A stretch of DNA of 39,515 nucleotides, taken from assembly GCA_005792635.1 (NCBI GenBank), contig SXRF01000109.1, positions 1 through 39,515 on the forward strand, read 5' to 3'. Both the position numbers and the translations under genes were made by a program. Positions 1 through 39,515 of the stretch are shown here, piece by piece; position 1 is the first letter of the stretch; each line of letters opens with the position of its first letter. This DNA comes from Rickettsiales bacterium (GTDB taxonomy: Bacteria; Pseudomonadota; Alphaproteobacteria; Rickettsiales; SXRF01). Under the pieces are notes generated by a model. The model was not told the DNA's origin and ran no database searches. It saw nothing but the letters and a program-made list of their open reading frames with translations.

Positions 1-47
1 CAATGGTTTTGGGTGCATAAAAGATGGGGAAAAGCTTGAGGGAAAGA

Positions 48-76
48 TTTGCATCCCCCAGAAAAAGCTGTATAAA
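48..76 (+). promoter_or_regulatory. Probable sigma-70 promoter of the RNase P RNA gene
   Basis: TTTGCA at 48-53 and TATAAA at 71-76 are separated by 17 nt, close to the sigma-70 consensus. The predicted start (about 82-84) coincides with the first strand of helix P1 of the RNase P RNA, which supports both calls. Confidence 0.6.
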
Positions 77-82
77 GACTAA

Positions 83-447
83 AGCCAGACGGCTGGATGA
101 TCGCCCGCCTTCGTCCCTTTGGGACTACGGCGCGGCAAGCCTTCGGGCATGCTGCGCTGTAGCAACGCAAGTTGCGAAAGCGAGTAAGGGTGAAATGGTG
201 CGGCAAAAGGCGAAAGCTGGAAGCTTAAAGTAAGAGCGCACCGCGCTGCTGGTAACAGTAGTGGCAGGGCAAACCCCATCGGGAGCAAGACCAAATAGGA
301 ATGGTGTGTCGCCGCGCACTTAACCATTCGGGTAGGTCGCAAGAGGTGTTAGGTAACTAACACCCCAGATGAATGATCGTCACCTGTTTGTTGTAATGGC
401 AGATAGGCACAAAACTCGGCTTATAGGCTGTCTGGCTTATTTTTTTG
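83..447 (+). ncRNA. rnpB: RNase P RNA (rnpB), conserved region I not recognisable
   Basis: This is the catalytic RNA that matures tRNA 5' ends. Visible conserved parts are AAGGGTGAAA (about 187-196), TAAGAGCGCACCGCG (about 231-245), GGTAACAGTAGTGGCAGGGC (about 251-270), GGAGCAAGACCAAATAGG (about 282-299), GGGTAGGTCGC (about 330-340), AGATGAATGATCGTC (367-381) and ACTCGGCTTAT (about 413-423). P1 closes the molecule: AAGCCAGAC near 83-91 pairs with GTCTGGCTT near 430-438, and GATGATC/GATCGTC form P2. A T-rich run follows. Odd: the near-universal first region (GAGGAAAGTCC, the 5' strand of P4) and the P5-P8 part are missing between P3 and AAGGGTGAAA; two GC-rich hairpins stand there instead, and the loop before TAAGAGCGCACC is about 26 nt longer than usual. 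The locus may be decayed, rearranged or misassembled. The 69-codon open frame inside it is not a gene. Confidence 0.8.
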
Positions 448-487
448 GAGGGGCATTCCTGCTCAATACATTACCTAACCCAATGAC

Positions 488-573
488 CGTCATCCCGCAC
501 TTGATGCGGGATCTAGAGCTACAAATTCTGTCATTAATGTTGCCCTAGTTCCCCGCACAAGGCGTGGATGACA
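488..573. repeat. REP/RPE-like palindromic element
   Basis: The element begins GTCATCCCGCACTTGATGCGGGAT, written here in pieces: ATCCCGCA pairs with TGCGGGAT across a short loop, and the outer GTCAT pairs with ATGAC at about 566-570. Short palindromes of this kind (GTCATCCCGC...) are widespread in alphaproteobacterial intergenic DNA. It fills most of the space between rnpB and the next terminator. Confidence 0.6.
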
Positions 574-620
574 CCCAATTTTGTGTAAAAAATAATTGAG
601 TTGACTATAGATTGCACAAA

Positions 621-659
621 AAATCCCCCTACCCGTGGTTAAACAGACAGGGGGATTTT
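621..659 (-). terminator. Rho-independent terminator of the DUF1640 gene
   Basis: Read on the minus strand, ATCCCCCT pairs with AGGGGGAT around a 17-nt loop and is followed by a run of T. It lies 9 nt beyond the stop codon of the minus-strand gene. It is almost identical to the terminator at 1134-1172, loop included. Confidence 0.8.
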
Positions 660-668
660 GGGAACAAA

Positions 669-1058
669 TTACAGCACTTTCATTAACATGACAATAAGCC
701 CTACAGCAGCAGCCATCATCGTTCCCATGCTAATAGTGAGATCGCGTTTTAGAATATCCATATCAGCCTTAGTTGCCGCCTGCAAAGCTCTCATCTCTGA
801 CTTCACATCGGCGATTTCTGACTTTACATCGGCAATATCTGACTTCGTAGCCATAGTGGTTTTATTTTCGGCAATTTCACGCTGGATTAGCGCAAACTCC
901 TTGTCATGCTGCAAAACAGCTTCCCGACTGGCAAAGCCGTTTTCTTGTACGCGCAAAGTAGCTACTGCTTTTGCTATCCCCTCCGCTTGTTCACGCGGAA
1001 AACCAACAGATTCAATGGTCTTTACAAAAGCCAAGCCATCAAAGGTAATAGCACTCAT
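669..1058 (-). CDS. DUF1640 (CCDC90-like) coiled-coil membrane protein
   Basis: A 129-residue protein. The N-terminal block around residues 4-30 (ITFDGLAFVKTIESVGFPRE, then QAEGIAKAV) is the FD...F...L...GF...QAEA pattern of the DUF1640/CCDC90 family. A heptad-rich coiled coil follows, including a repeated KSEIADV stretch, and one C-terminal membrane segment (about residues 107-127) ends the protein. The family therefore looks like a tail-anchored coiled-coil protein; its bacterial role is unknown. I chose the ATG at 1058 because AGGAG stands about 9 nt before it; the frame stays open 10 codons further upstream but has no ribosome site there. A terminator follows directly. Confidence 0.75.
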   Translation of the reverse strand: MSAITFDGLAFVKTIESVGFPREQAEGIAKAVATLRVQENGFASREAVLQHDKEFALIQREIAENKTTMATKSDIADVKSEIADVKSEMRALQAATKADMDILKRDLTISMGTMMAAAVGLIVMLMKVL

Positions 1059-1133
1059 AGTAGTAACTCCTTGAATTATGGTATTCATAATACAATATAA
1101 TATGGCAAACAGTCAAGAAAAATACAGGCAAAA

Positions 1134-1172
1134 AAATCCCCCTGCCCGTGGTTAAACAGACAGGGGGATTTT
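1134..1172 (-). terminator. Rho-independent terminator of the coiled-coil gene
   Basis: An 11-bp stem AAATCCCCCTG/CAGGGGGATTT with a 16-nt loop, followed on the minus strand by T6. It sits between the two minus-strand genes and differs from the terminator at 621-659 by about one base over the whole hairpin. Confidence 0.85.
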
Positions 1173-1189
1173 GGTGGTTTTGGGGTTTT

Positions 1190-2182
1190 TTATACTCTGA
1201 TGTTAGAAACAGCCTTTTCCACACCTGGATTTCTTAAGGCTTGGACAATTAGAGTCAAAAGACCGCCGCCAGTTTCTGCAACATTAGTGCCAGAAATCTC
1301 AGTCTTTCCAGTTTCTGGATTAACTTCTGGGTTTAGCATTTTATATGTCCCATGCAACACAGCCAGCCCACCAAGACCAGTTATAATCTTACCGCCAGTT
1401 TGATGGTTACTCCAAAGCTTGCCGATAACATCATCACGCCCCATGCCCTGAGCAGCTTTTTCGGTGGTGGATGTAGCTTTGCCTAAATTCATCTTCAGTT
1501 TGGAATGCCTTTCAGCTTCTACAGCCGCACTATCAATTCCCTCTATATGTTCATTATGCAACTCTATTAGCTTTTCATGCCTATTTTTTAGCTGCCCTGT
1601 TAGCTCTTCGTAATTTTTCTGAAGATTTCCAACCTTAGACTCATATTCAGCCTGCGTAATAGTAGCGGCATCCCTCTGCTTTACTAAATCATCCTCTATT
1701 TTATAACGCTTCTTTGTAATTTCATCCATTACCTTGTCATGATTTGTAAGCAAAGCATCTTTAGATGCAAGAAAACGCTCCTTGCTTCTAGACATCTCAC
1801 GAGACATTAAGTCATTATGTTTTGATATTTCGGAGTCTATTTTAGTTACTGACTTCTGAAGACCAGACACATCAGCTTTAGGATCAAAAGCTTTCCTTTC
1901 AGATATGCTATCTTCAAGATCTTTTTTCCTTTTAGCAAGCTCTTCAAATTTAGCTGTCGTTAAACCAACCTTGCTACTAGCACTCCCAGTTATAAAATTA
2001 TCGCCTCTAACTTCACCATAGGTTTTTGCCTTAGCGTGAGCATCCAAAGCTTTTTGATGAACAGAACTATCAAACTTAAACCTATCCCAGCTTGTGTGAA
2101 CATCATCTGTTGACAACAACTTGTCCAAGTCTTGTAGTTTATGCGTACCATTACTTTGATGTATATTAAAATCTATTGCCAT
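1190..2182 (-). CDS. Hypothetical coiled-coil protein with C-terminal hydrophobic segments
   Basis: A 330-residue protein I do not recognise. Residues about 75-225 are highly charged and predicted coiled coil (for example around KKDLEDSISERKAFD and the run near EESKVGNLQKNYEEL). The last 80 residues are different: a glycine-rich hydrophobic segment (GGKIITGLGGLAVLHGTY) and a second one (GGGLLTLIVQAL) frame a short polar loop, suggesting membrane insertion or pore-like packing at the C-terminus. GGAG stands 7-8 nt before the ATG. It has its own terminator. Composition is more AT-rich than the metabolic genes. It could be a secreted or cell-surface protein, but nothing visible proves this. Confidence 0.7.
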   Translation of the reverse strand: MAIDFNIHQSNGTHKLQDLDKLLSTDDVHTSWDRFKFDSSVHQKALDAHAKAKTYGEVRGDNFITGSASSKVGLTTAKFEELAKRKKDLEDSISERKAFDPKADVSGLQKSVTKIDSEISKHNDLMSREMSRSKERFLASKDALLTNHDKVMDEITKKRYKIEDDLVKQRDAATITQAEYESKVGNLQKNYEELTGQLKNRHEKLIELHNEHIEGIDSAAVEAERHSKLKMNLGKATSTTEKAAQGMGRDDVIGKLWSNHQTGGKIITGLGGLAVLHGTYKMLNPEVNPETGKTEISGTNVAETGGGLLTLIVQALRNPGVEKAVSNIRV

Positions 2183-2253
2183 AACGTTCTCCGCGTTAAA
2201 AAGGTTAGTAAAAAAATTAAATTTAACCGTCTGGTTGGGGTGTTAGCCACTAC

Positions 2254-2358
2254 CGTCATTCCGCTGTAGAGCGGAATCCACGCCAATCAACTTATAAAGC
2301 TGACTGTTTGGTATGGATACCAGCCTTCGCTGGTATGACAAGCAAAGGCGGGATGACG
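2254..2358. repeat. REP/RPE-like palindromic element, compound
   Basis: Outer arms CGTCATTCCGC and GCGGGATGACG enclose two smaller hairpins: TTCCGCTgtagAGCGGAA and GGATACCAGCCTTCGCTGGTAT. The second motif, TACCAGC-CTTC-GCTGGTA, is a common alphaproteobacterial palindrome. The rest of the 348-nt gap between the coiled-coil gene and comF (2183-2253 and 2359-2530) is AT-rich and shows no other feature. Confidence 0.6.
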
Positions 2359-2530
2359 AGTATAGGAAGAACAACCATCAACCAAACTCTATGAACCCAA
2401 TATAACATAAAAAATGTAAAAGTATTGTGAAGGTTTTGTGACAATTTCATTTATTTGGGGCTTAGAGAAATCGGCATTTTTGCGGATAAATTGTTAAAAA
2501 ACAATGTATTAGCAAAAACACGGGAGAAAT

Positions 2531-3241
2531 CTACCGCGCCGTGCGCGCCAGAGTTAGGACATTAACCTGCGCCGCGCCTGCTTTTATCAGGGCTTTGGTG
2601 CATTGCGTAAGAGTTGCGCCCGTGGTCAGCACATCGTCAATCAGCAATATATTTTTGTTTTTAATCAGCGCGGCATAGCGCGGGCGCACGACAAAGGCAT
2701 TTTTTACATTGGCGGCGCGTTGTTTGCGCGTTAGCCCTGTTTGTTGCTTGGTGTGCCGCTTGCGCTTGATGGCATTCGGCAAATGCTGGATTTGTGTGCG
2801 TTTCGCCAGCGCGTGGGCAAGGAGGGCGGATTGGTTATAGCGGCGGCTGATAAAGCGAAAATAATGCAGCGGAACGGGAATAATTATATCGCTATGCGCG
2901 AGCAGGTCTTTGCCCGCACTCGCCAGCCACTGCCCATAAATTTTTGCCAGATGCGTTTGATCGGCATATTTGAAGCGCGTAATCAGCCTGCGGCTATGCT
3001 CGTTATAGGTAATGGCGGCGCGAGCTTTGTTATATGGTGGGTGATGCTGCAAACACTCGCCGCACAGCGCGTCCGCGCCAATATCATACTCGAAGGGCAA
3101 ACCGCAAGCGTCACATATCGGGTCGCTGATAAACTGCACCGCCTGCCAGCACTCCAAACACAACGCCCCATGTCGCCCCACCCGCCCCTTGCAATTCAAA
3201 CACTGCGGCGGGAAGATGAGGTTGAGGAGGAGGGAGAGCAT
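2531..3241 (-). CDS. comF: ComF family protein (phosphoribosyltransferase-like)
   Basis: ComF proteins carry an N-terminal zinc-ribbon and a C-terminal type I phosphoribosyltransferase fold; in competent bacteria ComF takes part in DNA uptake or recombination. Visible here: four CxxC pairs (CLNC, CLEC, CDAC, CGEC) in the first 85 residues, and the PRPP-binding motif LLIDDVLTTGAT near residue 195-206. At 236 residues it has the usual family length. It starts 3 nt after the stop of the upstream minus-strand PEP-carboxylase family gene, so the two are probably co-transcribed. The long plus-strand open frame over it is a shadow. Confidence 0.92.
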   Translation of the reverse strand: MLSLLLNLIFPPQCLNCKGRVGRHGALCLECWQAVQFISDPICDACGLPFEYDIGADALCGECLQHHPPYNKARAAITYNEHSRRLITRFKYADQTHLAKIYGQWLASAGKDLLAHSDIIIPVPLHYFRFISRRYNQSALLAHALAKRTQIQHLPNAIKRKRHTKQQTGLTRKQRAANVKNAFVVRPRYAALIKNKNILLIDDVLTTGATLTQCTKALIKAGAAQVNVLTLARTAR

Positions 3242-3244
3242 TTT

Positions 3245-6200
3245 TTATGCTACGCTGCGCTCTTTATTTGGCATACGGCTCTGGATATAGGTGTTATCGC
3301 TCGCCCCTATCCAGCGTCCATGATTCACCGTGTCACCAGCACAAATAATCGTACGCGCCAAATTTGGATCCTCAAAAATTTCTGGCTTTTCACTGCGCAA
3401 ATACATAATAAAATCGCTATAATTTTTCTTGCGAGCCAATTCGCCATTTAGATTGGGCAGTGCTTTGGTGATTTGCGCTTCAATCTCATTGTTTTTCTTG
3501 CCAGCCTCTTGTTCGGTTACTGAGAATTTTTCACCAGTAATCGCCTCATACGCAAGGCTTGCAGCGGCTTCAAAAGTATCTTTCACACGAATAAGATATT
3601 TTTCTGCGTTAGCCTTGTTTATTACACTATCTGGGTCGTTCAAATCAGCATTTTGTAATTTTCTACCAATTATTTTATCTGCCGCATTCATATCAGAAAG
3701 AGCCAGAGCAAATGCCGAGCGATCCTGAGCATCACGGAAAGTATTTGAGTTTACATAAAATGCTCTTAATAACTGAGGAGTTAGATGAACTTTTCCATCC
3801 ACACCTATTGCTTTTGCATCTTTTACCAGATCCTCAAAATCCTGTTGTTCAGAAGTTGGGGCAGGATTACTAGCCAATTCCTCATATTTTTCCTGAGTAT
3901 ATTTTTCCAGCGCATCACGCAGCGTAAGCGAACCAATCCACGAAGGTACAATAGCATTGTTTTGCCATGTTTTGCTAAATCCAATAGTGCGAACAGAATC
4001 AATGGCAACTGCTACAATCTTTTTAATTGAACTCTGCACTGTATCAGCAATATTTGCGACAATGCTGCGCTCCCCACGAGAAGAAGAATTGCTATCAGAA
4101 ACTTCTTTTTTATAACCAAGAACACCAAGTAACGACCCCATATTATTTTGCGTGAAATCATTATCCTGATAGTCTTTAAGCATAGACTTAAGGGCGGAAA
4201 TCGCCACTTCATCCATAATATTATTTTGATTTTGAACTGCTGGCGCAGTACGCCACTCACCATTTGGCATTTCCTCCAAACCACTAGATTGATGCGAAAT
4301 CTGGCGATAGAATAAGCGAGAAGTAGAATCAGGATGATTGAAATAATTGAGCAAATCCCCGCCTTGGAAAGTCATTTTTGCAAAATCATATAAACCGAAA
4401 GATTCCACATTAGCGGAAATCGCCCGCACACCATTGCGGTAAGCATCTGACACACTGCCACCTTCGAAAAATTGCGTGTTTACTTCATGTTCTTTATTAA
4501 CTTTTGCCATTTTTTTATGCGCTTCATGAATATAAGCGCGCGCGGCTTGCAAACCAGAGCGACGGGCATTATCACTATGCGCAATCTGTACCTGTTGTGT
4601 TCGTTGCTTATCATCACCTTGTAGTAATTTAAGCTGATCGTTATACGCAGGATTGTCATATGCTGCACCCATGATTTTATCTATATATTTCATGGTGTCT
4701 GGCTCTTCAAAAAGTGGCACGATGCCAAGCACGGCTCGTTTTACTATTTCTTTGCCATCCTTTTTTTCAACCTTCTCAACAGCGCGTTGCAAAAACTGTG
4801 CTTCTAATAAATTTGCCACTCCCTGTGCCGCAGCTTGCGTCTCTGTTGGCTCTATTTTATTTCCTTGGTCATCTTTCAAGTCCAGAGAACCACATTCCGC
4901 TAGAACATTGTCCTTAATAATATCAGGGAAATCGCGTGCCAATTCCATGCGCTTGATGCTGTGATAGGCTATCGGCAGGGCAGAACCCTCAACATATTTT
5001 CCTTTGTTTTTACCATCTTTATATTTTTCATCGCTGTATGCTTTGCCCGCGCCACGCTCCACAATTTCTTGTTTCATATTCGCCAAAGACTTTGCCGCAA
5101 CATTGTCATTATCTTGCAATAACCGCGTTAGTGCCGTCGCTTTTTCCTCTGGTTCTAGTGAAGTATAATTAGGCAGTTGTTTACTGATTAACTCCTCAAC
5201 AACGCGCTCATATTGTTCCGCCGTTTCACGATATTCAATCTTACCAAAATTAAAGCCAAAAATGCGAGCGCGACGCAGCAAATTCAGCGTTTCTTGGTCT
5301 TTGTTTTGCGTATAAGCAGCTTGAATATCATCAGTAAATTTTTTTGCATCTAAACCATCGCGGATATTGGCTAATTGCTTGGAAAGCTCGTCAAAATTAT
5401 TGCTTAAATCCTGTGAAGACATTGGCGCGCTACCATCATCCAGCATTTTGCCATTCATAGCAGCAACAGAGTTTTTTCGTAGCCCTTCAATTTCTGGTAG
5501 TAGTTTTTCTAATGCTACTTTCTTTTCCGATAATAATGTGTTCCACGCACCTAAGCTTGGTGAATTTAATTTTGCCAAATCCTCGCTATAATGGGTAAGT
5601 GCCGCCTGTGTGTGCAGTGCAATCGCCTCCAGAGTAGTTTCGGCGGTGACATTCTTATTACCGTCCTTATCGCCCGATGAACCCCACGCACCAAGGCGGA
5701 TTTTCAGGTCAAGTTTAGTCGGGTCGTATTCTACCCCTTCTTTACCAGCCTTTTTTGCTAGCGGGTCGTCATAGCGTTTATAGGCTTTATCCAAATCCTC
5801 ATAGATATTACCAAGGAAATACAGAGTATTTTCTGTTTCATCACGAACGGTTAGATTTTTTCCATCCTTATTAAGCAACGGAGCTTTCTGATATTCGGCA
5901 ACAGCAGCCTTGATAGCTTCTTTATCGCCAGTTTCCATCGCCTTGCAAATTTCTCGCTGCGCCCTCATAGATTCCAAACCATTAACATTGGTCGGGTGGG
6001 CGGTAAAAACCATCTCAAAGATTGGTTTATTAAGTTTTTTAATCCATTCATCCAGTTTTATTTGGTTAGCAGGATTTTTGTTTTTGTCCTCATCTTTATA
6101 AATAAAATCATCAACACCGCCAAAATCAACGGCGCGTTCGCGAGGATCTTTTTTAATTTTATCAAAGTAATTGGAACGGGCTGAAATTGCGGATATTTCG

Positions 6201-6496
6201 TACAAATGCCCCATCTTGGCATAGGAATCGATCAATAAATTTTGCTGCTCTTTATTAAGTCCTTCAAAACTCTCCGCAAATATTTTCTCTCTTTGTTCAA
6301 GCGATAATGGTGCTTCAATTTTAATAATATCGCCATAACCAACTGATACCTTTCCCCACATCGCATCACGCAATTTTCCAAGACGATACGCAACATCCCT
6401 ATCCTGATTATTATAAATAAACTCTATCTGCTGATTGCTAAGTTCAGTTACGATTTGCAGCGCATGCGTTTCGTGGAGAAAGTCTTTTTTTGCCAT
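3245..6496 (-). CDS. ppc: Phosphoenolpyruvate carboxylase family protein, divergent active site
   Basis: PEP carboxylase makes oxaloacetate from PEP and bicarbonate. This 1083-residue protein is longer than the usual 880-960. Family landmarks in order: VFTAHPT near 163-169, WGSSGDKDGN at 271-280 (canonical W-GGDRDGN), an EYRET block near 420 corresponding to DIRQ, and PLFEEP near 597. Further on the match fails: SDSNKDxG reads SDNARRSG (about 640), the FHGRGG-GRGG loop reads FFEGGSVSDAYRNG (about 678), TxQGE reads TFQGGD (about 713), and the C-terminus does not end in the conserved QNTG. The lost residues include catalytic His, Arg and Lys positions known from the E. coli enzyme. I therefore call the family with confidence but not the activity. 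No frameshift is seen. comF follows at 3 nt. Confidence 0.8.
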   Translation of the reverse strand: MAKKDFLHETHALQIVTELSNQQIEFIYNNQDRDVAYRLGKLRDAMWGKVSVGYGDIIKIEAPLSLEQREKIFAESFEGLNKEQQNLLIDSYAKMGHLYEISAISARSNYFDKIKKDPRERAVDFGGVDDFIYKDEDKNKNPANQIKLDEWIKKLNKPIFEMVFTAHPTNVNGLESMRAQREICKAMETGDKEAIKAAVAEYQKAPLLNKDGKNLTVRDETENTLYFLGNIYEDLDKAYKRYDDPLAKKAGKEGVEYDPTKLDLKIRLGAWGSSGDKDGNKNVTAETTLEAIALHTQAALTHYSEDLAKLNSPSLGAWNTLLSEKKVALEKLLPEIEGLRKNSVAAMNGKMLDDGSAPMSSQDLSNNFDELSKQLANIRDGLDAKKFTDDIQAAYTQNKDQETLNLLRRARIFGFNFGKIEYRETAEQYERVVEELISKQLPNYTSLEPEEKATALTRLLQDNDNVAAKSLANMKQEIVERGAGKAYSDEKYKDGKNKGKYVEGSALPIAYHSIKRMELARDFPDIIKDNVLAECGSLDLKDDQGNKIEPTETQAAAQGVANLLEAQFLQRAVEKVEKKDGKEIVKRAVLGIVPLFEEPDTMKYIDKIMGAAYDNPAYNDQLKLLQGDDKQRTQQVQIAHSDNARRSGLQAARAYIHEAHKKMAKVNKEHEVNTQFFEGGSVSDAYRNGVRAISANVESFGLYDFAKMTFQGGDLLNYFNHPDSTSRLFYRQISHQSSGLEEMPNGEWRTAPAVQNQNNIMDEVAISALKSMLKDYQDNDFTQNNMGSLLGVLGYKKEVSDSNSSSRGERSIVANIADTVQSSIKKIVAVAIDSVRTIGFSKTWQNNAIVPSWIGSLTLRDALEKYTQEKYEELASNPAPTSEQQDFEDLVKDAKAIGVDGKVHLTPQLLRAFYVNSNTFRDAQDRSAFALALSDMNAADKIIGRKLQNADLNDPDSVINKANAEKYLIRVKDTFEAAASLAYEAITGEKFSVTEQEAGKKNNEIEAQITKALPNLNGELARKKNYSDFIMYLRSEKPEIFEDPNLARTIICAGDTVNHGRWIGASDNTYIQSRMPNKERSVA

Positions 6497-6609
6497 TATA
6501 TTATTCCCGCAATATATTTTCTTAATTATACTTAATCAAAGATAGCATGGTGTTTTTTATATGCAAGCGGTAGCATAGCAAAAAGGTAAAATAAATTAGG
6601 ATTATCCGC

Positions 6610-7413
6610 ATGAACCAAGTCCCGATGCTATTCAACCGACCATTAGTGCGTCGCCGTCGCGACCGCGCCGCGCAAGAATTTGAAAAACATGATTTTTTAT
6701 TCCGTGAAATGGCAAGCCGCCTGTGCGAACGGTTGGAATATATTAAGCGCGACTTCCCCACCGCGCTAGATTTGGCGGCAAAGACAGGCATAATAGGGCA
6801 AACTCTAGCAGGGCGCGGCGGTGTGCAAACGCTGGTGCAGGCAGAATTTTGTGAACCACTCCTCAAAAAATCCAGTGGTTTGCGCGTGGTTTGCGATGAA
6901 GAATTTTTGCCATTTGCGGACGATAGTTTTGACCTTATACTAAGCGTTGGCAGCTTGCACAGCGTCAATGATCTGGCAGGAACGCTCGCGCAAATTCGCC
7001 GCACTCTCAAACCTGATGGTTTATTTCTTGCCATGCTGTTTGGCGGTCATACGCTGAAAGAACTGCGGGCATCGTTTGAAGGGGCGGAAATTTCCGCAAG
7101 CGGCGGCGTATCACCGCGAATATCGCCATTTATTGATGCCCGCGACGGCGCGAATTTATTACAGCGGGCGGGATTTTCCCTCCCCGTTGCCGACAGTGAA
7201 ATGCTAAATGTAGAATATGCTCATCCGCTGAAGCTGATGCACGACTTACGCGGAATGGGCGAGGCAAACGCGCTGTACTCCCGCACAAAAAATTTTACGC
7301 CTTGTTCGATTCTGATGCAGGCGGTGGATAATTATCTACGGGATTTTGCGGGCGAGAACGGACGAATTCTGGCGAGCTTTGAACTGGTAACTCTGACGGG
7401 CTGGAAGCCGTAA
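6610..7413 (+). CDS. SAM-dependent methyltransferase-fold protein, NDUFAF5/BioC type
   Basis: A 267-residue Rossmann methyltransferase. The N-terminal block RRRRDRAAQEFEKHDFL, the weakened SAM loop LDLAAKTGIIG (usually LDLGCGTG), FADDSFDLILSVGSLHSVND and the C-terminal end FELVTLTGWKP match the NDUFAF5 group. In mitochondria NDUFAF5 modifies an arginine of complex I subunit NDUFS7; alphaproteobacterial homologues probably do likewise, though BioC (biotin) is a neighbouring family. AGGA lies about 10 nt before the ATG. The gene is divergent from the PEP-carboxylase family gene and its 3' end overlaps a convergent minus-strand gene by 119 nt. Confidence 0.85.
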   Translation: MNQVPMLFNRPLVRRRRDRAAQEFEKHDFLFREMASRLCERLEYIKRDFPTALDLAAKTGIIGQTLAGRGGVQTLVQAEFCEPLLKKSSGLRVVCDEEFLPFADDSFDLILSVGSLHSVNDLAGTLAQIRRTLKPDGLFLAMLFGGHTLKELRASFEGAEISASGGVSPRISPFIDARDGANLLQRAGFSLPVADSEMLNVEYAHPLKLMHDLRGMGEANALYSRTKNFTPCSILMQAVDNYLRDFAGENGRILASFELVTLTGWKP

Positions 7414-7798
7414 TTATGTCAGTAGTTATGGGTGCGGCATAACTTTGTTCTTCGTGGAGTATAGCGTCAAACAACCCCGCTGGCGTGGCTGGCTTTCCTG
7501 CATCACTTGGTCTGTATTTTACATTTCCATAACTCACCAACTTTTCATATTGCACAAAAATACCGCGCACTTCTGATGAAATTTCGCCACCTGCCAACTG
7601 CGCTAAAAAATTCGTTTGCGCGGTTTTATAAACTATGTCCATAGGCTGATTATAACTCTGCTGGCTGGCACTCTGCTGGCTGGCAACTATCGGCGGCACA
7701 GTGTAATATGGAACGCGCAGGGCATCACTTCTTGGTAGCGCAGTTGCCACCAAAGATGGTATAGTTGGCGAGTTAATATTATTCACAGCCGAAAACAT
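7295..7798 (-). CDS. Hypothetical protein with proline/serine-rich ends
   Basis: A 167-residue protein I do not recognise. The central part (about residues 45-95, NFLAQLAGGEISSEVRGIFV and following) looks folded; the N- and C-terminal parts are rich in Pro, Ser, Ala and Gln. Residues ASQQS are repeated twice, encoded by a perfect 15-bp tandem repeat. The C-terminal 40 residues are antisense to the methyltransferase 3' end (119-nt convergent overlap), so that part deserves doubt. AAGG about 8 nt before the ATG is a weak ribosome site. No signal peptide or membrane segment. Confidence 0.6.
   Translation of the reverse strand: MFSAVNNINSPTIPSLVATALPRSDALRVPYYTVPPIVASQQSASQQSYNQPMDIVYKTAQTNFLAQLAGGEISSEVRGIFVQYEKLVSYGNVKYRPSDAGKPATPAGLFDAILHEEQSYAAPITTDIITASSPSELPVQSSPEFVRSRPQNPVDNYPPPASESNKA
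7656..7685. repeat. 15-bp perfect tandem repeat, two copies
   Basis: CTCTGCTGGCTGGCA occurs twice head to tail inside the hypothetical gene, encoding ASQQS-ASQQS on the minus strand. Such in-frame repeats can change copy number by slippage. Confidence 0.9.
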
Positions 7799-7902
7799 TT
7801 TTTTGCCTTTTTCGTTTTTGTTAAGCTTATCTTAACATATCTATGTTATTCGCGCAAGGGATGGTGGGAAAAACAAAATAAATCTAATAAATTCAATGGA
7901 AT

Positions 7903-8481
7903 ATGACAGGATATACCCATAAACAGCCCGCCCTACCCTCGCCGACACCGCCCAAAAAGCGCGGTAAATTCTGGCGGAAAGCCTTTATTATATTACTCGC
8001 GGCGGGGCTGGGCAGTGCCTATCATAAATTCAATCAGGCGGATAGCTTGGCGTTTTTGAAATCACACGGCAGCCTCTATGAAACTTTTCAAAAAACAAAA
8101 CCGCAAACACCAGCAGAAAACACACGCAAACCAACAGCAACAACCAAACAAAATAAAACGCCATTACACACCGCAGCCAGCAATGGGCTGGTAAATGCCG
8201 CACGGAAACTTATCGCAAATGGCGCGTGGGTTGGACAGCTCGACGCAAATAAGCGCACACCGCTGCATCTAGCGGCAGCCAATAACAAACTTTTTATGAT
8301 AACTTTTTTGATAAAAAGCGGCGCGAATATTAACGCAATCGACAAAGACGGAAACACTCCTGTCATGCTCGCCGCCATGCGCAAAAACCAAGAAGCAGTT
8401 TTCCTGCTGCTGGATAATGGCGCAAACCACGAAATAATCAACAAAGCAGGAAAAAACCCTCTAGTGGAGTTTCTTCCATAA
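7903..8481 (+). CDS. Membrane-anchored ankyrin-repeat protein
   Basis: A 192-residue protein. A basic, proline-rich start (to about residue 25) precedes one membrane segment (about 27-40, AFIILLAAGLGSAY), then a linker rich in Lys, Thr and Pro, then three ankyrin repeats from about residue 85: KTPLHTAASNG, RTPLHLAAANNK and NTPVMLAAMRKN with their second helices. Topology suggests that the repeats lie in the periplasm or, with the basic N-terminus inside, outside the cytoplasm. Ankyrin repeats bind proteins; host-associated alphaproteobacteria often have many, but this short anchored form is also seen in free-living species. Its last 21 nt overlap the convergent petC. Confidence 0.85.
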   Translation: MTGYTHKQPALPSPTPPKKRGKFWRKAFIILLAAGLGSAYHKFNQADSLAFLKSHGSLYETFQKTKPQTPAENTRKPTATTKQNKTPLHTAASNGLVNAARKLIANGAWVGQLDANKRTPLHLAAANNKLFMITFLIKSGANINAIDKDGNTPVMLAAMRKNQEAVFLLLDNGANHEIINKAGKNPLVEFLP

Positions 8482-9237
8482 ATTGCGTTTAGCAATATAC
8501 ATAAATGCCGTAAAAATCGCTAGATAAATCAGGGTTTTGATACCCATCTGCTTACGAGCTTCCATCTCTGGCTCGGCCGCCCATTGCAAGAAATTTGTTA
8601 CATCCTGCGACATCTGGTCAATGCTAGCCTTTGTGCCGTCCTCATACGAAACCTGCCCGTCTGAAAGTGGCGCAGGCATGATTATATTTCCACCTGCAAA
8701 ATATGGGTTATAATGCAACCCTTCTGGAACGATATGCTCGGCTGGCGGCGTTTGTCCATAACCAGTTAGCAATGAATAAAGATAATTCGCGCCATCTGGA
8801 CGAGCCTTTACAATCAGGCTCAAATCAGGCGGAGCTTTGCCAGAAAAACCAGCCGCCGCCGCTTGTTCGTTAGGGAATGGTGATGGAATATAGTCAGACG
8901 GCAGAGCATTGCGCTCGGTCATAGTTCCGTCATCATCATTCATAGTCGGCACTTTATAGCTGGCGGCAAGAGCTTTTATCTCAGCTTCCGAAAAGCCAAG
9001 ATCGGCTAGATTGCGGAAGGCAATGCGGTTTAGACCGTGGCAAGCGGCACAAACTTCTTTATAAACTTGAAAGCCGCGCTGCGCCGATTGTTTATCAACC
9101 TTGCCGAACACGCCGTCAAAAGACCAGTTTTGTTGTTTATGGTGCGTTTCACCACCGCTTGCAAAAGCTACTCCAGCCGCACTCATGCCAAGTAATGATA
9201 CTGTAATTAAAAATGTCTTTTTCATAAATCTATCCAT
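8461..9237 (-). CDS. petC: Ubiquinol-cytochrome c reductase, cytochrome c1 subunit
   Basis: Cytochrome c1 takes electrons from the Rieske protein and passes them to cytochrome c. Seen: signal peptide (MKKTFLITVSLLGMSAAGVAFA), haem-c site CAACH at 63-67, the Met ligand region IIMPAPL near 195, and a C-terminal membrane anchor (about 235-252). Length 258 fits the family. The ATG at 9237 overlaps the petB stop (TAATG), so the genes are translationally coupled; the ATG at 9225 is a possible alternative, and neither has a strong ribosome site. Last gene of petABC. Confidence 0.95.
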   Translation of the reverse strand: MDRFMKKTFLITVSLLGMSAAGVAFASGGETHHKQQNWSFDGVFGKVDKQSAQRGFQVYKEVCAACHGLNRIAFRNLADLGFSEAEIKALAASYKVPTMNDDDGTMTERNALPSDYIPSPFPNEQAAAAGFSGKAPPDLSLIVKARPDGANYLYSLLTGYGQTPPAEHIVPEGLHYNPYFAGGNIIMPAPLSDGQVSYEDGTKASIDQMSQDVTNFLQWAAEPEMEARKQMGIKTLIYLAIFTAFMYIAKRNLWKKLH

Positions 9238-10484
9238 TAATGATGTGCATTGGCATTGGTTTTCGCTTGTTTGGCAAGCACTGCTTCGCTGATGCTGGCG
9301 GGCAGAGGCAAGGTTTTTTCACGACCGCTTAACCACCACAGCGCAGGGAAATAGGCGAAGTAAATCGCGGTGGCGATGCGCCCAATGATTAGATACAGTC
9401 CTTCTGCTGGTTGCGCCCCCATATAGCCAAGCACGATTGCGTTGATAATAAACACCCAGTATAGTTTTTGGAAACATGGGCGGAAATTACCGCTGCGAAC
9501 CTTTGAGCGATCAATCCATGGCAGCACAAACATAATAAGGATAGCAGCGAACATAGCAATTACACCACCAAGCTTATCAGGGATTGCCCGCAAAATCGCA
9601 TAAAACGGCAGGAAATACCATTCAGGCACGATATGAGCAGGGGTCACCATCGGATTGGCAGGAATATAATTATCAGGATGCCCAAGCGAATTTGGCGAGA
9701 AGAAAATAAACCACGCAAACACCATAAAGAAAATTCCGAAGCCGAAAAAGTCTTTGTAAGTATAGTATGGGTGGAACGGGATAGTGTCCTGCTTGCCTTT
9801 CACATCAATGCCCAGCGGGTTGTTTGAACCATGCTGATGCAAAGCCCAGATGTGCAGCACCACTACGCCAACAATGGCAAATGGCAGCAAGAAATGCAGG
9901 CTGAAAAAGCGGTTTAGCGTAGGGTTATCAACCGAAAAACCACCCCAGAGCAGATGCACGATAGACTCACCAACCACAGGAATTGCCGAGAATAGATTGG
10001 TGATAACCGTTGCGCCCCAAAAGCTCATTTGCCCCCAAGGAAGCACATACCCCATAAACGCGGTTGCCATCATCAGCAGGAAAATCACCAAGCCCAGCCA
10101 CCACAAAATCTCCCGTGGGGCTTTGTATGAGCCGTAATACAGCCCGCGGCAAATATGGATATACACCACCACAAAAAACATAGACGCGCCCACAGCGTGA
10201 GCATAGCGCATCAACCAGCCGTAATTAACATCACGCATGATGCTCTCCACGCTGTTAAACGCCATGCTAACATGAGCCGTATAATGCATAGAAAGAAACA
10301 AGCCCGTAATGATTTGCAACACCAAGCAAATGCCAGCAATTGAGCCGAAATTCCACCAATAGTTCAAGTTGCGCGGAGCTGGGTAGTTATTACCCAAGCT
10401 GTTGTTCAAAAATGAAAACACAGGAAGGCGATATTCAATCCAACCTTTGATGCCTGCTTGTTGTTCTTGTTGTGCGTGTGCCAT
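9237..10484 (-). CDS. petB: Ubiquinol-cytochrome c reductase, cytochrome b subunit
   Basis: Cytochrome b is the membrane core of complex III, with two b haems and the two quinone sites. Seen: eight or so membrane segments, the paired haem ligands H-x13-H in [15 protein letters not shown] and again in [15 protein letters not shown], the Qo-site motif PEWYFLPFY, and the family start region ([14 protein letters not shown]). Length 415 is normal for an alphaproteobacterial protein. It begins 5 nt after petA and its stop overlaps the petC start, giving the standard petA-petB-petC order. Confidence 0.96.
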
Positions 10485-10489
10485 AGTTA

Positions 10490-11038
10490 TTAGCCAATCT
10501 TAATGCGGTTATCAGTTAGGAATGTATATTTTGGAACATCCAGATTGCGCGGGGCTGGGCCTTTGCGGATGCGCCCTGCGCTGTCATAATGCGATCCATG
10601 GCAAGGGCAGAACCAGCCCTTATAATCGCCAGCATCACCCAGCGGAATACAACCCAAATGTGTGCAAACACCAACCATCACCAGCCACTGGTCATGCCCT
10701 TTTTGCACGCGATCTTCGTCCTTTTGTGGGTCGCGAAGCTCAGCAACATCAACCTTGCGCGCATCGTCAATATTTTCCTTGGTGCGATGGCGGATGAACA
10801 CAGGAACGCCGCGCCATTTAACCTTGATGGTTTGCCCCTCTTTAATCGGCGATAAATCCACCTCTATAGAGGAAAGAGCAAGGACATCCGCCGCTGGGTT
10901 CATGCTGTCAATTAGCGGCCAAGCAACTGAGCAGCCACCAATAGCGGCAACTGCGCCCGCGGTCAGCGCGATAAAATCGCGGCGGGTGGTGCTATTTTCT
11001 TGAGGATTTACAGGGGTAGACGCTAGATTATTACTCAT
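10490..11038 (-). CDS. petA: Ubiquinol-cytochrome c reductase, Rieske iron-sulfur subunit
   Basis: The Rieske protein carries a [2Fe-2S] cluster and shuttles electrons from quinol to cytochrome c1. Seen: a twin-arginine motif TTRRDFIAL followed by a hydrophobic segment, which anchors the folded protein; the cluster motifs CTHLGC (about 125-130) and CPCHGSH (about 144-150); length 182. I chose the ATG at 11038 because GAGAAG stands 6-7 nt before it; the frame extends 4 codons upstream to a GTG. First gene of the bc1 operon. Confidence 0.95.
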
Positions 11039-11134
11039 GAAACTTCTCACAACAAATTGATGACGAGTTGTTTCTATAACAAATGATTATAAAGTTTCAA
11101 CTACAAGATTGTATTTGATGCAGAAAATTATTTT

Positions 11135-11365
11135 TTATTGTTTCGCGCTATCAAAACTGCCGTGGAAAATCGCAATTCCCCATTCTATCACATGGTTGCC
11201 AATGGCGCGGAAAGTATCCACCCAGCTATGGGCAACGGCGACACACTCGCCAACCGAATCCAGATTAAATAAACAAACGCTAAAACCCGAAGCAAAAGCA
11301 GCGAAAGTCACGCCCGTCACCATTAAAAACCCCTTGGGATTACTGAAATCGGAAAAAACTGACAT
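11135..11365 (-). CDS. Small hypothetical membrane protein
   Basis: A 76-residue frame with one clear hydrophobic segment (about residues 11-32, GFLMVTGVTFAAFASGFSVC) and a weaker one near the C-terminus (HVIEWGIAIF). AAGG lies about 9 nt before the ATG at 11365. It is upstream of and in the same direction as petA, separated by 96 nt. The opposite strand also has an open frame here, but its composition is less protein-like. I do not recognise a family. Confidence 0.5.
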   Translation of the reverse strand: MSVFSDFSNPKGFLMVTGVTFAAFASGFSVCLFNLDSVGECVAVAHSWVDTFRAIGNHVIEWGIAIFHGSFDSAKQ

Positions 11366-11454
11366 AGGCAAAACCTTTTTTCGTGTCTATGCCTCTATTC
11401 TGCCAAATTCTGCACGAAAGTTAAACAAGAATTTTGTTAAGCTTTTGTGACGGT

Positions 11455-11904
11455 TTATGTTTTTTTCTCCCAACCTCCGCGTTCAACTTGACGAAAATAA
11501 GCTATTTCATAGCCAGAATTCTTGTAATTTGTCCAGCGAGTACGAGCGGCAGCGACCGAATTTGCATCATTGCCATCAAAAATATCCAGTACGCGCTCAA
11601 AATCTTTGTCACTCTCACCCAAAACCCGACCATCGGTTATCACTAGCAAATTCGCCTTGTTTAGCGGCTCTGTGCCAGTTGCCAGTAAAATAGGCTGCGC
11701 TTCAGGATTTGCCTCGTTCGCGCTGGCATGGGGCAGAAAACTATCAGCGTCATAAGTCCATAAAAGAGCGTTTAACTGCTCCACCCGCGCTTGCGTTTCC
11801 GCCACCACCAAAGCACGATAGCCACCAGAAAACGCCTTTTCCAACAGCTTGGGCAGGGCGTTTTCTAGCGGTGTAGTCGTTAGGTGATAAAATTGTATCA
11901 GCAT
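11455..11904 (-). CDS. holC: DNA polymerase III chi subunit
   Basis: HolC (chi) links the clamp loader to single-strand-binding protein. The 149-residue protein begins IQFYHLTTTPLENALPKLLE, followed by the AFSGGYRALVVAE block, LLWTYDADSFLPH (canonical LW....FLPH) and PILLATG, all typical of HolC. I chose the ATG at 11904, which stands 1 nt after the stop of the upstream lipoprotein; the frame is open further upstream, but that part overlaps the lipoprotein and is not conserved. In many alphaproteobacteria holC lies beside pepA; here pepA is 24 kb away. Confidence 0.88.
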   Translation of the reverse strand: MLIQFYHLTTTPLENALPKLLEKAFSGGYRALVVAETQARVEQLNALLWTYDADSFLPHASANEANPEAQPILLATGTEPLNKANLLVITDGRVLGESDKDFERVLDIFDGNDANSVAAARTRWTNYKNSGYEIAYFRQVERGGWEKKT

Positions 11905-11905
11905 A

Positions 11906-12418
11906 CTACCGAGCAGTAGTAGAAGCGGGCGCAACAAGGAAACCTGTTGGTTTTTGCTGTGATTGTACAGGCGCAGCTTGCGGCGCAACAGCACCATTAA
12001 CAGCGGGTACTGGCGTCAAAGCCGCTGGTGCTGGCTGTGATTGCTGCATATTCACATCAATTTGCGCTGGATAATTCCAAGCTGAACCAGTGCCTAAATC
12101 CACGCCAAGACCGATAATTCCGCCAAGTAAAATATTACCGAAAGTCCATGGCTCAAGATCCGAAGCAACCGTGGTTTTGCCAGAAGAACCTGTTTGCTGG
12201 TCGCTGCAATCAACATTCAAATCAGTTTTCGAACGCATAACATCAACCGAAGACATAGAATTAGCTGTTGATGAAAATCTTTCATTATTCACCCTGCATG
12301 ATGCCGACTTCGTGCCAACAGTGTTAATAAACACTTTATCAGAGCTACCCTCGATGATAGAAGCGCAAGCAGAAAGTGTGAGCAATGAAGCAGCAAGAAT
12401 AGGTGCGGCAATTTTCAT
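11906..12418 (-). CDS. Outer-membrane-type lipoprotein of the SIIEG family
   Basis: A 170-residue lipoprotein with a signal peptide and lipobox LSAC (Cys at about 18). Immediately after it comes ASIIEGSSDKVFINTVGT, then a Cys pair region (ASCRVNN, NVDCSDQ), a hydrophobic glycine-rich hairpin (NILLGGIIGLGVDLGTGSAW) and NYPAQIDV, the order found in a family of proteobacterial lipoproteins of unknown function. The last 45 residues are a Pro/Ala/Gln-rich tail. AAGGA stands 7-8 nt before the ATG. holC follows with 1 nt spacing. Confidence 0.8.
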   Translation of the reverse strand: MKIAAPILAASLLTLSACASIIEGSSDKVFINTVGTKSASCRVNNERFSSTANSMSSVDVMRSKTDLNVDCSDQQTGSSGKTTVASDLEPWTFGNILLGGIIGLGVDLGTGSAWNYPAQIDVNMQQSQPAPAALTPVPAVNGAVAPQAAPVQSQQKPTGFLVAPASTTAR

Positions 12419-12438
12419 GGTATTATCCTTTTTATTTT

Positions 12439-12498
12439 ATTGGTTGATATTCGCTATATTAGTAAAAATAACTTAACCAATATAGCGAGTTATTTTTA
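12439..12498 (-). promoter_or_regulatory. Interleaved inverted repeats in the lipoprotein leader
   Basis: CGCTATATT (12452-12460) pairs with AATATAGCG (12479-12487), and TAAAAATAACT (12463-12473) pairs with AGTTATTTTTA (12488-12498). The pairs interleave as A-B-A'-B', an H-type pseudoknot layout. ATTGGTT (12439-12445) could instead pair with AACCAAT (12475-12481), which overlaps A'. The segment is in the 5' leader of the minus-strand lipoprotein gene. All arms are AT-rich, so chance cannot be excluded. Confidence 0.4.
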
Positions 12499-12533
12499 TA
12501 AGTCCACTGCTAAATTACTGGATACATCCAGAA

Positions 12534-12839
12534 TTATTCAGCTAAAACACATTTTCCGTTCCATGTATCTTTGTATTTACGATTATCATCTGGCTGATTA
12601 GCATTGGCATAATCATACAAGGCTTGTCCAGCGTATTTTCCTGCTACTGTGCCACCTGCCATTGCGGCTACTGTTCCAGCATTTTTTCCAACGCCCATTC
12701 CAGCCATCCCACCAATGCCAGAGCCTTGATCCCCCGCCTGTTCTCGTTCACAAGATTTCTTGCTAGCATATAAATTTCCACCGCAAGCACTAACAGATAA
12801 AACCATGCCACCAACCAGCAACCACTTAAAAACTGTCAT
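12534..12839 (-). CDS. Small lipoprotein with glycine zipper
   Basis: A 101-residue protein: signal peptide with lipobox VSAC (Cys 19), a short polar stretch, then GIGGMAGMGVGKNAGTVAAM and following glycines at 4-residue spacing, a glycine-zipper membrane motif, and a polar tail with a second Cys. Glycine-zipper lipoproteins are usually outer-membrane or periplasmic proteins of unknown role. Upstream of and collinear with the SIIEG lipoprotein. The ribosome site is weak. Confidence 0.72.
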   Translation of the reverse strand: MTVFKWLLVGGMVLSVSACGGNLYASKKSCEREQAGDQGSGIGGMAGMGVGKNAGTVAAMAGGTVAGKYAGQALYDYANANQPDDNRKYKDTWNGKCVLAE

Positions 12840-12942
12840 AAAACCATCTTTCGTTTCGTTAATAATAATTTTACTCAGTGACGCACAAATAACGAAGATA
12901 ATGTTAAATACGCATTGCAGAAATATTAAATTCTAGTAATTC

Positions 12943-12971
12943 TTGACAGCATGGCGCGGAAATGCTAGTTT
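12943..12971 (+). promoter_or_regulatory. Candidate promoter of cimA
   Basis: TTGACA at 12943-12948 matches the -35 consensus exactly; 17 nt later TAGTTT (12966-12971) is a modest -10. The start would fall about 20 nt before the cimA ATG. Confidence 0.5.
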
Positions 12972-12997
12972 TAACTCTATAAAATTCAAAATGTTAA

Positions 12998-14602
12998 ATG
13001 AAAATTATGGCAAAAAATTCTAAAGACCGTGTATATCTCTATGACTCAACACTCCGCGATGGGGCGCAGGCACGCGGGGTGGATTTCACCGTTGCCGACA
13101 AACTCGCCATCGCCAAGGAGCTGGATAAATTCGGCATTGATTATATTGAGGGCGGCTGGCCAGGAGCAAACCCAAATGATGACGCGTTTTTTGCCGCCCC
13201 CCCTGCCCTTAAAACCGCAAAACTATCCGCCTTTGGCATGACGCGGCGCAGCGGGCGAAGCGCGGAAAACGACCCAAACCTTGCCTCCCTTCTGGAAAGT
13301 GGCGCGAAATCCATCTGCCTTGTGGGCAAAAGCTGGGACAAGCAGGTGAAATCCACCCTGAATGTCAGCCTCGCGGAAAATCTGCGCATGATCGCCGACT
13401 CAATCGCCCATCTTGCCAAAAACAAGCGCGAAGTTCTTTATGATGCCGAGCATTTTTTTGATGGTTATAAATCAAACCCTGAATTTGCCCTTTCCTGCCT
13501 GAAATCTGCGGCGGACGCGGGGGCAAGATGGATAGTTTTATGCGACACCAACGGTGGCAGTTTGCCGCATGAAATTGAAGAAATCGTAAGCGTTGTAACC
13601 AAGCATGTAGCAGGCAATAATCTTGGCATTCATTGCCATAACGACACGGAGAACGCGGTGGCAAATTCGCTTGCTGCCGTGCGTGCTGGCGTGCGCCAAG
13701 TGCAGGGTACGCTAAACGGCATTGGTGAACGCTGCGGCAACGCTAATCTTATTTCCATTATCCCGAGCCTTATGCTCAAAATGGGCTTTTCCGCTGGCAT
13801 CAGCGAAGAAAAACTAGCTGACCTCACCAAGCTTTCGCGCTTCCTTGACGAACGCTTAAACCGCGCACCCAACCAACACGCGGCCTATGTCGGAGCGGCA
13901 GCGTTTGCGCATAAGGGGGGCTTACATGTTTCCGCCATGGCGAAGGATTCCACCAGCTATGAACATATCCGCCCTGAGCAGGTGGGCAATAAGCGCACAG
14001 TGCTAGTTTCTGATAAAGCGGGCAAGTCCAATATTCTGGATAGGCTCGCCCAGTTTGGCATTAAGGTGGACGCGGATGATGAGCGCGTGAGCGAGCTGGT
14101 GCATGAGGTGAAGCAGCGCGAGAAGCAAGGCTATGCTTACGAAGGCGCAGAGGCAAGTTTTGAGCTGCTGGCGCGCAGTATGCTAGGCAGCGTGCCTGAA
14201 TATTTTGAGGTGGAGAGTTTCCGCGTCATCGGTGAGCGCAGACATAATGCCAAAGGCAAGCTGGTGAATATCTGCGAGGCAACAGTGAAGCTGATTATTG
14301 ATGGCAAAGAAGTGATGACCGCCGCCGAGGGCAACGGGCCGATAAGCGCACTGGATGCCGCCCTACGCAAGCTACTCACTGCCCATTTCCCCAGCATTCA
14401 GGATTTAAGCCTCACCGATTATAAAGTGCGGATTTTAACACCGCAGGACGGCACAAAGGCAGTCACCCGCGTGCTTATTGAATCACGAGATAATAATGGC
14501 AATGTATGGAACACTATCGGCATTTCCGCCAATGTGATCGATGCCTCTTTTAACGCCCTGCACGATTCGGTGACTTATAAGCTGATGAAAAGCATGAAAT
14601 AA
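12998..14602 (+). CDS. cimA: (R)-citramalate synthase
   Basis: CimA condenses pyruvate and acetyl-CoA to citramalate, the threonine-independent route to 2-oxobutyrate and isoleucine. The 534-residue protein has the DRE-TIM barrel signature LYDSTLRDGAQARGVDFT near the start, GADxIEGGWPG-type substrate loop (YIEGGWPGANPNDDAFF), LCDTNGG, the metal-binding HCHND (GIHCHNDTENAVANS), the GIGERCGNANL motif, and a C-terminal LeuA-type allosteric domain. The phrase VKSTLNVSLAENL.MIADS is also typical of CimA rather than isopropylmalate synthase. ATG at 12998 or 13007; neither has a clear ribosome site. Monocistronic, with its own promoter; it converges on the winged-helix gene. Confidence 0.93.
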   Translation: MKIMAKNSKDRVYLYDSTLRDGAQARGVDFTVADKLAIAKELDKFGIDYIEGGWPGANPNDDAFFAAPPALKTAKLSAFGMTRRSGRSAENDPNLASLLESGAKSICLVGKSWDKQVKSTLNVSLAENLRMIADSIAHLAKNKREVLYDAEHFFDGYKSNPEFALSCLKSAADAGARWIVLCDTNGGSLPHEIEEIVSVVTKHVAGNNLGIHCHNDTENAVANSLAAVRAGVRQVQGTLNGIGERCGNANLISIIPSLMLKMGFSAGISEEKLADLTKLSRFLDERLNRAPNQHAAYVGAAAFAHKGGLHVSAMAKDSTSYEHIRPEQVGNKRTVLVSDKAGKSNILDRLAQFGIKVDADDERVSELVHEVKQREKQGYAYEGAEASFELLARSMLGSVPEYFEVESFRVIGERRHNAKGKLVNICEATVKLIIDGKEVMTAAEGNGPISALDAALRKLLTAHFPSIQDLSLTDYKVRILTPQDGTKAVTRVLIESRDNNGNVWNTIGISANVIDASFNALHDSVTYKLMKSMK

Positions 14603-14614
14603 TCTAATTATGCC

Positions 14615-14986
14615 TTATTTAGATGGCAATCGCCATTTTCCGTTATGATCAGCATTCTCTATAATACCTTTATTTTTCATCCTATGAAGTTGGGCACGAA
14701 AAGTATTTTCATTTAGGTAAAAACTTACTTCTTTTGCTTGTTTATAAAGGGTATTGGTACTGATACTAGTTCTTACCTCCAAAGCAGAAAGAACTCTTTT
14801 TTCAATCATAATTCGGTTAATACTGTTTTTTCTGCTAACATCTCTAATATCTGTGTTGTCACGCCGCGCAATTATAAGTTGTCGCTCTAAAGCTACTTTA
14901 TCCCTGTTCAATTCTTTGATTTCATTATTTATTTTTTCAATAGCAGAATATATATAATCTTCAAAAGCCGTTCTTTGTTCTGACAT
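14615..14986 (-). CDS. Coiled-coil/winged-helix protein, possible regulator of the Abi locus
   Basis: A 123-residue protein. The N-terminal half is a charged coiled coil (about residues 15-55, AIEKINNEIKELNRDKVALE and on); the C-terminal half resembles a winged helix: EKRVLSALEVRTSISTNTLY, FRAQLHRMKNKGIIEN, then a short strand NGKWRLPSK. I do not recognise a named family. ATG at 14986 with GAAAG about 10 nt upstream; the frame is open 9 codons further. The gene is AT-rich and divergent from the two RNA-like units and the Abi_2 gene, with the 46-nt palindrome between. This suggests, but does not show, that it regulates that locus. Confidence 0.7.
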   Translation of the reverse strand: MSEQRTAFEDYIYSAIEKINNEIKELNRDKVALERQLIIARRDNTDIRDVSRKNSINRIMIEKRVLSALEVRTSISTNTLYKQAKEVSFYLNENTFRAQLHRMKNKGIIENADHNGKWRLPSK

Positions 14987-15082
14987 ATAGTTACACTTTC
15001 TTTTTTGAAACAAAAATGTTATTTATATATATAAAATTATTTATATCTTTCAATACATTTTTCATATTGACTTTTTTAGCAA

Positions 15083-15128
15083 AATATGTTAGTAACAAAG
15101 TTAATTTTAACTTTGTTACTAACATATT
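15083..15128. promoter_or_regulatory. Perfect 46-nt palindrome, likely operator
   Basis: Two 22-nt arms, AATATGTTAGTAACAAAGTT(AA) and its exact complement, are separated by TT. A possible promoter overlaps it: TTGACT at 15067-15072, 17 nt, then TAGTAA at 15090-15095, reading toward the RNA-like units. There is no T-run, so a terminator is unlikely. The half-site TTTGTTACTAACATA recurs at 21102-21116. Confidence 0.7.
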
Positions 15129-15136
15129 CAAAATGT

Positions 15137-15240
15137 TGCGATTTTTTATTTGTTGCAGTTCATGCAAATAAGTGAGACTATGTTTATTGACATGGCTAGC
15201 CCCTCTTCACCTCGGTGTACGGGCTAGCCCTCTTTTTTTT
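15137..15240 (+). ncRNA. Candidate structured RNA, unit 1 (Abi_2-associated)
   Basis: The unit starts TGCGATTTTTTATT and ends in a two-part hairpin: an outer stem GGCTAGCCC/GGGCTAGCC (9 bp), an internal loop (CTCTT on one side, TAC on the other), and an inner CAC/GTG stem. T8 follows, so it can serve as a terminator. A second copy lies 177 nt downstream, and an Abi_2 gene follows that. No open frame is present. An abiF RNA motif is known upstream of Abi_2 genes; this is a candidate member. Confidence 0.6.
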
Positions 15241-15313
15241 AAGACTACCTCACATACTGATGTGCGTTGGATCTAATTCTTAAGCATCAACTTGTATAGT
15301 ATATTCATACTGC

Positions 15314-15409
15314 TGCATTTTTTATTGCAATCATTATGTAGAAATGCGACTACTTAGCCTGACACGCCTAGCCCCTCTTCACCGTACGGTGTACGGGCTA
15401 GCCTTCTTT
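15314..15409 (+). ncRNA. Candidate structured RNA, unit 2 (Abi_2-associated)
   Basis: A diverged copy of unit 1: the same TGCATTTTTTATT start, a shared GCGACTA/GAGACTA element in the middle, and the same hairpin. CTAGCCCCTCTTCACC and GGTGTACGGGCTAGCC are identical in both copies, but here the inner stem is CACC-GTAC-GGTG, two bases longer. One outer pair is lost (CC mismatch). The T-run is broken (TTCTTTATTA), so transcription may run on into the Abi_2 gene 18 nt away. Confidence 0.6.
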
Positions 15410-15426
15410 ATTATGCGGATTTTATC

Positions 15427-16368
15427 GTGACAATTTATTCAAAACCATACCTCACTCCTAAGCAGCAGGTTTCGCTTCTGAGGTCTAGAGGAATGATAAT
15501 CACCGATGTTGAAAAAGCCAAATCCTGCTTGCAACGAGTGGGATATTATCGCTTAAGTGCCTATTGGTATCCATTTAGAGAATCTGAACAAGATGAAGGT
15601 GGAAAGGTTATTGTTAATGATGATTTTAAAACAGGAATAAATTTTCAAACAGTTTTTGAATTATATGTGTTTGATAAAGGCTTGAGAATGATTATTCTTG
15701 ACGCTCTGGAACGCATAGAAATCGCCTTGCGAACAGATATTGCGCTTTTGCTTGGTAAACATGACATAAGAGCACATAGAAATCCTGATTTGCTACATGG
15801 TCATTTTTCCAAAAAAAATCAAAAAGGAAAAAATACAACCCTTCATGCGGAGTGGTTGTCGCGCTTAGATGATAAATTCAAAAAATCCAGAGAGGATTTT
15901 GTTGCTCATTTTAAGCGTAAATATTCTGGCGATCATTTACCAATCTGGATGGCAACCGAACTTTTTGATTTTGGTTTATTATCCTTTTTATATGACGGTC
16001 TAAAGCATAAAGACAAAGACGAAATTGCGGAAAATTACGGAATACCATCAGGTGAGATGCTTGCCTCATGGCTCAGATGTTTAGGAGATGTCAGAAATAT
16101 CTGCGCTCACCATTCTCGTTTATGGAATCGCACCCTAGTAAACCAGCCATCATTACCGAAGGCCGATGAAATTAAAGGATTTAATTATATAGGCAACAAT
16201 ACTCGTTTATATGCAGGCTTAGTAATTATAAAATTTCTACTAAAGACTGTAAATCCATCTACAACATGGTGGGCTCGGCTAGTCCAGCATATTGATACCT
16301 TCCCAACCGACCAATATATCAGCCTAAAAAATGCTGGATTTCCTGAAAATTGGGAAAACTGCAATTAA
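15427..16368 (+). CDS. Abi_2 family protein (AbiD/AbiF), HEPN-type abortive-infection protein
   Basis: A 313-residue protein of the Abi_2 family, which includes the lactococcal abortive-infection proteins AbiD and AbiF. Family landmarks: YSKPYLTPKQQVSLLRSRGM at the start, VGYYRLSAYWYPF (about 38-50), FDKGLRMIILDALERIEIAL (about 85-104), PIWMATELFDFGLLS and the HEPN-type R-x4-H motif RNICAHHSR at about 222-230, a predicted RNase active site. The start is GTG at 15427 without a clear ribosome site, which would keep expression low. Gene is AT-rich, unlike cimA before and trmJ after it. The TrmJ-like gene follows at 9 nt. Known Abi proteins stop phage by killing or arresting the host; whether the RNA units act as antitoxin is inference. 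Confidence 0.88.
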   Translation: MTIYSKPYLTPKQQVSLLRSRGMIITDVEKAKSCLQRVGYYRLSAYWYPFRESEQDEGGKVIVNDDFKTGINFQTVFELYVFDKGLRMIILDALERIEIALRTDIALLLGKHDIRAHRNPDLLHGHFSKKNQKGKNTTLHAEWLSRLDDKFKKSREDFVAHFKRKYSGDHLPIWMATELFDFGLLSFLYDGLKHKDKDEIAENYGIPSGEMLASWLRCLGDVRNICAHHSRLWNRTLVNQPSLPKADEIKGFNYIGNNTRLYAGLVIIKFLLKTVNPSTTWWARLVQHIDTFPTDQYISLKNAGFPENWENCN

Positions 16369-16377
16369 GGTTATATT

Positions 16378-17145
16378 ATGAAATCTATAATCACCGCCCC
16401 CATCATCATCCTAATCCGCCCGCAAATGGGCGAGAATATCGGTGCGGTGGCACGCGCGATGAGCAATTTTGGTTTGAGCGAGCTGCGGCTCGTTGCACCG
16501 CGCGATGGCTGGCCAAACCAAAGGGCTAACGACATGGCGGCGGGCGGTCTTAATATTATTGAAAATGCCAAAATTTACCCAGATTTTGCGAGCGCAATGG
16601 TCGATATTCACTGCGCCTATGCCACCACAGCCCGCTCGCGCGATATGAACAAGCGCACTACCTCACCAAGCGAGGCAATGGCAGAAATTCTTGCCAACAA
16701 CCAACAACAAGCAACTAATAACCGCACTGCAATTGTCTTCGGCGCGGAGCGCACGGGAATGGAAAATGAGGATGTTGTGCTGTGTGATGCGATTATAAAT
16801 ATTCCCACTTCAGCGGAAAATCCGTCCCTAAATCTTGGGCAGGCGGCGGTGATTATTGGGTATGAATGGGCGAAAGCGAGTATTGAGTTTGGAGTGTTGA
16901 GTGTGGAAAAAAATACTAGGCTACACTCCACACTCCAAACTCCAAACTCTGCGCCGAAAGGCGAATATCTTGGTCTATTTGAACAGCTAGAAAACTACCT
17001 AGACCAAGCCGAATATTTCCGCACCGAGCAGAAAAAAGCCATAATGTGGAAAAACCTGCGCACTATGTTGCTGCGCGGAGCGTGGAACGAACAAGAAATC
17101 CGCACTATGCGTGGCATGCTTCGTGCGCTGTGGGAACGCAAATAA
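16378..17145 (+). CDS. trmJ: TrmJ-type SPOUT RNA methyltransferase
   Basis: TrmJ 2'-O-methylates position 32 of tRNAs. Seen: IIILIRPQMGENIGAVARAM at the start (canonical LV.p...GNiGa.aRam), FGLSELRLVAPRDGWPN, the SPOUT knot motifs VFGAERTGMENEDVVLCD and IPTSAENPSLNLGQAA, and the C-terminal helix region of the TrmJ group. A stretch of about 24 residues at 168-191 (FGVLSVEKNTRLHSTLQTPN) is encoded by a palindromic 7-nt-word element inserted in frame between the catalytic and C-terminal parts. AAGG stands 7-8 nt before the ATG. 255 residues. Confidence 0.88.
   Translation: MKSIITAPIIILIRPQMGENIGAVARAMSNFGLSELRLVAPRDGWPNQRANDMAAGGLNIIENAKIYPDFASAMVDIHCAYATTARSRDMNKRTTSPSEAMAEILANNQQQATNNRTAIVFGAERTGMENEDVVLCDAIINIPTSAENPSLNLGQAAVIIGYEWAKASIEFGVLSVEKNTRLHSTLQTPNSAPKGEYLGLFEQLENYLDQAEYFRTEQKKAIMWKNLRTMLLRGAWNEQEIRTMRGMLRALWERK
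16878..16950. repeat. Palindromic element of 7-nt words, in frame inside trmJ
   Basis: The left arm is four 7-nt words: GAGTATT, GAGTTTG, GAGTGTT, GAGTGTG. The right arm is ACACTCC, ACACTCC, AAACTCC, AAACTCT, near-complement of the left. A loop of about 17 nt lies between. The length keeps the trmJ frame open, as with Rickettsia palindromic elements inside genes. Confidence 0.85.
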
Positions 17146-17178
17146 AAACAATTTTTGTAATAGCTCTTTTTATTGGAA

Positions 17179-17303
17179 TAAAACTCGCTGGCGTGAGGAA
17201 AGCGCGCAGCAATGAAGTAGCAAAAGCGCAGTGTACAAAAAAGTACATGAGCATTTTGCTGAAGCTTCATTGCAAGCAGATTTTCCGCGCCAGTAGAGTT
17301 TTA
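17179..17303. repeat. Long imperfect inverted repeat between convergent genes
   Basis: TAAAACTC...CTGGCG pairs with CGCCAG...GAGTTTTA, and further in GCAATGAAG/CTTCATTGC, AGCAAAA/TTTTGCT and GTAC/GTAC close on A6. The inner core, read on the minus strand, is GCTCATGTAC-N6-GTACACTGCGC, shared with the element at 33081-33198. It lies between trmJ and nadK, overlaps the nadK stop, and could end both transcripts. Confidence 0.75.
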
Positions 17304-18080
17304 ATAAGTGAACTGCTCTTTGATAATCCGCTCGGCGAGGTTGTGTTCTGGGTCAAAAAGAAGGGTAACGCCTGACTTGCGCTGTTCGCTCACCACCACT
17401 TCGCTCACATCTTCAATCTCGGTGAAATCAGCTACCGCCGCAACTGGGCGTTTTTTTGGTTCAAGAATGCTGAAATTCACGCTGGAATCGCGCGAGAGCA
17501 ATGCTCCGCCCCAACGCCGTGGGCGGAAGGGAACTAGCGGCGTGAGTGCCATTAAATTCGCGCCCAGCGGCAAAATCGGCCCGCCCGCCGAGAAGTTATA
17601 GGCCGTGCTGCCCGCAGGCGTGGAAACCATGATACCGTCACAGGTCAGCTCATTCAAACGGATTACATGGTCAATTGCCACGCGAATCTTCGCCGCCTGC
17701 CGCCCTTGGCGAAATAGCGAAACCTCGTTAAACGCCAGAGCTTGCACGGTTTTACCGTTGATTTTGCGAGCATACATATGTAACGGATAAAGCGTGGTCG
17801 GGCGCGAGTGGTTTATCCGCGCATCCAAATTTTCCAGCAAAAATTCATTCATCAAAAAGCCAACCGTACCGCAATTAATGCCATAAAACGGCAGCTTCAT
17901 TTTCATATAAGTATGCAGGGTTTGCAGCATAAACCCATCGCCGCCAAGGACAATAATCGCCTCTGCCCCCATGCGCCGCTTGGTGATTTCCACCAAATCA
18001 TAATTTTTCTTGATTTCTCTTAGGGCGGCTTGTGCTTTTGGTGAACTATCAGCAACACAAGCAATTTTTGTATATTTCAT
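17301..18080 (-). CDS. nadK: NAD kinase
   Basis: NadK phosphorylates NAD to NADP. The 259-residue protein shows the GGDG nucleotide motif (IIVLGGDGFML, about 43-53), INCGTVGFLMN, the FNEVSLFR motif near 118, the DGIMVSTPAGSTAYNFSAGG signature (about 148-167) and a C-terminal beta part ending ERIIKEQF. GAAG lies 5 nt before the ATG. It converges on trmJ; the gene upstream on the same strand is the uracil-DNA glycosylase, 66 nt away. Confidence 0.94.
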   Translation of the reverse strand: MKYTKIACVADSSPKAQAALREIKKNYDLVEITKRRMGAEAIIVLGGDGFMLQTLHTYMKMKLPFYGINCGTVGFLMNEFLLENLDARINHSRPTTLYPLHMYARKINGKTVQALAFNEVSLFRQGRQAAKIRVAIDHVIRLNELTCDGIMVSTPAGSTAYNFSAGGPILPLGANLMALTPLVPFRPRRWGGALLSRDSSVNFSILEPKKRPVAAVADFTEIEDVSEVVVSEQRKSGVTLLFDPEHNLAERIIKEQFTY

Positions 18081-18146
18081 AATTCTTCACCCGATAGGTT
18101 TTATTTGAAATATCTTATTGAATTTATATTTATAAATCAATCAACT

Positions 18147-18788
18147 TTATTGTAACAAATTTTTTGCCTGCTCGACGACCTCATCAAACATATTTTGCGT
18201 GAGCCTGCCTGTGTTGATATTATAGCGCGAACAATGATAGCTGGCTAAATGGTGGATGTTGTTTTCTGCGCGTGGAATTACATGTGCAGCACCATGGATA
18301 AATTTAGCGTGGGAAGCTTTCAAAGCAAAAGCCTTCAGCACAGCATTATGCGAAATAAGCCCAAGCGATAAAATCACCCGCAAATTTGGCATAGCAGCCA
18401 TTTCCGCCCGCAAGAAACTATTACACTGGTTTATTTCCGAAATTTCAGGTTTGTTTTCAGGGGGAACACAGCGCACAGCATTGGTAATCCGCGCATTGAT
18501 GAGAGTAAAACCATCATCTGCCCGTTGCTGGTAATTTCCTTTAGCAAAACCGTATTTGAGCAGGGATTCATAGAGTACCAAGCCAGCATAATCGCCTGTA
18601 AATGGTCTTCCCGTCTGGTTCGCTCCCTTAAGTCCGGGGGCAAGTCCAACCACAAGCAATTGTGCGTCAAGCTCGCCGAATGCAGGCACAGGAGCGTTAA
18701 AAAACTCTGGATATTGCGCCTGATTATCCGCCCGAAACGCGGCAAGGCGCGGACAAAGTGAGCAATTTTTCTGTGGAGCTATTTCCAA
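18147..18788 (-). CDS. Uracil-DNA glycosylase, iron-sulfur family 4/5
   Basis: The enzyme removes uracil from DNA. The 213-residue protein has CSLCPRL at the start and two later cysteines (NAVRC, NQC), consistent with the 4Fe-4S cluster of family 4/5 enzymes. The motif LVVGLAPGLKGANQTGRPFT with GD after it, and HLASYHCSRYN near the end (canonical HPS..), point to the family 5 (UdgB) branch. The start is a TTG at 18788, overlapping the stop of the upstream lipoprotein by 10 nt, with no ribosome site of its own; translation probably depends on coupling. Confidence 0.87.
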   Translation of the reverse strand: MEIAPQKNCSLCPRLAAFRADNQAQYPEFFNAPVPAFGELDAQLLVVGLAPGLKGANQTGRPFTGDYAGLVLYESLLKYGFAKGNYQQRADDGFTLINARITNAVRCVPPENKPEISEINQCNSFLRAEMAAMPNLRVILSLGLISHNAVLKAFALKASHAKFIHGAAHVIPRAENNIHHLASYHCSRYNINTGRLTQNMFDEVVEQAKNLLQ

Positions 18789-19015
18789 ATTGGTTTGCCA
18801 AGGTCAAGCTGGTGTTTCTCAATCACTGCGCCCGCCGCCGCGCCAACTGCACCGCCCACTACCGCACCCGTCACAGGGTCACCGCCGATTATTGCGCCAC
18901 CAACCGCGCCAACGCCAGCACCAATCCCCGCACCGCTAAGTGCGCGTTCACCCTTGCTATCACCGCAAGCCGAAACCGCAAACAACATAGCTATAAATAA
19001 TAATGATTTTTTCAT
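18779..19015 (-). CDS. Small lipoprotein with glycine zipper
   Basis: A 78-residue protein: signal peptide KKSLLFIAMLFAVSAC with lipobox VSAC, then a glycine zipper (GAGIGAGVGAVGGAIIGGDP and VTGAVVGGAVGAAAG). This arrangement resembles the 17-kDa/OmpA-like glycine-zipper lipoproteins but is much shorter. I chose the ATG at 19015 because GGAG stands 7 nt before it; a TTG four codons upstream is possible. It overlaps the glycosylase start by 10 nt and lies 13 nt after the toxin gene. Confidence 0.75.
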   Translation of the reverse strand: MKKSLLFIAMLFAVSACGDSKGERALSGAGIGAGVGAVGGAIIGGDPVTGAVVGGAVGAAAGAVIEKHQLDLGKPIWK

Positions 19016-19028
19016 ATTTTTCTCCAAA

Positions 19029-19364
19029 TTAATTAGGTATCACAAGCAAAGATTCTTCTTGGTTTTTATAAAAGCTATCTATATCTCTTTGATGCGCTAA
19101 AAGACAATGCTTTATACTATCAGTTGAACAATTGCCTGTCGCTAACAAAATAACTTTAGGCGGTGCGCCAAATAAAGTCGCCATCTGCACAAAATCACTA
19201 TCTTTGGAAACGATTATATAGCCATTTTCACGCGCAAAATTCCATATTTCTTTATCAGTTGCTTTTCCCATTCCCAGCAAGGCAACATGCTCGCTTCCAG
19301 CCCAAATCGAGAGCAGATATTCCAGCAAATAACGCGATAAATTCTGATCTACTAGCAACTTCAC
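19029..19364 (-). CDS. DUF5615 PIN-like protein, toxin of a toxin-antitoxin pair
   Basis: A 111-residue PIN-like protein. MKLLVDQNLSRYLLEYL carries the first acidic residue of the fold, and IIVSKDSDFVQMATLFG carries the DxDF motif typical of DUF5615/Mut7-C-like proteins; APPKVILLATGN is the family's next strand. The start is GTG directly after the antitoxin stop (TAA-GTG), so both are translated from one mRNA. Such proteins are predicted RNases; activity is not shown here. Confidence 0.87.
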   Translation of the reverse strand: MKLLVDQNLSRYLLEYLLSIWAGSEHVALLGMGKATDKEIWNFARENGYIIVSKDSDFVQMATLFGAPPKVILLATGNCSTDSIKHCLLAHQRDIDSFYKNQEESLLVIPN

Positions 19365-19589
19365 TTAAAACGCCGCCTGATGAATCAACCGCTCGCGGCT
19401 AGCAGCAAAGGCAAGGCAGCTTTGGATATCTTCAACCTTAAGTTCTGGAAAATCATGACAAATTTGCTCTGTACTCATGCCAGAAGCCATATATTCCAAA
19501 ACATCGCTAACTGAAATGCGAGTGCCATTTACGCACGGCTTTCCCGAACGAATAGCAGGGTCTATGGATATAACATTTTTGAAATTCAT
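19365..19589 (-). CDS. DUF433 protein, antitoxin of the DUF5615 pair
   Basis: A 74-residue DUF433 protein: SIDPAIRSGKPCVNGTRISV is the family signature, followed by a predicted helix-turn-helix (VLEYMASGMSTEQICHDFPE LK split here) and a helical end. DUF433 proteins are commonly paired with DUF5615 as antitoxin and probable autoregulator. The downstream PIN-like gene begins at the next base after the stop. It is located after cysS on the same strand with a 31-nt gap. Confidence 0.87.
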   Translation of the reverse strand: MNFKNVISIDPAIRSGKPCVNGTRISVSDVLEYMASGMSTEQICHDFPELKVEDIQSCLAFAASRERLIHQAAF

Positions 19590-19620
19590 AGGCTTACCGT
19601 ATCATTTTTGCGCCAATATG

Positions 19621-21051
19621 TCAAGCTCTTCGCCAGTCGGTTGTGCCATCGGGTCTATCTTCCAGCAAAATACCATCATCCGCAAGTTTTTTCCGTATCT
19701 CATCCGCCCGCGCCCAGTTTTTCGCCTTTTTCGCCTCTATGCGCTCGGAAATCAGGGTTTCTATCGTAGAATTATTATCATCAGATGAACCCTTAAACCA
19801 TTCTTCGGGGGATTTTTGAAGAATGCCCAAGAAATTATTAGCATATTTTTTTAGATGATACGCGTTCATATTGGCAGCGTCATTCTGATCTTGAGAATAA
19901 AAACCAATAGCGTGTTTTGCTAATTGATTAAGTAGAGAGATAAAAACAGTTATGTTTAGGTCGTCATTTAACTCACTCAATATCCTGTTTCCAGCAGCAT
20001 CGTTATCTACAGAAAATTTATTCTCTAAATCGTCTGTATTCAAATCAGGGGTTAGTTTTTCTATAGCCCTATACCAATAATCCAAAGTTATATTTGCATC
20101 ATGAATTAGTTTATCATTCCAGTCTAATGGGCTTCTATAATGTGCTGATAGCAATGCCAATCTTATCACTTCACCTTTTATGCCTTTATCTAATACATCC
20201 TTCACAGTTGTAAAATTTCCCAGTGACTTGCTCATTTTCTCGCCATTAACGGTCAAAAATCCATTATGCACCCAGTATTTTGCGAAATTTGAATGCGGTG
20301 AGGCGCAGCGCGACTGGGCGATTTCATTTTCATGATGCGGGAACATTAAATCCGCGCCACCGCCATGAATATCAAAATCATCACCCAGATATTTGCTGCT
20401 CATAGCCGAGCATTCAATATGCCACCCCGGCCTGCCTTTTCCCCATGGCGAGTCAAAAACGCTGCTTGCATCGTCGCCTGCATCTGCTGGCTTCCACAGC
20501 ACAAAATCACCCGCATTTTCCTTATAACTTTCCACCTCCACACGCGCACCAGCGATTAAATCTTCCAATTTTCGCCCTGAAAGTGCGCCGTAATCCGCAT
20601 AGCTATTCACGCGGAAGAGTACATGTTTTTCGCTTTCGTAGGCATATCCGCCAGCAATTAGTTTTTCAATTATGGCAATCATTTCGGCGATATGGGCGGT
20701 GGCGTGTGGCTCGACAGTGGGCGGCAAGCAGTTAAGAGCCGCCATATCCGCATGAAACCAGCCCTCAACGCGGCTGGTTAGCGCGGAAATTGGCTCGCCA
20801 CCCGCTTTTGCCGCAGCATTTATTTTATCATCCACATCGGTGATGTTACGCACGAATTTAACATGCTCCGCGCCGTACACATGGCGCAGCAAGCGAAACA
20901 GAACATCATAAACCACTGCGCTTCTAGCATTGCCCAGATGCGGGCGGTCATAAACCGTAGGCCCGCAAACATACATGCGTACATTCTTTGCGTCAGCGGG
21001 TTTGAATTCTTCTTTCTGGCGGGTGAGGGTGTTGTAAAGTGAGATTGTCAT
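19621..21051 (-). CDS. cysS: Cysteine--tRNA ligase
   Basis: CysRS charges tRNA-Cys. The 476-residue protein has [19 protein letters not shown] with the HIGH-type motif HLGN, the zinc-site ECSAMS and HHENE blocks, [10 protein letters not shown] (KMSKS) and a C-terminal DALR-type helical region ending in a tRNA-binding segment (GTTDW). AAGGA is 9 nt before the ATG. Its upstream side carries a degenerate REP piece, a copy of the TTTGTTACTAACATA motif, a pilin gene and a decayed duplicate of part of this gene. Confidence 0.96.
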
Positions 21052-21060
21052 TAATATATC

Positions 21061-21090
21061 CTTGTCATACCAGCAAAGGTCTTTATCCAG
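21061..21090. repeat. Degenerate half of a REP-like palindrome
   Basis: TGTCATACCAGCAAAGGTCT resembles the TACCAGC-CTTC-GCTGGTA element at 2312-2338, but the second arm has decayed (TTTATCCAG). It lies just upstream of cysS. Confidence 0.4.
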
Positions 21091-21100
21091 TTGCTCCTTG

Positions 21101-21116
21101 TTTTGTTACTAACATA
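21101..21116. promoter_or_regulatory. Second copy of the palindrome half-site
   Basis: TTTTGTTACTAACATA matches 15 nt of the right arm of the palindrome at 15083-15128 (TTTGTTACTAACATA). It is upstream of cysS, between it and the pilin stop. The flanks TTGTT and ACAACAA add weak symmetry. A shared regulator is possible. Confidence 0.45.
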
Positions 21117-21164
21117 CAACAAATTTTTAGGCAAGTTTCTGGATGTCTACATATCACCTTGAGC

Positions 21165-21983
21165 TTACTTAAAATAATACAAAACTCTGCAAGTTGCATC
21201 TTCGTTGGTGTTATAAACAGAACCATTGGAACATGAAGTTGGAATAAGAGTATTAGGAACAGCGTCGGTTGCTGCCTGTACCCCGCTAAACTTTCCTTTT
21301 TCTGCCAAGCCATCATCAATTTTCGTGTCAATTGCTTGTGCCTTTACAGGATTCATCGCAGCACCAGTTGGCCAGCTTGGCAAGTTCTTAAAAAAGGTTA
21401 CTGTATTTTCGTGAAGCATCGGCATACCAGAAGGTTGATATAAATCATCATTATAGAAATAACCATAAGCACCATCAATCCATTTAAAATACATATTATT
21501 ATTTATATATAATTCTTCTCCTTTTGCATTATAAATGCTTGATGGCAACATTTGAGATACTGCTAAACTTGCAGCAGCATTAAAAGATTCGCAGCCCCAC
21601 CAGCCACCACCACCATCAATAATTCCATTGCCATCACCATTACCTGCACCGTTAGTATAGGTGCATCCTGGGCTATAAGTATAATAATTAGCCCCGAACA
21701 AAGAGGTCGCATTCGGGCAATCGCCAATAATGCAGTTATATTTTAGTTGAAAATTTCGGTAAGAAGTTTCTAGCTGCGTAAGCTGCGAAGCAGCATAGCG
21801 AACATCCGCGGCTTCTATCAAAGCTTTACCAAGCAAAATACCACCAGCAATTAAACCGATAATTACCAAAACAATTGAAAGCTCAATAAGGGTAAAGCCT
21901 AGCTCACTTCGCAAAAATCTTTGCTTGACAGCAAACCACAAAACCCTAATCTTTGCTTTGCTTTGCCATTTTATTGTCCTCAT
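21165..21983 (-). CDS. Type IV pilin-like protein (prepilin N-terminal domain)
   Basis: A 272-residue protein with a class III prepilin leader: a positively charged 29-residue start, cleavage site G|FTLIELS, then the hydrophobic helix IVLVIIGLIAGGILLGKALI. The rest is rich in Gly, Asn, Tyr and Trp, with cysteine pairs (NCIIGDC; a GCTYT...WWGCESF pair; TSCSNG...ATCRV), as in pilins or pseudopilins with a large beta domain. The ATG at 21983 is likely; five further codons upstream derive from a cysS-like fragment. No other pilus genes are in the window, so the protein works with machinery encoded elsewhere or is a transferred stray. Confidence 0.82.
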   Translation of the reverse strand: MRTIKWQSKAKIRVLWFAVKQRFLRSELGFTLIELSIVLVIIGLIAGGILLGKALIEAADVRYAASQLTQLETSYRNFQLKYNCIIGDCPNATSLFGANYYTYSPGCTYTNGAGNGDGNGIIDGGGGWWGCESFNAAASLAVSQMLPSSIYNAKGEELYINNNMYFKWIDGAYGYFYNDDLYQPSGMPMLHENTVTFFKNLPSWPTGAAMNPVKAQAIDTKIDDGLAEKGKFSGVQAATDAVPNTLIPTSCSNGSVYNTNEDATCRVLYYFK

Positions 21984-21989
21984 TTTGCA

Positions 21990-22085
21990 TTTCCACAAAT
22001 TTTAAAAAATTATTTCTCGCCATACACATGGTGCAGCAAGCAAAAAAGAGGATCATAAACCATTACGCTGCTGGCGTTGGAAAAA
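21990..22085 (-). pseudogene. Decayed fragment of cysS
   Basis: Bases 22018-22079 align with cysS 20870-20931 at about 80% (my hand count: 11-12 differences in 62). The minus strand reads NASSVMVYDPLFCLLHHVYG against the cysS residues [20 protein letters not shown]. It is out of context, with no start and a stop soon after. The fragment lies upstream of the pilin gene, which separates it from intact cysS. Confidence 0.75.
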
Positions 22086-22089
22086 ACAC

Positions 22090-23406
22090 TCATACAGATA
22101 TTCTCTTTTTCACCATTTCCTCACCCAGAAGCGGCAATAATTTCTTAAATTCTGGGCCATGCTCAAGACCTGTGAGAGCCTTGCGGATAGGCATGAACAG
22201 CTCTTTTCCCTTGCGCTGGGTGGTGGGTTTGATGGCGGCGAGCCAAGCGTCCCAGCTTTCTTCTGTGTAGGGGGCAGCGGGCAGCAAAGCCGTAGTTTCA
22301 TGTAGGAAAGCGCGTTCTTCCGCGCTTAAATCCGCCTTCACTTCGCCATGCAGAATATCCCACCATATTTTCGCCTCGCCCAAATTTTTGAGGTTAGCCC
22401 GCACCGCCAGCCAGAATTTTTCATCGGCAAAGGCGATTTGCTTTGCCACCGCTGAAAACGGCAGTTGATGCAGCAGTTTCTCATTTAATTTTTCCAGCTC
22501 AATCGGGTCATAATTCGCTGGCGCGCGCCCGAATTTTTTGAACTCAAATTGTGCAGCCAGTGCATCCAGATCCAAAAATGGTTCAACGGCGTCCGATGTG
22601 CCGATTTTTGCAAGCAGAGAATTTATCGCCATCGGCATGATGCTGTTTTCGCGGAGCGTGCGGATGTCATTGCCGCCCACGCGTTTGGACATTTCTCCGT
22701 CCTTGGTTTTTAGTAACGCCAGATGCCCAAATGTGGGGAGCGCGTAGCCCATCGCTTCAAAAATCTGCACCTGAACGGCGGTGTTGGAAACATGATCCTC
22801 ACCGCGGATAATATGGGTTATGGCAAATTCGCCATCATCCACCACCGAAGCAAAAGTATATAGCGGAACGCCATCCTCGCGCACGAGGACAGGGTCGCTC
22901 ATGTGCGTTGCTTGGAATTTTGCCTCTCCGCGGATTAGATCCTGCCAGATGATTGGCGCGTCATTAAGCAAAAAGCGGTAATGCGGCTTTCTGCCCTCGG
23001 CTTCATATTTAGCTTTTTGTTCAGAAGAGAGTTTCAAGCTCGCGCGGTTATAAATCGGCGGCAACCCGCGCGAAGCCTGCATCTTGCGCTGAACATCTAG
23101 CTCTTCAGCGGTTTCATAGCAAGGATAGAGCCTGCCTGCGGCGATTAGCTTTTCTTTGGCTGCGGAGTACTGGGCGAAGCGGTGTGACTGGTTGAACAGA
23201 TTGCTCCAGCCTAAGCCAAGCCACGCAAGGTCTTCCTTTAGCGCATCTTCATATTCCGCTTTGGAACGATCGGTATCCGTATCGTCAATACGCAGCCAAA
23301 ACTCTCCGCCATTTTTACGCGCAAACAGCCAGTTGACCAGCGCAGTGCGCACATTGCCAAGATGCAAATAACCAGTGGGTGATGGGGCGAAACGGACTTT
23401 TATCAT
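22090..23406 (-). CDS. gltX: Glutamate--tRNA ligase, with a rebuilt 5' end
   Basis: GltX charges tRNA-Glu (or also tRNA-Gln). The 438-residue protein has [19 protein letters not shown] with the HIGH-type motif, RIDDTDTDRS, HIIRGEDHVSNT, the KMSKR region GEMSKRVGG, and a helical anticodon-binding part. Its first 68 coding bases after the ATG are exactly duplicated at 25284-25351, on the far side of an unrelated gene. Here the gene starts ATG-ATA-AAA after GAGTAAAAA, without a good ribosome site, whereas the duplicate starts MSIKV. The present start therefore looks newly formed. Confidence 0.95.
   Translation of the reverse strand: MIKVRFAPSPTGYLHLGNVRTALVNWLFARKNGGEFWLRIDDTDTDRSKAEYEDALKEDLAWLGLGWSNLFNQSHRFAQYSAAKEKLIAAGRLYPCYETAEELDVQRKMQASRGLPPIYNRASLKLSSEQKAKYEAEGRKPHYRFLLNDAPIIWQDLIRGEAKFQATHMSDPVLVREDGVPLYTFASVVDDGEFAITHIIRGEDHVSNTAVQVQIFEAMGYALPTFGHLALLKTKDGEMSKRVGGNDIRTLRENSIMPMAINSLLAKIGTSDAVEPFLDLDALAAQFEFKKFGRAPANYDPIELEKLNEKLLHQLPFSAVAKQIAFADEKFWLAVRANLKNLGEAKIWWDILHGEVKADLSAEERAFLHETTALLPAAPYTEESWDAWLAAIKPTTQRKGKELFMPIRKALTGLEHGPEFKKLLPLLGEEMVKKRISV
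23336..23403. repeat. 68-bp direct repeat, proximal copy (within gltX)
   Basis: Identical over 68 of 68 bases to 25284-25351. It covers gltX codons 2-24, including the HIGH-type motif. The two copies flank the AlbA_2 gene, as a duplicated target or carried homology would. Confidence 0.95.
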
Positions 23407-23551
23407 TTTTTACTCTTAATTTTTATTGTTATATAACTTATTATCACCGATATAGTAAATATATATTTCAATAGGTTATGTTGGTTTTCTATCCCTATTC
23501 TTCCCTATTCTTTCCCTAAATAAATAATATAAAACTTATCTAGGAAAATAA

Positions 23552-25231
23552 TCATTTTATACATAAAACCCATCGCGGCTTGCTTCTAGTTCCATTGTTT
23601 TTTATTTTCTCAGCAGTCCTTAAACTCTGGATTAAATTCTCTATTTTCTTATTTTTTTGCTCTAAATTTAATATTTCTGATAATTTTGGTATTAGTAGAT
23701 CATCAATTTCTTGTCTGCTTGCGCTTTTGAATTCGCCTATCAATTCTAAAATTAGTTTTCTAAAAAAATTATCATCTAGTGACCTATTCCTAATATATTG
23801 TGCCTTCTGCTCTGTCCATTTTGCCACTTCAGAAGATATATAATAATTAGGCGACCTTCCTTCTATTAGTTTTTTCCTTTTTAATTTTTTAATATCACCA
23901 TCTTCCAACTTGTTATTTTTTTGCACTTTATCTAGCAAAACAACTTCATCAAGAGATAAATCATCCTTCTTCATTAACATTTGAGTGTAGTTAATATCTA
24001 TAATTTTTCCATTTATAACGACCTCTACCTTTTTATCTTCAATCATATAATCAGGCAGTGGAAAAAAGCGACTTCTTTGAGTTTCAAACATTCTCTTAAT
24101 GCCGCTTCCCATTTGATCTATCATACGAAGCCTGATCATTGCATCCACCAGAAAACGATTTCTGTAATCAGCAGGTGGCGAGTCATTTTTTAACATCCAC
24201 TCTATGCTCGGTGGGATAAATTTTCCCAAGTTGCTAAAGATTAGTTTGTCTGGAAATTCTATAACATTTATTTTGCCGCCAATTTTGTAATCTTGGTGGG
24301 CGATGCAGTTATGTAAGGCTTCGCGAATCACCCATGTATCATATTGCGAAACGGCGGTTGGAAACAAAGTCCCATCTGGCATATATTCAAGCTGAATATT
24401 GCGAATTTTCCGAAATAACTCTTCTGATGAAAGCAAAAACGGTATGCCAAAATGTTGCCCACTAATATGCTGGTTATTATCATTTCGTAAAATCCAGCTT
24501 ATTTTGCAGTCTGATGGCGAAAGGAAATGTTGCGCCTCATCTTTTCCAAGCAATAACAAAGCGGTGCGAGTAATTTTTCCTTGTTTAGTAACAAGGGCTT
24601 TATTAAGCAGGGTAATGTCATCCCACTTGCTTACTTCGGTTGCTTCTTGCAAGTCTAGTTTAGCAAGGTATTCAGCAAATTTCTTTCTGGCAAAGGCTAT
24701 AGCTTTTGGATCAAGGTCAGCAATTGTAGCATCTGCAACAATTTGCGCTGTCCAATCTTCGCGAGTACCAAGATTTTCAAAAATCATAGCCTCTTTATCT
24801 GGATGATTTTTTAATGCCGTTTTATGGCTTCCAACACGGATATAGCGTTCACCGTCAAATGCTAAAGGCGCAGTGTTTGGAGGAAAAATTTCCAGCATAA
24901 CTATATTTTTGTTTTCATACATAATGCTATGAAACTTAAAATGCGGCTTAGGATTTGTTGACTGAACCAATCCCATCTCCAAAGATTGATTGCCTTTGTA
25001 TTTTTCCGTTTCTGGGTTAAAATTTGTTCCTATTATTTTGTGGGTTTTATTTTCTATTCCCCAAACCAACCACGCACGATCGCGTTTTTCTAGTATTGCA
25101 GAATTCGCCAGAGCAGATATATATTCACCAATTTCTCTAAAATTTTTATTATTTCCCTTAAACTCAACGACTTCCGTTTCAGACTGCTGTTTTAGCAATC
25201 TTTTAAGCGTGTTTATTAGTATTTGCTCCAT
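23552..25231 (-). CDS. AlbA_2 (Schlafen-type) ATP-binding protein
   Basis: A 559-residue protein. The N-terminal AlbA_2 domain (about 15-145) shows ETEVVEFKGNNKNFREIGEY, WLVWGIENKTHKIIG, FKFHSIMYENKNIVMLEI and YIRVGSHKTAL. A GHKL-like ATPase domain (HATPase_c_4) follows at about 300-400: VIREALHNCIAHQDYKIGG, FSNLGKFIPP and DQMGSGIKRMF. The C-terminus is helical with a winged-helix-like region. The family has been called putative transcriptional regulator and also turns up in defence islands; its role is not settled. It is AT-rich and sits between the two copies of the gltX repeat. Its ATG is 9 nt after the stop of the gltX fragment, so it is likely expressed from the old gltX promoter. Confidence 0.88.
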   Translation of the reverse strand: MEQILINTLKRLLKQQSETEVVEFKGNNKNFREIGEYISALANSAILEKRDRAWLVWGIENKTHKIIGTNFNPETEKYKGNQSLEMGLVQSTNPKPHFKFHSIMYENKNIVMLEIFPPNTAPLAFDGERYIRVGSHKTALKNHPDKEAMIFENLGTREDWTAQIVADATIADLDPKAIAFARKKFAEYLAKLDLQEATEVSKWDDITLLNKALVTKQGKITRTALLLLGKDEAQHFLSPSDCKISWILRNDNNQHISGQHFGIPFLLSSEELFRKIRNIQLEYMPDGTLFPTAVSQYDTWVIREALHNCIAHQDYKIGGKINVIEFPDKLIFSNLGKFIPPSIEWMLKNDSPPADYRNRFLVDAMIRLRMIDQMGSGIKRMFETQRSRFFPLPDYMIEDKKVEVVINGKIIDINYTQMLMKKDDLSLDEVVLLDKVQKNNKLEDGDIKKLKRKKLIEGRSPNYYISSEVAKWTEQKAQYIRNRSLDDNFFRKLILELIGEFKSASRQEIDDLLIPKLSEILNLEQKNKKIENLIQSLRTAEKIKNNGTRSKPRWVLCIK

Positions 25232-25240
25232 GAAGCTTAC

Positions 25241-25357
25241 CTAAAAATGTGCCAAATCATTGTTGATAGCAAACGAATGGCTCACCAGCGCAGTGCGCAC
25301 ATTGCCAAGATGCAAATAACCAGTGGGTGATGGGGCGAAACGGACTTTTATGGACAT
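25241..25357 (-). pseudogene. Original 5' end of gltX, truncated by the insertion
   Basis: ATG at 25357 opens [19 protein letters not shown] and VRTALV, 25 gltX residues, then runs into [13 protein letters not shown] and TAG. The 38-codon frame ends 9 nt before the AlbA_2 gene; AGG of its stop region serves as that gene's ribosome site. The repeated part is 25284-25351. Confidence 0.9.
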
Positions 25358-25430
25358 TTTTATTTATGCTAGAATAATTAACTTTGTTGATATACAGTCT
25401 GGGCTTTAAGATTGCAAGTTCAAAGGAAAT

Positions 25431-26198
25431 ATGACCATGGAAAAACTAACGATAGCAATCGCAGGTTGCACTGGGCGCATGGGCTGTGCTTTGGTGGCAG
25501 CAGCGCATTCCAACAAAGCGGTAAGTCTTGTTGCGGGCAGTGTTCGCGCCCATGAACATCAGCATGCAGCAAAGCTGTTTGTCACCACCGACCCAGCAGT
25601 TCTCGCGGAAAAAGCCGCCGCTATAATAGATTTTACTAGCCCCAAAGCCACCCTTGCCAACGCCAAAGAAGTGGCAAAAACGGGGGGGATTTTAGTAGTG
25701 GGAACGACGGGTTTTTCCGCCAGCGAACAAAAAGAGCTGGAAGGCTACGCCCAAAAATGCCGCATTGTACAGTCAGGAAATTTTAGCATCGGCGTGAATT
25801 TGCTTGAATCCCTAGTTGAACGAGCAGCAAAGATTTTGGGCGAGCAATATGACATTGAAATAGCTGAAATGCACCACAGGCATAAAAAAGATGCGCCATC
25901 TGGCACGGCTCTTATGCTTGGTCGCGCTGCCGCTAAAGGGCGTGGCGTGTCGCTGGATGATAAAAAAATTCTGGATAGAGACGGCGAACGAAAAGCAGGC
26001 GATATAGGTTTTTCTGTGCTGCGAGGCGGCGATGTAGTTGGCATCCATAATGTTTTATTCGCAGGTGGCGGCGAACTAATCACCCTTTCCCACCAAGGGT
26101 TTTCGCGCGAGATTTACGCACAAGGGGCAACTACCGCCGCCATCTGGGCGCAGAATAAGACAAACGGCCTATACTCTATGCGCGATGTTATGAGCTAA
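25431..26198 (+). CDS. dapB: 4-hydroxy-tetrahydrodipicolinate reductase
   Basis: DapB reduces the dipicolinate intermediate with NAD(P)H in lysine and diaminopimelate synthesis. The 255-residue protein has the nucleotide-binding start IAIAGCTGRMG, IDFTSPKATLAN, GTTGFS, the SGNFSIGVNLLE motif and the catalytic EMHHRHKKDAPSGTAL. AAGGA precedes the ATG at 25431; the ATG at 25437 is equally possible. It is divergent from the gltX fragment and converges on alaC with a 4-nt overlap. Confidence 0.95.
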   Translation: MTMEKLTIAIAGCTGRMGCALVAAAHSNKAVSLVAGSVRAHEHQHAAKLFVTTDPAVLAEKAAAIIDFTSPKATLANAKEVAKTGGILVVGTTGFSASEQKELEGYAQKCRIVQSGNFSIGVNLLESLVERAAKILGEQYDIEIAEMHHRHKKDAPSGTALMLGRAAAKGRGVSLDDKKILDRDGERKAGDIGFSVLRGGDVVGIHNVLFAGGGELITLSHQGFSREIYAQGATTAAIWAQNKTNGLYSMRDVMS

Positions 26199-27406
26199 AC
26201 AGCTTCCAGCTTTTTGATAAATTTCGCAGGGTCTTCGGCTAGGAATTGCTTGATATTACGCACAGCTTGGCGAATGCGGTGTTTATTTTCCACCAGCGCG
26301 ATGCGAACGAAGCCTTCGCCGCCTGCGCCAAAGCCAATCCCCGGAGCAACGGCTACATCCGCGTGTTGCAGCAATAATTTGGAGAATTCAAGGCAGCCAA
26401 GCTCGCGGTACGCCTCTGGTATCGCCGCCCACAGGAACATAGAAGCCTCTGGCACAATCACATCCCATCCAGCATCTATCAAGCCTTCCGCCAGAATATC
26501 GCGGCGTTCTTTATACATCGCCCGCAAATTCACCACATAATCCTGCGAGCCGTTAATAGCCGCCGCTGCTGCCACCTGCACAGGAAGAAATGTGCCATAA
26601 TCAAGGTATGATTTTATTTTGGTCAGCGCGGAAATCAGCGTTTTATTGCCCACGGCAAAGCCAATACGCCAACCCGCCATAGAATAGGTTTTGCTGATGG
26701 TGGTGAACTCCACCGCTATATCCTTCGCGCCTTTTACCTGCAAAATTGACGGCGGCGGGTTGCCATCATAATAAAGCTCGCAATACGCCAAATCGGAAAT
26801 CACATAAACCTGATGCGCTCTGCATAACTCAATCACGCGCTCGTAAAACTCAAGGCTTGCCGACTGCGCGGTTGGGTTACACGGATAATTGACAATCAGC
26901 GCGACAGGCTTGCGCTTGCCGTCGTTAAATATCGCCTCAACCGCGGCAAAAAAATCCTCGCCCGTGCTGTTGGGAACTGAAACCACCTCCGCACCCGCAA
27001 TAACAAAGCCCCAAACATGGATCGGATAGCTCGGGTCGGGAACAATAAACCTATCGCCAATGCCAGTAATTGCCTGCGCGAGATTTGCCAGCCCTTCTTT
27101 TGAGCCAATGGTCACCACCACTTCGCTTTCAGGGTCAACATCCACACCAAACCGCCGCGCATAATACGCCGCTTGCGCTTTTCGTAATCCCTGAATCCCA
27201 CGCGACAGGGAATAGCGGTGAACCTTCGGGTCTTTCAGAGTTTCGCGCAGTTTTTCAATAACATGCGCTGGCGGTGTGGAATCAGGGTTGCCCATGCCAA
27301 AATCAATAACATCCCTGCCCGCCGCCCTTGCTGCTGCTTTAATTTTATTCACTTCGGCAAAAACATAAGGCGGAAGCCGCCCAATACGATAAAAATCCTG
27401 CTGCAT
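26195..27406 (-). CDS. alaC: Alanine transaminase (AlaC-type PLP aminotransferase)
   Basis: A 403-residue fold-type I aminotransferase, closest in motifs to AlaC: FYRIGRLPPYVFAEVNKIK, DFGMGNPDSTPPAHVIEKL, YSLSRGIQGLRKA, GSKEGLANL, PDPSYPIHVWGFVIAGA, NYPCNPTAQ, the PLP lysine region TTISKTYSMAGWRIGF and SYLDYGTF. AlaC makes alanine from pyruvate. The LL-diaminopimelate aminotransferase (DapL) family is related; dapB next door makes that worth noting, but AlaC fits better. I chose the ATG at 27406; a 52-codon upstream extension overlaps the lipoprotein gene and is not conserved. It follows that gene by 10 nt. Confidence 0.9.
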   Translation of the reverse strand: MQQDFYRIGRLPPYVFAEVNKIKAAARAAGRDVIDFGMGNPDSTPPAHVIEKLRETLKDPKVHRYSLSRGIQGLRKAQAAYYARRFGVDVDPESEVVVTIGSKEGLANLAQAITGIGDRFIVPDPSYPIHVWGFVIAGAEVVSVPNSTGEDFFAAVEAIFNDGKRKPVALIVNYPCNPTAQSASLEFYERVIELCRAHQVYVISDLAYCELYYDGNPPPSILQVKGAKDIAVEFTTISKTYSMAGWRIGFAVGNKTLISALTKIKSYLDYGTFLPVQVAAAAAINGSQDYVVNLRAMYKERRDILAEGLIDAGWDVIVPEASMFLWAAIPEAYRELGCLEFSKLLLQHADVAVAPGIGFGAGGEGFVRIALVENKHRIRQAVRNIKQFLAEDPAKFIKKLEAV

Positions 27407-27416
27407 ATTTATTCTC

Positions 27417-28424
27417 TTAGTAACCAGAATGACTTGTTGTGCTGCGCACTTCATAACGCGATGGGCGCATAGTTTTGATGATATTAGTAGAAGGAAGCGG
27501 CGCGGCGGCGGCATCACCCTCAAGCAAACTGGCGGCAGATTTATAACCATAATCACCAACAATCGGAGCAGCGTCGGAAGTTACTTGTCGAGCAACAGGA
27601 GATGTCGCAGGCTCAGAAGCAGCCTCAACGCTAACTTCTGGCAAAGAAGCAACAGGAACTGGCGGCGACGAAGGCGTTCCTAGAGGCGCGATTTTCGCCT
27701 CTGGTTCTGGCTGTTTTACAAGAGGCGTGAGTTTCGCCATTGTATCTTCTTGTTTAGTTTCTGGATTAACTGGCGCGGGAACTGGCGCAGCAACTTCTTT
27801 ATCCAAGAATTGTTTATCCTGACCAGCAACCGCCGCCACAGTTTCTAGCTCGCCAAGCTTTTGTTGATGCTGGCTTTTCACAACATCCAACTGTTTTGGC
27901 TTTTCGGGAACGCTAGAAAGCTTCGGAGTTTCAACCGCAACAGCGGGTGCAGGAAGCGGCGCAGTAGGCGAGGTCTCTGGCGCGTAATAAGGGTTTCCAG
28001 CAATTGGCTTGCGAGCAACCTCACCTCCAGCTTGCACCATCTGATTTTGAGGCTGCGGCTTTGCTTCATCAAGTCCTATCGCACGAGTGAAAAAATTTCC
28101 GTTATCTTTGCTATTATCCTCTAAGGCAACAGTAGCATTTTGCTGTGGTTGCTCTGGGTTATATTGCTCATAAGGGTTGCTCATAACAGATACAGAAGAA
28201 GACGCAGCAGGTGCGGAAGGCGCAACTGTTTCAAGCATTGGCGGCAATTTAGAAGCGGCGGCAGTTTTATTAAGCACAGGCGTACGGCGCGGCCCGTCAA
28301 CCACTTGATCTGGCCTCTCACCAGTTATGCTTTCCCACGCATAAGATGTATCGCAGGCGGTTAGCGCGAGTAGTGAAATAATGCTCAAATATTTTTTTGT
28401 ATTTTTCATCTTTATATTTTTCAT
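27417..28424 (-). CDS. Lipoprotein with a long Pro/Ala-rich region
   Basis: A 335-residue protein with signal peptide and lipobox LTAC (Cys about 24). SYAWESITGERPDQVVDGPR after it is the most folded-looking stretch; most of the rest is Pro-, Ala-, Ser- and Gln-rich low complexity, typical of a periplasmic spacer. The extreme C-terminus (TMRPSRYEVRSTTSHSGY) is distinct. I do not recognise a family. No clear ribosome site before either ATG (28424 or 28409). It is followed by alaC. The 181-nt gap to phaC is AT-rich with several TATA runs and repeated GCCTA words but no firm site. Confidence 0.7.
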   Translation of the reverse strand: MKNIKMKNTKKYLSIISLLALTACDTSYAWESITGERPDQVVDGPRRTPVLNKTAAASKLPPMLETVAPSAPAASSSVSVMSNPYEQYNPEQPQQNATVALEDNSKDNGNFFTRAIGLDEAKPQPQNQMVQAGGEVARKPIAGNPYYAPETSPTAPLPAPAVAVETPKLSSVPEKPKQLDVVKSQHQQKLGELETVAAVAGQDKQFLDKEVAAPVPAPVNPETKQEDTMAKLTPLVKQPEPEAKIAPLGTPSSPPVPVASLPEVSVEAASEPATSPVARQVTSDAAPIVGDYGYKSAASLLEGDAAAAPLPSTNIIKTMRPSRYEVRSTTSHSGY

Positions 28425-28605
28425 TGTGACGCCCAGATATATAGTTTTATAGTTGCCTAATTCTATCCAACCTGCTTAGATAGCCTAGGTTCTACCCAAA
28501 GCTTATATATAATATAGGCTTCTATTATGCAATTGCCTATTTCCATTACCGCCAAGTTTTTTATCATAAGTCTTTTCGGAATAATTCTAGACATGAAGTC
28601 GATAT

Positions 28606-30426
28606 ATGCAAAACAACAAGCCAAACGATAAAAAAGCACACAGCACTAAGCAAGACAACATCCACGATCCTGCTGAATTTGCTGCAAATATGGCAAAAGC
28701 CGCCGAGAAATGCCAGCTGATTATGCAGGAGTTTTTGGCGCGGCAGGCGCATGATGCTGGCAGCTCGCCGATTGACCCGCTGAATATCGGCAGTGCCTTT
28801 GCTGAACTTTTCACCCGCCTGATGAGCGACCCGCTGTCGCTGATGGAAAAACAATTTGGAATGTGGCAGGATTATATGTTCCTCTGGCAAAAAACCGCGC
28901 AGCGGTTGCTGGGTGATGAACAAGAGCCTGTAATCGCCCCTGACAGCCGCGATCGCCGCTTTAAGGACGCAGCTTGGCAGGAAAACGCCGTGTTTGATTT
29001 TCTCAAACAGTCATATCTTCTTTCCGCAAAATGGATTCAAAATTCGGTAAGCGGTGTTGAAGGGCTGGAATCGCATGATGCCCGCAAAATTGATTTTTAC
29101 ACCCGTCAATTCGTTGATGCTATGTGTCCGAGTAATTTCCTGATGACCAATCCAGAGGTGCTGAAAGCAACCATTGACAGCAACGGCGAAAATCTGGTGA
29201 AGGGACTAGGAAATTTACTTGAAGATATTGAACGCGGCAAAGGCAGCGTGCGGATTAGCATGACTGATGATAAAGCGTTTGAAGTTGGTAAAAACCTCGC
29301 CATTACCAAGGGAAAAGTAGTTTTTCGCAATGATTTAATTGAGCTTATTCAGTATGAACCAACCACTAAAGAGGTTAATAAAACTCCGCTTTTGGTGATT
29401 CCTGCGTGGATAAATAAATATTATATTCTGGATTTGCAGCCTGAAAATTCCTGCGTCAAATGGGCGGTGGATCAAGGGCATACGGTGTTTATCGTGTCGT
29501 GGGTGAACCCTGATGCAAAACTTAGCAGCAAAAGCTTTGAAGATTACATGAAAGAGGGCGTGCTTGCCGCGCTGGAGGCGATTGAACAGGCGACAGGCGA
29601 AAAAGAAACCAATGTCATTGCCTATTGCCTTGGCGGAACGCTGCTGTCCATAACTCTTGCTTGGTTGCAGGCGAAAGGTCAGCAAAGCCGAGTTAAATCC
29701 GCAACTTACCTAACTACTATGATTGATTTTTCCGAAGCTGGCGAGCTATCGGTGTTCATTGACGAAGAGCAGCTAAAACTACTTGAAAACCGCATGTCGC
29801 AGCAAGGGTATCTGGAAGGTAGCGAGATGGCTCTCACCTTTAATATGCTGCGGGCTAATGATTTAATCTGGTCGTTTGTGGTGAATAATTATTTGCTGGG
29901 CAAAGATCCGTTTCCGTTTGATTTGCTCTATTGGAATTCGGATTCCACGCGGATGCCAGCCACTATGCACAGTTTTTACCTGCGCAATATGTATCAAAAA
30001 AACCTTCTCGCAAAGCCAAATGCGCTAAAAATCGCAGGTGTGCCGATTGACTTACGAACGGTTACCACGCCAACCTATATGATTTCCACCCGCGAAGATC
30101 ATATCGCACCATGGAAATCAACTTATGCGGCAACGCAGATTTTTGGCGGAAATATTCGCTTTGTCCTCGCTGCTTCTGGTCATATCGCTGGCGTAATCAA
30201 TCCGCCATCAAAACAAAAATACTGTTATTGGACTAATGATAAACTGCCAGCAAGCCCTGATAAATGGCTGGAAACGGCGAAGGAAACCGCTGGCTCTTGG
30301 TGGCCAGATTGGAATAAATGGCAAGAACAATTTTCTGGCGGCAAAGTCACTGCCCGCGCTGTTGGTGGCGGAAAGCTAAAACCACTTGCCGACGCACCGG
30401 GAACTTATGTAAAGGTAATGGTATAA
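28606..30426 (+). CDS. phaC: Class I poly(3-hydroxyalkanoate) synthase
   Basis: PhaC polymerises (R)-3-hydroxyacyl-CoA into storage polyester on granules. The 606-residue protein has the class I N-terminal region (FAELFTRLMSDPLSLMEKQF, then WQDYMFLWQ), KRRF-type start of the core (DRRFKDAAWQENAVFDFLKQ), the lipase-like box YCLGGT with the catalytic Cys near 340, the Asp in REDHIAPW (about 496) and the His in SGHIAGVIN (about 525). The ribosome site is weak. A glycosyltransferase follows 5 nt after the stop. phaB, the monomer-supplying reductase, is at 38.6-39.4 kb; phaA is not in the window. Confidence 0.96.
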   Translation: MQNNKPNDKKAHSTKQDNIHDPAEFAANMAKAAEKCQLIMQEFLARQAHDAGSSPIDPLNIGSAFAELFTRLMSDPLSLMEKQFGMWQDYMFLWQKTAQRLLGDEQEPVIAPDSRDRRFKDAAWQENAVFDFLKQSYLLSAKWIQNSVSGVEGLESHDARKIDFYTRQFVDAMCPSNFLMTNPEVLKATIDSNGENLVKGLGNLLEDIERGKGSVRISMTDDKAFEVGKNLAITKGKVVFRNDLIELIQYEPTTKEVNKTPLLVIPAWINKYYILDLQPENSCVKWAVDQGHTVFIVSWVNPDAKLSSKSFEDYMKEGVLAALEAIEQATGEKETNVIAYCLGGTLLSITLAWLQAKGQQSRVKSATYLTTMIDFSEAGELSVFIDEEQLKLLENRMSQQGYLEGSEMALTFNMLRANDLIWSFVVNNYLLGKDPFPFDLLYWNSDSTRMPATMHSFYLRNMYQKNLLAKPNALKIAGVPIDLRTVTTPTYMISTREDHIAPWKSTYAATQIFGGNIRFVLAASGHIAGVINPPSKQKYCYWTNDKLPASPDKWLETAKETAGSWWPDWNKWQEQFSGGKVTARAVGGGKLKPLADAPGTYVKVMV

Positions 30427-30431
30427 CAAAA

Positions 30432-31562
30432 ATGAACTATAATCCTCCTATCATCCTGCAAATTTTACCTGAACTTCGTAGCGGCGGCGTGGAGCGCGGC
30501 ACTGTGGAAATCGCCCGCGCCATCGTGAAAGCTGGCGGTAAGGCTCTGGTTGCCTCTAGTGGCGGGCCGATGGTCACACAAATTCAGCAAGCGGGCGCAA
30601 CACATATAACCATGCCGCTTGCCAGCAAAAACCCTTTCACCATTTGGCTTAATTCTTTGCGAATTGCCGCGCTTATTCGTAAAAACAATGTCAATATCGT
30701 CCATGCTCGTTCGCGTGCGCCAGCGTGGAGCGCGTGGCTTGCCGCAAAGAGAACGGGCTGCAAATTTGTCACCACCTTTCACGGCACTTACGGCTTACAA
30801 AATGAATGGAAACGCAAATATAATTCCATCATGACGCGTGGTGATTTGGTAATCGCCATTTCCCATTTTATCGCTGACCATATACAAAAAAACTATGATA
30901 TTGACGCTAGCAAACTGCGGATTATTCAGCGCGGCGTAGATTTACAATTGTTTAATCCCAAGGCTTATAGTGTGCCGCGGATGATTGATCTCGCGCTGGA
31001 ATGGCGACTACCTGAAGATTTGCCGATGATATTATTTCCCGCTCGTTTTGCCCGCTGGAAAGGGCAGGAAGTCTTTGTTAAAGCCCTTGCCAAACTGCCG
31101 CACCGCAATTTTTTCGCGGTGATACTTGGCGATGACAAAGGACACACCAGCTACCGCGAGGAAATTGAAAAATTAATTATAGATCTTGGGCTTTCTGGGC
31201 ATGTTCGCATTGCTCGGCACACGCAGTTCATCACCGAAGCTTATATGTTGTCGCGCTTGGTGGTTGCCACTTCTATTGAGCCAGAAGCCTTTGGGCGCGT
31301 GGTTCTGGAGGCGCAAGCAATGGGCAAGCCCGTGATCACCACTAATCACGGCGGGCCGCAAGAAACAGTAATTGACAAAGAAACTGGTCTTCTCGTGCCG
31401 CCGAATGATGTGCAAACCTTGGCGGATGCCATTGATAATGTGCTAACCATGCCCGACGATTTATACAAGCAAGTTGAGCGCGACGCGATTAAAAACGCAG
31501 CACTCTTCTCGTTAGATAAAATGTGCGAGCAGACCATCAGGGTCTATTTGGAGTTGTTGTAA
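30432..31562 (+). CDS. Glycosyltransferase family 4 protein
   Basis: A 376-residue GT-B glycosyltransferase. ILPELRSGGVERGTVEIARA is the N-terminal glycine-rich acceptor loop; PARFARWKGQEVFVKALAKL is the start of the donor domain; and SIEPEAFGRVVLEAQAMGKP carries the E-x7-E motif of GT4 enzymes that use nucleotide sugars. Likely acts on lipopolysaccharide or another surface glycan, but the substrate cannot be read off. I chose the ATG at 30432, 5 nt after phaC; the open frame extends back over the phaC end without conservation. Confidence 0.88.
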   Translation: MNYNPPIILQILPELRSGGVERGTVEIARAIVKAGGKALVASSGGPMVTQIQQAGATHITMPLASKNPFTIWLNSLRIAALIRKNNVNIVHARSRAPAWSAWLAAKRTGCKFVTTFHGTYGLQNEWKRKYNSIMTRGDLVIAISHFIADHIQKNYDIDASKLRIIQRGVDLQLFNPKAYSVPRMIDLALEWRLPEDLPMILFPARFARWKGQEVFVKALAKLPHRNFFAVILGDDKGHTSYREEIEKLIIDLGLSGHVRIARHTQFITEAYMLSRLVVATSIEPEAFGRVVLEAQAMGKPVITTNHGGPQETVIDKETGLLVPPNDVQTLADAIDNVLTMPDDLYKQVERDAIKNAALFSLDKMCEQTIRVYLELL

Positions 31563-31565
31563 TGG

Positions 31566-31754
31566 TTATTTTTTGTCGGTAGATGTTGACACGCCAAGAA
31601 CTGTATAAGCTGGGCAATAGCGAAAAAAGCCCGTTACTATTGGCATAATACCAATCAACCCGAGCCAGCTTCCAAAAGCCACACCCGCCAGAATTATAGC
31701 AATACCAACGATAATCCGTAAGGACTTATCAGTTTTTCCAACATTACATTTCAT
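31566..31754 (-). CDS. DUF2892 (YgaP-like) inner-membrane protein
   Basis: A 62-residue protein: MKCNVGKTDKSLRIIVGIAI, two membrane helices, and GFFRYCPAYTVLGVST, the DUF2892 pattern with paired Cys. The same domain forms the C-terminus of the rhodanese in this cluster. AAAGGA lies 7-8 nt before the ATG. Follows the AhpD-like gene by 26 nt on the same strand. Confidence 0.87.
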   Translation of the reverse strand: MKCNVGKTDKSLRIIVGIAIILAGVAFGSWLGLIGIMPIVTGFFRYCPAYTVLGVSTSTDKK

Positions 31755-31780
31755 ATTTTTATTCCTTTGTTTAGGTTTAT

Positions 31781-32134
31781 TTACGCTAAAGCTTTTGCCG
31801 AGAACTGTTCATATGCCGACAAAGCGTCCGCAGCATACATCAAAGAAGGGCCACCGCCCATATAAATCGCCATGCCGAGGGTTTCCTCCACTTCTTCGCG
31901 GGTTGCGCCGAGCTTTACCAAGGCTTCCGAGTGAAAACCGATACAGCCATCGCAGCGTGTGGAAACACCAATGGCAAGGGCGATTAGCTCTTTAGTTTTT
32001 TTGTCGAGTGCGCCATCTTTTGAAGCAGCCATCGCCAAAGCAGAAAAGCCCTGCATGGTTTCGGGAATGTCTTTGCGTAGAATTTTGATATTCGCAGAAA
32101 TGTTTTTGGTAATTTCTGGATAGTTCTTTTCCAT
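31781..32134 (-). CDS. Carboxymuconolactone decarboxylase family protein (AhpD-like)
   Basis: A 117-residue AhpD-like protein. The redox motif CDGCIGFHSEALVKLGATRE contains the CxxC and downstream His typical of alkylhydroperoxidase-type members; KTKELIALAIGVSTRC precedes it. Probably a small peroxidase or thiol reductase. AGGAG lies 9 nt before the ATG. Divergent from the BigR-like regulator, with the shared operator region between. Confidence 0.88.
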   Translation of the reverse strand: MEKNYPEITKNISANIKILRKDIPETMQGFSALAMAASKDGALDKKTKELIALAIGVSTRCDGCIGFHSEALVKLGATREEVEETLGMAIYMGGGPSLMYAADALSAYEQFSAKALA

Positions 32135-32191
32135 AATTTTATCTCCTGATAGTTTGTAAAAATCCTATTGACTAATTTAGCACCATCTAAT

Positions 32192-32204
32192 ATATTGTCA
32201 ATAT
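32192..32204. promoter_or_regulatory. Candidate BigR/ArsR operator
   Basis: ATATTG-T-CAATAT is a perfect 13-nt palindrome in the 68-nt gap between the divergent AhpD-like and regulator genes. It overlaps the regulator's ATG (32203). A related half-site, TATTGACTAAT, lies at 32166-32176. Self-regulation and control of the divergent pair would follow. Confidence 0.6.
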
Positions 32205-32514
32205 GAAAAAACAAAAAAATCTCGCCATAGAGGCAATGAAAAAAAATGCAAGCGCGGCGGAGGCAATGCTCAAACAGCTCGCTAATGCCAAGCGCTTGCT
32301 GGTTTTGTGCAATCTGGTTTCTGGTGAAAAAACCGTTGGGGAGCTTGCTGAAATAGTTGATTTATCACAATCGGCTCTGTCCCAACATCTGGCAAAGATG
32401 CGGGCAGCTGGGCTAGTTACGGCGCACAAGCGCGGACTAGAAGTATATTACCGCATTTCCAGCCTAGAAGCGCAGGCATTGCTTTCAACGCTATATATGA
32501 TTTACTGTAAATGA
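32203..32514 (+). CDS. ArsR-family persulfide sensor, BigR/SqrR/YgaV type
   Basis: A 103-residue winged-helix regulator: KQLANAKRLLVLCNLVSGEK, TVGELAEIVDLSQSALSQHL (recognition helix), RAAGLVTAHKRGLEVYYRI, ending LYMIYCK. Cys at about 47 (LCNLVSGE) and Cys at 102 (IYC) are in the positions of the BigR cysteine pair, which forms a di- or persulfide bridge and releases DNA. The ATG at 32203 has no ribosome site and overlaps the palindrome; the ATG at 32236, after GAGG, may be the real start. Followed by a rhodanese, as expected of this regulator. Confidence 0.85.
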   Translation: MKKQKNLAIEAMKKNASAAEAMLKQLANAKRLLVLCNLVSGEKTVGELAEIVDLSQSALSQHLAKMRAAGLVTAHKRGLEVYYRISSLEAQALLSTLYMIYCK

Positions 32515-32553
32515 CGCAATATATTAGGTAATACTAAATAATAGGAGATAAAA

Positions 32554-33081
32554 ATGTCACTAAAAATGGTAACTGCAAATACTCTTAAAAACTGGCTGGA
32601 TAATGGCGAGGCAGTGTTGGTGGATGTGCGCGAGCCAGCGGAAAATGCTGCGGAAAGCATTGAAGGTGCGCTGCTGCTCCCGCTCTCGGGAATTAACAAA
32701 GCCGTACTGCCGAATTGCGCTGGTAAAAAGCTGGTTATCCATTGCCGAAAAGGTGGGCGCGGCGGTTCGGCTTGTGAAAAATTGCTGGCGGAAGACCCCA
32801 GCCTTGAGATTTACAACCTAGAAGGCGGAATTTCAGCATGGGCAGAGGCAGGCTATCCCATCCGCGCATCGGGCAAATTCTTCCTGCCGCTTGACAGGCA
32901 AGTGCAGTTGACTATCGGAATATGCCTTCTTGTCGCAAGCTTGCTTGGATATTTTATCAGCCCTCTATTTTTCCTCGCTACAGGCTTTTTTGGCGCAGGT
33001 CTAACCTTTGCTGGGCTTACGGGCTTTTGTGGATTGGCGATGGTGATGGCAAAAATGCCATGGAACAAGTTATGTTCATAA
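32554..33081 (+). CDS. Rhodanese with C-terminal DUF2892 membrane domain (YgaP-type)
   Basis: A 175-residue protein. Rhodanese domain (about 1-105): VDVREPAENAAESIEGALLL, the catalytic loop HCRKGGRGGSACEKL (Cys about 66), NLEGGISAWAEAGYPI. Two membrane helices of DUF2892 follow (about 110-170). It transfers sulfane sulfur and, as YgaP does, may act at the inner membrane. AGGAGA precedes the ATG. Third member of the persulfide module. Confidence 0.9.
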   Translation: MSLKMVTANTLKNWLDNGEAVLVDVREPAENAAESIEGALLLPLSGINKAVLPNCAGKKLVIHCRKGGRGGSACEKLLAEDPSLEIYNLEGGISAWAEAGYPIRASGKFFLPLDRQVQLTIGICLLVASLLGYFISPLFFLATGFFGAGLTFAGLTGFCGLAMVMAKMPWNKLCS

Positions 33082-33198
33082 ATTCTACTATACCTTGCTA
33101 CAAGTGCCAGTTTCCTGCGCTTCCGCTGCTCATGTACAAGCGCGTACACTCCGCTGCGGTTCTCGGAAACTAACACTTTCGCTACGGTCTAGCGAATT
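33081..33198. repeat. Long imperfect inverted repeat between convergent genes
   Basis: Paired segments from outside in: AATTC/GAATT, ACC/GGT, AAGTG/CACTT, AGTTTCC/GGAAACT, CCGC/GCGG and CATGTAC/GTACACT. The core GCTCATGTAC-N6-GTACACT-CCGC matches the element at 17179-17303. It fills the whole gap between the rhodanese and suhB stops. Confidence 0.75.
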
Positions 33199-33217
33199 TA
33201 TAAAGCATAACTAAAAA

Positions 33218-33994
33218 CTATCCAGCTACGATTTTCTGCACATCTTTATAAAGCGGCTGATTGCTGGCGAAAACCGCTGGCGAATAGACGCTGGCTGGCG
33301 CACCGTCTAGGGCGGTAAAAACTCCGCCCGCTTCCTGAATCATCAGCATACCCGCCGCTATGTCCCACGGCTGTATATTGTGATACCAGCAAGCGTCAAT
33401 GCGACCAGCTGCCAAATATGCCAAATCCAAAGCTGCCGCGCCGAAATAGCGCACAGTCGCCTTGCTTTTAGAAACGGCATCAAAAGTCGCCAGAGCATCG
33501 CGTGGGCTGCCCGCAACCAACATCGCTTCTTCCAGATTTTCGCGGTTAGAAACCTGCAATTTGCGGTTATTCACCTGAGCACCTTTGCCTTTTTCGGCGG
33601 TGAATAGCTCGTTGTGGATGGGGTCAAAAATCACGCCAGCAATGATTTCGCTGTCACCATTTGGATAGGTTTTTTCCAGCCCAATAGATATGCAAAAATA
33701 AGGCACAGCGTGGATAAAATTACTCGTGCCATCCAGCGGGTCTATTATCCAGCGGTGCGAAGCGTCTTTGCCCTTTACCTCGCCGCCCTCTTCCATCAAG
33801 AAACCAAATGCAGGACGGGCAATGGAAAGCTCTTTTTGCAAGAGTTTTTCCGTGCGGACATCTGACTTGGTCACAAAATTAGAAGCACTCTTGCGCGAGA
33901 TATGCAAAGCATCCACCTCGCCAAAATCGCGCATTAAACCCTTGCCAGCCTTAATAGCCGCAGCGGTCATAACATTAAGTAGAGGTGTTTGCAT
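33218..33994 (-). CDS. suhB: Inositol-1-monophosphatase family protein (SuhB-like)
   Basis: A 258-residue Li-sensitive phosphatase-fold protein. Metal-binding motifs: EEGGEV (about 67-72), WIIDPLDGTSNFIHAVPYF (about 81-99) and WDIAAGMLMIQEAGG (about 208-222). SuhB hydrolyses inositol phosphates and in E. coli also helps rRNA transcription. The gene sits after efp on the same strand, a common alphaproteobacterial arrangement, with a palindromic element in the 123-nt gap. Confidence 0.9.
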   Translation of the reverse strand: MQTPLLNVMTAAAIKAGKGLMRDFGEVDALHISRKSASNFVTKSDVRTEKLLQKELSIARPAFGFLMEEGGEVKGKDASHRWIIDPLDGTSNFIHAVPYFCISIGLEKTYPNGDSEIIAGVIFDPIHNELFTAEKGKGAQVNNRKLQVSNRENLEEAMLVAGSPRDALATFDAVSKSKATVRYFGAAALDLAYLAAGRIDACWYHNIQPWDIAAGMLMIQEAGGVFTALDGAPASVYSPAVFASNQPLYKDVQKIVAG

Positions 33995-34028
33995 AAAAGG
34001 ACTCGATTATTGAAGTATTAGTAAATTT

Positions 34029-34118
34029 GAATTGAAGAACTGGAGAATTGATGAATTTAGGAATATTTTGTGGTTTTTTTCTTCTGTTCTCCAATTCCTC
34101 ATTTCTTCAATTCCTTAT
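34029..34118. repeat. Palindromic element of 8-nt words
   Basis: The left arm repeats at 8 nt: GAATTGAA, GAACTGGA, GAATTGAT, GAATTTAG, GAATATTT. The right arm is TTCTCCAA, TTCCTCAT, TTCTTCAA, TTCCTTAT. GAATTGAAGAA (34029-34039) pairs exactly with TTCTTCAATTC (34103-34113). It reaches the efp stop codon. Confidence 0.85.
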
Positions 34119-34687
34119 TAACTCACCTTCGCTCGTTCAATATATTCCATGGTGGTGGTGTCAACAACGATGGTTTCACCAGCAGGGATAAACGGAGGAA
34201 CCATAACGCGCACGCCATTTTCCAGAATAGCTGGTTTATAAGACGAAGAAACCGTCTGCCCCTTAACCACAGGGTCAGCCTCGGCGATTTTCGCAGTTAC
34301 TTTTTGCGGAAGTTTTACCGATAGCGGAGTACCTTCATAAAGCTCAACATCCACAGTCATGCCGTCCTGCAAGAATGCAGCAACATCACCGAGAAAATCG
34401 CGCTGGATGGTGAATTGTTCATAGTTTTCAGTATCCATGAAGGTAAGCGCATCGCCATCAGCGAATAAAAAATTAGACTTGCGTTGTTCCAGCGACACGC
34501 GCTCAACTTTTTCCGAAGACGAAAATCTCGGGGTGTTTTTCGTGCCAGTTTTAATGTCTTTTAGCTCAACTTGGTTGAACGAACGCAAATTTCCTGGTGT
34601 GCGTATTTCATGCTTCACCACCAGCCATAATTTACCTTCCCACTCAATCACCATGCCCATACGCACAGCACCGCCGTCAATTTTCAT
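34118..34687 (-). CDS. efp: Elongation factor P, unusual tip loop
   Basis: EF-P relieves ribosomes stalled on polyproline. The 189-residue protein has all three domains: VRMGMVIEWEGKLWLV, FADGDALTFMDTENYEQFT, and the C-terminal signature PVVKGQTVSSSYKPAILENG. Odd: the domain I tip, usually PGKGGA with the modified Lys, reads TPGNLRSF, so the Lys is replaced by Asn (an Arg stands two residues later). AAGGA precedes the ATG. It overlaps the thiE 3' end by 11 nt. Confidence 0.94.
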   Translation of the reverse strand: MKIDGGAVRMGMVIEWEGKLWLVVKHEIRTPGNLRSFNQVELKDIKTGTKNTPRFSSSEKVERVSLEQRKSNFLFADGDALTFMDTENYEQFTIQRDFLGDVAAFLQDGMTVDVELYEGTPLSVKLPQKVTAKIAEADPVVKGQTVSSSYKPAILENGVRVMVPPFIPAGETIVVDTTTMEYIERAKVS

Positions 34688-35345
34688 TTTTTTGTCCTTT
34701 TCTTATTGCTTCATTAAATTCTTTCACTGCCACCTTCGCGCCTTCAGGGTGATTCCACACCGCTTGAATAACGGCAATGAAATCCGCCCCAGATTCAACC
34801 AGTGGCAAGCAGTTCTGCGGGTTAATACCACCAATTGCCACACAGGGCAAGAGCATATATTCCTGCCACCAGCTTAGTATTTCAGGCGATGGCGTTCCGT
34901 ATTTCGCTAGTTCTTCAGGGCGTTTGCTGGTTGTCGGGTAAAACGCCCCAAATGCCACATAATCCGCCCCATCTTCACCCGCCGCAAACGCTAAATGCTT
35001 GGAATCATGGCAAGAAACGCCGATTACCGCATCGTCGCCCAGTAATTTGCGGGCGGCTTTCACGCTGTCATCCCCCTGCCCTAAATGCACGCCGTCAGCA
35101 CCACTTGCTTTGGCGAGGTCAGCACGGTCGTTCATAATGAACGCCACTTCGCGTGCGCGGCAAATAGGGATTAAAACCTCCGCCGCCCGCAGAATTTCCT
35201 CGTCCGAAGTGTTTTTTAGGCGTAGCTGAAACGCCCCAACGACGCCGCCCGACAACGCTTCTTCCAGCTTTTTTGCAAAAACAGGAAGGTCAATAGCTGG
35301 CGGACTGATGAGATATAGGCGACAACTATCCTGCACAGAAACCAC
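34677..35345 (-). CDS. thiE: Thiamine-phosphate synthase
   Basis: ThiE joins the pyrimidine and thiazole halves of thiamine. The 222-residue TIM barrel shows GAFQLRLKNTSDEE (usually QlR.K), FIMNDRADLAKASGADGVHL, GQGD, IGVSCHD, YVAFGAFYPTTSK and VAIGGINPQN. Starts with GTG overlapping the brnA stop (TAGTG), so it is coupled. No other thiamine genes are in the window. Confidence 0.92.
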   Translation of the reverse strand: MVSVQDSCRLYLISPPAIDLPVFAKKLEEALSGGVVGAFQLRLKNTSDEEILRAAEVLIPICRAREVAFIMNDRADLAKASGADGVHLGQGDDSVKAARKLLGDDAVIGVSCHDSKHLAFAAGEDGADYVAFGAFYPTTSKRPEELAKYGTPSPEILSWWQEYMLLPCVAIGGINPQNCLPLVESGADFIAVIQAVWNHPEGAKVAVKEFNEAIRKGQKNEN

Positions 35346-35677
35346 TATCTTGGCAATTCATGCGATAAAATATAATGGCGCAGAACATGGTCTATACTTG
35401 CTTCGTAATTCTTTGAATGAGCCTTAAACCAAGCAAAAACCTCATCACTCAATGATATAGTAGGTGTTTTGGTAAGCTCGTCCATCTTCCGCGCCCAAGC
35501 AGGGTCAGCAACAGAAGGCATGGAAACTGCTTTTTTGAATAAATCAGTGGTTATTTCTGGCACATCATCAAAATTAATGGGCTTACGCTTAGAAGATTTC
35601 AGCATTTTTATGTCTTTTTCCGTAACCTTTGGTAGGTTATCTAGCGCATAACGCACTATATTCTTTTCTTTCTTCAC
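35345..35677 (-). CDS. brnA: BrnA-type antitoxin
   Basis: A 110-residue protein. The C-terminal half TISLSDEVFAWFKAHSKNYE with VLRHYIL is the BrnA ribbon-helix-helix region; the N-terminal part binds the toxin. I chose the GTG at 35677 because AAGGAGG lies 7 nt before it, inside the brnT coding region; the frame is open 19 codons upstream. It overlaps brnT by 41 nt, the usual BrnTA layout, and probably autoregulates with BrnT. Confidence 0.87.
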   Translation of the reverse strand: MKKEKNIVRYALDNLPKVTEKDIKMLKSSKRKPINFDDVPEITTDLFKKAVSMPSVADPAWARKMDELTKTPTISLSDEVFAWFKAHSKNYEASIDHVLRHYILSHELPR

Positions 35678-35912
35678 GACTTGCCCTCCTTGCTGATATA
35701 AGGCGAATTGTAGCATTTCTATAGGTAAATACAACTGTTAGAATTTCACCAGCATAAATCCCGACTGCCTTAAACCTTTCTTCATCATACCTATCCGACG
35801 GAATTACAACATATTTTCCTGCCACAAACAAATCGACCACAACGGCAAAAGAAATACCATGTTTCTTTTGATTGACAGCATTTTTGCTCTCATCCCATTC
35901 AAATTCCGTCAT
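35637..35912 (-). CDS. brnT: BrnT-type ribonuclease toxin
   Basis: BrnT is a RelE-fold RNase. The 91-residue protein has FEWDESKNAVNQKKHGISF, the DEERFKAVG region (usually ..R....G), LTVVFTYRNATIRLISARRA and the ending SREERKEY, all family marks. It begins 6 nt after the pepA stop with no strong ribosome site, so it depends on upstream translation. Confidence 0.92.
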   Translation of the reverse strand: MTEFEWDESKNAVNQKKHGISFAVVVDLFVAGKYVVIPSDRYDEERFKAVGIYAGEILTVVFTYRNATIRLISARRASREERKEYSALCAR

Positions 35913-35918
35913 TACTTA

Positions 35919-37421
35919 TTACTCATAATAATCGGCAACTAACTGATTAAGCAAGCGAACGCCGTAACCCGTTCCACCTTTTGGGGTGATGTCGTTGTCT
36001 TTTTTGCTCCATGCCGTACCTGCAATGTCCAGATGCGCCCAAGTTGTGTCATTCACAAAGCGTTGGAGGAATTGCGCGGCGGTGATTGAGCCAGCCTCGC
36101 GGTCTTTGCCGATATTCTGCATGTCAGCAATGTCAGAGTTGATTTGCTTGTCATAAACCTCACCCAGCGGCAAACGCCAAACTTCTTCACCAACTTTCAA
36201 GCCAGTTTTGAAGATTTGCTCGGCGAGCTTATCATCGTTGGAAAACAGCCCAGCGCGGCTTGTGCCAAGCGCAACGATAATCGCGCCTGTAAGCGTCGCT
36301 AAATCCACGATAAATTTTGGTTTGAAATGTTTCTGCGTGTACCATAAAGCGTCCGCCAACACAAGGCGACCTTCCGCGTCAGTGTTCAGCACTTCAATCG
36401 TCTGCCCAGAATAGGATTTCACCACATCCCCCGGTCGCTGCGCGTTGCCACTTGGCATATTTTCCACCAGCCCAACCACGCCAACAGCATTTACCTTAGC
36501 TTTTCGCCCAGCAAGAGCCTTCATAAGCCCAATCACTACGCCAGCGCCACCCATATCCCACTTCATTTCTTCCATACCATTTGCTGGTTTGATGCTGATA
36601 CCACCAGTGTCAAAAGTAACACCCTTGCCCACGAAAGCCAGTGGCGCAGCTTTTGAAGCCTTACCCAGCCCATTCCATTTCATAATCACCAGTTGCGACT
36701 CAATCGCCGACCCCTGCCCAACGCCAAGCAGCGCACCAAATCCAAGCTTGTACATTTCTTCTTCGCCCAAAACTTCAACTTCTATACCAAGTTTTTCTAA
36801 GGTTTTGCATTGCTCAGCAAGAGTTTCTGGGTTGATGATATTCGCAGGCTCAGAAACCAGATTGCGAGTAAAAATAACCCCATTCGCAATTGCCTCCAAC
36901 TCGGCATATGGCTTTGCCACTGCTTTTGAATTTGCTACTGCCACCGTGAATTTTTCCAGAGTCGGTTTTTCATCTGCGGTTTTTTTGGTGAAATATTTAT
37001 CAAAATTATAGCTGCGGAGATTTGCGCCATGAGCAATCCGCGCTGCCGCTTCCACAGCATTCACAGCTGTTATTTTTAAGTCTTCCAAAACCACAGTAAC
37101 CGATTTAGCACGAAGCGCATTCACCGCTGGCACAACGCCGCCGCCGATATTTTCCAGCGCAGTAGCATCAAGAGTTTTTTTGTCGCCAACACCTGCGAGA
37201 ATAGCAAAATCTGCCTTTGCCGATTTTGGCAAGATAACGCTTTGATATTTCCCGCGCTTGCCAGAAAATCCACTAACTTCCAAAGCTTTGGACAATGCGC
37301 CACCCGACGCTTTATCAAAAGCTGCTGCCCGAGTTGAGAGCTTTTTATCCTCACCAACAAGAAACACGATAGCTTTATCAGACGGAGTAGCTGTGGTTAG
37401 TTCAGTAAAATTTATTTTCAT
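35919..37421 (-). CDS. pepA: Leucyl aminopeptidase
   Basis: PepA is an M17 metallo-aminopeptidase. The 500-residue protein has VGKGVTFDTGGISIKPANGM (metal Lys and Asp), KWDMGGAG, the signature NTDAEGRLVLADAL and the C-terminal block WAHLDIAGTAW. AAAAGGA precedes the ATG. It is divergent from lptF, the usual alphaproteobacterial arrangement, and heads the brnTA-thiE-efp-suhB row. Confidence 0.96.
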   Translation of the reverse strand: MKINFTELTTATPSDKAIVFLVGEDKKLSTRAAAFDKASGGALSKALEVSGFSGKRGKYQSVILPKSAKADFAILAGVGDKKTLDATALENIGGGVVPAVNALRAKSVTVVLEDLKITAVNAVEAAARIAHGANLRSYNFDKYFTKKTADEKPTLEKFTVAVANSKAVAKPYAELEAIANGVIFTRNLVSEPANIINPETLAEQCKTLEKLGIEVEVLGEEEMYKLGFGALLGVGQGSAIESQLVIMKWNGLGKASKAAPLAFVGKGVTFDTGGISIKPANGMEEMKWDMGGAGVVIGLMKALAGRKAKVNAVGVVGLVENMPSGNAQRPGDVVKSYSGQTIEVLNTDAEGRLVLADALWYTQKHFKPKFIVDLATLTGAIIVALGTSRAGLFSNDDKLAEQIFKTGLKVGEEVWRLPLGEVYDKQINSDIADMQNIGKDREAGSITAAQFLQRFVNDTTWAHLDIAGTAWSKKDNDITPKGGTGYGVRLLNQLVADYYE

Positions 37422-37440
37422 TTTTTGTCCTTTTTGTGAA

Positions 37441-37528
37441 GATGAATAGATGACGAGATTATAAGATGACGAGATTATAATACAATGATATTCTATTCAT
37501 CTATTCATCTATTCAATTCATCCTGTCA
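37441..37528. repeat. Palindromic element of 8-nt words in a divergent promoter region
   Basis: Eight-nt words run through the element: GATGAATA, GATGACGA, GATTATAA, GATGACGA, GATTATAA, TACAATGA, then TATTCTAT, TCATCTAT, TCATCTAT, TCAATTCA, TCCTGTCA. GATGAATAGATGA (37441-37453) pairs exactly with TCATCTATTCATC (37497-37509). It occupies most of the 114-nt pepA/lptF gap. Confidence 0.85.
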
Positions 37529-37535
37529 TCCAAAT

Positions 37536-38624
37536 ATGCTCCACTATAATAGATACATCATAAAACATCTGGTTCATTCCACCTTGCTTATCACCTTCAG
37601 CCTAACCAGTATCGTTTGGCTGGCGCAGGCTTTGCGCTTTGTGGAGTTTATCGTTAATCAAGGCGTTTCTATTTCTATTTTTCTGCACTTAACCGTTCTG
37701 CTTGTGCCTTCATTACTGCTGATGATTTTACCCCCTGCCCTGTTTTGCGCGGTGCTATTTACCTATAACAAGCTTTCTAGCGATAGCGAGTTGGTGGTGA
37801 TGCAATCTATGGGGCTTAGCCGTTGGTTACTTGCCCGCCCAGCGATTACCGTGGCACTAGCCGTAACTATTTTTGGCTATTTGATTGCCATGTATATCCA
37901 ACCTATAAGTTATAAACAATTCAAAGACATGCAGTCCGTGCTGCGCAATAACTATGTTTCTTTGCTGGTACAAGAAGGCGTGTTTAGTAACCCTGTTGAT
38001 GGTCTGACGGTGTTTGTGCGCGAACGCGATAATAGCGGCGATCTGCATGGAATTTTAGTGCATGATAATCGGGAAGCAGCAAAATCTGTGACCATGATGG
38101 CGGAATCGGGAAGACTGGTAGAAACACCGCAAGGGCCAAGATTTTTATTGAAAAATGGCAATCGCCAAGAAATGAATGATGGTCGTTTGTCGCTGCTAAA
38201 TTTTGAAAGCTACACTCTTGATATAAGTTTCTATACTAAATCAATGAACGACCGCAAGGTCGATATGCAGGAGCTATTTTTGCCAGAGTTGCTCGCAAGT
38301 AACCAAGATATTTCCGAAGCAGAAAGCCTGAAACGCCGTGCAGAGGCGCATCAGCGAATAATCTGGTCGTTATATTCGCTAGTTCTTACTATCATAGCTC
38401 TTGCTATATTATTTTCTGGAGAATTCAATCGGCGCGGACAATGGAAACGGATAACCGCCGCATCAATCACAGGCGCAGCCTTGTTGTTTGCGGCGGTCGG
38501 CATTCGTGGTGCAATGGCAACCCAACCAGTTATGATAATAGTCGCTTACTGCGCTTTGCTAGTTCCAGCTGCGGTTGCAGCTTTTGTGCTTAGTGATAGA
38601 AAACACACAACTGATACCCGATAG
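37536..38624 (+). CDS. lptF: LPS export permease LptF
   Basis: LptF is one of two permeases that, with LptB, pull lipopolysaccharide from the inner membrane. The 362-residue protein has the YjgP/YjgQ layout: helices at about 10-30, 45-75 and 95-120 (STLLITFSLTSIVWLAQALR; ILPPALFCAVLFTYNKLSSD; SELVVMQSMGLSRWLLARPA), a large periplasmic beta region, and three helices at the C-terminus. I chose the ATG at 37536; the 17 codons before it come from the palindromic element. lptG is not present. Its last codons run into a 7-nt-word array. Confidence 0.92.
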   Translation: MLHYNRYIIKHLVHSTLLITFSLTSIVWLAQALRFVEFIVNQGVSISIFLHLTVLLVPSLLLMILPPALFCAVLFTYNKLSSDSELVVMQSMGLSRWLLARPAITVALAVTIFGYLIAMYIQPISYKQFKDMQSVLRNNYVSLLVQEGVFSNPVDGLTVFVRERDNSGDLHGILVHDNREAAKSVTMMAESGRLVETPQGPRFLLKNGNRQEMNDGRLSLLNFESYTLDISFYTKSMNDRKVDMQELFLPELLASNQDISEAESLKRRAEAHQRIIWSLYSLVLTIIALAILFSGEFNRRGQWKRITAASITGAALLFAAVGIRGAMATQPVMIIVAYCALLVPAAVAAFVLSDRKHTTDTR

Positions 38625-38645
38625 CTGACAACCGACAACTATTCC
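38611..38645. repeat. Array of 7-nt words across two stop codons
   Basis: CTGATAC, CCGATAG, CTGACAA, CCGACAA, CTATTCC: five words at 7-nt spacing. The lptF stop (38622-38624) and the phaB stop (38639-38641) both lie within it. It looks like one arm of the palindromic type. Confidence 0.6.
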
Positions 38646-39367
38646 ATGTATTGACCACCATTGATAGAGATGGTTTCGCCAGTGATAAAAGCAGCATCAT
38701 CCGCCGCAAGGAACACAACGGCGCGGGCGATTTCCTCTGGTTCACCTAGGCGACCAACAGGAATACCAGAAACGATCTGTTTCATGACTTCTTCTTTAAC
38801 TGCTTTCACCATGTCGGTGGCGATATACCCCGGAGCAATGGCGTTCACAGTGATGCCACGGCTGGCAGCTTCGCGTGCGAGAGCTTTAGTAAGCCCAAAG
38901 ATACCAGCTTTTGCCGCTGAATAGTTGGTTTGCCCGAACTGACCGAGCTGACCGTTCATCGAGCTGATATTGATGATGCGACCGAATTTTGTATCACGCA
39001 TGGAATCAATCACTGCGCGAGACATATAGAAACAGGAATTCAAGTTGGTGTTGATTACCCCGTTCCACTGCGCACCCGTCATTTTATGCATTGCGCCGTC
39101 GCGAGTGATGCCAGCATTGTTCACCAACACATCAACCACGCCGCCGAGCTGTTCAGAAACTTGTTTTACGCCCGCCGCGCAAGCGTCAAAATCGCTCACA
39201 TCCCATTTGAAAACGGCGATGCCATGTTCTTTGTGGAAAGCGTTTGCTGCGTCGTCATTTCCAGCGTAAGTTGCGGCCACTTTATAGCCAGCTTTTTTAA
39301 GCGCGATGGAAATAGCAGCACCGATGCCGCGCGTTCCACCTGTTACTAGTGCGATTCTTTTGGTCAT
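38639..39367 (-). CDS. phaB: Acetoacetyl-CoA reductase
   Basis: PhaB makes (R)-3-hydroxybutyryl-CoA for PhaC. The 242-residue short-chain dehydrogenase has IALVTGGTRGIGAAISIALK, VNNAGITRDGAMHKM, the catalytic INISSMNGQLGQFGQTNYSA with Tyr and AKAG, GLTKALAREAASRGITVNAI and GYIATDMV. 3-oxoacyl-ACP reductase (FabG) is the close alternative; WNGVINTNLNSCFYMSR and the C-terminus favour PhaB. The ATG at 39367 follows GGAG; the 44 upstream codons come from a palindromic element. Confidence 0.9.
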   Translation of the reverse strand: MTKRIALVTGGTRGIGAAISIALKKAGYKVAATYAGNDDAANAFHKEHGIAVFKWDVSDFDACAAGVKQVSEQLGGVVDVLVNNAGITRDGAMHKMTGAQWNGVINTNLNSCFYMSRAVIDSMRDTKFGRIINISSMNGQLGQFGQTNYSAAKAGIFGLTKALAREAASRGITVNAIAPGYIATDMVKAVKEEVMKQIVSGIPVGRLGEPEEIARAVVFLAADDAAFITGETISINGGQYME

Positions 39368-39391
39368 TTTTTGTTCTCCGTTTATTTGATT

Positions 39392-39487
39392 TCGTAATTC
39401 GTAGCCTGTAGTCCGTAGTCCGTAATTAGTAGTGCGTACAGTGTTATTTCTTTTACGAACTACGGACTCCGACCTACGAACTACTCT
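39392..39487. repeat. Palindromic element of 7-nt words upstream of phaB
   Basis: Left arm words: TCGTAAT, TCGTAGC, CTGTAGT, CCGTAGT, CCGTAAT, TAGTAGT, GCGTACA. Right arm: TTACGAA, CTACGGA, CTCCGAC, CTACGAA, CTACTCT. AGTCCGTAGT pairs exactly with ACTACGGACT. It sits in the phaB leader. Confidence 0.88.
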
Positions 39488-39515
39488 CTTTCCACACACA
39501 TCGCGATGCCCATGC

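Follow-up and report, generated by a model that had tools for sequence, protein, structure and literature searches.

AbiF, a HEPN ribonuclease of the Abi_2 family, has been proposed as an ancestor of Cas13.

An RNA antitoxin for AbiF has been experimentally shown in RCd22-AbiF of the Clostridioides difficile phage phi027; the accessible sections of that report also describe two abiF motifs within the one RNA RCd22, attenuation by this RNA of its own toxin gene, and Abi_2 genes that often adjoin further Abi_2 copies (PMC12373285). For a second system, PbAbiF-AbiFr, PDB entry 8vz6 holds the PbAbiF dimer with its bound ncRNA (chain 8vz6_A for the protein), and the accessible text reports that C32 and U38, in an unpaired bulge of AbiFr, inhibit the nuclease (PMC12737573). 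Rfam describes the abiF RNA as family RF03085, with an outer stem, an A/CAAAUC asymmetric internal loop, and a 3-bp inner stem. In type III toxin-antitoxin systems such as ToxIN, an RNA antitoxin gene with repeats and a terminator lies before the toxin gene (in part PMC12373285).

Here, we compare these systems with a locus in the window, by which we mean the whole 39,515-nt stretch of Rickettsiales DNA that was analysed. A sequence-only reading had proposed two copies of a structured RNA directly before an Abi_2/HEPN gene and had pointed to the abiF RNAs. Our main reading, to which we give a probability of roughly 0.8 on the strength of sequence and analogy, is that the locus carries two trans-acting antitoxin RNAs of a divergent abiF-like class, in an AbiF/AbiD-type toxin-antitoxin (abortive infection) module with a type III-like plan. 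The evidence points to a genuine RNA-antitoxin class, AbiF-like yet divergent, that is present as a duplicate here; its proposed mechanism is drawn from close relatives.

The likeness to RCd22-AbiF lies in an Abi_2/AbiF toxin, an RNA before the gene, an own promoter (a SigA promoter in that system), a terminator with read-through into the toxin, and two RNA motifs (PMC12373285, accessible sections). In RCd22, as described there, both RF03085 motifs sit in one RNA, whereas the window has two separate elements, each with a promoter-like sequence and a U-rich tail, and neither is detected by RF03085. The PbAbiF-AbiFr likeness is one of the proteins, which share a fold over nearly their full length. 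Like RF03085, a hairpin of about 37 nt, the window elements are hairpins beside Abi_2 and, by eye, have a CCUCU stretch in the loop region; in place of the outer stem and A/CAAAUC loop they have a single continuous basal stem, a CUCUK/UAC loop, and an apical stem. The window element is of a simpler hairpin class, divergent and abiF-like. The layout is that of a type III system (a structured RNA gene, a terminator-like tail, and repeated units before the toxin); unlike ToxIN, the toxin is a HEPN protein without the ToxN fold, and one clade of the family has a convergent RNA gene on the 3' side.

The probable toxin gene and its island

Table 1. Features of the locus, with the virus records that carry related hairpins
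Feature	Position in window (or records)	Strand	Basis
Inserted island between HMGL/LeuA-type synthase gene and SpoU methylase gene	14603-16377		Flanking genes adjacent in G001 (L199) and G003 (L200)
Divergent small protein, 132 aa, likely DNA-binding regulator; TTG start, ATG at 14986 also possible	14615-15013	-	Weak PADLOC AbiEi match, 9.4e-6
Palindrome with perfect 22-nt arms separated by 2 nt; probable operator site for the divergent regulator	15083-15128		Similar-core palindromes beside homologues
Promoter-like site of unit 1: -35 TTGCAG, 17 nt, -10 GACTAT; 10 nt before the element	15153-15181	+	Weak consensus match
RNA unit 1: hairpin, internal loop CUCUU/UAC, then T8	15192-15236	+	R1 61.2 bits, E 2.2e-15 (copy in model seed)
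Promoter-like site of unit 2: -35 TTGCAA, 17 nt, -10 GACTAC; 10-nt gap	15325-15353	+	Degenerate; spacing as in unit 1
RNA unit 2: same hairpin class, family-typical U-rich tail	15364-15410	+	R1 57.7 bits, E 2.5e-14 (seed member)
Abi_2 / AbiF-AbiD HEPN ribonuclease, probable toxin, 313 aa, RNICAHH, GTG start	15427-16368	+	Pfam Abi_2, PADLOC AbiD, PbAbiF fold
Virus records with orphan RNAs	L209-L213, L215-L220, L222-L237, L240-L255, L257, L258		Several beside phage genes

The GTG-started Abi_2 gene with its RNICAH motif was upheld: the product matches Pfam Abi_2 at E 7.5e-58 (196.3 bits against a gathering cut-off of 25.6) and PADLOC AbiD at E 3.9e-76. R223, N224, and H228 of the HEPN RNxxxH motif are invariant in alignments of 12 and of 19 proteins. 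With phmmer against the PDB, at E up to 1, the sole sequence match was 8vz6_A (E 2e-42), and a comparison of the predicted fold (pLDDT 91.4) with structures gave the same chain as the only match under 0.001 (TM 0.79/0.83, E 2.3e-16).

An AT-rich island between GC-richer genes had also been proposed, and it stands at 35% GC, against 52% and 50% in the flanking genes. In two genomes of the same genus the synthase and SpoU methylase genes are directly adjacent, without the island; in a third (G002) the SpoU side alone was seen. Abi_2 relatives at E <=1e-15 occurred in 6 of 174 relative genomes, the source genome included, and in none of the 3 other same-genus or 12 same-family genomes listed. This distribution, together with the adjacent flanking genes in relatives, fits a recent acquisition. 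A 7-bp repeat, ATGAAAT, is present on both sides of the island, probably by chance. Inside the SpoU methylase gene, 16878-16949 holds an inverted repeat with 27-nt arms that are 89% complementary.

The divergent 132-aa protein matched nothing in Pfam or NCBIfam. Its model (pLDDT 87.8) shows a long helix followed by a C-terminal winged helix, and Foldseek gave weak matches, many of them winged helices (best E 9.6e-3). Homologues, 42-46% identical, adjoin Abi_2 at three loci (L026, L027, L042), and on a Phaeobacter plasmid (L201) one is divergent from an NYN-domain gene; the 5.3 kb seen there contain no annotated Abi_2. Searches with the winged-helix protein matched 3 plasmids, nothing in viral_contigs, and nothing in 90 relatives beyond the source genome.

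Among 26 loci scanned, long palindromes were found only in the window and at the same three Abi_2 loci; that of the Phaeobacter plasmid was read by eye. All five have a common TRGYAACA / TGTTRCTA core, and the window palindrome is a probable operator for the divergent protein. Because the same pair adjoins an NYN-domain gene in Phaeobacter, the winged-helix protein and palindrome may be a portable unit, plausibly a repressor-operator pair lent to different RNase genes. Low-scoring Rfam matches to miRNAs, lncRNAs, and thermoregulators on the palindrome or on AT-rich DNA were taken as chance. The window also holds a bacterial RNase P class A RNA at 85-439 on the forward strand (144.4 bits).

Two hairpins and their relatives

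The presence of two hairpin copies with shared arms before the Abi_2/HEPN gene was confirmed in several ways. The 5' arm CTAGCCCCTCTTCACC has exactly two exact occurrences in the 1.95 Mb source genome, at 15196 and 15368, that is, 172 nt apart and not 177 as first stated. The R1 covariance model finds both units in that genome and otherwise a single place of 13 bits (E 6.6), and a repeat search pairs 15213-15238 with 15387-15412 at 92%. By 5' arm and by R1, the repeats therefore occur in the source genome only beside this gene, where copies away from Abi_2 would have spoken against the sequence-only reading.

What had been taken for a conserved RNA of about 100 nt is really an element of 45-47 nt in both units, plus a promoter-like stretch of identical spacing. 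The inner loops were said to differ by two bases and still pair: CACC/GGUG apical pairing is possible in both units, and the difference is a 2-nt insertion (UC vs GUAC). As short hairpins, 15195-15240 folds at z -5.4 and 15366-15415 at z -3.4, with 0 of 200 shuffles as good; over longer stretches unit 1 keeps z -4.9, and unit 2 (15310-15418) drops to a modest z -1.7, a value that 7 of 200 shuffles match or better. The toxin GTG lies 16 nt beyond the end of unit 2. Between them, at 15413-15430 on the forward strand, an ATG frame of 5 codons ends in a TGA that overlaps the GTG, and translational coupling is possible.

The covariance search with the Rfam abiF model, proposed along with the abiF idea, gave no support: RF03085 has no match in the window at its gathering score, and none in 15000-15500 at E up to 10. 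It matched nothing in the source genome, and nothing in the 14 control genomes of the same scan. With its cut-off of 37 bits, 29 loci were scanned, 15 at the gathering score and 15 (L032 again) at E <=0.05; two loci were above the cut-off (L019 and, at 37.6 bits, phiC2 L032) and three below it (L008, L016, L018).

Upstream of the gene at many homologous Abi_2 loci, the hairpins follow one plan: a basal stem of about 9 bp, a 5' loop CUCU(G/U), an apical stem-loop of variable length, a 3' loop UAC (or CAC), a closing stem, and a U-rich tail. The CUCU(G/U)/UAC internal loop is nearly invariant across loci. Alignment A2 comprised 20 hairpins picked by a script, which demanded the core and at least 6 pairs, and one more (L004) added by hand; copies in L012 and L115 and chance matches at other distances were left out. 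In these 21 hairpins 95.9% of cells are paired, partly by construction because the picking script demanded a stem. Nine of the 13 pairs change on both sides, with 36 two-sided cells against 8.3 in shuffles, and the covariation score was reached by 0 of 500 shuffles. A wider set of 38 hairpins has 90 two-sided changed cells against 27.3; the number of pairs with two-sided change is less clear there, as 44 of 500 shuffles reach it. When partners are slid by one base, 42-49% of cells still pair in the two sets. The comparison of homologous loci for covariation thus came out in favour of the sequence-only reading in both sets, and, with the sole occurrence in the source genome beside this gene, it supports a structured RNA of an AbiF-type HEPN system.

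To see how widely such hairpins occur, genome_contigs was searched with an alignment query, because a single-protein scan had returned no relatives. From the Abi_2 loci scanned we took the best 80 (L034-L113), chosen by protein similarity only, and dropped L039 as a copy of L030. An R1, R2, or R3 match lies beside the gene at 78 of the remaining 79, a figure that is a description and no independent test because many of these loci supplied model seeds. R1 or R2 matched at 44 (L095 by R1 alone, 27.5 bits) and R3 at 36; L076 was the sole locus with none. R3 describes a second class of hairpin, set apart by its loop, in which 27 hairpins give 44 two-sided cells against 14.3. Among more distant viral Abi_2 loci, many are without an R1-R3 match. 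Hairpins of the R3 class (L050-L075 and others, for example L054:3001-3055 on the reverse strand) are convergent at the Abi_2 3' end in gamma- and betaproteobacteria; they end in a T run and have their own promoter-like sequence.

A duplicated RNA had been called unusual. It is uncommon, and it is not unique: four of the 79 loci also have two units, L111 upstream, L104 downstream, and L051 and L096 with one of each class. In the last two, L051:2597-2759 and L096:2984-3157 (reverse strand), RNAs of different classes stand in tandem 3' of a single Abi_2 gene.

In 289 genomes from the same class, with the 21 best candidates scored in each, R1 exceeded 57 bits at 4 places in 3 genomes, namely the window pair, G287, and G431, all beside Abi_2; because all four are seed members, this shows only that no other strong place appeared. 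Five R1 matches of 28-32 bits, terminator-like in appearance, fell in stretches of 3 kb that contain no Abi_2. In 32 whole genomes, R2 returned 40 matches at E <=1e-4, of which 34 were at the starting loci. The six extra places comprise two beside a full-length Abi_2 gene (L294, L296), one beside an Abi_2 fragment (L293), one of 42.6 bits, a good hairpin, without Abi_2 in 4 kb (L295), and two of 30-32 bits without it (L297, L298). At L293:2013-2161 an intact hairpin RNA adjoins an Abi_2 fragment of 31 aa, so the RNA seems to outlive its toxin. The hairpin motif is a simple means of finding RNA-toxin pairs, by which the two new full Abi_2 loci were found, and the class extends the RNA-antitoxin side of AbiF to a group of toxins whose RNAs, at this locus, escape the Rfam model.

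The alphaproteobacterial loci, and several others, have the RNA upstream of the toxin, on the sense strand. Most loci of gamma- and betaproteobacteria instead have it on the 3' side of the toxin gene and encoded on the other strand, as do some of those from Verrucomicrobiota and Myxococcota. Measured in 55 of 60 such downstream loci (L072, L074, L109, L117, and L118 are omitted), the end of the element lies, in 54, somewhere from 16 nt before the toxin stop codon to 31 nt after it, with a median of +7; at L105 the frame runs through the element. A tree of 129 Abi_2 proteins groups all 58 downstream-labelled rows with L119, which has no RNA match, in a 59-row clade (SH-aLRT 97), and RNA class and orientation change 14 times on it, against 71.9 with shuffled labels. 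Please note that the tree was made with a quick method and has several long branches, that the fragments L074 and L109 were dropped, and that its label "other" also covers a few viral loci whose upstream R1 matches are weak. On the simplest reading, the RNA gene may have relocated once. That it can lie on the 3' convergent side, in one clade and presumably by a single relocation, argues for action in trans.

The duplicated unit seems to include a promoter, because both units keep the 17-nt spacer and the 10-nt gap. A plain sigma-70 consensus scan listed no site before either unit. In unit 2 another site within the 60 nt upstream outscores the spacing-matched one, and its promoter is perhaps degraded. 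For 91 family elements, from which weak matches and some near-copies were removed by hand, we took the highest-scoring sigma-70-like site of the 60 nt upstream; its -10 stops 8-11 nt short of the element in 76, where about 10 are expected from mononucleotide shuffles, with a matrix of approximate E. coli frequencies. The site of unit 1 agrees in position with those 76.

The earlier contrast between a full T8 terminator and a broken one is half right: the T8 after unit 1 is real, the longest T run among 30 upstream units, and the tail of unit 2, with a T run of 3, is typical of the family (the longest run is 3 or less in 16 of the 30). In L111, too, the distal copy has the longer run (5 vs 3). 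The pattern in the window and L111 fits, and does not show, a division of labour between a dedicated antitoxin source and a leaky copy before the toxin.

Proposed mechanism and competing explanations

We propose that the two tandem small RNA genes, each with its promoter-like sequence, would make hairpin RNAs of about 50 nt. As in the PbAbiF-ncRNA structure and the RCd22-AbiF work, the RNA would bind the AbiF homodimer and block its HEPN ribonuclease. Unit 1, with the strong terminator, may serve as a dedicated antitoxin source; unit 2 may be an antitoxin source too, its leaky terminator passing some transcription into the toxin gene. Should the RNA supply stop, for example on phage takeover, the toxin would be freed and RNA cleaved. 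The divergent winged-helix protein and the palindrome would probably set the level of transcription.

An unlikely alternative, although the strongest of those considered, is that unit 1 is left over from a second RNA-toxin module whose toxin has been lost, and that unit 2 alone serves the present toxin. Abi_2 genes often stand beside further Abi_2 copies (PMC12373285, accessible sections), L293 has an intact RNA next to a toxin remnant, and L051 and L096 carry two RNAs of different classes. Against this, the window units have identical arms although stems vary from one locus to another, a pattern that favours duplication in place, and by eye there is no toxin remnant between the units.

More doubtful still is the view that both hairpins are plain intrinsic terminators, or form an attenuator within the toxin leader, and that no RNA acts in trans. 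Both are stable hairpins with U-rich tails directly before the gene, the weak R1 matches of 28-32 bits elsewhere resemble ordinary terminators, and the C. difficile RNA attenuates its toxin gene too (PMC12373285, accessible sections). However, a terminator has no need of a fixed CUCU(G/U)/UAC internal loop, most elements are preceded at a constant spacing by a promoter-like site, 58 tree rows have the RNA gene on the other strand and 3' of the toxin, and a search pattern with permuted loop bases found 2 virus records where that with the real loop found 30. A role as leader or read-through control, raised in the sequence-only reading for one of the units, is unlikely as the whole function of the family, because a large clade has its convergent RNA gene 3' of the toxin.

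It is highly improbable that the RNAs are crRNA-like guides directing the HEPN protein to targets: in place of the repeat-spacer array with guide RNA of CRISPR-Cas13 there are two repeat units, neither the predicted RNA, which is little more than a hairpin, nor the homologous loci have a variable spacer-like stretch, and variation between loci largely covaries as stem pairs.

Related hairpins in virus records

We also searched IMG/VR with exact patterns for the hairpin classes, which matched 49 distinct virus records (12, 15, 2, and 20 new); an Abi_2 domain was present in 2 of 29 and 0 of 20 of them. L239 and L256 were dropped as orphan-RNA records, their stems being only 4 bp. This leaves 45 records with an AbiF-type hairpin and no Abi_2 detected in the record (Table 1), holding 31 distinct elements in 24 context clusters; because virus records may be fragments, the absence of Abi_2 holds for the record only.

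R1 scores of these elements range between 27 and 67 bits, and the weakest (L258, L249, L231, L224) come down to, or close to, the noise of a genome-wide search. L237 has an R2 match of 42 bits and a C1-type hairpin in the same record, and L227 has a second, weaker copy (28 bits with R2). With L257 (truncated) and L237 (divergent) set aside, 29 distinct elements remain, in which 93.4% of cells are paired and two-sided change affects 45, against 14.3 in shuffles; the stem is partly fixed by the patterns, but column pair 7-51 alone shows four pair types. Beyond the pattern, five outward positions pair in 103 of 125 cases over 25 distinct matches of the real loop, against 87.7 in shuffles (maximum 97). 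The two records matched by the permuted-loop decoy are identical at the site, with 1 of 5 extra pairs.

Against a phage function of these hairpins, the element falls within a mechanical ORF of at least 60 aa in 13 of 30 virus records examined, and within one of more than 400 aa in L210 and L242. For the 49 virus elements, the best promoter lies at 8-11 nt in only 17 and at 0-3 nt in 20, nine of the latter being copies of one sequence. DNA similarity searches from L220, L247, and L211 gave no match, nor did one from L231, whose query stretch did not cover the element; those from L230 and L215 gave partial matches in neighbouring genes only, and the hairpin 16-mer in viral_contigs led to L221, a partial match without the hairpin.

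A tentative reading of these sequences, to which we give somewhat less than even odds, is that phages carry stand-alone AbiF-type antitoxin RNAs, without the toxin gene, as decoys that would keep host AbiF toxins inhibited once host transcription stops. If true, the orphan RNAs would amount to anti-defence by RNA, directed at a toxin family related to Cas13 and revealed through the hairpin class of the window. It is also possible that they are remnants of lost modules, or terminators descended from such. An abiF-type sRNA has been reported in a lytic phage, the cyanophage S-CREM1; it is of the RF03085 class, and the accessible text of that report gives no decoy-antitoxin reading (PMC9964418). 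In the literature searched, mostly without subscription papers, we came across neither phage AbiF-RNA decoys nor a convergent AbiF RNA, and we do not claim novelty for either.

As to their surroundings, of 20 scanned proteins flanking orphan RNAs, 14 have a PHROGs match, including terminases, PhoH, a ribonucleotide reductase subunit, a primase/helicase, and a tail spike, and 6 have none. Tandem pairs of RNAs occur in two records, and one of these pairs combines different classes.
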